Of a DNA stretch of 64,000 bases, positions 1-64,000 are shown piece by piece. Under the pieces are notes generated by a model. It searched no databases. It saw nothing but the letters and a program-made list of their open reading frames with translations, and was not told the DNA's origin. The stretch is taken from NCBI GenBank assembly GCA_937124965.1, contig CAKZLB010000010.1, positions 1-64,000 on the forward strand. Direction: 5' to 3'. Position 1 is the first letter of the stretch. Each line of letters opens with the position of its first letter. This DNA is from an uncultured Bacteroidota bacterium. Lineage in GTDB: Bacteria > Bacteroidota > Bacteroidia > NS11-12g > UBA9320. The position numbers and the translations under genes were made by a program.

Positions 1-788
1 CCTCTTACATAATAAGTTGTATTCGATGTTGGAGAAACTGATAATGTCGTTCCACTTGATATCGTTCCAACCAAGCTCCCTCCACATGATCCAGAATAAA
101 CCTTCCAAGATGTGGCGTCATTCTTTGTACCGGTAACCGTTAACGTCGTTGAACTTCCTGTACATATCGTTGACGATGAAGCCGTCACTGTTGGTACCGT
201 TGGAGCAGTGCAGCTTGAAGATGCTGATCCAGTAACAGAGACAGAGGCTAATCGCCCACCACCAGGACTTGTGGTGTTTCTACCCGTGTTACACAACCAT
301 CTCAATTGTACTACTGATTGGTTATCACAAGCTGACGGTAATGAAAGTGCATTCGCGAAATAAGGCGATCCACAACCGGACCCACCTAAACGTGGTGTAT
401 TGTAACCACTGGTAATTGTTGTCCAGCTGCCTGTTGTGCTAAGACGGTATTGGAAAGTAAAGTTTGTAGGTCCATTAGTGAAACTCATTTGTCTATATGT
501 CACCTTACATGACGAATAGCCCGTGGTTTTGAAGCTTCCTGTTTTCCAAAAATCCCCGGCATCAATATCATTTGATATTGCTTCTTGACCCCATGAGCAA
601 CCAACTCCAGAGTAAAATTGGCCACCACCGGTTAGGTCAAGAACCACATTAGAGTTTCCCGAAACGGAAGAAGAGGACAAACCATTTACACTAAAGGGCC
701 AAGAAATGATTGTTGTTTGACTAAAAGACAAAAGGGAAAGACAGAGCAATGCGAATACACACGCCAACAATCGTAAATTTGATTTCAT
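1..788 (-). CDS. Secreted Ser/Thr-rich protein, C-terminus cut by window edge
   Basis: Reading from ATG at 788 toward position 1 gives 262 codons with no stop, so the C-terminus lies outside the window. The N-terminus is a Sec signal peptide (basic start, then LLACVFALLCLSLLSFSQ). The mature part is rich in Gly, Ser and Thr. Its last visible portion, with a C-x-APTVPTVTASSSTICTG pattern, looks like an Ig-like or PKD-type domain common in T9SS cargo of Bacteroidota. The expected C-terminal sorting domain cannot be seen. The function is unknown; an extracellular or cell-surface location is inferred. Confidence 0.75.
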   Translation of the reverse strand, partial: MKSNLRLLACVFALLCLSLLSFSQTTIISWPFSVNGLSSSSVSGNSNVVLDLTGGGQFYSGVGCSWGQEAISNDIDAGDFWKTGSFKTTGYSSCKVTYRQMSFTNGPTNFTFQYRLSTTGSWTTITSGYNTPRLGGSGCGSPYFANALSLPSACDNQSVVQLRWLCNTGRNTTSPGGGRLASVSVTGSASSSCTAPTVPTVTASSSTICTGSSTTLTVTGTKNDATSWKVYSGSCGGSLVGTISSGTTLSVSPTSNTTYYVR

Positions 789-1045
789 AATTTTTATTTA
801 TTAGTACTACTTACTTGAACCAGTATATCCGAAGCGACTTGGGAGAATTGGTTTTCTTGCGCAATATATGCAATTTATAGAGTGTCAGAACATTGTCTTG
901 TGTCATTTTCGCCAGTCCTACATACTTGTATTTCGAGAATGCTCAACGCTAGCTGAAAGACCTTAAATCTCTGCCTAAAAATGCTCAACAAACAAAGAAT
1001 TGGAATGAGAAAGAACTATTTCATATAAACCCATAATTTCGTACC

Positions 1046-1663
1046 ATGGCATTTTTGCACGGACTAGGGTTTGGATTGTTGATGATGTTTTTTATCGGTC
1101 CAGTCTTTTTCTATTTGTTAGAAATTAGCCTGCAACACGGAACCAAAAGCGGCATGGCAGCCGCGGTTGGCATTGTAACCAGCGACATTTCTGCCATCGT
1201 ACTGTGTTATTTTTGGGCCTCAAAACTATTCGACAATGGAAGTGATCAAAACGAATTTTGGCTTTCTATTGGTGGAGGTATTATCTTGGTGGTCTTTGGT
1301 TTGGGGTACATTTTTAAGCCAAAAATGCCGAACAGTCATGCGATTACCATCAAGAAAATGGACTACGCAGCTTTCTTTACAAAGGCTTTTTTAATCAATT
1401 TTGTAAACCCTTTTGTGTTTTTAGTTTGGATTACTATGATTGGTACCGCTCAAAGTACTTACAACGGAAACACCAATGAAGTTATCGCGTTTTTACTTGC
1501 TGCCACCCTTGGTATTTTTGCAACCGATACCTTAAAGGTTCTTGGTTCAAAATATCTTCGTAGAGTTATCGAACCACATTTTTTAATCAAGCTCTATAAA
1601 ATCATTGGCTTCGTTCTTATCGCCTTCAGCCTACGGCTATTCTATCATGCCGCGACTTTGTAG
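1046..1663 (+). CDS. LysE/RhtB-family amino-acid exporter
   Basis: A 205-residue integral membrane protein, the usual length for the family, with about six hydrophobic segments. The N-terminal segment (GFGLLMMFFIGPVFFYLL) carries the conserved G-P of LysE-type translocators, followed by a small-residue-rich helix (GMAAAVGIVTSDISAI). Family members export amino acids or derivatives across the inner membrane by proton antiport; the substrate here cannot be told. A TAATTTCG element ends 4 bases before the ATG, which suggests a very short leader. It stands alone upstream of the DUF1761 gene, which has its own promoter. Confidence 0.8.
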   Translation: MAFLHGLGFGLLMMFFIGPVFFYLLEISLQHGTKSGMAAAVGIVTSDISAIVLCYFWASKLFDNGSDQNEFWLSIGGGIILVVFGLGYIFKPKMPNSHAITIKKMDYAAFFTKAFLINFVNPFVFLVWITMIGTAQSTYNGNTNEVIAFLLAATLGIFATDTLKVLGSKYLRRVIEPHFLIKLYKIIGFVLIAFSLRLFYHAATL

Positions 1664-1666
1664 TAG

Positions 1667-1696
1667 TTGCCTTTTTGTGATATCCGCTTATATTTG
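1667..1696 (+). promoter_or_regulatory. Bacteroidota-type promoter for the DUF1761 gene
   Basis: TTTG at 1667-1670, an 18-base spacer, then TATATTTG at 1689-1696. This is an exact fit to the Bacteroidota housekeeping consensus TTTG-N(~19)-TAnnTTTG. The -33 box begins 4 bases after the LysE-family stop, and the ATG at 1717 lies 20 bases past the -7 box. Confidence 0.7.
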
Positions 1697-1716
1697 AGTA
1701 ACTAAAAAACAGAAGT

Positions 1717-2196
1717 ATGAATATTTACGTATTAATTTTAGCAGCGCTGATACCAATGGTGGTTGGTTTTATCTGGTACAACCCAAAGGTATTTGGGAAC
1801 GCTTGGATGCAAGCATCTGGAATGACTGATGAAAAGGTTAAATCAGGAAATATGCTTGCAATAATGGGCATCTCTCTTGTTTTATCTTTCCTTTTGGCTT
1901 TTGCTATGCAATCGATTGTTATTCATCAAATGGGTGTTTCTTCAATTTTTATGGACCCAAGTTTAGGTAAAGAACATCCTGATTTAAAGGAGTTTATGGA
2001 TAAGTATGGCACTATGTTCAGAACCTTTAAGCACGGAGCATTGCATGGAACACTTGCAGGTTTTACTCTTGCTTTGCCAATTTTAGGCACAAACGCAATG
2101 TTTGAAAGAAAAGGATTTAAATACATTGCAGTAAACTGCGGTTACTGGATAGTAACTTTAGCATTGATGGGTGGAGTTATTTGTCAATTTGCATAA
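1717..2196 (+). CDS. DUF1761 family membrane protein
   Basis: 159 residues. The N-terminal helix (ILAALIPMVVGFIWYNPKVFG, with the WYNPKVFG signature) followed by four hydrophobic helices matches DUF1761, a small integral membrane family of unknown function widespread in Bacteroidota and Proteobacteria. It is transcribed from its own TTTG-N18-TATATTTG promoter. A strong hairpin terminator follows directly and overlaps the end of the convergent gene. Confidence 0.85.
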   Translation: MNIYVLILAALIPMVVGFIWYNPKVFGNAWMQASGMTDEKVKSGNMLAIMGISLVLSFLLAFAMQSIVIHQMGVSSIFMDPSLGKEHPDLKEFMDKYGTMFRTFKHGALHGTLAGFTLALPILGTNAMFERKGFKYIAVNCGYWIVTLALMGGVICQFA

Positions 2197-2221
2197 TAAT
2201 TTTTCCAATTAATTCAAAACC

Positions 2222-3271
2222 CTAAAGCCTTTCATTCTTGGAAGGCTTTTTTAATGCATCTTTATTTCCTCGTATTCGGTCAAATAAGGCACCCATGAAT
2301 TTTGGAAGGTCATCAAAATCAAACTTCGGATCGATTTGATGAACAACCCATTCGTTGTCTTCTTTTACAATTTTATGGGAGAATACGAATTGATCACTTC
2401 CTTCTTCAAATTCGCCAAAACGCAAATCACAAATAACTACAGTATCGCCCAACGCACGTATGGCATACCAACCTTTTGTAATCTTTAAGAGTCGTTTAAC
2501 TTGTGGTTCATTACGAATCAAGTCAAGTTGTTCTTGATGTTTAGCATGACCGATAAAACGAATGTTTTTATCAGGATCGAAAAACGAATAATAACCGATT
2601 AAAAAGGAGTCTTTGGTTTCAACATTAGCCGTCCAAAGTATGCTATTAAACATGGTCGGACGCGTACTAATTTGTTTGTAATCAATGTGTTGTTCTTCTA
2701 AACTGTGCTTAAACGTTTGGTAAGTAAGGCCTTTAAAACCAATCGTTATCACCATGTAAATACTACTAATTATTAGTCCAAGACGATTGTACTTAACACG
2801 TTTGTCTGATCCTCTTCTTGTAAAAAGTGCCATTAACACCAACACTAAAAATGGAAGCGTATAGATTGGATCAACTACATTGATGTTGTTGTATGCAATA
2901 CGCAGGTCGAACGGCCAAAAGAATTGAGTGCCCCATGTTGTATGGCAGTCAAGTAACGGATGTGTAACCAAAGCTAGAAAGAATAACCAAGACCATTCTT
3001 TTGTAGTTGCTTCATTTTTACGATTTTTATGAAAAGTATGAAGAAGCCAACCTAAAATTGGTGCCGCCACTAAACTAAAAAGTAAGCTATGAGAAATTCC
3101 ACGATGCATTTCCAACGCAGAAACATCATTGAGAAATCTACGTCCAATAACGTCTAAATCAGGTATTGTACCTGCAATTGCTCCCCATAACATGGCCTTG
3201 TTGCCAACTTTTTTTCCTAAGGCAGCTTCACCGACCGCTGCACCTAAAACAATTTGAGTTAATGAATCCAT
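2222..3271 (-). CDS. YdjM-like membrane-bound metal-dependent hydrolase (DUF457)
   Basis: 349 residues. The N-terminus (MDSLTQIVLGAAVGEA), PDLDVIG, HRGISHSL and THPLLDCHTTWGTQFFWPF are the conserved His/Asp motifs of the YdjM/LexA-binding inner-membrane hydrolase family (PF04307). The N-terminal ~190 residues are membrane-embedded; the C-terminal ~150 residues form a soluble domain typical of longer Bacteroidota members. The substrate is unknown. Its start codon overlaps the upstream FemAB-like stop by one base, so translation is probably coupled. Its 3' end doubles as the terminator hairpin of the opposing gene. Confidence 0.8.
   Translation of the reverse strand: MDSLTQIVLGAAVGEAALGKKVGNKAMLWGAIAGTIPDLDVIGRRFLNDVSALEMHRGISHSLLFSLVAAPILGWLLHTFHKNRKNEATTKEWSWLFFLALVTHPLLDCHTTWGTQFFWPFDLRIAYNNINVVDPIYTLPFLVLVLMALFTRRGSDKRVKYNRLGLIISSIYMVITIGFKGLTYQTFKHSLEEQHIDYKQISTRPTMFNSILWTANVETKDSFLIGYYSFFDPDKNIRFIGHAKHQEQLDLIRNEPQVKRLLKITKGWYAIRALGDTVVICDLRFGEFEEGSDQFVFSHKIVKEDNEWVVHQIDPKFDFDDLPKFMGALFDRIRGNKDALKKPSKNERL
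2224..2252 (+). terminator. Rho-independent terminator of DUF1761 gene
   Basis: The perfect 8-bp arms AAAGCCTT (2224-2231) and AAGGCTTT (2242-2249) run into a seven-T tract ending at 2252. The stem lies within the last codons and stop of the convergent minus-strand gene (stop at 2222-2224). Confidence 0.8.
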
Positions 3272-4467
3272 TAGTGTTGATACAATACCGCCTTAAACGG
3301 TTTACGTTGTTCGAATGTACTAGGTGCAATTTGGTTAACAATTGGTTTTACCAATTTATTTGTGATGGTATTTTTATGCTTAACCAATAACTTCATTTGT
3401 ACAGGCTCTGCGCCTAGGGTGCTTTTCATCTCTTCCGCTGTTCTTCCAAGCCTAAGTTCTACTGCGTCGCACTCAATAGCAAGTTTGATAAAGTCGCATA
3501 ACATTCGTTGATAGATGGCTTTTTCATGATTGAGGTCGTAGTTTATGCCTACGAAATTTGCATCGATAACAGCACCTGATTTAAAACACGTGCTAAAACC
3601 AACCAGCTCATTTTCCAGAAAATATCCTGTTAATCTAAAATCTTCGGGTAGTTTTTCTGCGAACAATTCAAATGTTTCAGGTTCTAAATGCCCAAATCGA
3701 TAATCAGCTCTTTCAAGCACATTTTGGTATAATGTTCGGATATTTTCTTTGTGTTTTACTATTTCTTCTGGCGAAAGAACTTGAGTCCTTATTTCGCTTG
3801 ACTTTTTATAAATTCCCTTTACCTTGGTTCGAAATTTTGTGACTAAATCACCCATATAATCATCAAAGGTTTTCCAATTCTCACGAATCTTTAAAACCAT
3901 GTTTACATCGATCATAAAAGGACTATAATCTTCCTGTTGAAGAGGTTTTAAGTCTTCGAACGATTCTGGCCAAAAGTCTTTAAGCAAGATAATCGAAACA
4001 CCGTTTTTAGCTTTTTTCTCGTCTCTTTTTATCCGGTCTAATGCACGACTTAAATTCAATTTCGCAATTTCGTTAGTCACAGATTTACAGAATAAATAAC
4101 CATTTTCTCCGGTTGAGAAAGCATTACCACATAGTAAAACTCGGGCATCTAGATTGTTCAAGACTTTTTCGGATATATATCCTCCAAAACGGCACAAGAT
4201 GTCTTCAGCGTTTATTTCACTATTTGTAATTCTTAAGAGTTGTACAACGGCCACACCTACTGGCTCAAATGTGTCGTTGTAAAACAATATGTACCTGAAG
4301 TCAACATAATCACTTAGCGATGTTTCTAACGACTGCAAATAGGGTATGCTGAGGTAAACATTGCTATTGTCAACAATTCCATTCCAATGATTTTGGTTCA
4401 AAAGGTGAACAGAATCAAAGATACTTAGCTTGAGTGTACTTGGTTGCTGTTTGTTGTGACAATGCAT
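3271..4467 (-). CDS. FemAB/GNAT-like acyltransferase
   Basis: 398 residues without a signal peptide or membrane helix. The C-terminal half has GNAT-fold features: 'DFRLTGYFLENELVGFSTCF' reads as the beta-strand pair before the cofactor-binding loop, and 'ELRLGRTAEEMKSTLGAEPV' is typical of FemAB-like or peptidoglycan-biosynthesis-type double-GNAT proteins in Bacteroidota. Such proteins transfer aminoacyl or acyl groups to cell-wall or lipid acceptors; the acceptor here is unknown. It overlaps both neighbours by one base (TAATG-type coupling), which fits an operon with the TlpA-like and YdjM-like genes. Confidence 0.6.
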   Translation of the reverse strand: MHCHNKQQPSTLKLSIFDSVHLLNQNHWNGIVDNSNVYLSIPYLQSLETSLSDYVDFRYILFYNDTFEPVGVAVVQLLRITNSEINAEDILCRFGGYISEKVLNNLDARVLLCGNAFSTGENGYLFCKSVTNEIAKLNLSRALDRIKRDEKKAKNGVSIILLKDFWPESFEDLKPLQQEDYSPFMIDVNMVLKIRENWKTFDDYMGDLVTKFRTKVKGIYKKSSEIRTQVLSPEEIVKHKENIRTLYQNVLERADYRFGHLEPETFELFAEKLPEDFRLTGYFLENELVGFSTCFKSGAVIDANFVGINYDLNHEKAIYQRMLCDFIKLAIECDAVELRLGRTAEEMKSTLGAEPVQMKLLVKHKNTITNKLVKPIVNQIAPSTFEQRKPFKAVLYQH

Positions 4468-4979
4468 TATTCAGTGGTTGATTGCTGAGTTAATTCCTGA
4501 ATTTTGGTATCTAAGGTTGTAAAGATATCGTTTGATCCATCTGAAACCTCGTAAATTATGGTCAAATCTTCATCGAGTATTAGGTTCTGAGGATACGTTT
4601 TAACCAAACGCGTTTGAATCTTTTTAGTATAACCATCAGCATTTACAATTTGTGGATAGTTAAACGGAAAGCGTTGCAGTCCTGCTTTGACTGTAGCCTC
4701 GTCCTCATCGCTAAAAGCTAAAAAAACGATAGACGTATCACCTTGATATTTTGCGTACAACCTATTCAAATCAGGTAACTCAGAAATACACGTGTGGCAC
4801 CAAGTTGCCCATACATTAACAACAACAATTTTGCCCTTTAAACTTTCGGATGAAACTTTAGAACCATCGAGTGTCTGAAATTCAAAACTAGGTGCTTGTT
4901 CTCCGATATTAGAACATGAAACGAGCACTGTCGCAAGAAGTAACGCAAAAGCACAATGTTTAAGAAACATGTAAGTCAT
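4467..4979 (-). CDS. TlpA-like thioredoxin-fold lipoprotein
   Basis: 170 residues. The N-terminus ends in a lipobox (ATVLVSCS), so it is probably a lipoprotein facing the periplasm. A thioredoxin fold follows with the redox motif W-C-H-T-C (VWATWCHTCISELPDL), the cis-Pro region TYPQNLIL, and the strand VVVNVWA. This is the TlpA/ResA-type disulfide reductase family, which reduces cysteines in exported proteins. The start could be ATG 4979 or ATG 4970, and both keep the signal peptide. The partner protein is unknown. Confidence 0.85.
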   Translation of the reverse strand: MTYMFLKHCAFALLLATVLVSCSNIGEQAPSFEFQTLDGSKVSSESLKGKIVVVNVWATWCHTCISELPDLNRLYAKYQGDTSIVFLAFSDEDEATVKAGLQRFPFNYPQIVNADGYTKKIQTRLVKTYPQNLILDEDLTIIYEVSDGSNDIFTTLDTKIQELTQQSTTE

Positions 4980-5013
4980 AACGCTATAGGAAAGCGAAAG
5001 TTTTGATTGTGTG

Positions 5014-5472
5014 TTATAGTGCTAAACATAATAAATTAAACAATTCTCCATTTGCTGGTTTAGCTCCGTTCTCAATCATTTTAAATATTTCAACTTCTCT
5101 GGCTTCACTATACACCTTGGTTTTAGTAAAAACTTCCAGCTCCTTGAGCCATGAACCTAACTCAGCATGGCTTTCCATTTTTGTAAAATCAATAGGTTGA
5201 TCGGTTGAAATTCCGACCAATACTATTTGAGTAGGCTGACAATAAAAGCAAAGAATTTCTTGGGCGGTAATATGTTCAATGTATTTGACACTTCGCATAT
5301 AGCCAGCATAGACTGTGTCGCTGAAACTATCAACTATTTTAGAGGCATTTTGGGGTTTTTCTTTTTTAAGTTTAAGCCAATCGTCTGCAGTAATACCATT
5401 TAATACTAAGAATTCTACAAACTCCTTTTCAAGCTCTTTTAAGTCGTTTTCAGATAAACGTTTGAATAACAT
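5014..5472 (-). CDS. Conserved hypothetical protein, DUF6495-like
   Basis: 152 residues, cytosolic by composition, with no signal or membrane segment. The sequence begins MLFKRLSENDLKELEKEFVEFL, a pattern I associate with a small Bacteroidota family (DUF6495), but I cannot confirm this without a profile search. Two cysteines lie close together (LCFYCQP). It sits 2 bases after the ABC exporter stop, so it is almost certainly co-transcribed with it. The role is unknown. Confidence 0.6.
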   Translation of the reverse strand: MLFKRLSENDLKELEKEFVEFLVLNGITADDWLKLKKEKPQNASKIVDSFSDTVYAGYMRSVKYIEHITAQEILCFYCQPTQIVLVGISTDQPIDFTKMESHAELGSWLKELEVFTKTKVYSEAREVEIFKMIENGAKPANGELFNLLCLAL

Positions 5473-5474
5473 AT

Positions 5475-7298
5475 TTAAGCAAATCCTTGAAGGTCAACCA
5501 ACTTTTTATAATGACCATTTAGTTGAATTAAATCCGAATGCGTTCCTTGTTCTACTATTTCACCTTTGTTGATTACCAAAATCATATCAGCATGTTTAAT
5601 GGTGGATAGTCTATGAGCAATAACGAGCGATGTTCTTCCTTGCATTAGGTTTTCAATCGCCTGTTGCACTAATTGCTCAGACTCGGTATCTAACGCTGAG
5701 GTAGCTTCATCAAGAATAAGTATTTCAGGGTTTTTTAATACTGCTCGTGCAATAGCCAATCGTTGTCGTTGTCCACCACTAAGCTTACCACCACGATCGC
5801 CAATATTTGTATCGTAACCGTGCTCAAGTTGTTCGATAAATACATGGGCATTGGCAATTTTTGCAGCATTAATAGCATCTTCCAAGCTCGCTTGCTGATT
5901 GCCTAAACGAATATTTTCTAATACCGAATCATTAAACAAAATAGGCTCTTGTGTTACAATTCCCATCAGTTCTCTAAGAGATTCAATGGAAACAGTTTTT
6001 ATGTCAATATCATCTATCGTAATAGAACCTTTTCCTACATCATAGAACCGAGGTAATAAATCTGCCAAGGTAGATTTACCGCCACCACTTGCACCAACAA
6101 GAGCAACGGTTTGTCCTTTTTTCATTTCAAAACTCATATTCGAAATGACTTCCTTTTCCGCATAACTAAATGATACGTTGTTGTAACGAATAGATGCTGT
6201 TAATCCGAAGAGCTTTTTGGCATCGTCTTGCTCAGTGATGGTATTTTCTGTATTCAGTATTTCCTCCAATCGTTCGAAACTTGCAGATGCTTTTTGAACT
6301 CTGAAATACGATTCAGTTAACGATTTTGCGGGAGTAATTAACTGTGAGAATACCGTAATGTATAAGATGAAAAACTTGCCATCAATGGCATCGGTTTGGT
6401 TTAAAACCATTGCGCCACCAAACATAAGAATTGCGCTAATTACCACAGAACCTAAAAACTCACTCACTGGAGATGCAGCAAGTTCTTTTCGGTGAAGTTT
6501 AAGCATCAGCTTAAAGTGCTGCTCGTTTTTACCATCAAAAAAACCTTTGATTTGGTTTTCGGCATTAAATGCTTTGATTACTTTCAACCCGCCTAGAGTC
6601 TCCTCAATTACGTTTATAACCTCACCAAGTTTCTTTTGACCTTTTTGTGCAGTGCTTTTTAACCGCTTTGCAATTCTACTAATAATATATCCGCTTACTG
6701 GCAAAATCAGAACTGAGAACAGGGTGAGCTTCCAACTGATCAGTAGCAAGCTAGTGATGTATACAATGATGTAAAATGGGTGCTTGAATAGCATTTCTAT
6801 CGCACCAACAACACCCCACTCAACTTCCTTAACATCGTTTGTTAACCTACTGATAATGTCTCCTTTACGTTCATTTGAGAAGAATGAAACTGGCAAGTCT
6901 ACAAGTTTGCGGTAAACCTTTTTGCGAAGGTCTCGAACCACGCCGCTTCGGGTGTAAGCGATAGTGTAAAACGACAAATAATTAAAAAGGTTTTTTAGTA
7001 AAAATAGAATGATTATGGCACCACTGAAATAATACAAACTGGTTAGACTGCCCTCCTCTTTGATGAAGAGTTTTAGCTTGTAATCGATGAATTCTTTTAG
7101 AAGTTCAGGATCAGTTGAAAAGACTCTAGGTTCTAATACTTGAGCAGCATTTTGATCAAAAACAACAGCAAGAAAAGGGACGATTGCTGCTATTGAAAAC
7201 AATGAAAAGAGAGAAGCTAATGCGTTAAAAAAAACGTAACTCCATTGTCGTGATCGGTAGCCCTTAACGATGGCTAGAATGCTTTTTAATTGTTTCAA
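5475..7298 (-). CDS. MsbA-like ABC exporter, fused permease and ATPase
   Basis: 607 residues, a half-transporter of type IV ABC exporter architecture. Six transmembrane helices lie at roughly residues 20-330 and the nucleotide-binding domain at ~360-600. Visible motifs: Walker A GASGGGKST (402-410), Q-loop Gln450, signature LSGGQ (506-510), Walker B ILILDE (526-531) and H-loop His562. Such homodimers flip lipid A precursors, lipids or drugs; MsbA-like lipid export is a reasonable guess. The start is TTG at 7298, because no in-frame ATG lies near and a TAACTTTG element sits just upstream. Confidence 0.85.
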   Translation of the reverse strand: MKQLKSILAIVKGYRSRQWSYVFFNALASLFSLFSIAAIVPFLAVVFDQNAAQVLEPRVFSTDPELLKEFIDYKLKLFIKEEGSLTSLYYFSGAIIILFLLKNLFNYLSFYTIAYTRSGVVRDLRKKVYRKLVDLPVSFFSNERKGDIISRLTNDVKEVEWGVVGAIEMLFKHPFYIIVYITSLLLISWKLTLFSVLILPVSGYIISRIAKRLKSTAQKGQKKLGEVINVIEETLGGLKVIKAFNAENQIKGFFDGKNEQHFKLMLKLHRKELAASPVSEFLGSVVISAILMFGGAMVLNQTDAIDGKFFILYITVFSQLITPAKSLTESYFRVQKASASFERLEEILNTENTITEQDDAKKLFGLTASIRYNNVSFSYAEKEVISNMSFEMKKGQTVALVGASGGGKSTLADLLPRFYDVGKGSITIDDIDIKTVSIESLRELMGIVTQEPILFNDSVLENIRLGNQQASLEDAINAAKIANAHVFIEQLEHGYDTNIGDRGGKLSGGQRQRLAIARAVLKNPEILILDEATSALDTESEQLVQQAIENLMQGRTSLVIAHRLSTIKHADMILVINKGEIVEQGTHSDLIQLNGHYKKLVDLQGFA

Positions 7299-7306
7299 TT
7301 CGGGAG

Positions 7307-7314
7307 CAAAGTTA
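7307..7314 (-). promoter_or_regulatory. -7 promoter element of ABC exporter, very short leader
   Basis: On the minus strand TAACTTTG fits TAnnTTTG exactly, and its last base is 8 bases before the TTG start. The transcript would begin only a few bases before the start codon. No clear TTG box lies at the usual 17-23 base spacing. Confidence 0.5.
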
Positions 7315-7330
7315 ACGCATTATTTATAGT

Positions 7331-9847
7331 CTAATATTGCCAAAGTTTGGAAACAGTATTGTAAAAATCTATTCCAAATTTAACGCCTTGATTAAAGCCA
7401 GCGCTGGTATTTGTACCTGCTGCATAATACACTCCAAATCGAAAAAGCTGCTTAAACATTCGCACGGGTCTCTCCAAACCAACCAATACTTCAGCATGTC
7501 CGATACTAGGTACCGCTGTAGTTTCTGGGTCTTGAGTTATATATCCACCTTCTAGTCCAAGCAAAAATGCACCCGTTGCAATTTGTAAACCAGTGCGTTT
7601 TAAGACCGGTATTTTTCGCAACAATTGGCCATTAAAATGATGCATCAATCCAGCTTGTAAATATGCATTTGCTGTCTGATAACCTCGAGCTTCTAGTAAT
7701 TGCGGTGTCTGAAGTGGGTTCGAAAAATAAAACTTGTCGGAACCTCTGATGTATTTGAGATTGGTTAACCGTACTTCTCTGGAGTTTAAAAACCTTCCAG
7801 CTTGCACTTCAGTTCTAGTCGTACCAACCTTAAAGAGTTTGAACGTGTATTTAGTACCTACTTGAACGTAATCGTAATTAACATCACTTTTTAAAAATGG
7901 CTTGATTCCCTTAGAATATGTTACTTCGAGTATTGGATATTTCGAACCTGTTATGACTTTTTTGTACGGCTTTATCTCATATTGTTGTTTAAACGTGAAA
8001 CGCGCTCTCATGGTGAGTACTAATTCTTCAAATGGCTGAAAGTCTTGCGCCTTTTGAAAGGATGGGAAGACCTCCCAGACCTCATCCAATTGCTCTCCTT
8101 TAAACGGGCTATACTGGTTGTAATCTAAATAGGTCCTCAGAAAAAATCCATTCCACCATTCTTGTTCATGGCCAATTCCATAACCAATGTTTTCTGCAAA
8201 ATTGGATGGACTCAATGTTGCTGCAATATTTGCTCTTTCATTGATGATGTCGTACTTATTTGCATACGATACTCTTATACGGCTAAACTTTTTTGGGTTG
8301 TATAAAAACCGCGCTTGAATATCACCGCGGATGTTGTTGTTGGTTATTCCATAATCGATACCGCCATTAAGTCGGATGTCTTTTTCTTTGGTCCAACGTT
8401 TAGTAAATGATCCTCCGATAGTGTGCCGATAACCATCAATGTTGTTGATTTGAATTTGCTGAATTAACGGAAGAAGGAAATATCTGGTTCCCTGTTCTCT
8501 GTTTCTATGGACAATTCCATTCAAAAGAAAATCCCAGACATCCAATGTGTTATACATGCTATCTTGCATGTCGAGGTAAGCATCTGACAGATGGTAGTCT
8601 TGAATGCTATCTTGGGTTCGGATGTATTCTTGTTCAATTTTCTTCAGCCCAGTTGGTCGAATGGTTTTCCAAAAGTCAGTCGATGCATCGTAGCTGCTGT
8701 CCTCATAAACGACTTGCCCTCGATTCATAAATCGATTCGATATAGCTGGGTTTAGCTCATAATTTTTGTATGTAGCTAGTGTATGTCCATACGTCGTTTT
8801 TGATTTACTGTGTTTGGTGTCGTAATAAAATTCCTGCCTTACTGGTAAATATGTGTTGTCCGATAACAATTTGTAGTCTTGAATCACTGTAAATCTATCG
8901 AAGAACGCTAAGGCACTTGGGTTAATTGCTAATCGAACACTTTTAAGTGTGTGCGATTTTTTTGAAACGAAAATTTCACCAGAATACAAAGCACCATGAC
9001 TGTATTTTGGAAGCACCTTTATTCGTGCAATTGGCTCGTCGTTTTCATAAAAGGTTTCAATGAGTTTAAAATTATACGACAAAAACGCGTTAGAACTTAT
9101 CGGTGACGTAATCGGAACCTCTCCTAATGTTGAAAGGTCCATATGATTTTGTGTAAAGTCAAAAGTTCCATCCGTAATTTTTGTGAAGAATATTTCGGGT
9201 GTAAGAACTGAATAGGTTTGCGTTGCATCTGATTCTGAAAAGCTAATAGATACTGATGAGTTACTTTGCTTTTTTGATAAATCCTTATAGGCTTTTTTTA
9301 CTTCTTTAAAATGTCCTTCTTTATTGTAAACAACTGAGTATGATTCAATAAAGTTGACGCGTTGTTTTGTCACTAACTCAGAATTAATTGTATCTGGATG
9401 TTTTAAATCCTCTTTTTCTGTAGTTGCTTTTATATACAAGTTGCACGTATAGCTCTTCAAGTTTTTATTGAGTGAGTCTTTTTTCGCAATGGCCTTGCGC
9501 ATAATTGGGTACGCAGGATCTTCAGCGTCCGAATCAATGATTACAGCTTCTAATACTTCTTGATTTTCAGCCATGTTAAAATTTAGGGTCATATCACCAG
9601 AAACCGCGATGGTTTTAACCAGTGTTTTCATCCCAACAAAGTCGCACAACAACGTGTACTCCCCACTGGGAAGTTCCATGTAAAATTCACCCTTTCCGTT
9701 TGTGATGACGCCATACGTTGAACCTTTTATTCTTACACTGGCGTTGTTTAGAGGCATACCATCAAATGTTACCGTTCCTTTTACTTGGAACCCAAGTGCT
9801 TGAATACTGGATAAAAATAGAAAAAACGCTATGGTGGCTGCTTTCAT
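7331..9847 (-). CDS. DUF5686 outer-membrane protein with carboxypeptidase-regulatory-like domain
   Basis: 838 residues. A Sec signal peptide (MKAATIAFFLFLSSIQALGF) is followed at ~20-105 by a CarboxypepD_reg-like beta-sandwich (FQVKGTVTFDGMPLNNASV..., ITNGKGEFYMELPSGEYTL), as in TonB-dependent receptors. A long DUF5686 region with alternating beta-strand pattern runs to the end, suggesting an outer-membrane barrel. The family is common in Bacteroidota and has no settled function. It lies 32 bases upstream of the ABC exporter on the same strand, but the exporter has its own -7 element. Confidence 0.8.
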   Translation of the reverse strand: MKAATIAFFLFLSSIQALGFQVKGTVTFDGMPLNNASVRIKGSTYGVITNGKGEFYMELPSGEYTLLCDFVGMKTLVKTIAVSGDMTLNFNMAENQEVLEAVIIDSDAEDPAYPIMRKAIAKKDSLNKNLKSYTCNLYIKATTEKEDLKHPDTINSELVTKQRVNFIESYSVVYNKEGHFKEVKKAYKDLSKKQSNSSVSISFSESDATQTYSVLTPEIFFTKITDGTFDFTQNHMDLSTLGEVPITSPISSNAFLSYNFKLIETFYENDEPIARIKVLPKYSHGALYSGEIFVSKKSHTLKSVRLAINPSALAFFDRFTVIQDYKLLSDNTYLPVRQEFYYDTKHSKSKTTYGHTLATYKNYELNPAISNRFMNRGQVVYEDSSYDASTDFWKTIRPTGLKKIEQEYIRTQDSIQDYHLSDAYLDMQDSMYNTLDVWDFLLNGIVHRNREQGTRYFLLPLIQQIQINNIDGYRHTIGGSFTKRWTKEKDIRLNGGIDYGITNNNIRGDIQARFLYNPKKFSRIRVSYANKYDIINERANIAATLSPSNFAENIGYGIGHEQEWWNGFFLRTYLDYNQYSPFKGEQLDEVWEVFPSFQKAQDFQPFEELVLTMRARFTFKQQYEIKPYKKVITGSKYPILEVTYSKGIKPFLKSDVNYDYVQVGTKYTFKLFKVGTTRTEVQAGRFLNSREVRLTNLKYIRGSDKFYFSNPLQTPQLLEARGYQTANAYLQAGLMHHFNGQLLRKIPVLKRTGLQIATGAFLLGLEGGYITQDPETTAVPSIGHAEVLVGLERPVRMFKQLFRFGVYYAAGTNTSAGFNQGVKFGIDFYNTVSKLWQY

Positions 9848-10022
9848 AAAACTAAGGTAAATTAGTTCAACGGGAAAAGTATGTAAAAGTTACACGAAGA
9901 TTTTCGTCGAACGACCAGAAGGTTTCAATTTTGGTTAAACTGTGACAAATGTTCGTAAACTCTGTTAAATACTTTGGTTTTTGTCCATTGAGAATCAATC
10001 TTTGCGAGAGATTATCAAAAGT

Positions 10023-10565
10023 ATGGAACTAGGCGAAAAACTATTCAATTTTAACTTACCAGCAACTAACGGCAAGACATATAACAACTTTGACTTTGCA
10101 GACAGATCAGCCTTGTTGCTTGTTGTAACTTGCAATCATTGTCCATATGCAAATGCCTATTGGAACCGAATTTCTAAACTAGCAAACCGTTACGAGGAAG
10201 ACAATTTGGCAATCGTTGCTGTAAACCCGAACGATGACAAACAATATCCCGATGATTCGTTTGAAAATATGAAACGTCTTATGGTTCAATTAAAGGATGC
10301 TTTTGTTTATCTAAGAGATGAAACACAAGAAGTGGCCAAGAAACTTGGTGCTCAGCGAACTCCAGAAGTGTTTTTGTTTAATTCAAAAAGAGAATTGGTC
10401 TACAAAGGTGCAATCGACGATTCTTGGGAGAATGCAAATGCCGTAACCCGAGTATACTTGGAGGATGCTTTGGAGGCTTCTTTAGACGGATTAGAGGTAG
10501 ACTTTCCAGAGATACCAGCGGTTGGTTGTTCAGTCAAATGGAAGCCAGGCAACGAACCGACTTAA
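10023..10565 (+). CDS. Thioredoxin-like/AhpC-TSA family protein
   Basis: 180 residues from ATG 10023; a TTG at 9981 would add 14 residues and cannot be excluded. The core (LGEKLFNFNLPATNGKTY, then CNHCPYANAYWNRI) is the AhpC/TSA-like redoxin family in which C-N-H-C-P replaces the classical CxxC. The cis-Pro loop is GAQRTPEVFLF. It has no signal peptide, so it is cytosolic. A peroxidase or thiol-oxidoreductase role is likely; the substrate is unknown. It is divergent from the DUF5686 gene and 36 bases upstream of argS. Confidence 0.8.
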   Translation: MELGEKLFNFNLPATNGKTYNNFDFADRSALLLVVTCNHCPYANAYWNRISKLANRYEEDNLAIVAVNPNDDKQYPDDSFENMKRLMVQLKDAFVYLRDETQEVAKKLGAQRTPEVFLFNSKRELVYKGAIDDSWENANAVTRVYLEDALEASLDGLEVDFPEIPAVGCSVKWKPGNEPT

Positions 10566-10601
10566 TTTTAGAATTCCACGTTTACCCATAATATATTTAC
10601 G

Positions 10602-12368
10602 TTGATACAAACGCTCAAACAATCGATTCAAGAGGCTTTTAAGGATTTGTTCGATCATTCACTTTCCTTGGATGAAGTTAAAATTGAAAATACAAACCCA
10701 TCCTTTGAAGGAAGTTTCACATTTGTGGTATTCCCATTTTTACGGGTCACAAAGAAAAAACCTGAAGAGTCTGGAGAACTTATTGGAGCATTTGTCCATG
10801 CAAAGATGAATGAAATTGCCTCGTTTAACGTGGTAAAAGGGTTTTTGAACTTCAGTTTAACGCAAGAGTATTGGTTGTCCTATTTAGGGGAATTAAACCA
10901 ATTGGAAAGGTTGGGTAACAAAGTTCGTGAACCTAAAAAAATAATGGTGGAGTATTCATCTCCCAACACAAATAAACCGTTACACTTAGGCCATGTTAGA
11001 AACAATCTACTTGGATACTCAATTTCTCAAATCTTGTCGTATTACGGGCACGAAGTAATAAAGGCAAACCTTATCAACGATAGAGGAATCCACATTTGTA
11101 AAAGCATGTTGGCGTACCAAATGTTTGCGAATGGTGAAACACCAGAGAGTGGAAATATCAAAGGCGATCACTTGGTAGGGAAGTACTACGTTGCTTTTGA
11201 TAAAGCATATAAAGAGGAACAAGCTCAGCTAATAGAATCTGGTTTAACCGAAGATGAAGCTAAAAACCAGTCTAAATTGATGGCTGACGCACGAGAAATG
11301 CTCACGAAATGGGAGCAAGGTGATAAAGGAATAATGGTCCTTTGGAACCAACTGAATAATTGGGTCTATGATGGGTTTGACATCAGTTATGCTCGAATGG
11401 GCGTTGATTTCGACGTTTATTACAAAGAGTCTCAAACATACCTTTTGGGAAAGTCAATGGTGCTTGAAGGACTCGAACAAGGTGTATTTTTTAAGAAAGA
11501 CGATGGTAGTATTTGGGTTGATTTGACTGACGATGGTTTAGACCAAAAATTGTTGTTGCGGGCAGATGGAACCAGCGTTTATATGACGCAGGACATAGGA
11601 ACTGCCGATTTGAAATACAACGATTACCATATGGATCAATCGGTCTACATTGTAGGAAATGAACAGGATTATCATTTCAAAGTGTTGAAATTGGTTCTGC
11701 AGAAGCTACAAAAACCCTATGCTGATGGAGTGCACCACATGAGCTATGGAATGGTCGAATTACCAACAGGAAAGCTTAAAACACGTGAAGGGAAAGTGGT
11801 TGATGCTGATGACCTAATGGAGGAAATGCATGCCACAGCAAAGGAACGAACAATTGAGCAAGGCAAAGCAGATGGACTGTCAACTGACGCCCTAAATGAA
11901 CTGTATGAAACGTTGGGATTAGGAGCGTTAAAATACTTTTTATTAAAAGTAGATCCATCAAAACGTATCTTATTTAACCCAGCTGACTCAATTGATTTTC
12001 AGGGAAACACAGGAACGTTTATTCAGTATACTTATGCACGATGTAGTTCAATATTGAGAAATGCGGAGCATGAAGTAACAATGCCTGGTTCTGTAAAATT
12101 AGAAACTTCTGAGATAGATTTAATCGCACATTTTTTCAAGTTTGATAATGTGCTTGAAGAGGCTGCAAACCATATGAGTCCAGCACTGATTGCACAATAT
12201 TTATACGACACAGCTAAAAATTATAATAGCTTTTATAATCAATGCTCTATTCTAAAAGCAGAAACAGATTCGTTGGTTAAAATGCGTTTGGTTTTAACAC
12301 GAATTACGGCTCGTATGATTGAAACCTGCGGAAGGTTGTTAGGCATGAAAATGCCTGATAGAATGTAG
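10602..12368 (+). CDS. argS: Arginyl-tRNA synthetase
   Basis: 588 residues, normal for a class I ArgRS. It charges tRNA-Arg with arginine. The N-terminal Add-1 domain (residues ~1-100) is followed by the catalytic core with SSPNTNKPLHLGHVRNN, where HLGH (128-131) is the HIGH motif. A degenerate KMSKR region (TGKLKTREG, 389-397) and the C-terminal anticodon-binding DALR domain ending RMIETCGRLLGMKMP complete it. The start is TTG at 10602; a TATATTTA element ends 2 bases before it. The stop is one base from that of the convergent response regulator, with no terminator between. Confidence 0.95.
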   Translation: MIQTLKQSIQEAFKDLFDHSLSLDEVKIENTNPSFEGSFTFVVFPFLRVTKKKPEESGELIGAFVHAKMNEIASFNVVKGFLNFSLTQEYWLSYLGELNQLERLGNKVREPKKIMVEYSSPNTNKPLHLGHVRNNLLGYSISQILSYYGHEVIKANLINDRGIHICKSMLAYQMFANGETPESGNIKGDHLVGKYYVAFDKAYKEEQAQLIESGLTEDEAKNQSKLMADAREMLTKWEQGDKGIMVLWNQLNNWVYDGFDISYARMGVDFDVYYKESQTYLLGKSMVLEGLEQGVFFKKDDGSIWVDLTDDGLDQKLLLRADGTSVYMTQDIGTADLKYNDYHMDQSVYIVGNEQDYHFKVLKLVLQKLQKPYADGVHHMSYGMVELPTGKLKTREGKVVDADDLMEEMHATAKERTIEQGKADGLSTDALNELYETLGLGALKYFLLKVDPSKRILFNPADSIDFQGNTGTFIQYTYARCSSILRNAEHEVTMPGSVKLETSEIDLIAHFFKFDNVLEEAANHMSPALIAQYLYDTAKNYNSFYNQCSILKAETDSLVKMRLVLTRITARMIETCGRLLGMKMPDRM

Positions 12369-12369
12369 G

Positions 12370-13074
12370 TTATAGACCGATTAAAGATTTTTTCAACGTG
12401 GCGACATGGGTTCTACCTAACGGTACATCAGTGCCTTGTACTTTTACAAAATTTACCCCAACACTTTCGACGTAGTTTAGATTTACCGCGTATGACTTGT
12501 GTACTTGTTGAAAACTCGTCATGTTTGGCTGGCCAAGAAAGTCTTTCAGAGCTTGTCGAATTACATAACGTTTTTCGTTACTTGCATATATATCAAGGTA
12601 GTTTCGGTCTGATTGGATGTAAAGAATATTTGAAAGTTGGACTTTTTTTAAACTGCCATTATGACGAATTAATATCGATGGATTTAGTTGATCCTCTGGC
12701 TCCGATTGAATAGTTGCTATTTCGATTGATGTATAAATATCTTCCTGGTCAAATGGTTTAATGATGTAACCTTTAGGTCGGGTTTTTTTGGCACGGTCAA
12801 CCGTGAGTTTATCCGAATGTGAGGTAATGTAAAGGAAGGGAATGTTAAAATCAGACTGTATTGTTTCTGCTAAATTTATTCCATCTTTTTCTCCTTTTAT
12901 TACAATATCCAAATGGCATAAAGTTGGTTTTTTAAGATGTATTAGGTCAATAGCTTCGTAATACGTCATAGCTATCCCAACTACGTTATATCCAAGGTCT
13001 GACAAAATATTACTTAAGTCCTCGGCAATAATTATATTGTCTTCAACAATTAATATGTCGATTGAGGGTTTCAT
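12370..13074 (-). CDS. LytTR-family response regulator
   Basis: 234 residues. The N-terminal receiver (residues ~1-120) has the acidic pair ED (11-12), phosphoacceptor Asp56 in CHLDI, and Lys in the 'YIIKPF' loop. The C-terminal LytTR DNA-binding domain (~130-234) includes 'ILYIQSDRNYLDIYA', 'FQQVHKSYAVNLNYV' and 'VPLGRTHVATL'. Its ATG overlaps the kinase stop in a TAATG arrangement, so it is the cognate partner. Targets are unknown; LytTR proteins bind direct repeats upstream of regulated genes. Confidence 0.9.
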   Translation of the reverse strand: MKPSIDILIVEDNIIIAEDLSNILSDLGYNVVGIAMTYYEAIDLIHLKKPTLCHLDIVIKGEKDGINLAETIQSDFNIPFLYITSHSDKLTVDRAKKTRPKGYIIKPFDQEDIYTSIEIATIQSEPEDQLNPSILIRHNGSLKKVQLSNILYIQSDRNYLDIYASNEKRYVIRQALKDFLGQPNMTSFQQVHKSYAVNLNYVESVGVNFVKVQGTDVPLGRTHVATLKKSLIGL

Positions 13075-15011
13075 TACGAAATCGTTTCTTTAAAATTGAT
13101 TACAAAATGCGCTTTGTCATCTGTAAAGGCTTTAAAACTACCATGTATTTGACGACTTAAGCTTTTAACTAGTTTAAGGCCCATACTTTTTAAACTATCA
13201 ATATCAAGGTTTTCGGGTAGTCCAAGGCCATTATTAGAAACGTGCAATTCATATTCATTATCATCGTTTAACTTGGTAATCATCACCTCAATTTCTCCTT
13301 GTTTAGACTTTTCGAAGGAATACTTGATTGAATTTGTTATTAGTTCATTCAAAATTAAACCTAATGGAATCGCGGTGTCCAAATCAAGTGCTAAACCGTT
13401 TGCGAAGGTTTTGAGAGAAATATCTTTATCAAATTGATTGAAGTTTTTTATTATATAAGTTGATAAATCATGAATGTAATCATCCATTTCTATTTTAGTG
13501 AGTTGCTCATGTTGATATAGTTTTTGGTGCAAAAGGGAAATACTTTTTAATCTGCTTTGACCCTCCATCATAGCTTTTTTAACCTCAACATCATTGGTTG
13601 CTCTTGTTTGAAGATTAAGTAAACTGCTAACCGTCTGAAGATTGTTTTTTACTCGATGATGAATCTCTTTGAGTAAAAGTTTTTTCTGCTGATATAATTT
13701 GTCTAGTTCGACCAGTTTGATTTGTAAATCTTTACTTGTATGCCTGCTTTTTCGAAGTAAGAATAGGCTTAGGACAGCTAGTATCAACGAAAGAATAAAC
13801 AGCGCAATTAAACCATTATTTCGCCTTTTAATCTTTTCAATATATTCTTGTTTTAGTGCATTTTGTTTATTCAGCTCTGCAAGTTCCTTTTCTTTTAGTT
13901 TCGTTTCATATTCGATTTCTAACGCTGCAATTTCTTTTGCCATTTGATCACTGTAAATACTGTCCTTCTCAGAAAGAGCGGAGGTAACAACAGCTTTAGC
14001 CTTTTCTGGCTCTTCAAGATTTAAGTAACAGTGTTCTAAAACACTTTTAACCATCATAACTTTTTGCGAGTTTTGATTCTTTTTAGCTAAGGCAAGTGCT
14101 TTTTCAAGATGTGGAAGTGACCCTTTATAATCTTCTTCCGCAAATGAAGCTAGACCATGTAATAAATGAATGTCTGTTTTTGCGTTTAGGTCATTTTTGT
14201 CAACGAGGTATTTTTCGGCGTTTCTTGCTGCAAATCTTACCGAATCAGGTCTAGTTAGCTGAAACTGTGTAAAACCAATGTTGGACCACACCTGAGTCAT
14301 TCTACCCTTACAATCACAAAGTTTAGTTTCAACCAACGCCTTTTTATGGTACTCCAATGCATGAGAGAAATCTTCTAGCTGGGTATAAACGTTACCAATG
14401 TTCATTAAAATAACACCCGCTGTTTTATGGTCGCCTTCTTTAAATGAAATCATTAATGCTTGATTGTACACCTCAATGGCTTTTTGTTCTTGCCTATTGA
14501 TTCTGTAGATTCTGCCTAAATCTACTAAGTTTTTAGCCTTATTTTCATCAGGAAGGTTGTGCTTATCTATTAATTCTAAAGATTCAAGTACATATTTGAG
14601 AGCTTCATTAAATCGTCCTTGCTTCTCAAGACAATACGATGCACCAGAATAGCTTGCCAAGGCTAGTTTGTATTTGCCTGCTTTAACAAGTAACCTAATT
14701 GATTCTTGTTGCGCTTTTAAACCTTCATCGTTTTTTCCACTTTGCTCTAAAGCAAACCCAAGATATTGTAAGGCATGCCCTTTGTTTTCATCATCATTTA
14801 GCAGCGTATAATAATCGGCGGCTATTCTTGCGAATTTTATGCATTGGTCATTGTCGACCATGTAATATTTTGATGCAATTTTTTTAGCATATGCTGCTTT
14901 TAAAGAATCAGATTTGGCAGACTCAAACTTTAAAGTGTACTCTTCTACCGTTTCTTGACTAAAGCCCAAAATACTTGTAAAGAGTAGTGAAATTAGAAGT
15001 ACTTTTCGCAT
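13074..15011 (-). CDS. TPR-sensor histidine kinase (HisKA_2 type)
   Basis: 645 residues from ATG 15011. This start is chosen because a signal peptide (MRKVLLISLLFTSILGFSQ) begins there and a TATATTTG element ends 3 bases upstream; a start at 15083 would lie upstream of that promoter. A periplasmic TPR array (~20-380), a coiled coil, one membrane helix (GLIALFILSLILAVLSLFLL) and a HisKA_2 domain with 'EIHHRVKNNLQ' as phosphoacceptor region (near residue 450) are followed by an HATPase with N-box 'LILNELITNSIKYSF'. It probably signals to the LytTR regulator downstream. Confidence 0.88.
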   Translation of the reverse strand: MRKVLLISLLFTSILGFSQETVEEYTLKFESAKSDSLKAAYAKKIASKYYMVDNDQCIKFARIAADYYTLLNDDENKGHALQYLGFALEQSGKNDEGLKAQQESIRLLVKAGKYKLALASYSGASYCLEKQGRFNEALKYVLESLELIDKHNLPDENKAKNLVDLGRIYRINRQEQKAIEVYNQALMISFKEGDHKTAGVILMNIGNVYTQLEDFSHALEYHKKALVETKLCDCKGRMTQVWSNIGFTQFQLTRPDSVRFAARNAEKYLVDKNDLNAKTDIHLLHGLASFAEEDYKGSLPHLEKALALAKKNQNSQKVMMVKSVLEHCYLNLEEPEKAKAVVTSALSEKDSIYSDQMAKEIAALEIEYETKLKEKELAELNKQNALKQEYIEKIKRRNNGLIALFILSLILAVLSLFLLRKSRHTSKDLQIKLVELDKLYQQKKLLLKEIHHRVKNNLQTVSSLLNLQTRATNDVEVKKAMMEGQSRLKSISLLHQKLYQHEQLTKIEMDDYIHDLSTYIIKNFNQFDKDISLKTFANGLALDLDTAIPLGLILNELITNSIKYSFEKSKQGEIEVMITKLNDDNEYELHVSNNGLGLPENLDIDSLKSMGLKLVKSLSRQIHGSFKAFTDDKAHFVINFKETIS

Positions 15012-15014
15012 TTT

Positions 15015-15022
15015 CAAATATA
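15015..15022 (-). promoter_or_regulatory. -7 promoter element of histidine kinase gene, possibly leaderless
   Basis: TATATTTG on the minus strand matches TAnnTTTG and is separated from ATG 15011 by only AAA. If used, transcription starts at or next to the A of the start codon. No good -33 TTG box is visible at standard spacing. Confidence 0.5.
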
Positions 15023-15115
15023 ATTGATGCTTGGACTTAGCGGTGCTTGCTGTTATGAAGAAAAAGGTGATAACCATTTGCAACGATTACCACCTCAAAT
15101 AAGAATTATAACTAA

Positions 15116-16294
15116 CTATTTACGTATTAATAGTTTTTTGGTTCCCAACATGGTTTCGTTGGAGAATAGGCTTAAGGTATATGTTCCATTAGAAACATCA
15201 TCTGCAATTTGTACTTTGTTGTTTTTTAAATTGCCCCGTTGAATTTCTTTTCCTAATAAATCGTGAATCACGTACTCTACATCACTAAGGTTTTGATTAG
15301 GAGTATAAACGGAAAATGTATTATCCGTTATTGGATTGGGATAGGTAGTGAACGATGGTGCTGAAACTGGTGAAACATTTGATGAACCAGCATCTATTCT
15401 GTCTTGATGCACAAACATTGATTCGTTACCTGTAAAATCTGCATTTGTGCATTCGATTTCAGCCAATGGGAGAATTTCATTAGGTCGAACGAAGTACACA
15501 AAATAGGCATGACTTTCTTGGCCTTGAGTTAGACCAAATGCCGCAAGTAACTGAGGAGGTGCTTCGCTGCCACCCAAAAAGAAGCTGTCTTTTGACACAC
15601 GGTGCTCATACATTTGAAGTACTTCTACATCGTGAATTTCATCAGATCTCCAGTCTTTTACTTTAATGGTACCCCAACCCACAACTGAATCAGTTACAGT
15701 TCTATATGTTTTTCTAGCACCAGGTGTATTGTTTAAACCATACGCGGTAACAGTTAGGTTAAACTGCGTAGTTCGGTAGTTTTCGGTTGTCCATGAACTT
15801 CCGTATGTCAGCGGATATTTTGTGTGAACCTCAGCACTCGAGTAAGCGATTTTTTGCTTTGGAAAAACCAACTCGTCATTTGAATTGCCAGTTAATGCAG
15901 CTATTGATAAAATTTGAGTTACATCAACGTCTTCACCGAGGCTCTCCCTTGAATCATTGCCAACTGTTGTACTTTGAAACACTTCATACTTGAGAGATCC
16001 AGCGAATGGGTAAAAAATACCTTTTGCGTACGTTGCATTACTAAAGCTATACGAGCTTGCATTCTCTCGCTCATAGGTATAACGGTATACTTGGTCGTAA
16101 GTAACGTTACTTAGATCCCAAGTTACGTCAGCTCCTGATTTGGTAACTGAATTAAATTTTGTAAAGTCTGTTACTTTGGCAACGGTGTCAACTCCAATAT
16201 ATCGACTACTAGGTGGTGTGGTAATGGTAATTTGTGCGGATGCAGTGATTGTTGCTGCAAGCACAATTACTGTTAGGTAAATTTTTAGTTTCAT
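15116..16294 (-). CDS. Secreted protein with T9SS type A sorting domain
   Basis: 392 residues. A Sec signal peptide (MKLKIYLTVIVLAATITASAQ) leads into a ~290-residue region I do not recognise, beta-rich and acidic. The C-terminal ~80 residues form a T9SS type A sorting domain: 'FTTYPNPITDNTFSVYTP', an internal strand 'VEYVIHDLLGKEI', 'GTYTLSLFS' and a final 'KKLLIRK'. Family knowledge says this domain directs export through the outer membrane and surface anchoring or release. The function of the passenger is unknown. It lies upstream of the kinase gene on the same strand. Confidence 0.82.
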   Translation of the reverse strand: MKLKIYLTVIVLAATITASAQITITTPPSSRYIGVDTVAKVTDFTKFNSVTKSGADVTWDLSNVTYDQVYRYTYERENASSYSFSNATYAKGIFYPFAGSLKYEVFQSTTVGNDSRESLGEDVDVTQILSIAALTGNSNDELVFPKQKIAYSSAEVHTKYPLTYGSSWTTENYRTTQFNLTVTAYGLNNTPGARKTYRTVTDSVVGWGTIKVKDWRSDEIHDVEVLQMYEHRVSKDSFFLGGSEAPPQLLAAFGLTQGQESHAYFVYFVRPNEILPLAEIECTNADFTGNESMFVHQDRIDAGSSNVSPVSAPSFTTYPNPITDNTFSVYTPNQNLSDVEYVIHDLLGKEIQRGNLKNNKVQIADDVSNGTYTLSLFSNETMLGTKKLLIRK

Positions 16295-16409
16295 GTTCTT
16301 TTTTCTTGCAAGTAAATCTCGCTACGCCTTTCCTGTTAAGAGTTTGGGACGAACGGAAAATTAATGTATACCAAAAAAGTTACACAACTGCTAAGAAATC
16401 TGAAGTGAA

Positions 16410-17939
16410 CTACTTTATAACCAATGACCCACTGCTTAGTGTACCTTCTACGTTTGCAGAGTAATAGTATAGCCCTGGAGTAACATTTTCAGGAATCGAC
16501 CATGTAACGCGAGAACTGTCTAGTTGGTTGGTATTAATAACTTCAGTCACAAGTGACCCTACACTATTGTAAATCCGAATCTGAACGTTTTTATGAACGG
16601 TTTCTGGAAGTGTAAAAGTGACTTCGTTGCTTGCTGGGTTTGGGTAAACACCTATGACGGGGGGAATTACTTTGAAGTTCGACAACGTCGTAAGTTTCTC
16701 GATATCTCGATTTTCGTCGCCGTCTTGATACGGTAAATAGTGAAAGTAAATCAAAAACATTTCGTCCGTTGTGTTTAGTCCCGGATAAACAGTTTTAGGA
16801 GGGTTGCTAGGATTGTGAAGGTTGTTGACTGTATTGTCGTATCGACCTTCACCATAAATAGTACTGCCTTTGGGAAGCTTTTTCATTTTTTCAAAGAACA
16901 AAAATTCTTGCCATTCAAAATTCCAATGAGGAATACTAACAAATGGAATAGTGTCTTGCGTTGGAGTTATGGCAAAAGAACCAATACGTTTCCCTAGTAA
17001 ATGCATATGCGGAAAAACACTCAAGATTGAATAATCAACATTTCCTATTTTACGGGAACCTGAGACCTCCGTTTCTTTGTTAGCCGGCAATACAAATTGC
17101 CAATTTTCAATAAGCGAACTCGTTTGAAGTTTACGAATAGGAGTGGCATCATCGTAAAACCAAAAACGAATGATCGTACTGTCAACCTTTCCATATGATC
17201 CTTCAGGATAATGCATTGCAAGTACAATGTTTGATCCTGCAGTGATTTCAAACCCAAGGTTAAAGTCGGAACCATTAGTTGGAAAAACAGTTGGAGGAGA
17301 ACCAGGAACGTATCCTCCAATCAAACCAGTGGTAGGTCCTGTGCATACACCAGCTGAAGTGTCTGTGGGGTAATTCCCTGTTGGGTCGATATAGACCAAT
17401 GAATGATGTACAATGGCATGGTTTCCTGGTATTACTTCAAAACCTCTAATTTTTTTGGTAGAAGTAAGTCCTGTTGGCATCGAAAAACAAACATAGTCGT
17501 CGCCAGTTGCTGATGCTTTACTGCTATAGACAGGTAGTTTTATTTCTAAATCTGCTTTTTCTGAAATAAACCCTTTCGTTTTGTAAACAGGAGGAGGAGG
17601 AGTTTTAGAAGCATCACCTTCAGGCCCACCATTTTTTAACCAGTTTGTGATTGCAACTTTCTCATCAAATGATAAAACACGTTCATGCGCATATTTCTGG
17701 TACTTGCTATCTGCAATCCAAGGTGGCATTGTATTGTTAAATACTGCTGTTTCAATAGACGCAGAAAATGGCTTTACATCTTTATACGTAATTAAGGAAA
17801 AGGGAGCAATTCCATTTGGGTTGTGGCAGGACGTACAATTGTTGTAGAAAATTTGAGCAACATTGTCGCTCCATGTGTCTTGAGCCGACACATGAACCAC
17901 TGAAAAACAAAAAACGAATAAACCTATAAATCGACCCAT
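16410..17939 (-). CDS. Secreted cytochrome c / PHM-like copper protein with T9SS sorting domain
   Basis: 509 residues. After a signal peptide ending VHVSAQ there is a heme c site CTSCH (residues 35-39) and a possible axial Met in 'NNTMPPW'. Next comes a region with copper type II monooxygenase-like ligands: HH (178-179), His243 in 'AMHYPEG' and HMH (311-313) in 'FPHMHLLGKRI', resembling peptidylglycine monooxygenase domains. The C-terminus is a T9SS type A domain ('GVYPNPASNEVTF' to 'SGSLVIK'). The combination suggests an extracellular electron-transfer-coupled oxidase or monooxygenase; the substrate is unknown. The start is the only suitable ATG. Confidence 0.8.
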   Translation of the reverse strand: MGRFIGLFVFCFSVVHVSAQDTWSDNVAQIFYNNCTSCHNPNGIAPFSLITYKDVKPFSASIETAVFNNTMPPWIADSKYQKYAHERVLSFDEKVAITNWLKNGGPEGDASKTPPPPVYKTKGFISEKADLEIKLPVYSSKASATGDDYVCFSMPTGLTSTKKIRGFEVIPGNHAIVHHSLVYIDPTGNYPTDTSAGVCTGPTTGLIGGYVPGSPPTVFPTNGSDFNLGFEITAGSNIVLAMHYPEGSYGKVDSTIIRFWFYDDATPIRKLQTSSLIENWQFVLPANKETEVSGSRKIGNVDYSILSVFPHMHLLGKRIGSFAITPTQDTIPFVSIPHWNFEWQEFLFFEKMKKLPKGSTIYGEGRYDNTVNNLHNPSNPPKTVYPGLNTTDEMFLIYFHYLPYQDGDENRDIEKLTTLSNFKVIPPVIGVYPNPASNEVTFTLPETVHKNVQIRIYNSVGSLVTEVINTNQLDSSRVTWSIPENVTPGLYYYSANVEGTLSSGSLVIK

Positions 17940-17944
17940 GGTAA

Positions 17945-17952
17945 CAAATTTA
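17945..17952 (-). promoter_or_regulatory. -7 element of cytochrome/PHM-like gene, possibly leaderless
   Basis: TAAATTTG on the minus strand is separated by TTACC from ATG 17939. It is an exact TAnnTTTG match; a -33 box is not obvious. Confidence 0.45.
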
Positions 17953-18106
17953 AACTATTGAACTTAAATAAAAACGTTGGCTTAATGGCTCTATGGTAGA
18001 CCAATTTCCACCTCAATTTATAGAAATTAAAAGATATGTCATGTTTTTAGCGACTCATTTTTCCATATTGATATTTTGCTATTTTCGTAAACCTTAATAA
18101 AAAAAG

Positions 18107-18718
18107 ATGAAGACAAGTATTAAAATATTCAGTGTATTGATGATTGCCTCTTTGTTTACGTTTACAGCATGTAACGACACAACAGATAAAGACAACATCT
18201 TCAAGATGATTAAACGGAACAAAAAAGAGCAAAAGAAGGATAACGATAAAGACGACAAACGATACGATTGTCCACGATTAAAGTTAAACTTCAAAGACAA
18301 GTGTAAGACGGCAGATGGAAAAGTCGGATATGTCAATGAGGACTGTGGTTGTGAAGTTAAAAAAGATGACCGCAAAGACGTTGATTGTGAAAAGCTAGGA
18401 CTGAATGTTGGCGATAAATGCAAAACACGAGACGGAAAGTACGGTCTTGTTAATGAAGATTGTGAATGCGAAGTTCAACGAGATACTAAGAAGTTTGATT
18501 GCGAAAAATTAAGATTAAACGTAGGTGATAAATGCAAAACCGCTTCGGGAAATTATGGCCTTGTAAACGAAGATTGCGAATGTGAAGTGCGAGGAAACAC
18601 AAAGAAGTATGATTGTGAAAAATTGCGACTTAACGTAGGTGATAAATGTAAAAATGCAAAAACAGGAAAAGTAGGAATCGTTGACAAAAACTGCAACTGT
18701 TCTCCTATTTCGAGATAA
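18107..18718 (+). CDS. Lipoprotein with four Cys-rich ~38-residue repeats
   Basis: 203 residues. The signal peptide ends in a lipobox (LFTFTAC, Cys22). A very basic and acidic linker (KKEQKKDNDKDDKR) follows, then four tandem repeats starting near residues 54, 93, 131 and 169. Each has the pattern DC-x2-L-x-LN-x3-DKC-x-(5-8)-G-x2-G-x-V-x3-C-x-C, that is, four cysteines probably forming two disulfides. It resembles the 'LG..GD.C.DG....D.V...C.C' repeats common in large Bacteroidota surface proteins, here stripped to a small lipoprotein. Repeats 2-4 are alike at DNA level, so recent duplication is likely. The role is unknown. Confidence 0.8.
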   Translation: MKTSIKIFSVLMIASLFTFTACNDTTDKDNIFKMIKRNKKEQKKDNDKDDKRYDCPRLKLNFKDKCKTADGKVGYVNEDCGCEVKKDDRKDVDCEKLGLNVGDKCKTRDGKYGLVNEDCECEVQRDTKKFDCEKLRLNVGDKCKTASGNYGLVNEDCECEVRGNTKKYDCEKLRLNVGDKCKNAKTGKVGIVDKNCNCSPISR

Positions 18719-18744
18719 TAAAAGAAACTTTATAAAATAAGAAA

Positions 18745-18775
18745 GGGTGCGTGTTTGAAACATGCACCCTTTTTT
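18745..18775 (+). terminator. Rho-independent terminator after Cys-repeat lipoprotein
   Basis: GGGTGCGTG (18745-18753) pairs with CATGCACCC (18761-18769) with one G-T mismatch, and six Ts follow at 18770-18775. It lies between two convergent genes. Confidence 0.75.
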
Positions 18776-18791
18776 GTTGGAGACTTTGAAG

Positions 18792-19751
18792 TTAGCGACG
18801 CAGTCGTTGAATCTTCATATATTGAATCTGTAAATCATTCACTTTTAAAGCAATAAAATAGGTGCCGTCCGGCAAGCCTGGTTCTGGTGTCCATACTGCT
18901 TCGTATTTCTCCGATGATAAGGTTGAGTCCGCAACGCGAGCAACCTCTTTACCTTCTATATCGTAAACAATGATGCCTACTTGTGCCTGGTGAAAAATCC
19001 CGTATTTTATTTCAACTCGATCTGAGAAAGGATTCGGGCTCACGGAGTAAATAACACCTTTGTCTAAATGTAAATCATTGGTTCCAATGTTTCCACCTTT
19101 GCCATTAACCACAATATCCCAAACACCTTCTAGTTTTCCTTCGGTATTTTTTGAAAGCTCAATGATTCGGTGAGTAGCATCAAAACTTCCACTTGTTATT
19201 GAGGCAGCAGCATCTCCAGGAATATCTGAATCACCTTTGAAGTAAAGCTGAGTAACTAAGGTGTCTTCATTCTCCGGAGTTATTTTGAAATGAATATGCG
19301 AAGGACGATACTTAGCACCATTTAAATATTTACCAGGCTTTATGGTTTCAAAGGAGTAAAATCCTTGTGAGTTTGTTTTGAATTGCCCTCTTAGGTTATA
19401 ACCATCGTTGTCATATTCACCAGCGTCGTTTGCGTGCCAAACATCTACAACCGTATTTGCCAACGCTTCGCTGCAGTCTAAATTCATCACACGACCTCGT
19501 ATAATCATTCGCTCACCTTTTTCTGAGGCTTTTGCGAGTTGAGTTGTTTCACGCACCGGAGGATTTTCCGTATAAAAAGGACCAACGCCATAATAGTCTT
19601 TGGTTGTTGGGTCACACGCCATGGTTGACTGCGATTCTTGCTCCCTGCTTAAAGCATTTTTAGGGAACAACCCAACTGACAATGCAGCTATAGAGGCATT
19701 TTTTAGAAACTGTCTTCTACCATTTGGGTTATTATTTTTTAAATCCGACAT
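18792..19751 (-). CDS. Intradiol ring-cleavage dioxygenase with Tat-like signal and T9SS sorting domain
   Basis: 319 residues. The N-terminus has a twin-arginine motif, G-R-R-Q-F-L-K, before a hydrophobic stretch ASIAALSVGLF. The core is a protocatechuate 3,4-dioxygenase-like beta-sandwich with the four expected iron ligands: Tyr113 (AGEYDN), Tyr142 (PGKYLN), His152 and His154 (RPSHIHF). The last ~85 residues are a T9SS type A domain ('YSVSPNPFSDRVEI'). The family opens catechol-type rings with O2 via Fe(III); an exported form could attack lignin- or algal-derived phenolics, but the substrate is not shown. It follows the cytochrome lipoprotein gene by 4 bases. Confidence 0.87.
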   Translation of the reverse strand: MSDLKNNNPNGRRQFLKNASIAALSVGLFPKNALSREQESQSTMACDPTTKDYYGVGPFYTENPPVRETTQLAKASEKGERMIIRGRVMNLDCSEALANTVVDVWHANDAGEYDNDGYNLRGQFKTNSQGFYSFETIKPGKYLNGAKYRPSHIHFKITPENEDTLVTQLYFKGDSDIPGDAAASITSGSFDATHRIIELSKNTEGKLEGVWDIVVNGKGGNIGTNDLHLDKGVIYSVSPNPFSDRVEIKYGIFHQAQVGIIVYDIEGKEVARVADSTLSSEKYEAVWTPEPGLPDGTYFIALKVNDLQIQYMKIQRLRR

Positions 19752-19755
19752 ATAG

Positions 19756-20409
19756 TTACTTTTCTAACAATCCTTCAGTTTTCCATTGCTCAAATAAGGC
19801 TATGGTTGCAGCATCTAATTTGGTTCCACTCATAGGCATGAAACCAGCCGTTCCTTGGTCTCTGTTTATTCGATTGATAATATTGTCAATGTCCGCTTTT
19901 GCATTGTCGTACGAGCTAACATAGGTTTTTTCCGAACCACCATACGCATGACATGGAGAACATGAAGACATTATTATCGGCTGAATATCATCTGTAAAGG
20001 TTATTTTCTTTAAGGCAGTAACATTAATTGTAAAAGCATCTCCAAACGTTTTTGATCCAAAATCATTTGTTGCCGTTACAGTTATTACATAGGTGCCTGG
20101 ATCTAGTCTGTTTGCAGCGGAAATAACTCCAGTAGTTTCGTCAATGGTGATCAAACCACTAGGCTGAGGAGATACACTTATTGAGTAGGTGATTGGTGTG
20201 CTTCCTTCTATTGAAGGTTCTGTAGACGAACCTGCAGTTGCTGCTTCTAAAGTTATGCTATTAGGTGTATATAATAAAGCTGTTGGTGCAGTGCCTGTTG
20301 CTGGAGCGGGTTCGGTGGTTTCATCACCGTCACAGGCGTTTAAAGTGGTTAAACCAATTAAAAGTAGAAAGGCTAATGATACCTTTTGAGTTAAGAGTGT
20401 ATGTTTCAT
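19756..20409 (-). CDS. Lipoprotein with Ig-like domain and heme c site
   Basis: 217 residues. The lipobox is TTLNAC (Cys26). A Thr/Ala/Pro linker leads to a putative Ig/cadherin-like domain (~45-130; 'GLITIDETTGVISAANRLDPGTYVITVTATNDFG'). A C-terminal cytochrome-like part carries CSPCH (150-154) and candidate axial Met in 'GFMPMSG' (~190). It is probably an outer-membrane or periplasmic one-heme electron carrier. It lies 4 bases upstream of the dioxygenase gene and 57 bases downstream of an AraC-type regulator, so a small co-regulated unit is likely. Confidence 0.78.
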   Translation of the reverse strand: MKHTLLTQKVSLAFLLLIGLTTLNACDGDETTEPAPATGTAPTALLYTPNSITLEAATAGSSTEPSIEGSTPITYSISVSPQPSGLITIDETTGVISAANRLDPGTYVITVTATNDFGSKTFGDAFTINVTALKKITFTDDIQPIIMSSCSPCHAYGGSEKTYVSSYDNAKADIDNIINRINRDQGTAGFMPMSGTKLDAATIALFEQWKTEGLLEK

Positions 20410-20466
20410 ATTATTTTTTTTACAAAGGAAGGGTGTTAAGATAGTTATGGAATGGTACTTTTTCCA

Positions 20467-21429
20467 TTAGCTGTGGTATTTTTTACGAGTTTCTTGCCTA
20501 AATACACCTGGCGAACAATTTTCAAACTTCTTAAACCAACGATTAAAATAGGCGTTATCCTGGAAGTTTAAAGTGTAGGCAATCTCCTTAATTGATTTTT
20601 CAGAGTGGAGCAACCATCGTTTAGCTTCTAATAGTAGACGATCGGATATGAGGTCTTTGGCACTTTTTCCTTGAAGTTCATTGAGAGACTGATTTAATTT
20701 ATCTTCAGAAATATTCAACTTGTCAGCATAAAAGCTAATCTTTTCGTGATTTAAAAATGTGTCTTCAAGGAGTGTTTTAAAACGATTGCAAATGACTTGT
20801 GACGTTGATTCAGCCTGCGGATCTGTGTAGTTATATAAGCGATGACAAGTAACTAATATTAAGTTCAAGTAGTTCCGAATCATGTCTTGATGTCCCCATG
20901 TGCGCTGGTCAAATTCAGTACGAATATTATGAACCAAGTGCATCAACCCTTCAAATTCAAGAGTATTCGGTTGAATTAATGGTCGAGTAATCTTGTTATT
21001 TAGGAACGGAATACGTTGCAACATTTCCTGATCTTTTAACTTAGATAGGAAGAAGCTTTTGGTAAACTTTAGAACATAACCAACCGATTGAGGGTCACGG
21101 TGCATATAGTGTATTTGCCCAGGTGATAAAACGTGAATTTCGTTCGAATTGATTTCAATCTCTTGAAAATCAATCATGTGCATTCCGCCGCCAACTTCAA
21201 AAAAGAAAAGTTCGTAGTAATTATGTCGATGCGGTGCTCGAGGATCATAACCAACGTTTTTTTCAATAGCTTCGATTTGAAAAGGAATATCGCCAGGCTG
21301 ATCCTTTTGAAGCGTAAATTCAGGAATATGATCGATCTTGTTTTCCAAACTAATGCCATGATACTTCTTTTTTCCTGACAAATGAAATTGCTTAAGTGCT
21401 AGACCAGCTAAATTACATTTGTGAGACAT
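20467..21429 (-). CDS. AraC-family transcriptional regulator with cupin sensor
   Basis: 320 residues. An N-terminal cupin-like sensing domain ('PHRHNYYELFFFEVGGGMHMIDF', 'IHVLSPGQIHYM') is followed by two AraC helix-turn-helix motifs at the C-terminus ('KISFYADKLNISEDKLNQSL' and 'SIKEIAYTLNFQDNAYFNRWFKKF'). It probably binds a small effector and controls nearby genes. The downstream cytochrome/dioxygenase pair on the same strand and the divergent AraC-type gene are the obvious candidates, but this is inference. Confidence 0.88.
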   Translation of the reverse strand: MSHKCNLAGLALKQFHLSGKKKYHGISLENKIDHIPEFTLQKDQPGDIPFQIEAIEKNVGYDPRAPHRHNYYELFFFEVGGGMHMIDFQEIEINSNEIHVLSPGQIHYMHRDPQSVGYVLKFTKSFFLSKLKDQEMLQRIPFLNNKITRPLIQPNTLEFEGLMHLVHNIRTEFDQRTWGHQDMIRNYLNLILVTCHRLYNYTDPQAESTSQVICNRFKTLLEDTFLNHEKISFYADKLNISEDKLNQSLNELQGKSAKDLISDRLLLEAKRWLLHSEKSIKEIAYTLNFQDNAYFNRWFKKFENCSPGVFRQETRKKYHS

Positions 21430-21497
21430 AGGTTTTCGTCATTTCTAATTTGGCAAATCAAACAAGAATGAAGTATTTTACCCAATTCAAAATGTAA

Positions 21498-22640
21498 ATG
21501 GTTTTCCAAAGTTTATACCTGCCACTTAATCTATTAGCAATTTTAAATATTGCTATTTTATGTCTTTTTTTACTATTAAGAAAAGATAATGCGCTAGCAA
21601 ATAAAGTGTTAGCATTTGCGTTGGCAATTCCAGGGCTTTATTTTGTCGACAACGTATTGATTTGTTTAGATGTCTTGAAAAATGTTCCGTATGCCTTTTT
21701 TGCCGTCCAAACAATCGCAACATTTTTTCCTATAACCGTTTATTGGTACATCCACCTTTTATTAGCTGATAAAAATAGGTGGCACCCACTTTTAATAATT
21801 GGGTCTGTGGTTACTTTTAGTATGAGTATCTGGTTAATGTTGTACTTTGAATCACTATCAGCAGAGCAAAAAACGAACTACTTAAATCTTTTGAAATCAG
21901 AAAAATACCCGATAACTATGACTATTTATAATCTAGTTTTTTATGGATGGCAAATGGTTTATTTGTTAGTGTTATACATAGAAGTTAAGCGATACCAGGT
22001 AAAGGCTAAGGACAATTTGGCTAGTTTGGATGGAATTAAAGTAGCTTTTGCAAAGCAGTTTGTAACTCTTTCCGCGATTTTAAACTTTACACTAATTTTT
22101 CTTTACCTCTTACTACCAACGCCAGTTGTAGATTATGGCACACTGCCGGTAGTTGTAACGGTCATCTATATTTTTATAATCATCTTTCTAATGCGTAACA
22201 ATGCAATTTTTAGTAAATCTACCTATGCGCAGTTGGAAGAAAACGTCAAAGAGATACAAAATGACGAGAATACAAATAATATAGTTGATAGCTCAACTGA
22301 GCGTTTGAAAGAAGTTGCTGAGAAAATAGAAAGTGCTTTATATACGGATAGGCTATTTTTAGACGCAGAGCTAAAACTATCTAAATTGGCAAGTCACATC
22401 AATGAGCCAATGTATTTGACTTCTCAGTGTCTTAATTCGCATTTCAAAAAGTCGTTTTACGATCTTGTGAATGAACTACGTATTTCAGAAGCAAAAACGC
22501 TGCTTAAAAGTTTTGATTCAAAGACCGATAAAATTGAAAATATTGCATACAGAGCTGGCTTTAATAGTAGAGCTTCTTTTTACAGAGCTTTCAAAAAAAT
22601 AGAAGGTAAAAATCCTACAGATTTTGTCTCAAATTCTTAA
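21498..22640 (+). CDS. Membrane-anchored AraC-type helix-turn-helix regulator
   Basis: 380 residues. The N-terminal ~230 residues contain about six or seven hydrophobic helices with no recognised sensor motif. The C-terminal ~110 residues are an AraC-type DNA-binding domain ('LKLSKLASHINEPMYLTSQCLN', 'KIENIAYRAGFNSRASFYRAFKK'). Such membrane-embedded AraC proteins are common in Bacteroidota and probably sense an envelope or lipophilic signal directly. It is divergent from another AraC gene across 68 bases and followed by a BNR-like T9SS gene with its own promoter. Confidence 0.85.
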   Translation: MVFQSLYLPLNLLAILNIAILCLFLLLRKDNALANKVLAFALAIPGLYFVDNVLICLDVLKNVPYAFFAVQTIATFFPITVYWYIHLLLADKNRWHPLLIIGSVVTFSMSIWLMLYFESLSAEQKTNYLNLLKSEKYPITMTIYNLVFYGWQMVYLLVLYIEVKRYQVKAKDNLASLDGIKVAFAKQFVTLSAILNFTLIFLYLLLPTPVVDYGTLPVVVTVIYIFIIIFLMRNNAIFSKSTYAQLEENVKEIQNDENTNNIVDSSTERLKEVAEKIESALYTDRLFLDAELKLSKLASHINEPMYLTSQCLNSHFKKSFYDLVNELRISEAKTLLKSFDSKTDKIENIAYRAGFNSRASFYRAFKKIEGKNPTDFVSNS

Positions 22641-22696
22641 TGCGCTAAAAAACAAATAGTTATATGCTTTTTATTTGACTATTGAGACAAAAGTAA

Positions 22697-22728
22697 TTTC
22701 ATACTAGCGATACTCAATTTTATTTTTG
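22697..22728 (+). promoter_or_regulatory. Putative promoter of BNR-like T9SS gene
   Basis: TTTC at 22697-22700, 20 bases, then TATTTTTG at 22721-22728, an exact TAnnTTTG. The first ATG (22734) is only 5 bases downstream, which makes the second in-frame ATG at 22752 the more conventional start. Confidence 0.5.
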
Positions 22729-22751
22729 TCTTCATGAAAATCGTCAAGAAA

Positions 22752-24008
22752 ATGAAAAGAATTATCCTTTTATTAATCAGTTTTGTGCCTGTAATTTCTT
22801 TTGCTCAAATGTGGTCTGCTACCTCTGCTTTGAGTACGAGTGGTGGAGGTTATTTGATTGCCGCAGATCACGTTATGAGCACTGTTTATGCTGTTGGGAA
22901 TAATCAAGAGTTTGTTTTTTCGAAAGATAAAGGACAAACATGGCAAAAGCAGAGTGTAACAAAACCAGCTGATTTTGCTGTTATAAAAGGTGTTGGTGAT
23001 CGTCTATATGCTTCATTTAAAGTCAACACTTACGACTACCTAATAGGATATTCAACCGACGATGGTAAATCGTGGAAATTAGATACTGTTGGACTTCCTG
23101 TAAACATCACAAAAACGGGTAAGAAATCGTTAAACATCCGTGATATGAGAGACGACTACATTTTGGCCTTTGATGCAACTTCAGCATATGTGAAAAAAAC
23201 TACTGAAACTGTCTGGACAAAAACTACAATTGACCCGATTGTAACAACGGATGTTACTACTCAAAACGGTGTTTGGTACGCAATCGGAGTGCAAAAAATA
23301 CTGCGTTCTGATGATAACGGAAAATCATGGTCTGCAATTGAAACTATAGGCTTACCGAACAACTTTCAAGGCAATGTGATTACATCAAATCAACGGAATC
23401 GGCTATACATTTCCTCTGCACCAGCTGATGGAGGAACGGACATTTACTATTCAGAAGATGACGGAAAAAGTTGGACAAAAACAAACTCAGGACAAATTTA
23501 TACCCACCAATACCCTTTTGTTGGTAAAATGTATGCAGTTGAGAGCTATGTGTTTGCAGCAATTAATCCAAAATTTGCTGATAACAAAAATCCACCACCA
23601 TTTATCATGTCCACCTCCTCAGATTCAGTTTCATTTAGTGCAGGCGACACCTCCGGATTCTTAAGAGGTCAGACAAATACTGCATTACCATTTTTCTTTC
23701 ACATTGAAGATAAATTGTTTACCATGTTTTGGGAACTATACGAGAGCAAACCTGGCTTTGTAGGAGACGAACCTAGTTCGGTGATTGACATTAAAAAATC
23801 TACTATCAATGTTTACCCAAACCCAACTCAAAGCATCATCACGGTTAAAGTGGATAAACATACAAAATGGAATCTCACCGATTTACAAGGTCGTAGTGTA
23901 ATATCTGGACAAGCATCAGAGGAATTTGAAGTGGACTTAACGACCCTAATGTCCGGAATCTATTTCTTACAGATGTCCAGTGGTAGCCTACAAATTATGA
24001 AAGAATAG
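22752..24008 (+). CDS. Secreted BNR/sialidase-like beta-propeller protein with T9SS sorting domain
   Basis: 418 residues from ATG 22752 (ATG 22734 adds six). The signal peptide is MKRIILLLISFVPVISFAQ. The body carries Asp-box-like repeats of the BNR type: 'FSKDKGQTWQK', 'STDDGKSWK', 'RSDDNGKSWS' and 'YSEDDGKSWT', as in sialidase-fold or Ycf48-like propellers. No catalytic sialidase residues are evident, so it is probably a structural or binding propeller. The C-terminus is a T9SS type A domain ('NVYPNPTQSIITV' to 'GSLQIMKE'). The function is unknown. Confidence 0.82.
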   Translation: MKRIILLLISFVPVISFAQMWSATSALSTSGGGYLIAADHVMSTVYAVGNNQEFVFSKDKGQTWQKQSVTKPADFAVIKGVGDRLYASFKVNTYDYLIGYSTDDGKSWKLDTVGLPVNITKTGKKSLNIRDMRDDYILAFDATSAYVKKTTETVWTKTTIDPIVTTDVTTQNGVWYAIGVQKILRSDDNGKSWSAIETIGLPNNFQGNVITSNQRNRLYISSAPADGGTDIYYSEDDGKSWTKTNSGQIYTHQYPFVGKMYAVESYVFAAINPKFADNKNPPPFIMSTSSDSVSFSAGDTSGFLRGQTNTALPFFFHIEDKLFTMFWELYESKPGFVGDEPSSVIDIKKSTINVYPNPTQSIITVKVDKHTKWNLTDLQGRSVISGQASEEFEVDLTTLMSGIYFLQMSSGSLQIMKE

Positions 24009-24027
24009 TGGCAAAGACATCTTCGCA

Positions 24028-24987
24028 CTATACCTCTTCTTCTTCAGCACTTACATGAAACAGTGCATTGCCTTTGTTAATTATAGGAGAGGTGTTGGTA
24101 CAGAAAATATGGCAATCAAAAGGTGCACGAACTTTACGTTCAAAGTCACCAAAAGGATCCTGAATCAAACCAATAATATCACGCTTTTTAACTGTTGCAC
24201 CGTTTTCTACTAATGGTCGGAACATACCAGAATTTGTACTTCGAATCCATTTTGACTTATGAATTACTTTTGACTCATACTCCTGAGTAATTTCACCTCT
24301 TAGCATACCTAAATGGCATAAAACATTACGAGCTCCAGCAACGCCAACATCAACTATTTTTGGGTCAATACTTTTAGATTTTCCTCCTTCGAATAGTAAA
24401 ATGGTTTTACCAAGTTTTATAAGAGTATCACGAATAGATTTTGAGATGCTTTCTGAATGAACGATATATGGTGGCCGAAAAACATGAGCGAGATCCGTTG
24501 CAGTTTTATCTGAAAAATCACAGCGAATTTGTGGCACATTGTCACGCTCTGCACCTCCTGTATGAAAGTCGATTACGTAGTCCACTAATGGAGCAATTTC
24601 CATGGTAAATTGATTCGCAAATTGACTTGCCAAGGAACCATTTTTAGAACCTGGAAACATTCTGTTTAAATCTCGACCATCTGGAAATTCTCTTGTTTGA
24701 ATCAAATATCCAAAGATGTTAAAAACAGGAATGCATATAATTATCCCTGATGTTGGTTTGTGGTATTTTTTACGGATAATGTCGCGCAATATTGCAACGC
24801 CATTTACTTCATCACCGTGAACTCCAGACATCAATAAGACAACGGGACCATCTTTTTTAGCTCGCTCAACAAGAACAGGAACTTTTATTGGTGTACGAGT
24901 ATGTAATTTGGCAACTTCTAGGTTCAAAACATGGCTGCTACCTCGTTCAATGGTAGTTCCAAGTATTTCAAAATCGTTACTCAACAT
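24028..24987 (-). CDS. Succinylglutamate desuccinylase/aspartoacylase family protein
   Basis: 319 residues. The zinc-binding motif of the AstE/AspA branch of M14-like hydrolases is visible as GVHGDEVNG (His57, Glu60), with the second half in 'VIDFHTGG' and 'RDLNRMFPG' for substrate carboxylate binding. The C-terminal ~80 residues form a lipoyl/HlyD-like barrel ('[20 protein letters not shown]'). The gene overlaps the rimK stop by 11 bases. Family enzymes cleave N-acyl amino acids; linkage to a glutamate ligase suggests it may act on a RimK product, which is inference. Confidence 0.88.
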
Positions 24988-25852
24988 TTAGTTCTAGATA
25001 TCGTATAATTTCTTTTGCAATGTCTTTATTCGTAGCAGCTTCAATACCTTCCAATCCAGGAGAGGAATTAACTTCCAAAACTAATGGACCTTTTGAAGAT
25101 TGTAGCATATCAACTCCTGCAACACCTAAACCCATTGCACGAGTAGCTTTTAAAGCTGTTGTTTCTTCCTCGTCGCTCAGTTCTATCACAGTTGCTGAAC
25201 CTCCACGGTGCAAGTTTGAACGGAATTCACCGTCTTTTCCTTGACGTTTCATCGCGCCAACAACTTTACCATTCACAACAAATGCACGTATATCGGCACC
25301 TCCAGCTTCTTTAATAAACTCTTGTCCTATTACTCGAGCACCAAGTCCGTTGAATGCTTCTAACACAGAAGTTGCGGCATTTTTTGTTTCAGCTAAAACC
25401 ACACCGATGCCTTGAGTACCTTCCAACAGTTTTAAAACTAAGGGTGCACCACCTACAGATTCTACAAAATGTTCTACATCTTTTGTATAATTTGTGAAAA
25501 CCGTTTTTGGCAAACCCACACCAGCACGGGCTAGTATTTGTAAGCTACGTAACTTATCTCTCGATCGAACCAATGCTTGGCTTTCGACTGCCGAAAAAAC
25601 TTTCATCATTTCAAACTGACGCACTACTGCAGTTCCATAAAAAGTAACAGAAGCCCCGATTCTAGGAATTATTGCATCAATATCATTAAGGTAACCTCCT
25701 TTGTAATATACTTTAGGCGTTTTCTTCTCAATTTCAATGTTACAGTTAAGATGGTCAACCACAATTGCTTCATGTCCTCGTTTTTCGGCTGCTTCAACCA
25801 GTCGTCGAGTAGAATACAATTTTGGGTTACGTGATAAAATGGCAATTTTCAT
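24977..25852 (-). CDS. rimK: RimK-type ATP-grasp alpha-L-glutamate ligase
   Basis: 291 residues, close to E. coli RimK in length. The ATP-grasp elements visible are '[15 protein letters not shown]' (nucleotide-binding loop), '[17 protein letters not shown]', 'FRSNLHRGG' and the metal-binding '[15 protein letters not shown]'. RimK adds glutamates to the C-terminus of ribosomal protein S6 and can make poly-glutamate; relatives act on other acceptors. It overlaps the AspA-like gene by 11 bases, which indicates tight co-expression. Confidence 0.88.
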
Positions 25853-25925
25853 AGAGGTCGCAAGTTAAGGCAAAGGAACACACATCCATATTTTTACGTA
25901 ATAAAACCGTAACATTCAAAGATGC

Positions 25926-26927
25926 CTAACGAATAGTCTCCTTCTCGAATGAGGTTATTAACTGATCTGTTTCCTTTTGCGACATTCCATATGTTGGCTT
26001 TGGCCATTGTATTGATTCAAAGTACTCAATAGTTTCAACAAGTATTGTTGACAATGGTGTTGACGTGATTCCCAATTTGTCGATGATTTTTTTATTTGAA
26101 TAGGTGAAATAATTACAATTCAACCATAGCGGAATATCAGTCCATTGCGCAACATTTTTTTCTAATAAATAGGTTGGGTCAATATTTACGGTGGTTGATT
26201 CACTGGATATGAAGTTTCGGGCTTCAGATACTATTTCAGTGATTGATGTTTGAGGGTGACTGATAACATTGAAAATATTGCAGGCCATACCAGGTTTCGT
26301 GACCGCTATGATTGTATTAACAAGGTCTTTAACATAGGTTATGGAAAACACGTTTTTCCCCTCATTCGGAAACAACAGTTGTGTATTGTGTTTAAGCTGA
26401 TACAACCAATAGTAAAAACGATCCGTTGAATCATATGGTCCAACAACCAATGCGGGTCTTAAGATTGTATACGGCAAACCGCTTTGAATCAAGATCCGTT
26501 CGCATTCTGCTTTACGTGCTCCATAACTAGCAGGGCTTTCGTCGGTTTTCTGTTGCTCAGTACACGTTAAAATAGGTGCTGTTTCATTTCTCAAAGTCAA
26601 TTTGTAATCTTCATTGTCATAGACTGAACACGTAGAAATGAAAATGTACTTTTTGGGTTGGTGATTCAAACCATCAATAACAGCCTGTAATGAGTCAGGG
26701 AAATAACACGAAAAATCAATCACATAATCCCAAGATTCATCTGCAATCTCACGTGGTAATTCACCCATACGATTCAATACAATTCTTCGTATTCCTGAAA
26801 AAAGATGTTGATTCGTGGAACCCCGATTGGCAAGAACTAAATCAACGTGCGCATTTTTAAGCATTTGTTCGACAAAATGCCTTCCTATAAAACTTGTACC
26901 ACCGAGCACTAGTACTTTCGATCTCAT
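25926..26927 (-). CDS. NAD-dependent epimerase/dehydratase family protein (SDR)
   Basis: 333 residues from ATG 26927, chosen because the Rossmann strand (KVLVLGGTSFIGRHFVE, GGxxFIG) begins at once and the ATG overlaps the upstream GNAT stop by 4 bases. The active-site-like 'SYGARKAECE' (Y-x3-K) and 'LRPALVVGPYDSTD' fit extended SDR enzymes, near the family that includes isoflavone-reductase-like and chloroplast RNA-binding SDRs. The substrate is unknown. It is the last gene of a methyltransferase-GNAT-SDR run whose members are functionally unrelated on sight. Confidence 0.83.
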   Translation of the reverse strand: MRSKVLVLGGTSFIGRHFVEQMLKNAHVDLVLANRGSTNQHLFSGIRRIVLNRMGELPREIADESWDYVIDFSCYFPDSLQAVIDGLNHQPKKYIFISTCSVYDNEDYKLTLRNETAPILTCTEQQKTDESPASYGARKAECERILIQSGLPYTILRPALVVGPYDSTDRFYYWLYQLKHNTQLLFPNEGKNVFSITYVKDLVNTIIAVTKPGMACNIFNVISHPQTSITEIVSEARNFISSESTTVNIDPTYLLEKNVAQWTDIPLWLNCNYFTYSNKKIIDKLGITSTPLSTILVETIEYFESIQWPKPTYGMSQKETDQLITSFEKETIR

Positions 26928-27484
26928 ACTATCGGTTTCTGATATTCTTCTTTCAATTGGGCATAAATAACGTCGTCGAGCCACTCTCCCAAGTGAAAAT
27001 AACTTTTAACAAAATGGGCTTCTTTTCTAAAGCGAAGTTTTCGTAACAACGCATCAGCTGAAGTATTTCGAGGGTCTATGGATGCATAAACTCTATGTTT
27101 TTTCAACGTGTGGAATAGATAATCTAGAACAGCGTTCAACGCTTCCTTTGCATACCCGCTATGTTGAAATGTTGGAGCCAAGCTAATTCCAATTTCTACC
27201 TGTGCATTTTGCTCATCGACAAAATGAAGTCCAATTTCGCCGATCACATTGGCGTTGGTTTTTACTTCAAGGATTAATCGATACCATGTATTTACTTTAT
27301 TAAAGGGTAAGTTGTTTTCCTTTTCAAGTTGTGCCGACACTTCTTCAATACTTTTTGGTCTCCATCCTTGATACTTCGCCACAGACGGATCCGAACGTAA
27401 GTTATAAATATCCAACGCATCAGAAAGGCTTGAAGGCCGCAATACGAGACGTTCTGTTTCTAAATATATCCTAGGGTTCTTCAT
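26924..27484 (-). CDS. GNAT N-acetyltransferase, RimJ/RimL type
   Basis: 186 residues from ATG 27484 (an in-frame ATG at 27502 adds six). 'LETERLVLRPSSLSDALDIYNLRSDP' is the standard opening of RimJ/RimL-like GNATs. The acetyl-CoA-binding beta4-alpha3 region is 'VEIGISLAPTFQHSGYAKEAL' and the C-terminal 'RVYASIDPRNTSADALLRKLRF' is typical. It acetylates an amino group of a protein N-terminus or small molecule; the target is unknown. It overlaps both neighbours by 4 bases. Confidence 0.85.
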   Translation of the reverse strand: MKNPRIYLETERLVLRPSSLSDALDIYNLRSDPSVAKYQGWRPKSIEEVSAQLEKENNLPFNKVNTWYRLILEVKTNANVIGEIGLHFVDEQNAQVEIGISLAPTFQHSGYAKEALNAVLDYLFHTLKKHRVYASIDPRNTSADALLRKLRFRKEAHFVKSYFHLGEWLDDVIYAQLKEEYQKPIV

Positions 27485-28287
27485 TTTACAGGTGAAGCGC
27501 AAATACTCATTACCAACGGAAACTTGTTTCCATAATGCTTGATTTGATATTTTCGATTTGCGATCTTTTCTAAATTCTTAAAGCAATCATACGGAGAATA
27601 GTCGTACTCCTGAACGTCAGTAATCTCCATGCCAGCATTTGTTAAGCACATCAATATTTCACTGAATGTATGATTCCAAGTGACTATGGTTGAAGTAATG
27701 TCTGCACCAGGCTCCGCATACGTGCCAGATTCATTTTCAATGATGGGTTCTCCCCCGAAGTAGTTGTAACCAACTTTTTCCAAATTATCATCAAACATCC
27801 AAACTACAGGGTGAAAATCAACGAAAACAAATTGTCCAGTTGGCTTTAGAAACTGCTTTATCGTCTTTGCCCATTTATTAATATCTGGAAGCCAAATGAT
27901 TGTTCCGTAACTGGTAAAAACATAGTCGTATTGTTTGTTTAAATGATTTGGCAAATCATACAAGTCGCAACACATAAAATCACAATCAAGACCTAGCTCA
28001 GCAGACATGTTTCGCGCAACGTCAATTGACTTATCTGAAAGATCAACTCCAGTACATTGAGCACCCATTCGAGCGAGCGACATGGTATCTTGCCCAAAAT
28101 GACATTGAAGATGCAAGATCGACTTCCCTTTTATGTCTCCCAATAAATCTAATTCGATAGAATTTAAAGAACTCATTCCCTTTTTGAAATCCTCTACGTT
28201 ATAGAACTCAGAAGTCATGTGCGACTCCAACCGCTTGTTCCAAGAATCTTTGTTTAATTCTAAGTAGTTTGTGTCGTTTTGATTCAT
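27481..28287 (-). CDS. Class I SAM-dependent methyltransferase
   Basis: 268 residues from ATG 28287. An earlier in-frame ATG at 28347 lies upstream of the promoter, so it is rejected. The SAM-binding motif is 'SILHLQCHFGQDTMSLARMGAQCTGVDLSDKSI', with the acidic residue at VDLS and a later 'DYVFTSYGTIIWLPDINKWAKTI'. Many Bacteroidota carry this type annotated only as methyltransferase; the substrate cannot be told. It is the first gene of the GNAT/SDR operon. Confidence 0.85.
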   Translation of the reverse strand: MNQNDTNYLELNKDSWNKRLESHMTSEFYNVEDFKKGMSSLNSIELDLLGDIKGKSILHLQCHFGQDTMSLARMGAQCTGVDLSDKSIDVARNMSAELGLDCDFMCCDLYDLPNHLNKQYDYVFTSYGTIIWLPDINKWAKTIKQFLKPTGQFVFVDFHPVVWMFDDNLEKVGYNYFGGEPIIENESGTYAEPGADITSTIVTWNHTFSEILMCLTNAGMEITDVQEYDYSPYDCFKNLEKIANRKYQIKHYGNKFPLVMSICASPVK

Positions 28288-28313
28288 GATAATCTTTTTT
28301 GGTCTTTCTGCGA

Positions 28314-28347
28314 CAAATATATGTATCGGATTAGCTATTACCGACAA
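28314..28347 (-). promoter_or_regulatory. Promoter of methyltransferase-GNAT-SDR operon
   Basis: On the minus strand TTG (28347-28345), 23 bases, then TATATTTG (28321-28314). The -7 box is an exact consensus match and lies 26 bases before ATG 28287. This decides the gene start. Confidence 0.6.
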
Positions 28348-28451
28348 GCTCGTGTTTCAAGTTGCACATAATGCGAAATTTACTACGATAAATGGAAATG
28401 TATTACCTCAAACTAAAGTGAAACTTCGACCTAGCTATACAATGATGATTT

Positions 28452-29351
28452 TTGAATAATAAAAATACCAGTTTGAGAAAATTTGCTTTAACAACCTTCT
28501 TATTTACACTATCAAACTTGCTGTTAGCCTCAAGTTATGGAACGATAGTTTCAAAAAATGGTGTGAATGTTCGTAAAGCTGCTATATTGGAATCTGAAAT
28601 AGTTTGCAAGCTGGCAATGGGAGAGGACGTAACTATTATAAATGATAGTTTACCAGAAACATACATCCCAATAAATGGAGCCCCAACCAAGGGTAAATTT
28701 CTCGAAATAAAAACCAAATTGGGGTTTAGTGGGTATGTGTTTGACCATTTTGTATTACCAAAAAGATTAGCACCTAAGAATTCGTATACATGGTGTGAAG
28801 AAGAGCGGCCTTGTGATTCAGAAATCGTTTTTAGAGACTTTAGCGTGTTCGTTTCGAATTGGCAAACGGATGAGTATCGGGAGGTATCCGGTGATACGTT
28901 AACAATATCAGAATATGTTTTTAATTCAATATCCGATAAATATTTCATCTTAAATCATACTGCCAAAGATGTAAAAGTCACGTTTAGCATGAACCAAACT
29001 ATTGTTGAGCAATATGATTACAGAAAAGTTAAAGACAACTGGTATGAGTGGAACAAACAACGCGTTCGATGGCAAGGACCCTCAAAAGAAGAAATAGTAG
29101 TTAACAAAGGTAATTACTACCGAGTTCCAAGTTTTAAAACGGAGTATTTGGAGGAGTGTAAACAGAAGTTAAATCTACGGGATACTTTTATTGATTTAAG
29201 CGGGGAAAGTTACAATGTTGCTACGTTGGTCTACAAAGAAAAACCGTGTGTTTATCATATAGATTATATGGTGTTAACGTTTGAATGGACCAATGAACAA
29301 GGAATGTTAAAGCGCAAATATTTGAAGGTGTATTATTCTTATGGCTGTTAA
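28452..29351 (+). CDS. Exported protein with bacterial SH3 (SH3b) domain
   Basis: 299 residues from TTG 28452; TTG 28473 is an alternative, and no ATG fits the signal peptide (LRKFALTTFLFTLSNLLLASS). An SH3b domain at ~30-90 shows 'GTIVSKNGVNVRKAAILESEIV' and 'GFSGYVFDHFV', a fold that often binds cell-wall peptides. The remaining ~200 residues, with 'TWCEEERPCDSEIVFRDFSVFV', are unrecognised and contain scattered Cys and Trp. It is probably periplasmic or surface exposed. The role is unknown. Confidence 0.72.
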   Translation: MNNKNTSLRKFALTTFLFTLSNLLLASSYGTIVSKNGVNVRKAAILESEIVCKLAMGEDVTIINDSLPETYIPINGAPTKGKFLEIKTKLGFSGYVFDHFVLPKRLAPKNSYTWCEEERPCDSEIVFRDFSVFVSNWQTDEYREVSGDTLTISEYVFNSISDKYFILNHTAKDVKVTFSMNQTIVEQYDYRKVKDNWYEWNKQRVRWQGPSKEEIVVNKGNYYRVPSFKTEYLEECKQKLNLRDTFIDLSGESYNVATLVYKEKPCVYHIDYMVLTFEWTNEQGMLKRKYLKVYYSYGC

Positions 29352-29826
29352 TGTCTTTTGAGGAATACCAAGTGATGTCTTTAAATCAATAACGTCCTAA
29401 ACGTTATTTCAGAAATGCACGCGACACCAATTAACACAGGTGAGTAAGATATTTAAAGGACTTTGAGGTTTACTGTTCATGATACATTGGATTTGGAGGT
29501 CGATGGCATTTTTGGAGGTGGAGTTTCCGTGAAGTTTTTTTGGTAAAACCCAAGGGAAGTCGAGAACTTGTTCGAGAATCACCCGCAGGATTCCAATAAA
29601 AACAAACGGAAACGAACAACGCCAAAGGAGCCTTGAACTTTCCGTCAGAAGACGGACTAAAGTTTTGTTTACTTTTTGGTTCAAGCCAAAAAGTAAAAAC
29701 CTGCCAGGCCCCTGACTGGTCGGTTTGGCTGATAAGCCAAGTAAACTGCTTACATAAATACTTAGGACAGAATTGACTAAACGATTATTATCAAACATAG
29801 TCAACAGATATCCGTTTAATAATAAA
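29352..29826 (+). repeat. Gene-free hairpin-rich intergenic stretch, possible interspersed repeat
   Basis: No gene is supported here. The middle holds several inverted repeats. AACTTT-CCGTC / GACGG-(ACT)-AAAGTT lies around an AGAA tetraloop (29636-29664). A perfect 12-bp stem TTTACTTTTTGG / CCAAAAAGTAAA with a 6-base loop is at 29668-29697. TTGGCT-GATA-AGCCAA is at 29725-29740. Similar 'ACTTTTTGG..CCAAAAAGT' hairpins recur between genes in Bacteroidota, so this may be one copy of a dispersed structured repeat. Confidence 0.55.
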
Positions 29827-30660
29827 ATGAAGTGGAAAGGTTTGGCAAAGAAAGGATTCTTCTACACGACATTTATATTCACATTTGTCGTGTTAATGTC
29901 GTTGGTAAACGACTCTTTTTCTCATGTATATGTGCATCCAGATGCTTCATCAAAAGACAGTCTGAATTATACTATCAATGAGTTATCTGAGCGGTTATTA
30001 TTATCTGTAAAAACGGAAGACTCGACAGGTTCTATTCGAAAAGAACTTAAAAGTATCCCATTAGATTCGCTGATTAGAACATTAAATACTGATGATAAAA
30101 AGAATGCGTTTTGGGTAAACATGTATAACGCGTACTACCAAATTTTGTATACTGATTTTGATCTGCGGAGTCCAGCAATTTATAAAGCAAGTCTTATAGA
30201 AATATCTGAATTACAACTTACACTCGATGATATTGAACATGGCATATTACGTCGATATCGACACAAGTATAGTTTAGGGTATTTGCCTCAATTGTTTGTC
30301 TCAAAGAATATTAAACAGTTAGCTGTTTCAGAAGTAGACTATCGGATTCATTTTGCGTTAAACTGTGGAGCCAAGAGTTGCCCAGCAATTGCATTTTACT
30401 CATCCGATAAAATCAATAGTCAACTAGACCTGTCAGCAAAGTCTTTTATCAGCCAAGAAACAACCATTGATTCAGTAACAAATGAAGTTCATGTGAGTAA
30501 ACTGTTCTCTTGGTTTAGGGCAGATTTTGGTGGAAAAAGTGGAACCAAGGAAATTATCAATAAGTATCTTGGCGTTTCAGTAAATGATTATAAACTTTCC
30601 TACAATGAGTATGACTGGACAGAGTCTATGGAAAATTATGACGAATCACGATTTGAATAA
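29827..30660 (+). CDS. DUF547 family protein
   Basis: 277 residues from ATG 29827 (an upstream TTG at 29773 is less likely). The N-terminal hydrophobic segment (FFYTTFIFTFVVLMSLV) is a signal or anchor. DUF547 landmarks are clear: 'NAFWVNMYNAYYQ', 'LTLDDIEHGILRR' and 'IHFALNCGAKSCPAIAF'. The conserved Cys and His/Asp residues suggest a papain- or transglutaminase-like fold, but no function is established. It is probably periplasmic. It is the last gene before the restriction island. Confidence 0.85.
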   Translation: MKWKGLAKKGFFYTTFIFTFVVLMSLVNDSFSHVYVHPDASSKDSLNYTINELSERLLLSVKTEDSTGSIRKELKSIPLDSLIRTLNTDDKKNAFWVNMYNAYYQILYTDFDLRSPAIYKASLIEISELQLTLDDIEHGILRRYRHKYSLGYLPQLFVSKNIKQLAVSEVDYRIHFALNCGAKSCPAIAFYSSDKINSQLDLSAKSFISQETTIDSVTNEVHVSKLFSWFRADFGGKSGTKEIINKYLGVSVNDYKLSYNEYDWTESMENYDESRFE

Positions 30661-30971
30661 GCTGCAGTGAACGTGTTATCGTGAATGTGTCTTGAAGCAC
30701 TTGGCTATATGAAAAAAAATGAATAATTAACATTGCTGTACGCAAGCTGAAAAGAAAACTGACCGCACATTGCACACATGTACAAATCGCTCAAATCAAC
30801 CCACAACCAAAATTTGTAAAAGAGTGCAATTACCCTCGCCCACCACGATTTAGAACAAGATTCTTATATTTGTAGAGGCTGTACTTAAAAATAAAAACAC
30901 TTTTTTCTTGGTTGTCCAATATTTGCTTGTACATTTGTACTCGTTGTACTTAAATATAAACAGTATTTAGA
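30661..30971 (+). promoter_or_regulatory. Regulatory region of the type I R-M island with duplicated 35-bp promoter block
   Basis: Two related blocks at 30865-30899 and 30930-30964 match at 26 of 35 positions and are offset by 65 bases. Each starts with an exact -7 element (TATATTTG, TACATTTG) and contains TGTACTTAAA. TTG at 30908-30910 sits 19 bases before the second -7 box. TTGTAC occurs three times at 30927, 30935 and 30944, the first two forming GTACA-TT-TGTAC, a candidate operator. No gene is supported in the first ~200 bases. Confidence 0.6.
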
Positions 30972-31529
30972 TTGAAAACAGAACTAAAACATATCGCCAA
31001 CATCCAAACTGGAGTCTTTGCTAAGCCAGTAGCAAAAGGTGATATCGCGTATTTGCAACCAAAGTATTTTGATGAGCTGGGCAAGCTCACGGTCAACTTG
31101 GAACCTGACTTGAACTCTGTTGGCATCTCAGAAAAGCACATCTTAAAACAAGGAGACGTAATATTTGCTGCAAAGGGTTCAAAAAACTTTGCTGCTCGTT
31201 TTGACTTGGAAGATATGTCTGCAGCCGCCTCTACTTCCTTTTTTGTGATCAGAATCTTCGAAGAGAACATTCTTCCTGAATACCTCACGTGGTATCTGAA
31301 TCATCAAACCACAATGAAGTATTTAAAATCATTTGCTAGAGGAACTTCTATCGCTTCTATTTCTAAGGAAGTGCTTAATGATCTTGAAATCATAATACCT
31401 AGCCTTGAGAAGCAACACCTGATTTTTAAGATAGATGACCTGCGATCTGCAGAGAGACAAATCACAATGAAACTTCTTTCACTTAAACAGGCATTAAATC
31501 AACAACAACTTTATAACGCATTAACATAA
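30972..31529 (+). CDS. Half-size type I specificity subunit (single target-recognition domain)
   Basis: 185 residues, about half a normal HsdS. It starts at TTG 30972, as no in-frame ATG is near. 'LKHIANIQTGVFAKPVAKGDIAYLQPKYFDE' and 'KQGDVIFAAKGSKNFAARF' are typical of an HsdS target-recognition domain. 'SISKEVLNDLEIIIPSLEKQHLIFKIDDL' is the conserved junction before a helical spacer, which ends the protein. Half-S subunits can dimerise and give palindromic bipartite sites with HsdM. It is the first gene of the island, 5 bases before hsdM. Confidence 0.78.
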   Translation: MKTELKHIANIQTGVFAKPVAKGDIAYLQPKYFDELGKLTVNLEPDLNSVGISEKHILKQGDVIFAAKGSKNFAARFDLEDMSAAASTSFFVIRIFEENILPEYLTWYLNHQTTMKYLKSFARGTSIASISKEVLNDLEIIIPSLEKQHLIFKIDDLRSAERQITMKLLSLKQALNQQQLYNALT

Positions 31530-31534
31530 GCACG

Positions 31535-33106
31535 ATGGATAAGAAAATAACACAGAAAGACATTAATAACGCAGTTTGGAAAGCCTGCGACACATTCCGC
31601 GGAAGTATCGACCCGAGTGTGTACAAAGACTATGTACTCACTATGCTTTTCATTAAGTACTTGAGTGATGTGCATGACGACAAGTATGAAGCATACTTAG
31701 AGAAATACGACGGAGACGCTGAACGTGCAGCACGTGCCATGCGTCACGAGCGTTTTGTGGTTCCAGAACAAAGTCACTTCAGGTTTCTCTACGAAAGCCG
31801 AAACGAATTCAATATTGGGGAGCTCATCAATATTGCATTAACGGATTTGGAGGAAGCAAACCGTGAGAAACTATACAGCGAAGATGGTGCTGGTATTTTC
31901 CAAAACATTGACTTTAACAACAGCAAGCTAGGTGAGCCAAAAGACAAAAATACGCGCCTTAAAAACTTGCTGCTAGATTTTAATTCTGAGAAGCTCGATT
32001 TGCGACCCTCTCACCTAGATGGTAACGACATTATTGGCGGTGCTTATGAATACTTAATCGCCAACTTTGCGAGTGATGCTGGCAAAAAAGCGGGAGAATT
32101 TTTCACGCCAGCCGAAGTGTCCACACTACTCGCCAAACTAACCAAATCTAAGCCAGGTTCTCGAATTGCAGATGTAACCTGTGGTTCTGGTTCGCTCTTA
32201 ATTAAAGCAGGACAAGAAGTAGGTTCTCCTAACTTCTCGCTTTACGGACAAGAAGCCAATGGCAGCACTTGGGCTTTGGCAGTAATGAACATGTTCTTGC
32301 ATGGTTTTGATAATGCCACTATTCGTTGGGGTGATACGATTAGAAACCCTAAATTGAAAGAAGGTGACGAACTCATGAAGTTTGATACCGTGGTCGGAAA
32401 TCCGCCATTTTCGTTGGTTAAATGGGGAAAGAGTGACGACAAGGAAGAAGATAAAGCAGCCGACAGCTTTGACCCTGAAACGGATCAATACAATAGATTT
32501 TGGAGAGGTGTGCCGCCTAAAAGTAAAGGCGACTGGGCCTTTATTACCCACATGATTGAAACTACTTATGAAGGCACGGGTAAAGTGGGCGTAGTAGTAC
32601 CACATGGTGTTTTATTCAGAGGTGCAAGCGAAGGAAAGATTAGAAGAAAACTGATTGAAGAAAACCTACTTGAAGCAGTAATTGGCTTACCTGCCAACTT
32701 GTTTTTTGGAACAGGCATACCAGCCGCTATATTGATTTTTAATAGAGGGAAAGGCGATAATACTGATGTTCTATTTATAGATGCCAGCGAATGCTATGAA
32801 TCTGCTAAAAACCAGAACAGATTGCGTTTGGAAGAAGACATTAATCCTATTGTAGAAAGCTACGAGCAGTTTAATCAAGGGCAACTACAAGCAGGGGTAA
32901 TTAAAGACAAATACAGTTATGTCGCCACTTTTGATGAAATAGCCGAGAACGACTTTAACCTCAATATCCCTCGCTATGTAGACACTTTTGAAGAAGAAGC
33001 AGAAGTGGATATCACAGCAGTGCAAGTGGAAATTGAACAGTTAGAAAGGGAACTAAAAACTGTACAAGGGGAAATAGAGAACTATTTAAATTCTTTGGGA
33101 GCATGA
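31535..33106 (+). CDS. hsdM: Type I R-M modification subunit (N6-adenine methyltransferase)
   Basis: 523 residues. The HsdM_N helical domain (~1-150) is followed by the methyltransferase domain: GEFFTP (187-192), SAM motif DVTCGSGSLL (213-222, replacing DPxxGSG) and catalytic NPPF (289-292). The C-terminus ends in a helical segment (EIEQLERELKTVQGEIENYL) that contacts HsdS. With HsdS it methylates adenine in the target sequence and protects the host. Its stop overlaps the full hsdS start (ATGA). Confidence 0.95.
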   Translation: MDKKITQKDINNAVWKACDTFRGSIDPSVYKDYVLTMLFIKYLSDVHDDKYEAYLEKYDGDAERAARAMRHERFVVPEQSHFRFLYESRNEFNIGELINIALTDLEEANREKLYSEDGAGIFQNIDFNNSKLGEPKDKNTRLKNLLLDFNSEKLDLRPSHLDGNDIIGGAYEYLIANFASDAGKKAGEFFTPAEVSTLLAKLTKSKPGSRIADVTCGSGSLLIKAGQEVGSPNFSLYGQEANGSTWALAVMNMFLHGFDNATIRWGDTIRNPKLKEGDELMKFDTVVGNPPFSLVKWGKSDDKEEDKAADSFDPETDQYNRFWRGVPPKSKGDWAFITHMIETTYEGTGKVGVVVPHGVLFRGASEGKIRRKLIEENLLEAVIGLPANLFFGTGIPAAILIFNRGKGDNTDVLFIDASECYESAKNQNRLRLEEDINPIVESYEQFNQGQLQAGVIKDKYSYVATFDEIAENDFNLNIPRYVDTFEEEAEVDITAVQVEIEQLERELKTVQGEIENYLNSLGA

Positions 33107-34347
33107 TAGACAAATTAAAATTTCCAAAGGAATGGGATTATAGGACAATTGCAGACTTAGCTGAGAATAGTAAAGAGCTTTTTGATGATGGAGATTGGAT
33201 TGAAGCTGAATACTTGACAGATTCAGGGATAAGGCTAGTTCAAACTGGAAATATTGGAGAGGGTATTTTTAAAGCAAAGGATAAGAAGAAATATATTTCG
33301 GAAAAGTCATTTAAGTTATTAAAATGCAAAGAGCTAAACGTTGGCGATATTCTAATTTGCAGATTAGCTGACCCAGCAGGTAGAGCTTGCATCCTTCCAG
33401 ATATAAACGAGGATAAAATAATAACTTCTGTTGATGTATCAATATATCGACCTAATGATGATTTAGTAAACAGAAGTTTCTTAGTTGCGTCAATGACTAC
33501 GTCAAAATGGTTCAATGAAGTTAGAGTGCGATGTGGAGGCTCAACAAGGACGAGAATCGCAAGAAGTGAGTTAGGGAAAATTAAAATCCCACTCCCACCA
33601 CTCCCCGAACAACGGGCCATAGCCAAAGTCTTGGGCTCAATGGACAAAGCCATAAACGCCAACAACCAACTCATTGCCCAAAAAGAGCTGCGTAAAAAAT
33701 GGTTGATGCAAAATTTGTTGACGGGTAAGAAACGGTTGAATGGGTTTGGTGGGGAGTGGAAGAAGATTGGTGCTGGGGAGTTATTTAAAAGCTTTACGAG
33801 GAAAGGGTTTGAAAATGAAGAACTTCTTTCTGCAACTCAAGACCGAGGTATCATTCCTAGGAACCAACTTGAGGGAAGGGTTACTATGCCATCCACAGGA
33901 ATCAAAGGATATAAACTTGTAGAACCTGGTGACTTTATTATTAGTCTTCGCTCATTCCAAGGTGGTCTTGAATACTCTTATCATAGAGGAGTTGTAAGTC
34001 CAGCCTACATTGTCCTTAAGCCAAAAGAGGAAATCAATGACGAGTTTTATAAGCAATATTATAAATCATATGAGTTCATAGGTCGACTGGCAACTGCTGT
34101 AATTGGGATACGTGATGGCAAGCAAATAAGCTATAATGATTATTGCATTGTTAAAATTCCTCATCCATCACTTGAAGAGCAAACCGCCATTGCACAAGTT
34201 TTACAAGCCGCTGACAAAGAATTGAACCTTCTCAAAGCAAAAACGGACAAGCTTAAAGAGCAGAAAAAGGGAATGATGCAGGTGTTGTTGACGGGGAAGA
34301 AACGGTTGAAGTTGTCTAAACATAATTTTAAAGATTTAAAAGGGTAA
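33103..34347 (+). CDS. hsdS: Type I R-M specificity subunit, two target-recognition domains
   Basis: 414 residues with two recognition domains (~1-165 and ~215-365), each followed by a conserved helical spacer: 'PLPPLPEQRAIAKVLGSMDKAI' and 'PHPSLEEQTAIAQVLQAADKEL'. Each spacer ends with a near-identical 'LLTGKKRL'. The two spacers are matched at DNA level (33704-33740 against 34274-34310, 32 of 37 bases), a usual place for domain shuffling by recombination. It defines the bipartite target of the HsdM/HsdR complex. Confidence 0.93.
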   Translation: MIDKLKFPKEWDYRTIADLAENSKELFDDGDWIEAEYLTDSGIRLVQTGNIGEGIFKAKDKKKYISEKSFKLLKCKELNVGDILICRLADPAGRACILPDINEDKIITSVDVSIYRPNDDLVNRSFLVASMTTSKWFNEVRVRCGGSTRTRIARSELGKIKIPLPPLPEQRAIAKVLGSMDKAINANNQLIAQKELRKKWLMQNLLTGKKRLNGFGGEWKKIGAGELFKSFTRKGFENEELLSATQDRGIIPRNQLEGRVTMPSTGIKGYKLVEPGDFIISLRSFQGGLEYSYHRGVVSPAYIVLKPKEEINDEFYKQYYKSYEFIGRLATAVIGIRDGKQISYNDYCIVKIPHPSLEEQTAIAQVLQAADKELNLLKAKTDKLKEQKKGMMQVLLTGKKRLKLSKHNFKDLKG

Positions 34348-34349
34348 CT

Positions 34350-34862
34350 ATGGATATAAACGAAAAAGTACCGCAAAATATTCAGGCGCTTGTAGGCAAT
34401 ATAGGGGAAGGAATGGTACTATTTAAACTATACGAGTTAACCTATAACCATGAGCATTTAGAAGTATTCAAAAATTATTCTGAAAGTGGCTATGACGTGG
34501 GTATTCGTGACGCTAGAACGGGGATAAAAGTAAGAGTTGAAGTAAAAACGCGACAAAGACGGATCTCCACCTCCAAAGAGTCAGATAAAAATTCTTGCCA
34601 TTTTACCTTAACCGAGAACGAAAAAAAATGTGCCGATATCATGGTTGGTTATTGGTTAGAATTCAATGACTTCTTTGTTGTTCCAGTAGATAAATTAGAC
34701 CAAATGAAAAATGGTAAGTATAATAATGGTGATCAAAAATTTGTGTACAAGCATATTGTTTCTAGAAAAAAAACCCAGCAGCCTAACGGTCATAAATACT
34801 CAGAGAAAACTATGATTTATGTAAATAATTGGAAGATAATTTTAGATGAAATAACAAACTAA
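34350..34862 (+). CDS. Putative PD-(D/E)XK nuclease-like protein
   Basis: 170 residues, cytosolic. After a helix ('NIGEGMVLFKLYEL') comes 'ESGYDVGIRDARTGIKVRVEVKTRQRR'. The spacing of D (in GYD), E and K (in VEVK) matches the PD-(D/E)XK catalytic core, as in Mrr- or DUF3883-like accessory nucleases. The C-terminal region ('DIMVGYWLEFNDFFVVPVDKL') looks like the following strand-helix unit. It begins 2 bases after the hsdS stop and so is part of the operon. Activity is inferred from the motif only. Confidence 0.6.
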   Translation: MDINEKVPQNIQALVGNIGEGMVLFKLYELTYNHEHLEVFKNYSESGYDVGIRDARTGIKVRVEVKTRQRRISTSKESDKNSCHFTLTENEKKCADIMVGYWLEFNDFFVVPVDKLDQMKNGKYNNGDQKFVYKHIVSRKKTQQPNGHKYSEKTMIYVNNWKIILDEITN

Positions 34863-34868
34863 CTAAAA

Positions 34869-35111
34869 ATGACAAAGCGTAAAGAAATACACATAGTCCC
34901 CAATAAAGACAAAGGTGGTTGGGATGCAAAAAAGAATAATGCCGAAAGAGCATCAAAGCACTTTGACAAAAAGGAAGATGCCATGCAATGGAGTAAAGAA
35001 AAGGCCAAGAAAGATGGTGCTGAATTAATCCCTCATAAGCGAGATGGAAAAATTCAAAACCCCAATAGCTATGGCAATGATCCAAATCCGCCCAAAGACA
35101 AAAAGCATTAG
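34869..35111 (+). CDS. DUF2188 family small protein
   Basis: 80 residues, strongly charged. 'IHIVPNKDKGGWDAKKNNAERASKHFDKKEDAMQWSKEKAKKDGAELIPHKRDGKIQ' is a textbook DUF2188 domain (two short strands around a helix), followed by a Pro/Asn/Lys-rich tail. The family function is unknown. It lies 6 bases after the nuclease-like gene and 3 bases before the AlbA_2 gene, so it is embedded in the R-M operon. Confidence 0.85.
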   Translation: MTKRKEIHIVPNKDKGGWDAKKNNAERASKHFDKKEDAMQWSKEKAKKDGAELIPHKRDGKIQNPNSYGNDPNPPKDKKH

Positions 35112-35114
35112 CCT

Positions 35115-36800
35115 ATGACAATAGCGGAACTAAAACAGCTTAAAGAAAGCGAAGATAAAGTTGAATTTAAAGAGGCAAAGAATCAATATGCCTACAATAG
35201 CAGTCGTAAAAGTGTGCTAGGATATACCGTGGCTTTTGCCAATGAAAAAGGCGGTTATTTGGTCTTTGGATTGAAAGATGCGCACCCGCATGATGTTTGT
35301 GGCTCAAAAGCGTATGAAGGTAGAGAAGGCCAATTGGAGCAAGACGTTTATCGAGATACCGGAGTAAGAATACAAACTGAAGTACTTTATGAAGGAACCA
35401 ATCGTGTATTGGTTATCAAAATTCCTTCTCGACCGATTGGCAAGCCTTTGTATTTTAATGATGTGCCATTGATGAGAGTTGGTGACGGTCTGGATAGAAT
35501 GTCAGATGAGATGTATCTGTCTATCATTCAAGAACAAGAACCCGACTTCTCAGCCAAGTTTTGTGAAGGCATCGGCATAGGCGATCTGGATGAAGTGGCC
35601 ATAAAAAAGTTGAAAGAAAGCTATGCCCGAAAACAAAAGAATACTGGCTTTTTGCAACTCAGTACCGAGCAAGTTTTGACCGATTTAAAATTGCTCGACA
35701 ATGGTAAGCTCACCTATGCGGCACTGATCCTACTCGCTAAAAAAGAAGTCATTCATAATAAACTTCCCCAAAGCAAAACCATTTGGGAGTTTCGCAACAG
35801 CGAAGCACAAATACACCACGATAGCCGAGAAGTAGTTGATGAACCCTTGTTCATTGCCATTGACACTATCTGGAAGCTCATTAATCAACCCACACTCAAT
35901 CGAAAGTATCCAATTCAGTCCGGAGCATATATTTTCGATCTATATGATTTTAACGAAGAAGTAATTCGTGAAGCCGTTCTCAATGCAATTGCCCACAGAG
36001 ATTATACCATTACCAGCGAAGCGGTTGTAAAACAATATCCAGATAAAATCACCATTGCAAATCCAGGCGGTTTCCCTAAAGGTGTAACCATTGAGAACAT
36101 ACTTACGGTAAGCAGCACACCTAGGAGTCGCCTGATGACTGAAATTTTAGAAAAGACCGGATTGGTGGAACGTAGCGGGCAAGGTGTAGATAAGATTTTC
36201 TCCGTCACCCTATCAGAAGGTAAAGCCGAGCCGGATTATGAAAATTCGGATATGTTTCAGGTTTCGCTTACCCTAAGAACTGAAATTATCGACAAGGCTT
36301 TTCATGTATTCGTAAGCCAATACCAAAACAGCGAGAAAGAACCCAAATTGGGCGTAGAGCAAATCATTACGCTTTGCAAAATACGGAACGGCATTTTCCA
36401 AAACTTGAAAACCGAAATCGTAAGCCAATTAGAGAAATCAGGTTTAGTTGAAAAGGTTTCAGGTCATACCAATCGCTACACATTATCCCAGGATTATCAT
36501 GCTTTGGTCAATGAGAGTCTGAGAATAGGCAAACGATACATGGTAAAAGAAATAGAACAGATACTGTTCGCCTTGCAGGGAAATGCTTTGAAAATAGGTG
36601 ACCTCGAAGAAATGCTAAAAGACTCTCTTTCAAGAAATCAAATAAAATACCTGATGAAGAAGCTAATGGAAGATAAAGTGCTGAAAGTTGAAGGGAAAAT
36701 AAAAGGTGCTCGATATTCTATTGCTGATAAACATGCTGATCTAACAGGTGATGTTTTACTAAGTGCAGTTATTGCAGAACTAAGAGGTAAATATGAATAA
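35115..36800 (+). CDS. AlbA_2 (Schlafen-like) / RecG-C-like ATP-binding protein
   Basis: 561 residues. The N-terminal AlbA_2 domain (~1-130) shows 'ESEDKVEFKEAKN', 'VAFANEKGGYLVFGLKD' and 'IPSRPIGKPLYF'. A central HATPase_c_4/RecG-C-like domain (~270-370) shows 'IREAVLNAIAHRDYT', 'ITIANPGGFPKG' and 'VERSGQGVDKIF'. The C-terminal ~170 residues look like winged-helix units. These proteins are often found in defence islands and annotated as putative DNA-binding or transcriptional regulators. A role as an R-M accessory or sensor is inferred from position. Confidence 0.8.
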   Translation: MTIAELKQLKESEDKVEFKEAKNQYAYNSSRKSVLGYTVAFANEKGGYLVFGLKDAHPHDVCGSKAYEGREGQLEQDVYRDTGVRIQTEVLYEGTNRVLVIKIPSRPIGKPLYFNDVPLMRVGDGLDRMSDEMYLSIIQEQEPDFSAKFCEGIGIGDLDEVAIKKLKESYARKQKNTGFLQLSTEQVLTDLKLLDNGKLTYAALILLAKKEVIHNKLPQSKTIWEFRNSEAQIHHDSREVVDEPLFIAIDTIWKLINQPTLNRKYPIQSGAYIFDLYDFNEEVIREAVLNAIAHRDYTITSEAVVKQYPDKITIANPGGFPKGVTIENILTVSSTPRSRLMTEILEKTGLVERSGQGVDKIFSVTLSEGKAEPDYENSDMFQVSLTLRTEIIDKAFHVFVSQYQNSEKEPKLGVEQIITLCKIRNGIFQNLKTEIVSQLEKSGLVEKVSGHTNRYTLSQDYHALVNESLRIGKRYMVKEIEQILFALQGNALKIGDLEEMLKDSLSRNQIKYLMKKLMEDKVLKVEGKIKGARYSIADKHADLTGDVLLSAVIAELRGKYE

Positions 36801-37082
36801 GCAGCTAATTGTCTATATGCCGTTAATGATTCTCTGTATACCAAAGATGAAGAAGCTAAAGAAGAAGCTAAAAGAGACGGTCCTATTCTTTGTATTGCAG
36901 CTACAAGAGATAGAGTTGTTAATTCACAACACTTTCAAAACGCTGATTATCAATACATTAATACGTTATTCGCCTGGTTTTCAATTCTCTGTATCTGGCT
37001 GCGAATTCTCTGTATTGGTTCCGGAACCGACAAATTTCAATTCTCTGTATCGGGCTTCCGATTCTCTAAAAATGATAAAATA
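36801..37082 (+). repeat. Spacer between AlbA_2 gene and hsdR with ATTCTCTGTAT minisatellite
   Basis: ATTCTCTGTAT occurs exactly at 36829, 36984, 37005 and 37040, with one mismatch at 36885 and as a partial copy at 37061. The last four copies are spaced 21, 35 and 21 bases. A 12-bp perfect palindrome GGTTCCGGAACC lies at 37017-37028. The hsdR reading frame is open through the whole spacer but has no ATG, GTG or TTG before 37083, and its first ~55 codons look like protein sequence. It may be a decayed gene, phase-variable linker or regulatory minisatellite. Confidence 0.55.
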
Positions 37083-40000
37083 ATGGAAACACCAAGTTTT
37101 AAAGAAGACCATATCAGCCAGATTCCAGCATTACAAATGCTGCAAAAATTGGGCTATCAATATCTTACGCCAGTTGAAGCTTTGCAATTCAGAGGTGATA
37201 AATCCACACAGGTAATTCTTGAAGATGTCCTGCGTAAGCAACTGAAAGAAATCAACTCCATTAAAATTGGTAGTAAAAGAGAAGAACGATTTACCTCCGG
37301 TAATATAGAAATGGGCATTCGTGCATTGAAGGAATTACCCATGAATGAAGGTTACATAAATGCATGCGAGACCGCCTACAACTTGCTTACACTTGGAAAA
37401 GCACTAGAGCAAAGCATAGATGGTGATAAGAAAAGTCATACGCTACGCTATATCGACTGGGAGCACATTGAAAACAATGTCTTTCATGTTACAGAAGAAT
37501 ATAGCGTTATGCGCAGTACCAGCAAAGAACACTACCGTCCCGATTTAGTATTGTTCGTTAATGGTATTCCAATTACCATCATCGAGTGCAAACGGCCCGA
37601 CATGAAGGAGCCTTTAAAACAGGCTATCAGTCAGCATTTGCGAAACCAACAAGAAGATGGGATTAGAGGTTTGTATGTTTATTCCCAATTATCCTTGAGC
37701 ATAGCCACGCAAGAAGCCTCTTATGCCACCAATGCTACCCCAGAAAAATTTTGGTCTAAATGGCAAGAAAAGTTTGATTCAGAAACCGAAGAAAAACAAT
37801 ACCATCAGAAATTAGCAGAGCTGAAGAATCAGCCTTTAACAAAAGGTGAAAAGGATAAACTATTCTCCGACCGATTTAGGTATGTAAGAAACTATTTTGA
37901 TGCACTTGAAAGTGAAAATATTCTACCAACGCTACAAGATGAGTACCTCTTTGGATTGTGCAGGCCTAAGCGTTTGATGGATTTAATTTTCAACTTTATT
38001 TTATTCGATAATGGCACAAAAAAGATTGCACGCTATCAACAATATTTTGCCATAAAGAAATCGATAAAACGAATACATCGTATAGAAGGCGGAAGCAGAC
38101 AAGGCGGTGTAATATGGCACACACAAGGAAGTGGGAAATCACTTACCATGGTCATGCTGGCTCAAGCTATTGCCATGGATAGAAGCATTCGCAATCCAAA
38201 AATCATATTGGTAACAGACAGAACCGATTTGGATAGACAAATTACAGGGACATTCAGAAAATGCGGGCGATTTGTGGAGAATGCATCAACAGGAAAAAGA
38301 CTAGTTGATTTATTAGAAAGTAAAAGTGATGCAGTTGTAACCACTATCATCAACAAGTTTGTGGCTGCTATGAAAAAAATCAGCAAGCCACTGGATAGCC
38401 ATGACATATTTGTGCTAGTAGATGAAGGTCACCGATCACAAAACGGAACTTTCAACATTGAAATGCAAAAGACTTTGCCAAACGCCTGTTTCATTGCTTT
38501 AACGGGGACACCACTATTCAAAAAAGACAAAAGCACTGCTGCTAAGTTTGGAGGAATTATAGATGCTTATACGGTGGATCAAGCTGTAAAAGACAAGGCA
38601 GTTGTGCCGCTTTTATACGAAGGCCGATTGGCAAAACAAACGGTGAATGCCAGTCCATTGGATACATTTTTCGAAATGGTTTCAGAACCATTAACCGAGT
38701 ATCAAAAGGCTGATTTCAAAAAGAAATTTAGTCGTGCTGATCAATTGAACAGTGCCGAACAAAAAATATATGCAATTGCATGGAACGTTAGTTTGCACTT
38801 TAGAGACAACTGGCAAGGCACTCCGTTCAAAGCTCAATTAGTGTGTGACAAAAAGGTGAATGCCATCCGTTACAAAGAGTTTCTGGATGAAATAGGGATT
38901 GTATCAAGTGAGGTGCTCATATCATCAATTGATGAACGAGAAGGTGAAGACAGTGCGTATGAGAAATCATCCGAAAAAGAGAATCGATTTTGGAAACGCA
39001 TGATGGACGAACATGGGAACTCAAAGACCTATGAGAAAAACATAATCAGTCGATTTAAAAACCAGGAAGCCCCAGAGATTATTATCGTTGTAGATAAACT
39101 CCTAACAGGATTTGACGAACCTAAGAATACAGTTCTTTACCTCACCCGAAATTTACAAAGTCACAAACTGCTGCAAGCAATTGCGAGAGTGAACCGGATT
39201 TATCCGGATAAAGAGTTTGGCTACATCATTGACTATTATGGTGTAATAGAGAATTTGGATGATGCCCTAACTATGTATTCTTCATTTGAAGATTTTGATG
39301 CGGATGATTTAGAAGGTACTTTAACAAACATCAATGAGGAAATACAAAAGCTTCCTCAAAAGCATTCGGAATTGTGGGACATCTTCAAAACGATCACAAA
39401 TAAACGTGATGCAGAGGCGTACCAGCTATTACTAAAGGATGAGGCAATACGCGTTGTGTTCTATGATAAACTTGCTGCCTTTGCCAAAGGATTGAAACTG
39501 GCACTTTCATCCATGCAATTCCATAAGGAGGTGGACGAAAAAACAATTGATCGCTATAAGGAAGATTTAGCCATGTTCATGAAGTTAAGAATGGCTGTAG
39601 TAGAGCGGTACTCGGATGCAGTTGATTACAAACAATATGAAGGTCAAATCCAGAAACTTATTGATACGCATATCACAACTGAAAAAGTTCAAGTCATCAC
39701 AGAGCTTGTAAACATTTTTGATAAAGAAAAATTTCAACAAGAAGTCGAAAACACAACTGGAAAAGCTGCAAAAGCGGATAAAATAGCCAGCAGAACTGCA
39801 AAGCATATTTCTGAGAAGATGGATGAAGACCCAGCTTTCTACAAGAAGTTTTCTCAAATGCTATCGGAGACGATTGCAGAATACGAAGAAAAGAGAATCA
39901 ATGAAGCTCAGTACTTGAGTAAAGTTCAAGAAATCATGGAAAATGTGCTGGCTCATACTGACAGTGATATTCCGGAGAGTTTACAGAAAAGAGAAGTAGC

Positions 40001-40307
40001 TAAAGCGTTTTATGGATTAACATTAGAATCACTTGTCGACAAAGTTCAAGACGCTGTAGTGAGAAGAGAGATTGCAGTTCAATCAGCCATACATATTGAT
40101 GATTTGATAAGTGAATCGGTATTGGATACAGAAAAACCGATTATCGATTGGCAGCACAAATCAAATATTACCGGAAAGCTTCTAATTGAAATTGGAGACT
40201 ACTTAATTGATGAGGTTAGAGATAAATACAATGTCTCATTAACCTTCGGAGAAATGGATCAAATTGCGAACAGCTGCATTGAAGTTGCTAAACTCCGTTA
40301 TAAATGA
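37083..40307 (+). CDS. hsdR: Type I restriction endonuclease subunit
   Basis: 1074 residues, typical length. The N-terminal nuclease domain has Asp154 (RPDL) and E-C-K (168-170), the PD-(D/E)XK triad. The SF2 motor has Walker A TQGSGKS (347-353), motif II DEGH (447-450) and motif III TGTP (474-477), with helicase motif 'LLTGFDEPKNTVLYL' in the second RecA domain. A C-terminal helical domain binds HsdM. It translocates DNA and cuts far from unmethylated sites. All catalytic residues are present, so it appears functional. Confidence 0.95.
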   Translation: METPSFKEDHISQIPALQMLQKLGYQYLTPVEALQFRGDKSTQVILEDVLRKQLKEINSIKIGSKREERFTSGNIEMGIRALKELPMNEGYINACETAYNLLTLGKALEQSIDGDKKSHTLRYIDWEHIENNVFHVTEEYSVMRSTSKEHYRPDLVLFVNGIPITIIECKRPDMKEPLKQAISQHLRNQQEDGIRGLYVYSQLSLSIATQEASYATNATPEKFWSKWQEKFDSETEEKQYHQKLAELKNQPLTKGEKDKLFSDRFRYVRNYFDALESENILPTLQDEYLFGLCRPKRLMDLIFNFILFDNGTKKIARYQQYFAIKKSIKRIHRIEGGSRQGGVIWHTQGSGKSLTMVMLAQAIAMDRSIRNPKIILVTDRTDLDRQITGTFRKCGRFVENASTGKRLVDLLESKSDAVVTTIINKFVAAMKKISKPLDSHDIFVLVDEGHRSQNGTFNIEMQKTLPNACFIALTGTPLFKKDKSTAAKFGGIIDAYTVDQAVKDKAVVPLLYEGRLAKQTVNASPLDTFFEMVSEPLTEYQKADFKKKFSRADQLNSAEQKIYAIAWNVSLHFRDNWQGTPFKAQLVCDKKVNAIRYKEFLDEIGIVSSEVLISSIDEREGEDSAYEKSSEKENRFWKRMMDEHGNSKTYEKNIISRFKNQEAPEIIIVVDKLLTGFDEPKNTVLYLTRNLQSHKLLQAIARVNRIYPDKEFGYIIDYYGVIENLDDALTMYSSFEDFDADDLEGTLTNINEEIQKLPQKHSELWDIFKTITNKRDAEAYQLLLKDEAIRVVFYDKLAAFAKGLKLALSSMQFHKEVDEKTIDRYKEDLAMFMKLRMAVVERYSDAVDYKQYEGQIQKLIDTHITTEKVQVITELVNIFDKEKFQQEVENTTGKAAKADKIASRTAKHISEKMDEDPAFYKKFSQMLSETIAEYEEKRINEAQYLSKVQEIMENVLAHTDSDIPESLQKREVAKAFYGLTLESLVDKVQDAVVRREIAVQSAIHIDDLISESVLDTEKPIIDWQHKSNITGKLLIEIGDYLIDEVRDKYNVSLTFGEMDQIANSCIEVAKLRYK

Positions 40308-41002
40308 TGATGGCTTCTATTCAATTCGGTTCAAAGCAAATTGACTATCAGATTGAATATTCTGAGAGAAAGACTTTAGGTATCACGGTTACCCCTGATA
40401 TGGACGTATTGGTTAAAGCGCCGAATGATAGTCCGATTTCAAAAATAGAAGAAAAGCTGCACAAGAAAGCTCCTTGGATTATCAAGCAGCAAAGTTTTTT
40501 CTTAGCCTATCATCCAAAAACGACTAAACGGAAATACATCTCGGGTGAAACGCACTTGTACCTAGGAAGACAATATTTGCTTAAAGTAGAAGAAAACGAA
40601 AAGGAATCAGTAAAGCTGAAAGGGAAGTTTATTGAAGTAAAAACTCATGATAAGACAAGAGTAAAAAAGCTCTTAAATAATTGGTATTTGGAACATGCAA
40701 GATCAAAATTCCATTCGACTGCAGAGCCTCTTATTGAAAAATTCAAGAAATACAAAGTGGAACCTAGTTCAATTGTATTGCGAGAAATGCCCACACGTTG
40801 GGGCAGTTGCACACCTAAAGGAAAAATCATTTTGAACCCAGAATTAATCAAGGCGCCAAGAGGCTGTATTGAATATGTAATCGTGCATGAACTGTGTCAT
40901 CTGATTCATCACGATCATACCCAGAAATTTATGGATTTACAGACTAAAGAAATGAAGGATTGGGAAAAATGGAAAAGTAAATTAGAAATGTTATTAGCAT
41001 GA
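40304..41002 (+). CDS. YgjP-like (DUF45) zinc metallopeptidase
   Basis: 232 residues. 'MPTRWGSCTPKGKIILNPELIKAP' and 'IEYVIVHELCHLIHHDHTQKF' are the YgjP-type signature, with HELCH (195-199) and a third His ligand ~205. Relatives include gluzincin-fold SprT/Wss1-like proteases. It overlaps hsdR by 4 bases (three consecutive ATGs at 40304-40312), so it is translationally coupled to the restriction subunit. Homologues are often found beside type I R-M genes; control of HsdR or cleavage of DNA-protein complexes is possible but not shown. Confidence 0.85.
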   Translation: MMMASIQFGSKQIDYQIEYSERKTLGITVTPDMDVLVKAPNDSPISKIEEKLHKKAPWIIKQQSFFLAYHPKTTKRKYISGETHLYLGRQYLLKVEENEKESVKLKGKFIEVKTHDKTRVKKLLNNWYLEHARSKFHSTAEPLIEKFKKYKVEPSSIVLREMPTRWGSCTPKGKIILNPELIKAPRGCIEYVIVHELCHLIHHDHTQKFMDLQTKEMKDWEKWKSKLEMLLA

Positions 41003-41149
41003 AAAAGCCGGCATACTTTAATGGCTATTGAGCATTCTTACTGTGGGACGCCAACGATACCACAGCCAAAACGTTGTTCATAACCTAAAACTTATCCAAC
41101 AATTGGATATATGATAGCATTTGCAGTTGATTGGAAAGTATAATGCATT

Positions 41150-42187
41150 ATGATTAAAGGTAGAGGGACAAGCATAAATTCACACAATCGGTTTGACAAA
41201 AACCAATACGTTCCGGATGAGGGAGAGCGCTTGGAAGACGCTGGTGTGCCTTCGACAAAAATTATCGAAATCAACGCTAAGAGTATTGTCAATCAGGTGA
41301 ATAGTCCTGACGTCCCATTGAGTTGGAGTATGAACCCATACCAAGGTTGCGAACATGGTTGTACGTATTGTTATGCGCGTGAAACACATCAATACTGGGG
41401 GTATAGTGGTGGTGTAGATTTTGAAAATGTCATTTTAGTTAAAAAGGATGCTGCCTCGTTATTAAAAAAGAAATTTCAAAGCCCGAGCTGGAAAGGTGAA
41501 GGCATCATGCTTAGTGGAAATACGGATTGTTATCAGCCTATTGAGCGCAAATTGAAAATTACACGTGGCTTGTTAGAGGTATGTAGAACGCATAAAAATC
41601 CCGTAGGAATTATTACTAAAAACAGTTTAGTGACGAGGGATATCGACATTTTACAAGAAATGGCTAAAGACCAATTAACGTATGTAGTGCTGAGTATAAC
41701 CTCATTAGACGACTCGTTGCGCAGAATTTTGGAACCACGTACCGCTTCCGTTAAGAGCAAATTACAAACAATCGAAAAACTATCAGAAGCAGGCATCCCA
41801 GTCGGGGTTATGATGGCACCAATTATTCCAGCGTTAAATAGTCATGAAATTATGGATATGGCAAACACGGTTTCAAGAGCAGGAGCCACTGTGTTACGAC
41901 ATACTATTGTACGACTTAATGGTTGTGTTGAAGAGTTATTTAGCGATTGGCTTGAAAGACATTTCCCGGATCGCAAGAAAAAAATATTAATGCATATAGC
42001 AGATTGTCATGGAGGGAGTTTGCAAGATTCGCGTTTTAAAACACGGATGTCTGGGGAAGGGAATTATGCGAATATGATAAAACAGCAGTTCAAAATCGCG
42101 ACTAAGAAATACAACCTTAACAATGAGCGGTTTTCTTTGAACGAAACTCTTTTTAGTAAAACTGGTCAGCTTGGTTTGGGGTTGTAG
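41150..42187 (+). CDS. PA0069-family radical SAM protein
   Basis: 345 residues. The 4Fe-4S cluster motif is CEHGCTYCYA (Cys67, Cys71, Cys74). 'MNPYQGCEHGCTYCYAR', 'GIMLSGNTDCYQPIE' and 'SPSWKGEGI' are features of the PA0069/SplB-like clade. The family is widespread and lacks a proven reaction. It lies just past the restriction island, 147 bases after the metallopeptidase, and is probably not part of it. Confidence 0.9.
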   Translation: MIKGRGTSINSHNRFDKNQYVPDEGERLEDAGVPSTKIIEINAKSIVNQVNSPDVPLSWSMNPYQGCEHGCTYCYARETHQYWGYSGGVDFENVILVKKDAASLLKKKFQSPSWKGEGIMLSGNTDCYQPIERKLKITRGLLEVCRTHKNPVGIITKNSLVTRDIDILQEMAKDQLTYVVLSITSLDDSLRRILEPRTASVKSKLQTIEKLSEAGIPVGVMMAPIIPALNSHEIMDMANTVSRAGATVLRHTIVRLNGCVEELFSDWLERHFPDRKKKILMHIADCHGGSLQDSRFKTRMSGEGNYANMIKQQFKIATKKYNLNNERFSLNETLFSKTGQLGLGL

Positions 42188-42346
42188 TTATTTTACTATG
42201 TTTTCGCCCGTAGTGTAATACTGTCGCGATATTACAGCTGATAAATCCCAGGCGAATTTTAGTTAAATCACGAATTATCAATAAGATATGCAACGTTCTG
42301 CCTTGTAATATGCTCATAGTACTACACATATTACAAACATCACATA

Positions 42347-43525
42347 ATGAAAAACAAAACAATTACCGGACTTTTACTACTTGTTACCACAATGGCTGTG
42401 GGTCAGAATTACCCTAAAAAAAGAATACAATATGGCTGGGATGCCAACAACTCTGAGTGGTACTTTCAACTTAAAAACGATCATGTGTATCACAATGATT
42501 TTGATTCTGTAGAGATAGAAACTAGCCAATACGATTTTAATATTAACGATTGGGACAACAGAGAAAAAGCAACGATTGTCTATACAGAACTAAACGGCGA
42601 TCGATATGCAATTCGGAATTATATAGACCGATGGGATTTAAGTGCGAAGAAGTATACAGTTTATTCAAAAATGTCGAACAGCATAGGAGTAATGAGTGTA
42701 AGTGGTCAGCTATATAAATTTGAAACATACTCTACAGTTTATGGTTATGAGTTATCGCTTATGGCTTGGGATACTGTTTCTCACAGCGTTTCAAAGCCAA
42801 ATATCAACGGACTTGTGGGGAGTAAAACAACATTAGTTAAGTACAACAGTGAATTGCTAAATCACGACAAAACCACATTCTTTTATACTCAAAATAGACA
42901 GGTGGGTCAAGAATGGAAATATGATTGGGTCAATAATGCATGGGTAGAGACAGAGGGAATTGAAAACAAATACGATTTCACAACTCGGCTACTTACTGAA
43001 ACGATTCATTTTGATTTTGATAAGGTGAAGAAAACGTTTAGTATCCCGAAATACAGGTTTTTGTATACATACGATGATCACAACAATGTTATAAAAACAG
43101 AAGTTGAATTATATGATTTGAACACGTCTTCATATGTCCCAAATGCACGAATCACGAATACATGGAATCTAAAAAATCAGCTAACTGAAGAGTTGACTGA
43201 AATTTACGAACCTACAGGCAAGACGTACAGTAACATGCAGAAAATTACATACGAATATGACAGTGGAACGAATGGTGTTGAAGATAATACTACAAACTGG
43301 ACTATTTATCCGAATCCTTCAAACGGCATGGTTACCGTTGACATCCCAAATGCAGAATCTTTTCAGTTGATTGGCCTGGATGGTTCGATCGTAAAGAGCT
43401 TCGACAACAATTTAAATCATTCAATTGTAGAGTTGGATTTTACTTCGGTAAATGCTGGTATGTACATTTTACAAGCACAGCTTTCAAATGGAACAGTTCA
43501 ACTAAAAAAAGTTGTCAAAAACTAA
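42347..43525 (+). CDS. Secreted YD-repeat-like protein with T9SS sorting domain
   Basis: 392 residues. The signal peptide is MKNKTITGLLLLVTTMAVGQ. The body has repeated 'YDxN...W' units ('YGWDANNSEWYFQL', 'YDFNINDWDN', 'YDWVNNAWVET', 'YTYDDHNNVIKTEV') that recall Bacteroidota DUF3836- or YD-like repeats; these usually form extended beta-structures. The C-terminal ~80 residues are a T9SS type A domain ('WTIYPNPSNGMVTV' to 'VQLKKVVKN'). The function is unknown. Confidence 0.78.
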   Translation: MKNKTITGLLLLVTTMAVGQNYPKKRIQYGWDANNSEWYFQLKNDHVYHNDFDSVEIETSQYDFNINDWDNREKATIVYTELNGDRYAIRNYIDRWDLSAKKYTVYSKMSNSIGVMSVSGQLYKFETYSTVYGYELSLMAWDTVSHSVSKPNINGLVGSKTTLVKYNSELLNHDKTTFFYTQNRQVGQEWKYDWVNNAWVETEGIENKYDFTTRLLTETIHFDFDKVKKTFSIPKYRFLYTYDDHNNVIKTEVELYDLNTSSYVPNARITNTWNLKNQLTEELTEIYEPTGKTYSNMQKITYEYDSGTNGVEDNTTNWTIYPNPSNGMVTVDIPNAESFQLIGLDGSIVKSFDNNLNHSIVELDFTSVNAGMYILQAQLSNGTVQLKKVVKN

Positions 43526-43571
43526 GTACAGCGAATAAGACTTTGGTTTTTAAACCAATATATTAATTATG

Positions 43572-43609
43572 CAAAAAAGGCTTCCCAGTAATGAGAAGCC
43601 TTCTTTTTT
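43572..43609. terminator. Bidirectional terminator between T9SS gene and ftsH
   Basis: Arms AAGGCTTC (43577-43584) and GAAGCCTT (43595-43602) have an A run on the left and a T run (CTTTTTTA) on the right, so it can end transcription from both convergent genes. Confidence 0.75.
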
Positions 43610-43624
43610 ATGGTAAGATTTGTC

Positions 43625-45697
43625 TTACTCTTCCTTTGAATCATCTTCGCTAGATGGTTCGTCAGATTGTTCCTGAATAGGAGCGTTAATTTTAGTTTCC
43701 TCTACAGGATGACTTGTTGTCTCTTCTCTATTTTTAAAAGGTTGTTCTGCCTTTTCCCAAGGGCGCTTCCCAAAAATAGCTTCTAAATCTTCCTTGAAAA
43801 TCACCTCTTTCTCCAACAATTTCGCAGCAAGTTGATCTAGCTTATCCCGGTTGTCTGACAAGATTTTGATTGCACGCTGATATTGTTCATCGGTAACTTT
43901 CTTAATTTCTGAATCAATAAGAGCAGCAGTTTGTTCACTGAATGGCTTGGTAAAACCTTCGTTCATATTGTAGTACGAAACGTTTCCTATCTTATCATTC
44001 AATCCATAGATTGAAACCATAGCCATAGCTTGTCGTGTTACTTTTTCAAGATCACTCAAAGCACCTGTAGAAATTTTACCAAATGTTACGTGCTCAGCGG
44101 CGCGTCCACCTAAGGTTGCGCACATTTCATCAAGAAGTTGCTCGGTCGTTGTTATTTGTCGCTCTTCTGGCAAATACCAAGCAGCTCCTAAACTACGTCC
44201 CCGCGGTACAATAGTAACCTTTACCAATGGGCTAGCGTGTTCGCACAACCAACTCACCGTGGCATGTCCGGCTTCGTGAACCGCTACTGCACGTTTTTCT
44301 TCCGGAGTAATGATTTTATTTTTCTTTTCTAAACCGCCTATAATTCTATCAACGGCATCTAAGAAATCTTGTTTCTCAATAATTTTTTTATCCTTTCGAG
44401 CGGCAATCAATGCTGCTTCATTACACATATTGGCAATGTCAGCACCACTAAAACCTGGAGTTTGACGAGCTAAGAAATCACGATCTAAGGTTTTCTCAAT
44501 TTTCAAAGGCTTTAAGTGAACATCAAAGATTGCTCGACGTTCATTTAGATCAGGCATGTCTGCGTATATCTGACGATCAAATCGACCCGCTCTCAATAGT
44601 GCAGAATCTAAAACATCAACACGGTTCGTTGCTGCTAAAATGATTACACCTGAGTCAGTTCCAAAACCGTCCATTTCGGTCAGTAATTGGTTCAAGGTAT
44701 TTTCACGTTCGTCGTTTGAACCTTGCATGGCATTTTTACCACGTGCTCGTCCGATGGCATCAATTTCATCAATAAAGATGATACATGGTGCTTTTTCTTT
44801 TGCTTGTTTGAATAAGTCACGAACACGCGACGCTCCAACACCAACAAACATCTCCACAAAATCAGAACCTGATAATGAGAAAAATGGAACGTTTGCCTCT
44901 CCGGCCACCGCTTTTGCTAATAACGTTTTACCTGTACCAGGAGGGCCTACAAGCAGTGCACCTTTAGGGATTTTACCACCAAGCTGCGTGTATTTTTTTG
45001 GATTTTTTAAGAAATCCACAATTTCCATTACTTCTATTTTTGCTTCCTCAAGTCCCGCAACATCCTTAAATGTTACGTTTACTTTCGTGTCTTTGTCGAA
45101 CAGTTGAGCCTTTGATTTACCGATATTGAAAATCTGACCGGCACCTCCACCAGCTTGACCACCCATTCGGCGCATCATCAAATACCAAAAACCAAAAAGT
45201 AATGCAAAGAAGATTATCCAATTAAATATTCCACTATAATCTTCCTCCTCGCGCGAATCGACCAAAATTTGGTCTGCTTCTGGGATCTCGGATTGCGCTT
45301 CATCAATTCCTTCGTTGAAAGTTTTAAAGTCTGGGATTTGTTTAATTGTAAAATCTGGAGACTTCGGATTCATTGCTGACAATCCCTTGTCGCGATTTTT
45401 CTCTGTATACTTTTCCAGCTTCTTTGCAGAATCAGTAAGGTATATATACGCTTTACTTTTGTTGATTACTTCAATTTTCTTGACCTCTTTTTTGGCCAAC
45501 ATTTCGTGTAATTCCCGAGTTTGAAGCGTTTGTTCTCGGTTGCCTGGTAAAAAATACATGGCAATGAATATTACGGCAATAAGCACGTAAATCCAATTCA
45601 TGTTAAACCGCGGTAAGTTTCCTTTTTTGTCAGGTTTGCCTGAATTATTAGAATCCTTTTTCACAATTTTAGGCTTCTTGTTATAATCTTCTGCCAT
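43625..45697 (-). CDS. ftsH: ATP-dependent zinc metalloprotease FtsH
   Basis: 690 residues. Two N-terminal membrane helices (~33-50 and ~157-175) flank a periplasmic domain. The AAA+ module has Walker A GPPGTGKT (251-258), Walker B IIFIDEID (306-313) and second region of homology '[20 protein letters not shown]'. The protease domain has HEAGH (474-478). A charged tail ends the protein. It degrades membrane and regulatory proteins in the inner membrane. A promoter lies ~60 bases upstream and a bidirectional terminator downstream. Confidence 0.96.
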
Positions 45698-45758
45698 TCG
45701 TTTATCTTGAGTGTTCGTTAATAGTTGGTGTTAAATGTTACCTGCCTATAAACTGCGG

Positions 45759-45794
45759 CAAAAGTAACAATTATTTAAGCCAATACTATCCAAA
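45759..45794 (-). promoter_or_regulatory. Putative ftsH promoter
   Basis: On the minus strand TTTG (45794-45791), 24 bases, then TACTTTTG (45766-45759). The -7 box is an exact match and is followed by CC, common in the phylum. The spacer is at the long end. The remaining 166 bases up to kbl show only a 10-A run just before the kbl leader. Confidence 0.5.
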
Positions 45795-45960
45795 CCAACA
45801 ACGACTGAAAAGGTTGGTATTTGCCGATAAAACGGGCGTTTTTTAGGCTGAATGATTAATTGGCTATAAAAAAGTACTTTGATATGCAATGTTGAAATAG
45901 GAATACCCTGTCGTTAATCAAAAAAAAAACCGTTGTTTTGTCCTAATAAAAAACTCATAT

Positions 45961-47151
45961 ATGTTCGAAACGCTTAAACCGCATTTAGAAAAAGAATTGA
46001 CAGGCATTAAAGATGCTGGATTGTATAAATCAGAACGAATTATTAGTTCGCCACAGGCTGCCGACATCACCTTATCTACGGGTCAAGAAGTAATAAACTT
46101 TTGTGCAAATAATTATCTTGGACTTTCATCGCATCCGAGAGTCATTGATGCGGCAAAAAAGGCTATTGATACGCACGGTTATGGTTTGTCTTCGGTTCGA
46201 TTTATTTGTGGAACTCAGGATATTCATAAAGAGTTAGAGCGTAAAATTTCGGAATTTTTAGGAACTGAAGATACTATTTTGTACGCGGCTGCTTTTGATG
46301 CAAATGGCGGGGTTTTTGAACCATTGTTAGGTCCTGATGATGCGATAATCAGTGATGCCTTGAATCATGCGTCTATTATTGATGGTGTTCGGTTGTGTAA
46401 AGCTGCTCGATTTAGATATGAGCACAACAACATGGAAGACTTAGAGCGATGTCTAAAAGAGAGCCAAAATGCGAATAACAGAATTATCGTAACGGATGGT
46501 GTTTTTTCTATGGACGGAACTATTGCGCAGCTTGATAAAATTGTAGAGTTGGCTGAAAAATACAAAGCCCTCGTAATGATTGATGAATGTCATGCAAGTG
46601 GATTTATGGGTAAAACTGGACGAGGTACTCATGAGCATTGTGGTGTAGTTGGTAAGATTGACATAATTACTGGAACACTTGGAAAAGCATTAGGTGGTGC
46701 TTCAGGTGGTTTTACTTCTGGGAGAAAGGAAATAATTGACATGTTGAGACAACGTTCAAGACCTTATTTATTCTCAAATACGGTTGCACCTTCAATTGTA
46801 GGAGCAAGTATTGCTGTGCTTGATATGTTGCAAGAAACTACGGATCTACGTGACAAATTAGAGGAGAATACGACGTACTTTAGATCAAAAATGACTGAAG
46901 CAGGTTTTGATATGAAGCCAGGAACACATCCCATTGTTCCTATTATGTTATATGATGCAAAGCTTTCTCAAGTCTTTGCTGAAAAATTATTAGAAGAAGG
47001 TATTTATGTAATTGGTTTTTATTTTCCAGTGGTTCCCAAAGGACAGGCACGTATACGTGTTCAGGTTTCTGCTGGTCATGAGAAAAGTCATTTAGATAAA
47101 ACCATTAACGCCTTCATTAAGATTGGAAAAGAGTTAGACGTAATTAAGTAA
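45961..47151 (+). CDS. kbl: Glycine C-acetyltransferase (2-amino-3-ketobutyrate CoA ligase)
   Basis: 396 residues, full length. It is a fold-type I PLP enzyme of the alpha-oxoamine synthase family: 'INFCANNYLGLSSHP', 'GTQDIHKELERKI', Asp in 'MIDECHASGF' and Schiff-base Lys242 in 'TLGKALGGASGG'. It converts 2-amino-3-ketobutyrate plus CoA to glycine and acetyl-CoA in threonine breakdown. The partner tdh is not in the window. It is followed by menA after 7 bases, so it may share transcription. Confidence 0.93.
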   Translation: MFETLKPHLEKELTGIKDAGLYKSERIISSPQAADITLSTGQEVINFCANNYLGLSSHPRVIDAAKKAIDTHGYGLSSVRFICGTQDIHKELERKISEFLGTEDTILYAAAFDANGGVFEPLLGPDDAIISDALNHASIIDGVRLCKAARFRYEHNNMEDLERCLKESQNANNRIIVTDGVFSMDGTIAQLDKIVELAEKYKALVMIDECHASGFMGKTGRGTHEHCGVVGKIDIITGTLGKALGGASGGFTSGRKEIIDMLRQRSRPYLFSNTVAPSIVGASIAVLDMLQETTDLRDKLEENTTYFRSKMTEAGFDMKPGTHPIVPIMLYDAKLSQVFAEKLLEEGIYVIGFYFPVVPKGQARIRVQVSAGHEKSHLDKTINAFIKIGKELDVIK

Positions 47152-47158
47152 TCTTAAT

Positions 47159-48061
47159 ATGGTCAAAGCGTTTATTCAAGCTGCCCGTTTAAGAACGCTT
47201 CCACTGGCTATCGCCTCGATAATGATGGGTTCGGTGCTTGCTGGATTCTATCATAAACACAACTGGACCGTTACGTTACTTGCATTGTTCACTGCAATCT
47301 TGCTTCAGGTATTATCAAACTTTGCCAATGACTATGGCGATTTCAAGAAAGGAACGGATGATGCCTCAAGAACAGATCGCGCCTTGGCTAGTGGTAGTTT
47401 AACTATTGCCCAGATGAAAATAGCGTTGATTGTTACCTCTCTTGCGACATTAGTATCCGGAGTTTTACTTTTATACGTATCTCTGACCTCCCTCAATACC
47501 GATGCTTTCGTTTTGCTTTTGGTTGGATTTTTTGCTATTGCAGCGGCTCTAAAATATACTGCGGGTAAAAACCCTTACGGTTACAGCTCGTTGGGCGATG
47601 TTGCAGTATTCGTTTTTTTTGGATTGGTGTCAGTTTTAGGGGTTTATTATTTGCAAACTAATCAATTGGATTATGGGTTTTATTGGTCGATACTACCTGC
47701 CAGTGCAATAGGTTTGTTGGCAGCTGGTGTACTAAACGTGAATAATATTCGAGACATTGATGGTGATTTAAGAAACAACAAAATCACGTTAGCAGTTCGA
47801 CTAAAAAAGTCCGGTGCTGAAGTGTATCAACTTGTTCTTGTTTTACTTGCTTTTATATCGCTTGGAGTTTTTGTGCATTTGAATGTTGGGAATAATGGTT
47901 TGCTTATGTATCTCATTGCACCTCTTTATATTGTACATTGGATACGCTTAAAATCGTTGTCGAATACGCCTGAAAACAGGCCTTATTACAACAAACTTTT
48001 AAAATTTCATGTGTTGCTGAATTTACTTCTTGTGATTGTAATCTCCTTAATTTTGGTGTAA
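47159..48061 (+). CDS. menA: 1,4-dihydroxy-2-naphthoate polyprenyltransferase
   Basis: 300 residues, about nine membrane helices. The UbiA-superfamily aspartate motif is 'NFANDYGDFKKGTDDASRTDR', with a second at 'NNIRDIDGDLRNNK'. It attaches the isoprenoid tail to DHNA in menaquinone synthesis, in the inner membrane. The stop overlaps the menC start (TAATG), so the two are translationally coupled. Confidence 0.93.
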   Translation: MVKAFIQAARLRTLPLAIASIMMGSVLAGFYHKHNWTVTLLALFTAILLQVLSNFANDYGDFKKGTDDASRTDRALASGSLTIAQMKIALIVTSLATLVSGVLLLYVSLTSLNTDAFVLLLVGFFAIAAALKYTAGKNPYGYSSLGDVAVFVFFGLVSVLGVYYLQTNQLDYGFYWSILPASAIGLLAAGVLNVNNIRDIDGDLRNNKITLAVRLKKSGAEVYQLVLVLLAFISLGVFVHLNVGNNGLLMYLIAPLYIVHWIRLKSLSNTPENRPYYNKLLKFHVLLNLLLVIVISLILV

Positions 48062-49107
48062 TGGAGTTTGAAATTGTCGAACATGAACTAATTTTTAAAA
48101 AACCTGCCACAACTAGTAGGAATGTTTTTAAAACACGCTCAATTTATTATGTCGTGTTGCGGCAAGGCAATACGTTCGGAATTGGTGAGGCAGCGCCGTT
48201 AGAGCTATTAAGCATAGATGACGTCGAAAATTACAGAGACAGACTCGATGCATATTGTAGCGACTTTGTTTCTGGAGCAGATATCGAAGAATTAGAATTG
48301 GATGCTTTTCCAAGTATCAAATTTGGATTAGAAACGGCATATAATGACTTCATAAATGGTGGAAAACGTCAAATATTTGAATGTGATTTTTATTCGGGAA
48401 CGCCAATCAATATTAATGGTTTAGTGTGGATGGCAGATCTTGATGCAATGTATCAAGAAGCAGTTTCGAAAATTAAAGACGGATATCGGTGTATCAAGTT
48501 CAAAGTGGGGGCACACGATTTTGACGCTGAATGCAGACTCCTAGAAAAGATTAGAAACGAATTTGATTCGTGGAAGTTGGAGATTCGGCTAGATGCCAAT
48601 GGAGCGTTTCAGCCAGATGAAGCTAGTAAACAATTAAAAGACCTTGCAAGGTTTGACATTCACAGCATCGAACAACCCGTTAAACCTCTCAAATGGGATG
48701 TTATGGGTAAATTGTGTAGAGAACGAATAATTGATATTGCTTTGGATGAAGAGTTAATCGGAATAAACGTTCAAAAAGAGTCTACCGGAAATACCTTGCT
48801 TTCAGCAATACGTCCTCAGTATTTGATATTAAAACCAAACTTAATTGGAGGTTTTTCTAATGCAAATCAATGGATTGATTTAGCGACAAAACATGAGGTT
48901 GGCTGGTGGGCTACATCTGCATTGGAGTCAAACATTGGACTAAATGCAATAGCACAATGGGTAAGCACTCATTATCCGTCTATGCCTCAAGGGTTGGGAA
49001 CTGGAAGTCTTTTTACAAACAACATTTCTGGGCCATTGTCTATAAAAAATCAGCAGATAGTATATTCACAGAACCCATGGGATCTAAGGGTTTTAGGGTT
49101 GGATTAA
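48061..49107 (+). CDS. menC: o-succinylbenzoate synthase
   Basis: 348 residues, enolase superfamily. The N-terminal lid domain (~1-110) has 'GIGEAAPLELLS'. The barrel has the K-x-K motif 'CIKFKVG', a metal Asp in 'RLDANGAF', acidic residues in 'SIEQPV' and 'ALDEEL', and a Lys in 'LILKPNLIGG'. It dehydrates SHCHC to o-succinylbenzoate in menaquinone synthesis. Its stop lies in a TTAA shared with the opposing gene's stop. Confidence 0.92.
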   Translation: MEFEIVEHELIFKKPATTSRNVFKTRSIYYVVLRQGNTFGIGEAAPLELLSIDDVENYRDRLDAYCSDFVSGADIEELELDAFPSIKFGLETAYNDFINGGKRQIFECDFYSGTPININGLVWMADLDAMYQEAVSKIKDGYRCIKFKVGAHDFDAECRLLEKIRNEFDSWKLEIRLDANGAFQPDEASKQLKDLARFDIHSIEQPVKPLKWDVMGKLCRERIIDIALDEELIGINVQKESTGNTLLSAIRPQYLILKPNLIGGFSNANQWIDLATKHEVGWWATSALESNIGLNAIAQWVSTHYPSMPQGLGTGSLFTNNISGPLSIKNQQIVYSQNPWDLRVLGLD

Positions 49108-51074
49108 TGCTTAATTACAAGTCTTTTACCGATTTTAGTATCTGTGTCTTGCAGTTTTACAAAGTATACACCACTTGGTAGAAGTTGAACATCTAGTTTT
49201 AAGACTTCGTTTGAATTAAATGATTCCGATCGCACAATTCGACCTCCAATATCCACAATAGATATTTTCCCTCCAGTTGCACTATTAGGCGTCTCAATAA
49301 AAACCATGTCTTTGGCTGGGTTTGGAAATAGTTTTATGTCTTTTCCATTTTGTTCAACTGCTTTATTTGCCATAACAACTTCGGAGTATTCATATTTTCC
49401 ATCGAAGTCAACTTGTTTGATACGATAAAAATTTACGTCATGATACGGAGTGTAATCAGTATAGTAGTATGTCAAAACATTCATTGAATTTCCAGCACCT
49501 GCAATTTCGTCAAGTACTTCCCAATGGGAGCCATCATGGGTGCGTTCAATAACAAAGTGACTATTGTTTTCCTCCATAGCTGTTGCCCACTTAAGGTCTA
49601 CATCATCCATGCTCCAAGATGCTTTTACATATAAAAACTCAACAGGTAATGCATTCTCAGAACCTATAGTTCCGATGGTGAGCATTGTATTATTTCCAAT
49701 AGTAACATCGTCAAAGAATATTGTTTTAGAATCTTGGTCATAAACCCCAGAAACACGGCTTGCGTTTTGCATATTTCCGTCTCCATCTAAGTCAATTAAT
49801 AAGCGAACGCCTTGGCCATTTTGAATATCAAATTCAGGAATGTCAAGATTAAAACGAATGTCAACAGTTCCGACATCTCCTTGCTCGCTTAGTTGAATTG
49901 ATTTATTCCAACGAGAAGTAATACTATCTGGATTATTGTTGGTTGTTGCACCATTGTCAAGATTGTATGCAAACAGTAAAAAGTCGCCAACGTCCAAGCT
50001 TGAGGGGTCATTAATTTCTATTAATGATCCTGCAGAAGCACAATTGTTAAAGTCGGTTGATGTACGGCCAATTCCGGCTAAGTTATGTTCGAAGCCATTG
50101 GTCTCGTGCGTGTACAAGTCATTGGCGATATCAATATCGAATTTTGTAGAAAGACTGTTTTCTAGGATAGTTCGATCTGCAGAATCTAAGGCATAATTGT
50201 ATTGAACGAATGTTGCAATTTTTCCTTTAAAGTAGTGCTTAGTACCATTGCCACTGCCATTTTCGAAATAAGAGTTTTGGTTCATTGCGCCTAGTCCAAT
50301 GTCGTCGCTGTGGCCATAAAGTTTGCCAACACCAGTTGCAGAGCCCATATAACCGCTGTTCAAATAACCTAGCATTCTACCTGAAGTTGTATTGTCCGTG
50401 CTACCATCATAGATCAGCGTAACAATGTATTTTGTGTTGGTACTGATAACGGAGTCTACCGATTTAAAGACCCATGGTGCATCGTTTCCATCATTTGCTC
50501 GGTTCCACATTCCTAAGTACAACTTGTTATTGTATATGTAGAGATTAATTCCACGGGTGGTGCCACCTTCTTCATATAAAACTTGTCGGTCGCTAATATT
50601 ATCGCTGGTTTTAAAAACTATCGTGTAAGTTCTTTCCGACGAAGCAGCTTTGTTTAAATCATTTTGGTCAGTCATTGCTAGGAAATCGTCATTCCCGTCA
50701 AATTCTAGAACAGGATGGCCATTAAATCCGTTATCGCCAGTTTTGAATAGTGGTTTTGATGAAACATTAGATTGTGACCAACTCGTTCCGTTTCCTCCAA
50801 TGTTTGGGACTTCAGAAACCTCCTCATTATTTTGATAGTTTAATGAGTCCAAGTCATAGCAAAATCTGTTTGTCGAGTTGTCTCCAATACCAGCAGGGCC
50901 AATACATGAAAAATTTGAGTCACTTTGTGTGTCTGCAAGACTGTCGTGAGAAGAAGATAAGTTTGAGTAGATAAAGCTTCCAGCACTAATAATTGCAGCT
51001 GAGAGGGTTACAATTACAATCTTTTTATTAAGACGTAATTCCAAACCTAACCGGGGTTGGTTCTTTAGTTCCAT
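49104..51074 (-). CDS. Secreted ConA-like lectin-fold protein with T9SS sorting domain
   Basis: 656 residues from ATG 51074. A longer open frame reaches 51275, but the start at MELKNQPRLG puts a hydrophobic signal-anchor (IVIVTLSAAIISAGSFIYSNL) near the N-terminus. A LamG/ConA-like domain at ~120-340 ('GHPVLEFDGNDDFLAMTD', 'TIVFKTSDN', 'GKIATFVQYNYALDSADR') is followed by the 'HNLAGIGRTSTDFN' region typical of Bacteroidota adhesin-like proteins, an FN3-like region ('VEFLYVKASWSMDDVDLKWA') and a T9SS type A domain ('LFPNPAKDMVFIET'). It is probably a surface binding protein. Confidence 0.8.
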   Translation of the reverse strand: MELKNQPRLGLELRLNKKIVIVTLSAAIISAGSFIYSNLSSSHDSLADTQSDSNFSCIGPAGIGDNSTNRFCYDLDSLNYQNNEEVSEVPNIGGNGTSWSQSNVSSKPLFKTGDNGFNGHPVLEFDGNDDFLAMTDQNDLNKAASSERTYTIVFKTSDNISDRQVLYEEGGTTRGINLYIYNNKLYLGMWNRANDGNDAPWVFKSVDSVISTNTKYIVTLIYDGSTDNTTSGRMLGYLNSGYMGSATGVGKLYGHSDDIGLGAMNQNSYFENGSGNGTKHYFKGKIATFVQYNYALDSADRTILENSLSTKFDIDIANDLYTHETNGFEHNLAGIGRTSTDFNNCASAGSLIEINDPSSLDVGDFLLFAYNLDNGATTNNNPDSITSRWNKSIQLSEQGDVGTVDIRFNLDIPEFDIQNGQGVRLLIDLDGDGNMQNASRVSGVYDQDSKTIFFDDVTIGNNTMLTIGTIGSENALPVEFLYVKASWSMDDVDLKWATAMEENNSHFVIERTHDGSHWEVLDEIAGAGNSMNVLTYYYTDYTPYHDVNFYRIKQVDFDGKYEYSEVVMANKAVEQNGKDIKLFPNPAKDMVFIETPNSATGGKISIVDIGGRIVRSESFNSNEVLKLDVQLLPSGVYFVKLQDTDTKIGKRLVIKH

Positions 51075-51250
51075 TTCATCAATAATTAAGTAATAGTAGT
51101 TCAAAATATCGGCTCTCACCAATATTTGGTTCAAAATTAGACAATAATATCCAAAAATGGGAAACATTGCGAAATAGAAAACAATATAGAACAATTCTAC
51201 ATAGGAAAAACATGGTAAAACTTTGTATTCATGTAGGAGTTCTGAATATC

Positions 51251-51258
51251 TAACTTTG
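51251..51258 (+). promoter_or_regulatory. -7 element of DMT transporter operon, short leader
   Basis: TAACTTTG, an exact TAnnTTTG, is separated by ACCCGA from ATG 51265. It supports 51265 rather than the upstream in-frame ATG 51223 as the start. TTTG at 51222-51225 lies 25 bases upstream, slightly far for a -33 box. Confidence 0.5.
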
Positions 51259-51264
51259 ACCCGA

Positions 51265-52152
51265 ATGAAAAACAATCTTCGTGTTCATTTAGCACTACTA
51301 ACCGTCGCATTGATTTATGGTGCGAACTACACCATAGCCAAAGGTGTAATGCCAACCTATTTAGGCCCATCTGGCTTTGTATTTATTCGAGTAGTTGTTG
51401 CTGCAGTGCTCTTTAACATCATTTCGTTATTTGGCAAAAAAGAAAAAGTAATTGATAAGCGCGATTACTTGGATATGATAATCGCAGCAACATTTGGTGT
51501 AGTTGGTAATATGCTGTTATTTTTTAATGGATTATCGTATACATCAGAGATTAACGCTTCTGTTTTGATGTTGAATGCACCTGTATTTGTGCTGATATTC
51601 TCCGTGATAGTCTTAAAAGATAGGATCAGACTATGGCAAGCTATCGGAATGGTAATCGCAGGAGTTGGTGCACTTTTTTTAATAGGAGGAATGAAGTTTT
51701 CGTTTTCAAGTAGTCATGCTTGGGGTGACACGATGGTGTTGTTGAATGCAACCAGTTTTGCCTTTTATTTGGTATATGTAAAGCGACTATTGTCAAAATA
51801 CTCTACAATTTTTGTGATAAAGAATCTATTCTTAATCGGGGTATTAATGGTACTTCCTTTTGCTTGGAAGGATCTTCAGGTTGCAGAGTTTGCTAGTTTT
51901 CCTCCAAAAATTTGGTATGCTATAGCCTTTGTTGCCGTTATGACAACCTTTGTGGCTTATTTGCTTAATGGTTGGGCTGTCCAAAAAGCTACTCCAAATT
52001 TAGTGGCGTCTTATATTTATCTTCAACCTGTAATTGCAACTATTATTGCAATAAACGCTGGGAACCAAAGTCTTTCTTTGGAAAAAGTTATTTTTGCCAT
52101 TGTGATTTTCGTTGGCGTATACTTGGTGAATACAAATAGAAAAAAGGCATGA
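51265..52152 (+). CDS. EamA/DMT superfamily transporter
   Basis: 295 residues with ten predicted helices and two EamA repeats ('LALLTVALIYGANYTIAKGV' and 'HAWGDTMVLLNATSFAFYLVYVKRLL'). Such permeases export or exchange small metabolites or amino acids; the substrate is unknown. The start is chosen from the nearby -7 element and the family N-terminus. The stop overlaps the yicC start by 4 bases, so it heads the yicC-gmk-nadD operon. Confidence 0.87.
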   Translation: MKNNLRVHLALLTVALIYGANYTIAKGVMPTYLGPSGFVFIRVVVAAVLFNIISLFGKKEKVIDKRDYLDMIIAATFGVVGNMLLFFNGLSYTSEINASVLMLNAPVFVLIFSVIVLKDRIRLWQAIGMVIAGVGALFLIGGMKFSFSSSHAWGDTMVLLNATSFAFYLVYVKRLLSKYSTIFVIKNLFLIGVLMVLPFAWKDLQVAEFASFPPKIWYAIAFVAVMTTFVAYLLNGWAVQKATPNLVASYIYLQPVIATIIAINAGNQSLSLEKVIFAIVIFVGVYLVNTNRKKA

Positions 52153-53024
52153 TTCGATCAATGACTGGTTATGGTAGTGCCGAAAAAATCACCAAAAAGT
52201 ATCAAATAAAAATTGAAATAAAATCGCTTAATGGTAAGTTTTTAGAGCTCAATTTAAGAACTCCAAAGGCGTTAGCAGAAAAGGAACCACTTCTTAGAAA
52301 GTACCTTTCGAAATTGTTAATAAGAGGTTCAGTATTGTGCACCCTCACTATCGATCCCGTAGGCGAAGCCGCAGAAGGATCAACAATAAATACGGCTCTT
52401 GCCAAACACTATTTCGAACAAATCAAGTCACTCAGTGATGAATTGGGTACTAACGATAAAGACATATTGCGCAGCATACTAATGTTGCCAGACGTAATGA
52501 CGGTTGAAGAAGGAAACATTGAGGAGTCAGACTGGAAAGAAATCCTTAAAACCGTTGACGATGCTTACGAAAAGTTTGACACCTTCCGACAAAACGAAGG
52601 ATCAGAGCTAATGGCAATGTTGCTTGAGCATAATACTACGATAAAGAATCAAATTCCAGCCATAGAAACATTTGAAGTAGAACGAAAACAACTTGTAAAA
52701 GACCGATTACTATCAGGCCTTGACGAATACGCTCGTGAAAAAGGAAATGTTGATATGAATCGATTTGAGCAGGAGTTAATTTTCTATCTTGAAAAGTTAG
52801 ATATAGCGGAAGAGAAAAATCGACTCCGCACCCATTGTGAACTTTTTGAAAAAGAACTAAACAAAGGATCAAACGGAAAAAAACTTGGGTTTATTAGTCA
52901 AGAAATGGGTCGAGAGATTAACACGCTTGGTTCTAAAGCCAATTATGCCCCTATTCAAGAGTTGGTCATAGTGATGAAAGAAGAGTTAGAAAAGATTAAA
53001 GAACAAACGCTGAACGTTTTATAA
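52149..53024 (+). CDS. yicC: YicC family endoribonuclease
   Basis: 291 residues, full length. The N-terminus is 'MIRSMTGYGSAEK' and 'IEIKSLNGKFLELNLRTP', and the C-terminus is 'NRLRTHCELFEKEL...GKKLGFISQEMGREINTLGSKAN', both diagnostic for YicC/YloC. E. coli YicC is an endoribonuclease affecting small-RNA stability. It lies directly before gmk with no gap, a common arrangement. Confidence 0.92.
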   Translation: MIRSMTGYGSAEKITKKYQIKIEIKSLNGKFLELNLRTPKALAEKEPLLRKYLSKLLIRGSVLCTLTIDPVGEAAEGSTINTALAKHYFEQIKSLSDELGTNDKDILRSILMLPDVMTVEEGNIEESDWKEILKTVDDAYEKFDTFRQNEGSELMAMLLEHNTTIKNQIPAIETFEVERKQLVKDRLLSGLDEYAREKGNVDMNRFEQELIFYLEKLDIAEEKNRLRTHCELFEKELNKGSNGKKLGFISQEMGREINTLGSKANYAPIQELVIVMKEELEKIKEQTLNVL

Positions 53025-53588
53025 ATGAGTAAGTTAGTCATATTTTCAGCACCCTCCGGTTCTGGTAAAACAACGGTTGTAAAGCATTTACTTAATTCGA
53101 ATGATGACTTAGAGTTTTCAATTTCAGCGACTACAAGAGCAAAACGACCAAATGAAGTAGATGGCAAGGATTATTATTTTTTGACACCTGACGAGTTTGA
53201 GAAAAAACTAAAAAATGATGAGTTTTTAGAACATGAGCAAGTCTATGAGGGCTTGTACTATGGAACTTTAAAATCTGAGGTTGAACGCATTTGGTCAAAC
53301 GGAAAATCAGTTATTTTTGATGTTGACGTAGTTGGAGGTCTAAATATCAAGAAGATTTATGGCAAAAAGGCACTTGCGGTATTTCTGAGACCACCAAGCA
53401 TTGACGAACTCATGACACGTTTGAAAAACCGTGAAACTGAGGTGGAGCATGAGTTAGAGCAACGTATAGGAAAGGCTAATGAAGAATTAAAATTCGAGAA
53501 ACAATTTGATATTGTATTGATTAATAATATCTTAGCCCACACACTTAAAGAAACAGAAAGTATTGTCAAGTATTTCTTGGCGCAATAA
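53025..53588 (+). CDS. gmk: Guanylate kinase
   Basis: 187 residues. The P-loop is APSGSGKTT (9-17). GMP-binding residues are in 'FSISATTRAKRPNEVDGKDYYF' and 'EHEQVYEGLYYGTL', and 'VIFDVDVVGG' is the second nucleotide motif. It phosphorylates GMP to GDP with ATP. It starts immediately after the yicC stop. Confidence 0.96.
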   Translation: MSKLVIFSAPSGSGKTTVVKHLLNSNDDLEFSISATTRAKRPNEVDGKDYYFLTPDEFEKKLKNDEFLEHEQVYEGLYYGTLKSEVERIWSNGKSVIFDVDVVGGLNIKKIYGKKALAVFLRPPSIDELMTRLKNRETEVEHELEQRIGKANEELKFEKQFDIVLINNILAHTLKETESIVKYFLAQ

Positions 53589-53590
53589 AT

Positions 53591-54157
53591 ATGAGAGTCG
53601 GTTTATTTTTTGGATCATTTAACCCTATTCATACGGGTCATTTAATATTAAGTCAATTTATTTTAGACCAAATAAAATTGGATGAAATATGGTTTGTTGT
53701 GTCACCTCAAAACCCTCTCAAGTCGCCAATTGATTTGTATGATGAGAAGGATCGTTTAAAGATGGTGCAAATGGCTATTGAGGATCAACCACGGTTTAAA
53801 GCGTGTGATGTAGAATTCGATATGCCTCGTCCTTCATATACGTTTGATACACTCGTAGCACTTGGCAAGAAGTATCCTAAAAACGAATTTGCGTTAATCC
53901 TCGGGTCTGATAATCTTCAACATTTTGATAAATGGAAAGATCACGAGCAGATATTGCTGGAGTACGATCTGATCGTTTACAATAGAGAGAATAACCCTGG
54001 TGGTGACTTCGCAAAAAATCAAAAAGTGCGCTTGTTAAAAGGGCCGATGTTGAATATTTCGTCAACTCAGATTCGAAGTTATCTAAGACTTGGTCGGGGA
54101 ATTAAATTTATGGTTCCGTCTGCAGTTGAGAAACACTTAATGACGCTTCAAGAGTAG
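53591..54157 (+). CDS. nadD: Nicotinate-nucleotide adenylyltransferase
   Basis: 188 residues. 'GLFFGSFNPIHTGHL' has the nucleotidyltransferase H-x-G-H motif, and 'ISSTQIRSYLR' is the C-terminal S/T-x-x-x-R motif. It adenylates nicotinate mononucleotide in NAD synthesis. It begins 2 bases after gmk and ends the operon. Downstream are an imperfect structure (54194-54238) and a terminator that mainly serves the opposing gene. Confidence 0.94.
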   Translation: MRVGLFFGSFNPIHTGHLILSQFILDQIKLDEIWFVVSPQNPLKSPIDLYDEKDRLKMVQMAIEDQPRFKACDVEFDMPRPSYTFDTLVALGKKYPKNEFALILGSDNLQHFDKWKDHEQILLEYDLIVYNRENNPGGDFAKNQKVRLLKGPMLNISSTQIRSYLRLGRGIKFMVPSAVEKHLMTLQE

Positions 54158-54193
54158 TTGCCTTCTATTATTCTCTTTTTTATTGTCCATTTC

Positions 54194-54238
54194 TAAGCAT
54201 TTAAATGTGCATTCTTTTATGCTCCCTATAAATGCTTA
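54194..54238. repeat. 10-bp inverted repeat downstream of nadD
   Basis: TAAGCATTTA (54194-54203) and TAAATGCTTA (54229-54238) are perfect complements around a 25-base loop. It lacks a T run after the stem, so it is a weak terminator candidate or a protein-binding site. Confidence 0.45.
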
Positions 54239-54257
54239 TTTCAATCTTGGCTAAACG

Positions 54258-54288
54258 AAAAAAAGTCACCCGGTTTCCCAGGTGACTC
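54258..54288 (-). terminator. Terminator of FAS1 lipoprotein gene
   Basis: On the minus strand AGTCACC (54287-54281) pairs with GGTGACT (54270-54264) across a 10-base loop and runs into seven Ts (54264-54258). It lies 58 bases past the stop at 54346. Confidence 0.7.
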
Positions 54289-54345
54289 TTTAATTGAAAT
54301 GAAAACTTAACTCAAGACATTTATTTTATTGTACAAAACAGTTTG

Positions 54346-55317
54346 TTACAGTTGTGGGATAATCACCCTGTCTATTGCATGGATGATTCCGTTTGAAGTC
54401 TGAACATTCGGAATTTGAACAGTTGCAACATCACCGTTTGCGTCCGTAATTTTTACCCCGTCGGTATTGTTAATTGTAATCGTAGATCCTTCGAAAGTTT
54501 CAGGCATCATACCATCGGTGATTTCAGTCGACTCCACGTTATCACCTGCAACCACATGATACTTCAGTACTGATTCTAAAACACTTACTGGAATATCAGA
54601 TAATTCGTTCCAATCCATATTTCCCGCTAATAAGTCCATAAATGCTTTGTCCGTTGGAGCAAAGATTGTGAAAGGACCTTCTGCAGATAAGGTAGCTACA
54701 AAATCAGTTGTCAAATCGTCACGTGTCAACGCAGCAACCAGAATGCTAAATGATGGATTTGCTAGAGCTGCATCAACAGAATTAGGTATTGTAATCACTT
54801 TGTTTACAACATGAATAACACCATTGCTCGCCATTACATCTGGGGTAGCAACTTTTGCTCTGTTGTTAATCATAACACCGTCCGTTAAATCTACTAATGC
54901 AGAAATTTTTGTGTCTTGGGGTCCAGAAGCCATTGTTGAAACGTACCCTGCAGATAACATATCGCTAGTTACTTTTCCTGAAACAACATGATTCAATAGA
55001 ATTTCTTTTAGGGTTGCATCGTCAACTTTGTCTAGACCATCGATATCTAACTCAGTTAGAAGGGAAGCAAAAGCTTCATCTGTTGGAGCAAATACTGTAA
55101 AAGGGCCTTCACCCATTAAAACTGCATCAAGATCAACACGCTCTAGCGCCGATACAAGAATTGTGAAGTTGTTTTCTTTTGCAACATCTACAATAGTGGT
55201 TGATTCAGTGGTTGTTGTTGTTGGCATGTCGTCATCATCATCATCGTTACACGCTGTAAAAAATGTAACCATCGAGAAGGCTACTAATAAGGTTAAAAAA
55301 TTACGTTTTTTATTCAT
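54346..55317 (-). CDS. Fasciclin (FAS1) domain lipoprotein, two domains
   Basis: 323 residues from ATG 55317 (an upstream ATG at 55344 would lengthen the signal). The lipobox is VTFFTAC, then an Asp/Thr linker. Two FAS1 domains (~40-185 and ~190-323) each have the H1 box ('GPFTVFAPTDEAFASLL'; 'GPFTIFAPTDKAFMDLL') and the H2 box ('NGVIHVVNKVITIP'; 'NGIIHAIDRVIIPQL'). FAS1 proteins mediate adhesion; it is probably on the cell surface. A 9-bp inverted repeat lies in its upstream region. Confidence 0.92.
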   Translation of the reverse strand: MNKKRNFLTLLVAFSMVTFFTACNDDDDDDMPTTTTTESTTIVDVAKENNFTILVSALERVDLDAVLMGEGPFTVFAPTDEAFASLLTELDIDGLDKVDDATLKEILLNHVVSGKVTSDMLSAGYVSTMASGPQDTKISALVDLTDGVMINNRAKVATPDVMASNGVIHVVNKVITIPNSVDAALANPSFSILVAALTRDDLTTDFVATLSAEGPFTIFAPTDKAFMDLLAGNMDWNELSDIPVSVLESVLKYHVVAGDNVESTEITDGMMPETFEGSTITINNTDGVKITDANGDVATVQIPNVQTSNGIIHAIDRVIIPQL

Positions 55318-55350
55318 TTTCTTAAAGGTTTGAAGGTAGAACACTTAAAG

Positions 55351-55384
55351 TTTGTTTAATGTTTTGATAAAAAAGTTAAACAAA
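55351..55384. promoter_or_regulatory. 9-bp inverted repeat upstream of FAS1 gene
   Basis: TTTGTTTAA (55351-55359) and TTAAACAAA (55376-55384) are exact inverted copies separated by 16 bases, in the leader or promoter of the FAS1 lipoprotein. They could be a dimeric regulator site; the sequence alone does not show which. Confidence 0.4.
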
Positions 55385-55474
55385 GTAATAATTACGTCAG
55401 AGAAATTAATTGACTAATAATCAATTGGTTGTATTACAAATAGTAGTAGAGTAAAGTTTTTATAAATAAATGTA

Positions 55475-55503
55475 GGGAAAAGTAGGGGTAAGAAAGGGGT
55501 AGG
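55475..55503 (+). promoter_or_regulatory. G-rich repeated tract upstream of DUF2807 gene
   Basis: G tracts at 55475-55477, 55485-55488, 55496-55499 and 55502-55503 recur about every 10-11 bases (GTAGGG-like units). They stand out in AT-rich DNA just before ATG 55531. This could be an operator repeat or a weak G-quadruplex. Confidence 0.35.
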
Positions 55504-55530
55504 TTGTCTTACAGTCAAACAAAAAGAAAA

Positions 55531-56265
55531 ATGAAAACAAGTATATTAAAAGTGGCGTCTTTTTTAGGGTTGGTAGTCTTTATGACTTCATGCGATAACA
55601 ATGGTGTTTGTATCAAGGGAAATGGAGACATTGTAACGGAGACATTCGACTTAGAATCGTTTGATGCTATCGATTTGCAAGAATCAGCTAATGTGAAAAT
55701 AATACACGGCACCGAACAGCGTGTTCAGGTAACTGGAGACGAAAACATCGTTGACAAATTAAAAAAGACCGTTTCCCAAGATAGATGGAGCATTGCTTTG
55801 CCAAATGGTTGTTATAAACAATACGATTTATCCATTGAGATAACACTGCCATCAGTACGAGCAATTGAGTTGAGTGGAAGTGGTAACGTTGAAGTTAAAA
55901 ACTTTAACTCTTCCGATGACTTGGATCTATCAATATCCGGATCGGGTGATATAGAGTTAATTGGTTTTGATAAAATCGATCAAGTAGAGGCTCGGATTAG
56001 TGGCAGTGGGTCTATAATAGCTACCAATGGAAATACTCAAGTTGAAGACTTAGATATTCGTATTTCCGGATCAGGTGATGTGGATGTTTACGCACTCGAA
56101 AGTGATGATTGTACCATTAAGATTAGTGGGTCAGGAAACAGTTATGTCACAGTACAGGATGCATTGAACGTAAATATTTCTGGCTCTGGTAAAGTATATT
56201 ATCATGGTAACCCAGTGGTTACAAAAAATATCAGTGGGAGTGGAGCTGTTAAAAAAAGAGATTAA
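55531..56265 (+). CDS. DUF2807 head-GIN domain lipoprotein
   Basis: 244 residues from ATG 55531. The lipobox is LVVFMTSC. 'ETFDLESFDAIDLQESANVKIIHG' opens the head-GIN/DUF2807 domain, and seven SGSG turns ('ISGSGDIEL', 'ISGSGSIIA', 'ISGSGNSYV', 'ISGSGKVYY' and others) mark rungs of a right-handed beta-helix. It is probably in the outer membrane or periplasm. The family is common in Bacteroidota and has no defined function. Confidence 0.9.
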   Translation: MKTSILKVASFLGLVVFMTSCDNNGVCIKGNGDIVTETFDLESFDAIDLQESANVKIIHGTEQRVQVTGDENIVDKLKKTVSQDRWSIALPNGCYKQYDLSIEITLPSVRAIELSGSGNVEVKNFNSSDDLDLSISGSGDIELIGFDKIDQVEARISGSGSIIATNGNTQVEDLDIRISGSGDVDVYALESDDCTIKISGSGNSYVTVQDALNVNISGSGKVYYHGNPVVTKNISGSGAVKKRD

Positions 56266-56298
56266 CAAAAAAATTGAACTCAGGTTAGTAAATATCTG

Positions 56299-56331
56299 CG
56301 TCTAGCCTCATTGGTTAGGCGTTGATATTTT
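56299..56331 (+). terminator. Hairpin terminator after DUF2807 gene
   Basis: CGTCTAGCC (56299-56307) pairs with GGTTAGGCG (56313-56321) in a 9-bp stem with two G-T wobbles around TCATT. It is followed by TTGATATTTT, a weak T-rich tail. Confidence 0.5.
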
Positions 56332-56394
56332 CATACATATCACCAGCAATCATGAAATTGTGTTTCTTTGCGATGCATTCGATAGAAACATAAC

Positions 56395-56715
56395 ATGTTA
56401 TTTTTTAGAACACTAATATCCTTTTTCAACGATAGAGAGTACGTCGATTTATTATTAACTACCTTGGCGACAATAGCCATTGGCACCGTTGCATATCATT
56501 TTATAGAAGGCTGGAAATGGTTAGATTGTATTTATTTCTGCGTCATTACGTTAAGCACGGTCGGTTATGGAGATTTTTCACCACAAACAGATGGAGGGAA
56601 AGTGTTTACCATCTTTTATATCATTATTGGAATTGGTATTATTTTGAGTTTTATTAATACACTGTATCACCATTATAGTGTTTCGGTTAAGAATAATAAA
56701 TCAACAAACCGATAA
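56395..56715 (+). CDS. Two-helix potassium channel family protein
   Basis: 106 residues. Two membrane helices (~19-36 and ~70-90) flank a pore helix and the selectivity filter TVGYGD (55-60), as in KcsA-type 2-TM channels. There is no cytoplasmic RCK domain, so it forms a minimal tetrameric pore. It conducts K+ across the inner membrane. It stands alone between two unrelated genes. Confidence 0.88.
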   Translation: MLFFRTLISFFNDREYVDLLLTTLATIAIGTVAYHFIEGWKWLDCIYFCVITLSTVGYGDFSPQTDGGKVFTIFYIIIGIGIILSFINTLYHHYSVSVKNNKSTNR

Positions 56716-56827
56716 GCTGATACTGTGTTTATGTCGATGATTCCGAGAAACGAACATTTAGAACTCGTTACGTGTACTTGTCAAAAAACTACCAATTCAG
56801 TATTGTGTTGCTAAACGAGTAAACAAA

Positions 56828-58528
56828 TTAGAAAGTAAAGTAATAACTAATACTGCCTATTTGGCTTACGTCAGAACCTCTGTTTTGCTGCATAGCAGAT
56901 AGACTCAAGTTATGACTTTTTTTCATTCTCACGCTTAAACTAACTCTAGAATTGATAACATTGACAGGGTCTATGGCTGAATTTGAGGATGACGTATTGT
57001 TGTAGTTAACAGAAGCTGATATTCGCATTGCCTTTTTAAACAACTTTTTTCCAACGGTAAGAGAAGGTCCTTGCGTAATAAACTTGTCTTCTGAAACCAT
57101 ATTATGGGTGTAAAAGTACCCAGTCACAATATCAACATTGCTACGGTTGTTTTGAAACGCATGTGCTAAGCTTACATTGTAAAATGTATTACTTCCACCT
57201 GGTTGTTCATTGCCACCTTGTTCGGCATAAACGTCTTGGAGTCCAAGATTTGCAATTAAACTATGTGATAAACTATCCTTCTGTTTTAAAACATAAGTAG
57301 AGTTGATATTTAAGTTTTGCGAAATCTGCGTAAAGTTGAAAGTATCTAAAGCCTGATATTGATTTAACTGATTAATAAATTGAAACTGTGACTTTATCCG
57401 CATGAATGTTCTAAAGTTAGAATAGTTTACACCCAGATTAAATCGTTCGTTAGGAGTAAAATTAGTATTAAGTGAACCAACAAAACGTTGATTTGCTCCG
57501 GCTTTATTTCCGTCCAAATCATCTCGTTGAATTCCACCTCGGGCAAAAACAGATAACTTATTCTTCATCATTACTTTTCCTAAATTAAGTGTGATGTTTT
57601 CTAGGTCATTTGCAAAAAAGTAAGCCCCTAATGTTCTGTAACCTGGGTCTATTTTCTCGTATCCAACACCAATTTGATTCGTTTTCTTCTGGTAGTTCAT
57701 ACTGATTTTTTGCGCAGTGTAGTATGCGGTTGAATTATTTTCAGGAAAAACTAGATTGAACATTCCTGAAGTACGTTCTACTACTTCTGATTGGTCGCGA
57801 ATATCTTGAGTAAGAGCGCTCATGGCAAATTCCGTTTTTATCTCAAAACCTTTAAATGGTCGAAATGCAAGATCAACAGTACCAACTAAATTTTGCTGAG
57901 GAACAATACCAAAAGTATCTGGCTGAGTTACCAATGAGTTTTCTCTGTCTTTTGCGGTGAACACATTTAATCCAATATCAAAAATATCTTGAACAAATTG
58001 AACTTTTCCGCCGTATCCCCAACGTTCATAAGCAGCTAACTGATTAGAAAATGCTGAGTCATACTCTACGGCTTGTTGGAATTTTCCTCCCATAGCGCTA
58101 TACCGAAATTTGCGTTTTTGTGGGGCAATTTCAACACCAACACCGGTAAACTGATGCCCATTCAAAGAGTAAGGTGAATACGTCATATTTACATCTCCAA
58201 TATGGGCTGTTACACCTTTATAGGTAGGATGAATGCTTAATCGGGAAGGTGTGTTTGGAACTTTTAATTCTCTATTTGCGTTTGAGATATTCATCGATAC
58301 AGGAATATCGATAGTTTCTAAAATTCTAAGATTTAGGTTTCCAGCTACATTCCAAGTATATGGATTTCTGTTGGCCATTGAATTACCTGCATATCCGATC
58401 ATACCTGCACTTAAACCACCACTTAATTTCAGTTTCTTCTTTTCGTCTAAATTGTTAAGGTCAATTGTTTGTGCCGATAAGGAAGAAGCTACTAAAAGCA
58501 TCGCGGTAAGCTGAAGTAATCGAGTCAT
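56828..58528 (-). CDS. Putative outer-membrane beta-barrel protein
   Basis: 566 residues from ATG 58528, chosen for its signal peptide (MTRLLQLTAMLLVASSLSAQ); ATG 58567 adds 13. Nearly the whole mature chain alternates polar and hydrophobic residues as short strands ('FRYSAMGGKF', 'FKGFEIKTEFAMSA', 'KLSVFARGGIQ', 'RISASVNYNN'). The last residue is aromatic in 'IGSISYYFTF', the usual outer-membrane barrel ending. The family is not recognised. It follows the FN3 protein gene on the same strand by 60 bases and probably forms its membrane partner. Confidence 0.65.
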   Translation of the reverse strand: MTRLLQLTAMLLVASSLSAQTIDLNNLDEKKKLKLSGGLSAGMIGYAGNSMANRNPYTWNVAGNLNLRILETIDIPVSMNISNANRELKVPNTPSRLSIHPTYKGVTAHIGDVNMTYSPYSLNGHQFTGVGVEIAPQKRKFRYSAMGGKFQQAVEYDSAFSNQLAAYERWGYGGKVQFVQDIFDIGLNVFTAKDRENSLVTQPDTFGIVPQQNLVGTVDLAFRPFKGFEIKTEFAMSALTQDIRDQSEVVERTSGMFNLVFPENNSTAYYTAQKISMNYQKKTNQIGVGYEKIDPGYRTLGAYFFANDLENITLNLGKVMMKNKLSVFARGGIQRDDLDGNKAGANQRFVGSLNTNFTPNERFNLGVNYSNFRTFMRIKSQFQFINQLNQYQALDTFNFTQISQNLNINSTYVLKQKDSLSHSLIANLGLQDVYAEQGGNEQPGGSNTFYNVSLAHAFQNNRSNVDIVTGYFYTHNMVSEDKFITQGPSLTVGKKLFKKAMRISASVNYNNTSSSNSAIDPVNVINSRVSLSVRMKKSHNLSLSAMQQNRGSDVSQIGSISYYFTF

Positions 58529-58588
58529 ATTCAGTTGTAAGTTTTTGATAATGTTGGGGTTTGTCATTGCAAATGATTTAGTAGTGGA

Positions 58589-60736
58589 TTAATTCAGACC
58601 TCGTCTTACTGATTGAGAGAAACTCAGTTTGCTTTCTTTTCCCTGTTTATTGATGATAGTTACCGCATAGACATATAGAACTCCGTCTTGCACAGATGTA
58701 TCTGTATAATCGAACGACCCAGGTTTAAGACTGGTAAGTTTTTTGAATCCTCGCTCGTTCGATTTTCTTCTATAGATATTAAAAGATACCCTGTCGGCAG
58801 TTTTAAGTGCTGGGATCGAAACGTAGATTCCTTCTGTAGAGTTTCGAACCATGAAATCCTCAATAAAGTCACTATTACTACTTTCATAATTGAATACGGC
58901 TGATGAACTAAAATCACTTTCATCACCCCTATAAGAGACTGAAGCAACACGATATTCAAATGCATCTCCTGTCTTTATAGTAGAATCGGTATACGAATTG
59001 GTTTTAAGAATTTCTTCGATGCGCTCATAGTTCTCATCGTCGGTACCTTTTTCTTTCTTTTCTAAGATGTACCCATCTATGGCATTATCATATATCCGAA
59101 TATCTTGCCAATTGATATGAAGGTTTCCATTTTCATAATAAAATTCAATATTCTCAGGAGCCTTCATTACAATTTCTTTTGAAGGGTTAATCGATACATG
59201 CTCACTAAACTCGCTTGTGTCTTGAAGGTAATTTTGTGCAATTACTTTGTAGAAATAAGTGCTTCTTCCGCTTAGTGATCCACTGGTATCTATATAAAAA
59301 ATATCTTTTACTGGTCCGTCAAGTAACTTGACATTTGAAGGTTTTGTCCCTCGATAAATATAGTAACCATAGGTGGTTTGTTGAGAAGTATGATCCCAAT
59401 CAAGCCGGACACCGTCTTCTATAGATTCAGCGCGCAAATTTGTTGGAACGTCAGGGGTGGAAAACTTGCTATACTGACCAGTACCTTCTGCTGGTAGTTT
59501 TTGTTCATATTGTATGCCAGCTGTATATACTGCTTTAGCCTTGTAGCGGTATGTTTGTCCAATAGCTAAATCATGGTCTATGATTGCGGTATCTGATTTA
59601 GAAGCATAGCCTACAGTATCAATAACATCATCACTATTAATTTTATATACTAGAACACCTGCCACATATGGTTCTTGTGGTAGTCGCTTCCAACTAATCC
59701 GAATAGCATCTTCAATTTCCGTAACATTTATCCCCTTAAGAATTGGAATATGTTTTTCAGTAATAGTATAGGCGTAAACTGTATCTGACTCTATACCAAT
59801 ATTATATACATCATCTTGAAGCCTGATATATGCTGCCTCAAGTTTGTTAGGAGATGATCGCACATTATAGATAAAAGATAGTTCATCCTCTTTTTCATTA
59901 AGCTGTCCTATAAGAGTTTTAGTGTTGACATACTGACCATTTTTTAATTCGTAAACACTAGCAAACGCTCCTTTTACATTTGCAGCCAAAACTTCGTAGT
60001 GCAACTTTTGATATTCATTTTTGTCAGTTTTAGGTCTTGGAATACTGGTTAGGTATTCTTTAGACACATCAACTTTCCACTGAAAGCTTACCAAACTATC
60101 GGTAACAATAGTTTCTCCACCATTGGCTTTAACATAATCCAGAGCGTAATTCGTATTTCCTGCAGTTATAAACCCAAACCCCCATTGCTCTTCACTTTTA
60201 TCATCATCGTTACGGGTAATGCTATATAAATAATCTGTACCAGGTTCTAATGCAGCATCAACGAATACATGACCTAAGGCAATTCGCACCTTTATATTTG
60301 AGTATAAGAAAGGGTAGTCGGTTGCCATTCTATTGTTTTTAAAATATTTTAGCACATCTTGGTCTTTATCCCCAGGGATCATCTTTTTAATTATTTCAAA
60401 AAAGTCTTCTCCTAGAATACTCTTTAATTCTTTAACAGAATTTGCAGGTTTTAGAACAGATATTACCTGTTGGTACGGATTTTTTTTGTCTGCAATTTTT
60501 GTAGTATCTGAAGGCAACCATGTTCTTTTTATGGTAAACGATTTCGTTGTTCGGATAGCAGTTGAATCATCCGACCCGAATTGAGGGAACCCAAAACAGT
60601 GAACATAGACTTCTTTTTCATTTGATTGGCAAAATATGTATCTGCCTTGCTCTTGCGCCAAAATGCTCACTGGAAACAATAGAAGGGCAACAATTAAATA
60701 TTTTTTTAGCATTTTACTTACGTTCAAATTTTTCAT
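58589..60736 (-). CDS. Exported protein with several fibronectin type III domains
   Basis: 715 residues. The signal peptide is LKKYLIVALLLFPVSILAQ (ATG 60712 is an alternative start). The N-terminal ~320 residues are unrecognised and Lys/Asp-rich ('FGFPQFGSDDSTAIRT', 'EEQWGFGFITAGNTNYALDYV'). Four FN3-like domains follow at about 330-430, 440-530, 535-630 and 635-715, each with a W or Y core and 'D..A..G..Y.Y...A' pattern (for example 'DHDLAIGQTYRYKAKAVYT'). There is no T9SS sorting domain. It lies 9 bases after the giant gene's stop and is probably co-expressed with it. Confidence 0.78.
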   Translation of the reverse strand: MKNLNVSKMLKKYLIVALLLFPVSILAQEQGRYIFCQSNEKEVYVHCFGFPQFGSDDSTAIRTTKSFTIKRTWLPSDTTKIADKKNPYQQVISVLKPANSVKELKSILGEDFFEIIKKMIPGDKDQDVLKYFKNNRMATDYPFLYSNIKVRIALGHVFVDAALEPGTDYLYSITRNDDDKSEEQWGFGFITAGNTNYALDYVKANGGETIVTDSLVSFQWKVDVSKEYLTSIPRPKTDKNEYQKLHYEVLAANVKGAFASVYELKNGQYVNTKTLIGQLNEKEDELSFIYNVRSSPNKLEAAYIRLQDDVYNIGIESDTVYAYTITEKHIPILKGINVTEIEDAIRISWKRLPQEPYVAGVLVYKINSDDVIDTVGYASKSDTAIIDHDLAIGQTYRYKAKAVYTAGIQYEQKLPAEGTGQYSKFSTPDVPTNLRAESIEDGVRLDWDHTSQQTTYGYYIYRGTKPSNVKLLDGPVKDIFYIDTSGSLSGRSTYFYKVIAQNYLQDTSEFSEHVSINPSKEIVMKAPENIEFYYENGNLHINWQDIRIYDNAIDGYILEKKEKGTDDENYERIEEILKTNSYTDSTIKTGDAFEYRVASVSYRGDESDFSSSAVFNYESSNSDFIEDFMVRNSTEGIYVSIPALKTADRVSFNIYRRKSNERGFKKLTSLKPGSFDYTDTSVQDGVLYVYAVTIINKQGKESKLSFSQSVRRGLN

Positions 60737-60745
60737 TGATTCTTG

Positions 60746-63700
60746 TTAAAAACTTACATCAATTTTGGTGGATTGACCTTCACGATAATCAAAAGAAGCT
60801 TTCATGCTCTTACAAATTTTGGCTCCACCTAAAACTGGAAGTGGACATATTTCTTTCGAACACATATCACAATCAGGCCAGCAACATGAACAATTACATG
60901 GGTATGGAATTCCAAACCAGCAAGCTCCCCATGACAAGCTGTAATCATTACAACTTGCGTTTCCAGACCATATCTCCAGGGTGGCATTTGCATTCCCTTT
61001 CATATACCATACTTTGTCATAACCACCTTTAAGGTCTGCGTGTAAAGTTGCTCGCCCATTCAAGTCAAGTGGCCCGAGGGTAACACTTCCGTATGCATGA
61101 GCATCAACATTAACAATTACACCAAAGTTGGTCTCACTAAATTTAGCATAGAACTCGCCTTTCGCAGTTCCCCCAATATCGTATGACATTCCAGCCCTCA
61201 GCTTCCAGACACCCACACTATAATCACCTTTCTTCTGAGGTACGTCTAGAGACGCACTTACATAAAATCCATGTATTCTTTGTCCATTGTTTTCTTTCAC
61301 GAGATCACTAATCAGTGGCCATTTGGTTAAAACCTCTGTCTGCATATTGGGATGATTTTTGTCTACCTGATAACCTAAAGCAAAAACTATATTGCCTGTC
61401 ACAAACTCAAAATCCATTGTTGCATTAATGCACAAGAATAAGCAGCCTGGGTATCTTCCATCTAAACTTGGTGCTGACGCGAAAATGGTACCATTGGCAT
61501 TTACTTTAGCGAAGTTTGGCATAGTTGGTATCATTCCTTTTACATCTAATAAGAAATAACCCGCGCAGAAATCAACCTTCAGTTTAACGGTTACCCATTC
61601 TTCTTTCCGCATAAATAAAGAACCGTTGGCTTCAACAATTACAGGAGGCATTTGTACATCGCCAACTTTCTGACATTCAATCCCTGGTTGGAACAAAACA
61701 CTCAACTCAGCAATTGCGATATACATTGTTTCACGTGTGTTTCCAGAATTGGTTACATCACCATTTAACCATACTTTGTATTTTTCATCAGCTGTATTGA
61801 AATCGAATCCACCACCTATGCTTAGAAAGGTTACTGGTCCTGCTGGTAGTCCTGATGGGCCTAAATGCATGGTGACTTTAGCACCTAACTCAAAGCCACC
61901 AGTTTTGAATTTGTAATATTTAAAGCCAACATCTAATCCGGCGTTCATAACAAGCATTTTCCCTTCTGCTTCAAATCCAACTTTATCGCCACCAAAACTC
62001 ATGGCAACTCGGGCTTCAAGTGTAAATGCAGGATTTTCAAGACCTAAATCTAGTTCGCTAATTGAAAATGCGAATTCGTCATCAACAACCCCAATAAGTA
62101 CACTTGCTTTTACATCGACTTTTAAACCTTTAATTGGGAACCCAACTCCTCCACGAATACCAATGGCCCAATCTGTCTTTGATTCTTCGACGAGGTCGTC
62201 TGGTCCACCCAGGTTTGCAGGAATCTCAGTAACTTCTCCATTCTGAAGCATTGCAGCCATTTGGTCGAAATTGGCTTCATATCCTATATTGACAATTAGC
62301 GCATCAACCTTTACAACCACAACTCCAAAGTCGATTTCTTTATTCGGTCTGGCTGCTAGGAACAAAGACCAATCAGCTGTCTTCAAACTGAAAAGCTGAA
62401 TCTCAATTGGAAATATTTTGGATTTAGCAGCTGTATCTGGTGGAGCATTTGGTTGCGTAGCTGCTTTGTATTCTAGTATTCCAGATGCAGATAGCTCAAA
62501 TGTTTTTTCACTGAAATTAAATTCGAAAGCAATTGCTGCATCTCCTTCAGTTTTAAAGGTCAACCCTTTTACAGAGAAGCCTTTTTCAGGTAGTTGGAAT
62601 TCTCCACCTAACGTTACGCCCTCTGCTTTATTTACGAAGGAAAGTGATATAATTTTCAAGGCATCCTTCATTCCTGCTGTATCAATACCTTCAGGTGTTC
62701 GCTGACGGGGTTGTCCTGGTGTGGTTGTCTTTTTTTGTGTTAACCAAACCAAACCTCCAAGTGTTACCCCGCAATTGGTTGTACCCAACCCCTCAATACC
62801 GATATTAGTAATCTTGGTATTGATTTTCTGTAATCGCATTTCGAATGGTTTTGTTTCAGAAATATCAAATCCAATATCTATTGCATACAGGTTGTTTTGA
62901 ATGTTAAAGACATCCATCGTCATCATACCATTACTATCGGCCATTTGCGAAACACCTTTTGGTATTTGGAAGAACCCTTCCATTTTCATGGCATCAGCGT
63001 CAATAATTACTTTGTTACGATCAATACTTAACCTTAGCGGTCCGAACAATGGTATTCCGATGGTATCTTCACTGTAGGTTTCTTCAACGTCAAAATGTAA
63101 TTTGAATATTTTGGTGTCCGTTAACGAGTTAATTGTCACCTCCTCTGGAACCGCAATACTTATCAAAGACGAAAGAGGGGCTCCTTCAGGGTCATCTACT
63201 TCAAATGGCTCAAACTGATCATCTTTGTCCATTTTGTCAATATCGAGTGCTGAATCAAGAAGGAATGCATCGTATGGAAAGCCATTTAGTATCTTTTGTA
63301 CATGAGCTCTTGCGTATGAAGCCGCCCCAAATACAGTTTTTGTTCTCGTGCCTTTAATTACGCCTATTTCGTAATCTTCTTCGTCTTCAAGGTTTGTAAG
63401 GTGAACCTCTTCAACTTCTACAGGTATGCCGCCATACACTTTCATTTGCATAGTGGCTGTTTCAAAACCAATATCCTGTGTTGCAAAAGCATTCCCGTCA
63501 TCATCTTGTAGTTCAACCAAAACATTTTTAAATTCTAACTCTTCTTCACCATCCATCGGTGTAAAAACATCGTTTTCTGGTACCGTAAGTTTCCCTGAAA
63601 TTTTAACAACATTTGGCTTCTCAGGGTCATCAACAACTTGGCTAGTAGTCTCAACGGCAAATCCGCTCAAGTTAGTTACGGGAGCACTGAAGATCTCTTC

Positions 63701-64000
63701 AAGTTTAAATTCGATATTACCCGCTTTTAGCTCTTCCATGGAGAGCATTTTAGTTTCAGAGTTATATTTTTCTAGTTCAAATGATACCTTCACGGAAGTC
63801 GTGCTTCCCATTGGAATAAGAGCATCACAGATTCCATTTTTGTCAGATTCTCCATTAACATCAAGCCCCTCTACATTAATCTTAGCTCCTTTTAAAGCTT
63901 TTTCTTTTTTCAATGAAATAACCTTAAAGTTTGCTAGAATCCCTTTTTCAACCTCAAGAATTACACTTTGATCTTCTCTAGCATTATTTAGTAAGTCAAA
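60746..64000 (-). CDS. Very large beta-rich exported protein, N-terminus cut by window edge
   Basis: The frame is open from the stop at 60746 to the window edge (1084 residues visible), so the TTG at 63913 is not the real start. Early visible parts look like Ig/CarboxypepD-like modules ('LKGAKINVEGLDVNGESDKNGICDALIPMG', 'VVKISGKLTVPENDV'). The rest has long amphipathic strands with repeated 'F.L...' and Gly-rich turns, as in surface beta-structures. The C-terminal ~50 residues hold a dense Cys cluster ('NCSCCWPDCDMCSKEICPLP'). I do not recognise the family. It is presumably the first visible gene of an operon with the FN3 and barrel genes. Confidence 0.75.
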   Translation of the reverse strand, partial: FDLLNNAREDQSVILEVEKGILANFKVISLKKEKALKGAKINVEGLDVNGESDKNGICDALIPMGSTTSVKVSFELEKYNSETKMLSMEELKAGNIEFKLEEIFSAPVTNLSGFAVETTSQVVDDPEKPNVVKISGKLTVPENDVFTPMDGEEELEFKNVLVELQDDDGNAFATQDIGFETATMQMKVYGGIPVEVEEVHLTNLEDEEDYEIGVIKGTRTKTVFGAASYARAHVQKILNGFPYDAFLLDSALDIDKMDKDDQFEPFEVDDPEGAPLSSLISIAVPEEVTINSLTDTKIFKLHFDVEETYSEDTIGIPLFGPLRLSIDRNKVIIDADAMKMEGFFQIPKGVSQMADSNGMMTMDVFNIQNNLYAIDIGFDISETKPFEMRLQKINTKITNIGIEGLGTTNCGVTLGGLVWLTQKKTTTPGQPRQRTPEGIDTAGMKDALKIISLSFVNKAEGVTLGGEFQLPEKGFSVKGLTFKTEGDAAIAFEFNFSEKTFELSASGILEYKAATQPNAPPDTAAKSKIFPIEIQLFSLKTADWSLFLAARPNKEIDFGVVVVKVDALIVNIGYEANFDQMAAMLQNGEVTEIPANLGGPDDLVEESKTDWAIGIRGGVGFPIKGLKVDVKASVLIGVVDDEFAFSISELDLGLENPAFTLEARVAMSFGGDKVGFEAEGKMLVMNAGLDVGFKYYKFKTGGFELGAKVTMHLGPSGLPAGPVTFLSIGGGFDFNTADEKYKVWLNGDVTNSGNTRETMYIAIAELSVLFQPGIECQKVGDVQMPPVIVEANGSLFMRKEEWVTVKLKVDFCAGYFLLDVKGMIPTMPNFAKVNANGTIFASAPSLDGRYPGCLFLCINATMDFEFVTGNIVFALGYQVDKNHPNMQTEVLTKWPLISDLVKENNGQRIHGFYVSASLDVPQKKGDYSVGVWKLRAGMSYDIGGTAKGEFYAKFSETNFGVIVNVDAHAYGSVTLGPLDLNGRATLHADLKGGYDKVWYMKGNANATLEIWSGNASCNDYSLSWGACWFGIPYPCNCSCCWPDCDMCSKEICPLPVLGGAKICKSMKASFDYREGQSTKIDVSF

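What the first reader, a model, noticed from the sequence alone, without database searches (positions are those of the whole stretch)
56828..64000. Giant beta-rich protein, FN3 protein and barrel: possible uncharacterised surface system
Three adjacent minus-strand genes encode a very large exported beta-structured protein with a Cys-dense tail, a four-FN3 protein lacking any T9SS domain and a barrel ending in Phe. The set looks like cargo or fibre, periplasmic or surface adaptor, and outer-membrane anchor. No family name is clear to me, and none has the sorting domain seen in the other exported proteins here.
Basis: inference. Interest (0 to 1): 0.6.

Follow-up and report, generated by a model that had tools for sequence, protein, structure and literature searches.

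The report
Widespread barrel–TANFOR–FN3 surface protein operon
The three genes at the window edge belong to an operon found across the Bacteroidota that pairs a large outer-membrane barrel with giant 'TANFOR' surface proteins, the class that also includes toxins; this suggests, but does not prove, that the barrel is the missing outer-membrane partner of those proteins.

Summary
Beyond the window edge the giant gene completes to 2,056 aa. Its first ~300 residues are a divergent TANFOR domain, known from a 2020 paper as the N-terminus of Bacteroidota polymorphic toxins. The trio is strongly conserved: in 80 of 80 named loci a homologous ~570-aa barrel is followed directly by a TANFOR gene, and an FN3 gene lies within the next two in 62 of 64 testable cases, from Pedobacter to Ignavibacteria. 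The host genome holds two further trios. Within one genus, all 16 TANFOR-positive genomes carry the barrel, against 1 of 75 TANFOR-negative ones (p = 7e-17). The barrel is predicted as a wide ~26-strand barrel. Just outside the window a fourth gene encodes a T9SS-sorted protein whose tail module recurs next to barrels and TANFOR genes elsewhere. In some islands TANFOR toxins, sorted proteins and the barrel lie together; one toxin ends in a colicin-type DNase. Best reading: a surface-display or delivery complex in which the barrel is the dedicated outer-membrane partner of TANFOR proteins. Whether the barrel is the pore itself, or only a T9SS carrier or anchor, is open. I found no published description of the operon in the library searched.

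The parts
56828..58567 (-). 579-aa outer-membrane beta-barrel (about 26 strands predicted, no separate plug or periplasmic domain, ends in Phe); partner of TANFOR proteins
   Evidence: family found in 71 of 295 class genomes
58589..60736 (-). 715-aa exported protein with four C-terminal FN3-like repeats; third gene of the conserved trio
60746..64000 (-). C-terminal half of the 2,056-aa TANFOR giant (gene continues to contig position 66916): divergent class II body and Cys-rich tail; the TANFOR N-terminus lies outside the window

Best explanation
The locus is a surface-display (and in relatives toxin-delivery) operon. Shown by computation: a T9SS-sorted protein, a TANFOR giant, an FN3 protein and an outer-membrane barrel of about 26 strands are encoded in tandem; the last three form a unit conserved across the phylum; and TANFOR genes are hardly ever found in a genome without the barrel. 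Inferred: all enter the periplasm by Sec, the barrel is inserted in the outer membrane, and it is the dedicated partner that holds, and perhaps passes, the TANFOR protein at the cell surface. The beta-rich giant body would form an extracellular stalk, the FN3 protein an accessory linker, and the T9SS-sorted protein a surface partner. In relatives the TANFOR module also carries antibacterial toxins that would use the same barrel. The window copy has no toxin domain, so it is more likely a structural or adhesive member.
For: Adjacency: 80 of 80 named loci barrel then TANFOR gene, median gap 1 nt; FN3 gene within the next two in 62 of 64. Two further trios in the host genome. Co-occurrence: barrel in 63 of 64 TANFOR-positive against 0 of 16 TANFOR-negative genomes; within one genus 16 of 16 against 1 of 75, p = 7e-17. 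Barrel model pLDDT 87.6, matched to solved outer-membrane barrels including ushers and MtrB. Window giant TANFOR region against the family profile: probability 99.9, E 1e-35. TANFOR proteins, T9SS-sorted proteins, FN3 proteins, barrels and TANFOR-less bodies share islands; one such TANFOR protein ends in a colicin/pyocin DNase. The fourth gene's PKD-sorting module recurs beside barrels and TANFOR genes.
Against: No interaction or localisation is shown. 32 of 88 barrels have no TANFOR gene within 1.5 kb, and some barrels pair with non-TANFOR partners. Co-occurrence is largely linkage within islands, so it shows association, not a transport role. The window giant's own body has no direct sequence relative in 295 class genomes; its place in class II rests on weak profile matches (probability 86). 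The modelled body is a class II relative, not the window protein.
Confidence: 0.55

Rival explanations
1. T9SS carrier model: TANFOR proteins cross the outer membrane through the type IX translocon, and the barrel serves only as a carrier or anchor, as SprF and PorP do for type B substrates. (This and the next rival are sub-versions of the best explanation.)
For: In four loci the barrel lies directly downstream of a protein with a T9SS sorting tail and, in those scanned, PKD and SprB repeats: the SprB-SprF gene order. SprA was found in all 52 TANFOR-positive genomes tested. Cognate substrate-carrier pairs of this kind are published (PMC12618676, PMC9143113).
Against: TANFOR giants have no recognised sorting domain. 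The barrel is larger than known carriers, has no PorP/SprF sequence match, and lacks the Cys-X-Cys tail (2 of 52 have a Cys in the last 30 residues). SprA is in 286 of 295 class genomes anyway, so its presence says little.
Confidence: 0.35
2. Independent pore model: the wide barrel is itself the outer-membrane export channel for TANFOR proteins, a two-partner-like secretion system independent of T9SS.
For: About 26 strands without a plug domain; solved barrels that match over most of its length include the FimD usher (Z 15.7, rmsd 4.2 over 381 aa) and MtrB, both of which enclose other proteins. Near-perfect genome co-occurrence.
Against: No energy source or periplasmic targeting part is seen; no TANFOR-positive genome without SprA was found; some barrels pair with T9SS-sorted proteins.
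Confidence: 0.22
3. Mixed island without joint function: giant, FN3 and barrel are separate surface genes that travel together.
For: Patchy distribution: a same-genus relative of the host has neither TANFOR nor barrel.
Against: Order kept at low sequence identity across classes with near-zero gaps, and repeated copies in one genome.
Confidence: 0.05

Closest known systems
TANFOR polymorphic toxins (Jana, Salomon and Bosis 2020, PMC7073777; NCBIfam TIGR02542)
   Same: Same N-terminal TANFOR domain with a following FN3 domain; T9SS-sorted and FN3 genes as neighbours; toxin-type relatives in the fetched loci end in TNT or colicin DNase domains.
   Different: The window member has a body of about 1,600 aa with a Cys-rich tail and no toxin domain or immunity gene; the parts of the paper read here do not describe the barrel or the three-gene unit. 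The window score is below the curated cut-off (28.6 against 67 bits).
SprB-SprF and PorP carrier pairs of the type IX system (PMC12618676, PMC9143113, PMC12635249)
   Same: A surface protein encoded beside its cognate outer-membrane barrel.
   Different: No PorP/SprF family hit, no Cys-X-Cys tail, and the partner giants lack type B sorting domains.
Chaperone-usher and MtrB-type large barrels
   Same: Similar strand number and a wide barrel.
   Different: No sequence relation found; no usher plug or N- and C-terminal domains in the 579-aa protein; different partners.

Membership tests
TANFOR domain (TIGR02542) | Score above the curated NCBIfam cut-off (67 bits) | tested here: not met
   28.6 bits, E 1e-6; none of 295 class genomes reaches the cut-off
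TANFOR domain (TIGR02542) | Homology of the N-terminal ~300 aa to the TANFOR region of family members | tested here: met
   Profile comparison probability 99.9, E 1e-35 over residues 17-296; 36-41% identity to short, toxin-type members
TANFOR polymorphic toxin | C-terminal toxin domain with a downstream immunity gene | tested here: not met
   No toxin domain in Pfam or NCBIfam; downstream genes are FN3 and barrel. An undescribed toxin domain is not excluded
Type IX secretion substrate | C-terminal sorting domain, type A or B | tested here: not met
   None in the three window proteins; met only by the upstream gene outside the window
PorP/SprF carrier | PorP/SprF sequence family | tested here: not met
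   No such hit among 18 barrels
PorP/SprF carrier | Periplasmic Cys-X-Cys tail (SprF) | tested here: not met
   2 of 52 barrels have a Cys in the last 30 residues; the window barrel has none
Two-partner secretion transporter (TpsB) | POTRA domains before a 16-strand barrel | tested here: not met
   Predicted strands start at residue 46, just after the signal peptide, and about 26 are predicted
Barrel-TANFOR-FN3 unit as defined here | Barrel, TANFOR and FN3 genes in tandem on one strand | tested here: met
   Window locus, in a changed order; canonical order in the named loci
Barrel-TANFOR-FN3 unit as defined here | Surface localisation and complex formation | not testable with these tools
   needs experiment

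The most novel reading that the evidence does not exclude
The barrel is the outer-membrane channel of an unrecognised protein-export system of the Bacteroidota, which sends TANFOR proteins, including antibacterial toxins, across the outer membrane without the type IX translocon.
Probability: 0.22. Interest if true: 0.85.

Novelty: new variant of a known kind. Interest (0 to 1): 0.64.

Why it matters
How TANFOR toxins leave the cell has been open since 2020, when export by the type IX system was offered as a hypothesis (PMC7073777). A barrel that is present with TANFOR genes in nearly every genome tested, and gained or lost with them inside one genus, is a concrete candidate for an outer-membrane partner and can be tested by single-gene deletions. 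It would also give a first functional frame to a large set of unannotated giant surface proteins of environmental Bacteroidota.

Tried and rejected
DUF6603 was suspected for the giant body from sequence style, but the family has no match in the host genome. Sequence searches of solved structures with barrel and giant profiles gave nothing. A contrast by presence of the type IX translocon failed, because SprA is nearly universal. The first contig scan failed because the barrel alignment was too divergent; a closer subset worked. The window giant body found no relatives by direct search, so a class II relative was modelled instead. Its C-terminal sheet resembles walls of outer-membrane barrels but covers only part of such chains, so no claim is made that it inserts in a membrane. 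A text search for 'TANFOR' inside words returned only 'Stanford' papers; whole-word search found one relevant paper and one passing mention. A search for descriptions of a giant-FN3-barrel operon found nothing relevant.

Full report
OBSERVATION. The window is the first 64 kb of a 158,749-bp contig of a 4.09-Mb genome in 79 contigs. With the neighbouring sequence the giant is 2,056 aa (contig 60746-66916) and is preceded, 30 nt upstream, by a 1,274-aa protein with a type IX sorting tail (contig 66947-70771). Gaps of 30, 9 and 21 nt suggest one operon: T9SS-sorted protein, giant, FN3, barrel. The three reported proteins have no sorting tail.

IDENTITY OF THE GIANT. NCBIfam gives a sub-threshold TANFOR hit (28.6 bits, cut-off 67) at residues 34-158. 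Profile comparison settles the homology: residues 17-296 match the family at probability 99.9, E 1e-35. The window TANFOR region is closer to short, toxin-type relatives (36-41% identity) than to most trio giants (24-32%). Pfam adds one FN3 domain and CarboxypepD_reg domains. The body past residue 380 has no direct relative among the other collected giants and residues from about 1000 on have none in 295 class genomes. A profile match at residues 980-1167 (probability 86, E 5e-6) and a Cys-rich tail place it as a divergent 'class II' giant. Class I and class II bodies are themselves related (probability 94.6, E 7e-8).

CONSERVATION OF THE TRIO. A class-wide TANFOR search (21 of 295 genomes) and fetched neighbourhoods showed the order barrel, TANFOR giant, FN3 in nearly all long-giant loci. 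The host genome has a second trio on C29 and a third on C67 whose giant (2,432 aa) has no full TANFOR hit. A scan of named genomes with a barrel subset gave 369 relatives, of which the best 80 loci were kept. In all 80 the next gene is a TANFOR gene on the same strand (median gap 1 nt); of 64 with a complete TANFOR frame and sequence beyond, 54 have FN3 next and 62 within two genes. Hosts include Pedobacter, Mucilaginibacter, Spirosoma, Dyadobacter, Runella, Larkinella, Saprospiraceae, Ignavibacteria and Chlorobiota. These loci were found by a barrel pattern taken from TANFOR-linked barrels, so 80 of 80 is conditional on that. Barrel identity between loci is mostly 21-40%, so order has outlasted much sequence change.

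INDEPENDENT TEST OF ASSOCIATION. A TANFOR profile found 94 of 392 phylum genomes. The barrel profile was then run on 64 of the positives and 16 negatives: 63 of 64 against 0 of 16; the exception had the weakest TANFOR hit. Within a single genus (91 genomes drawn evenly), all 16 TANFOR-positive genomes have the barrel and 74 of 75 negatives lack it, p = 7e-17. Genomes in a genus are not independent, so the p-value is only a guide. Of 102 TANFOR genes, 58 lie within 1.5 kb of a barrel, 26 more within 20 kb, and 18 farther or on another contig. Linkage in islands explains much of this, so it shows association, not mechanism. 32 of 88 barrel hits have no TANFOR gene within 1.5 kb.

OTHER PARTNERS AND ISLANDS. 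Some barrels pair with proteins of about 1,000-1,200 aa bearing PKD or SprB repeats and a type IX sorting tail, in the substrate-then-barrel order of SprB-SprF. Residues 1075-1258 of the window's upstream protein match the profile of those proteins (E 2e-20, profile built without it). A profile of the last ~200 aa also finds a protein directly upstream of a short TANFOR gene in L050 (E 6e-64), which was not in the model. In islands L184, L185 and L191 a sorted protein, a TANFOR protein and a barrel occur together; L185 carries a TANFOR protein ending in a colicin/pyocin DNase domain. In L192 the barrel, a TANFOR-less class I body and FN3 are followed by a separate TANFOR protein, so TANFOR and body can be fused or split. 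L052's short TANFOR protein ends in a TNT toxin domain. No toxin domain was found in 16 long giants.

STRUCTURE. The window barrel is predicted with pLDDT 87.6 and pTM 0.79 as an all-beta barrel of about 26 strands beginning right after the signal peptide. Foldseek and VIA-align match it to many outer-membrane barrels; MtrB has TM-score 0.47, the FimD usher combines long coverage with low rmsd (4.2 over 381 residues, Z 15.7), and AlgE scores Z near 17 over about 300 residues. This shows a large outer-membrane barrel, not a specific function. A class II giant body (L085 residues 750-1945; pLDDT 80.5, pTM 0.59) is all beta: carboxypeptidase-D-like sandwiches near its start (Z 11.4, rmsd 1.6) and a long curved sheet at its end resembling part of a barrel wall. 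The middle was not searched alone.

MECHANISM. Shown: tandem genes, conservation, association, predicted barrel fold. Inferred: Sec export, barrel insertion, barrel as the outer-membrane partner, giant as surface stalk, FN3 as linker, shared use by toxins. Jana et al. (PMC7073777) proposed the type IX system as exporter of TANFOR toxins from neighbourhood statistics, and also found FN3 genes enriched, which the FN3 gene described here would explain. All 52 TANFOR-positive genomes tested carry SprA, so type IX dependence stays possible, but SprA is nearly universal in the class (286 of 295). The barrel lacks the Cys-X-Cys tail through which SprF is linked to the gliding track (PMC12635249), so track attachment by that route is unlikely.

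VERDICT. The TANFOR part is known; the barrel-TANFOR-FN3 unit was not found described in the open-access library searched, which omits most subscription journals and all preprints.

Noticed in passing
G000:C10:71089-73546 (L002:15089-17546, outside the window): A divergent two-component pair (TPR histidine kinase with HisKA_2, and a LytTR response regulator) starts next to the four-gene operon; the C29 trio also has a response regulator and a kinase beside it (L007:2472-5132). Possible regulators.
   Followed up: partly
L083 (G000:C67:47500-67400): Third trio of the host genome with a 2,432-aa giant; by pairwise search such giants (L083, L102) match only the second half of the TANFOR region.
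   Followed up: partly
L184:4044-6500 and L097:8547-10994: Barrels in one genus carry an extra charged C-terminal extension of about 250 aa with no Pfam match.
   Followed up: partly
G304:C7:116496, G320:C39:354448, G397:C91:36412: TANFOR hits inside open frames of about 6,400 aa in distant members of the phylum.
   Followed up: no
L101:10885-14028: A TANFOR protein with a coiled-coil-like body (weak SMC-type hits) beside a barrel, unlike the beta-rich ones.
   Followed up: no
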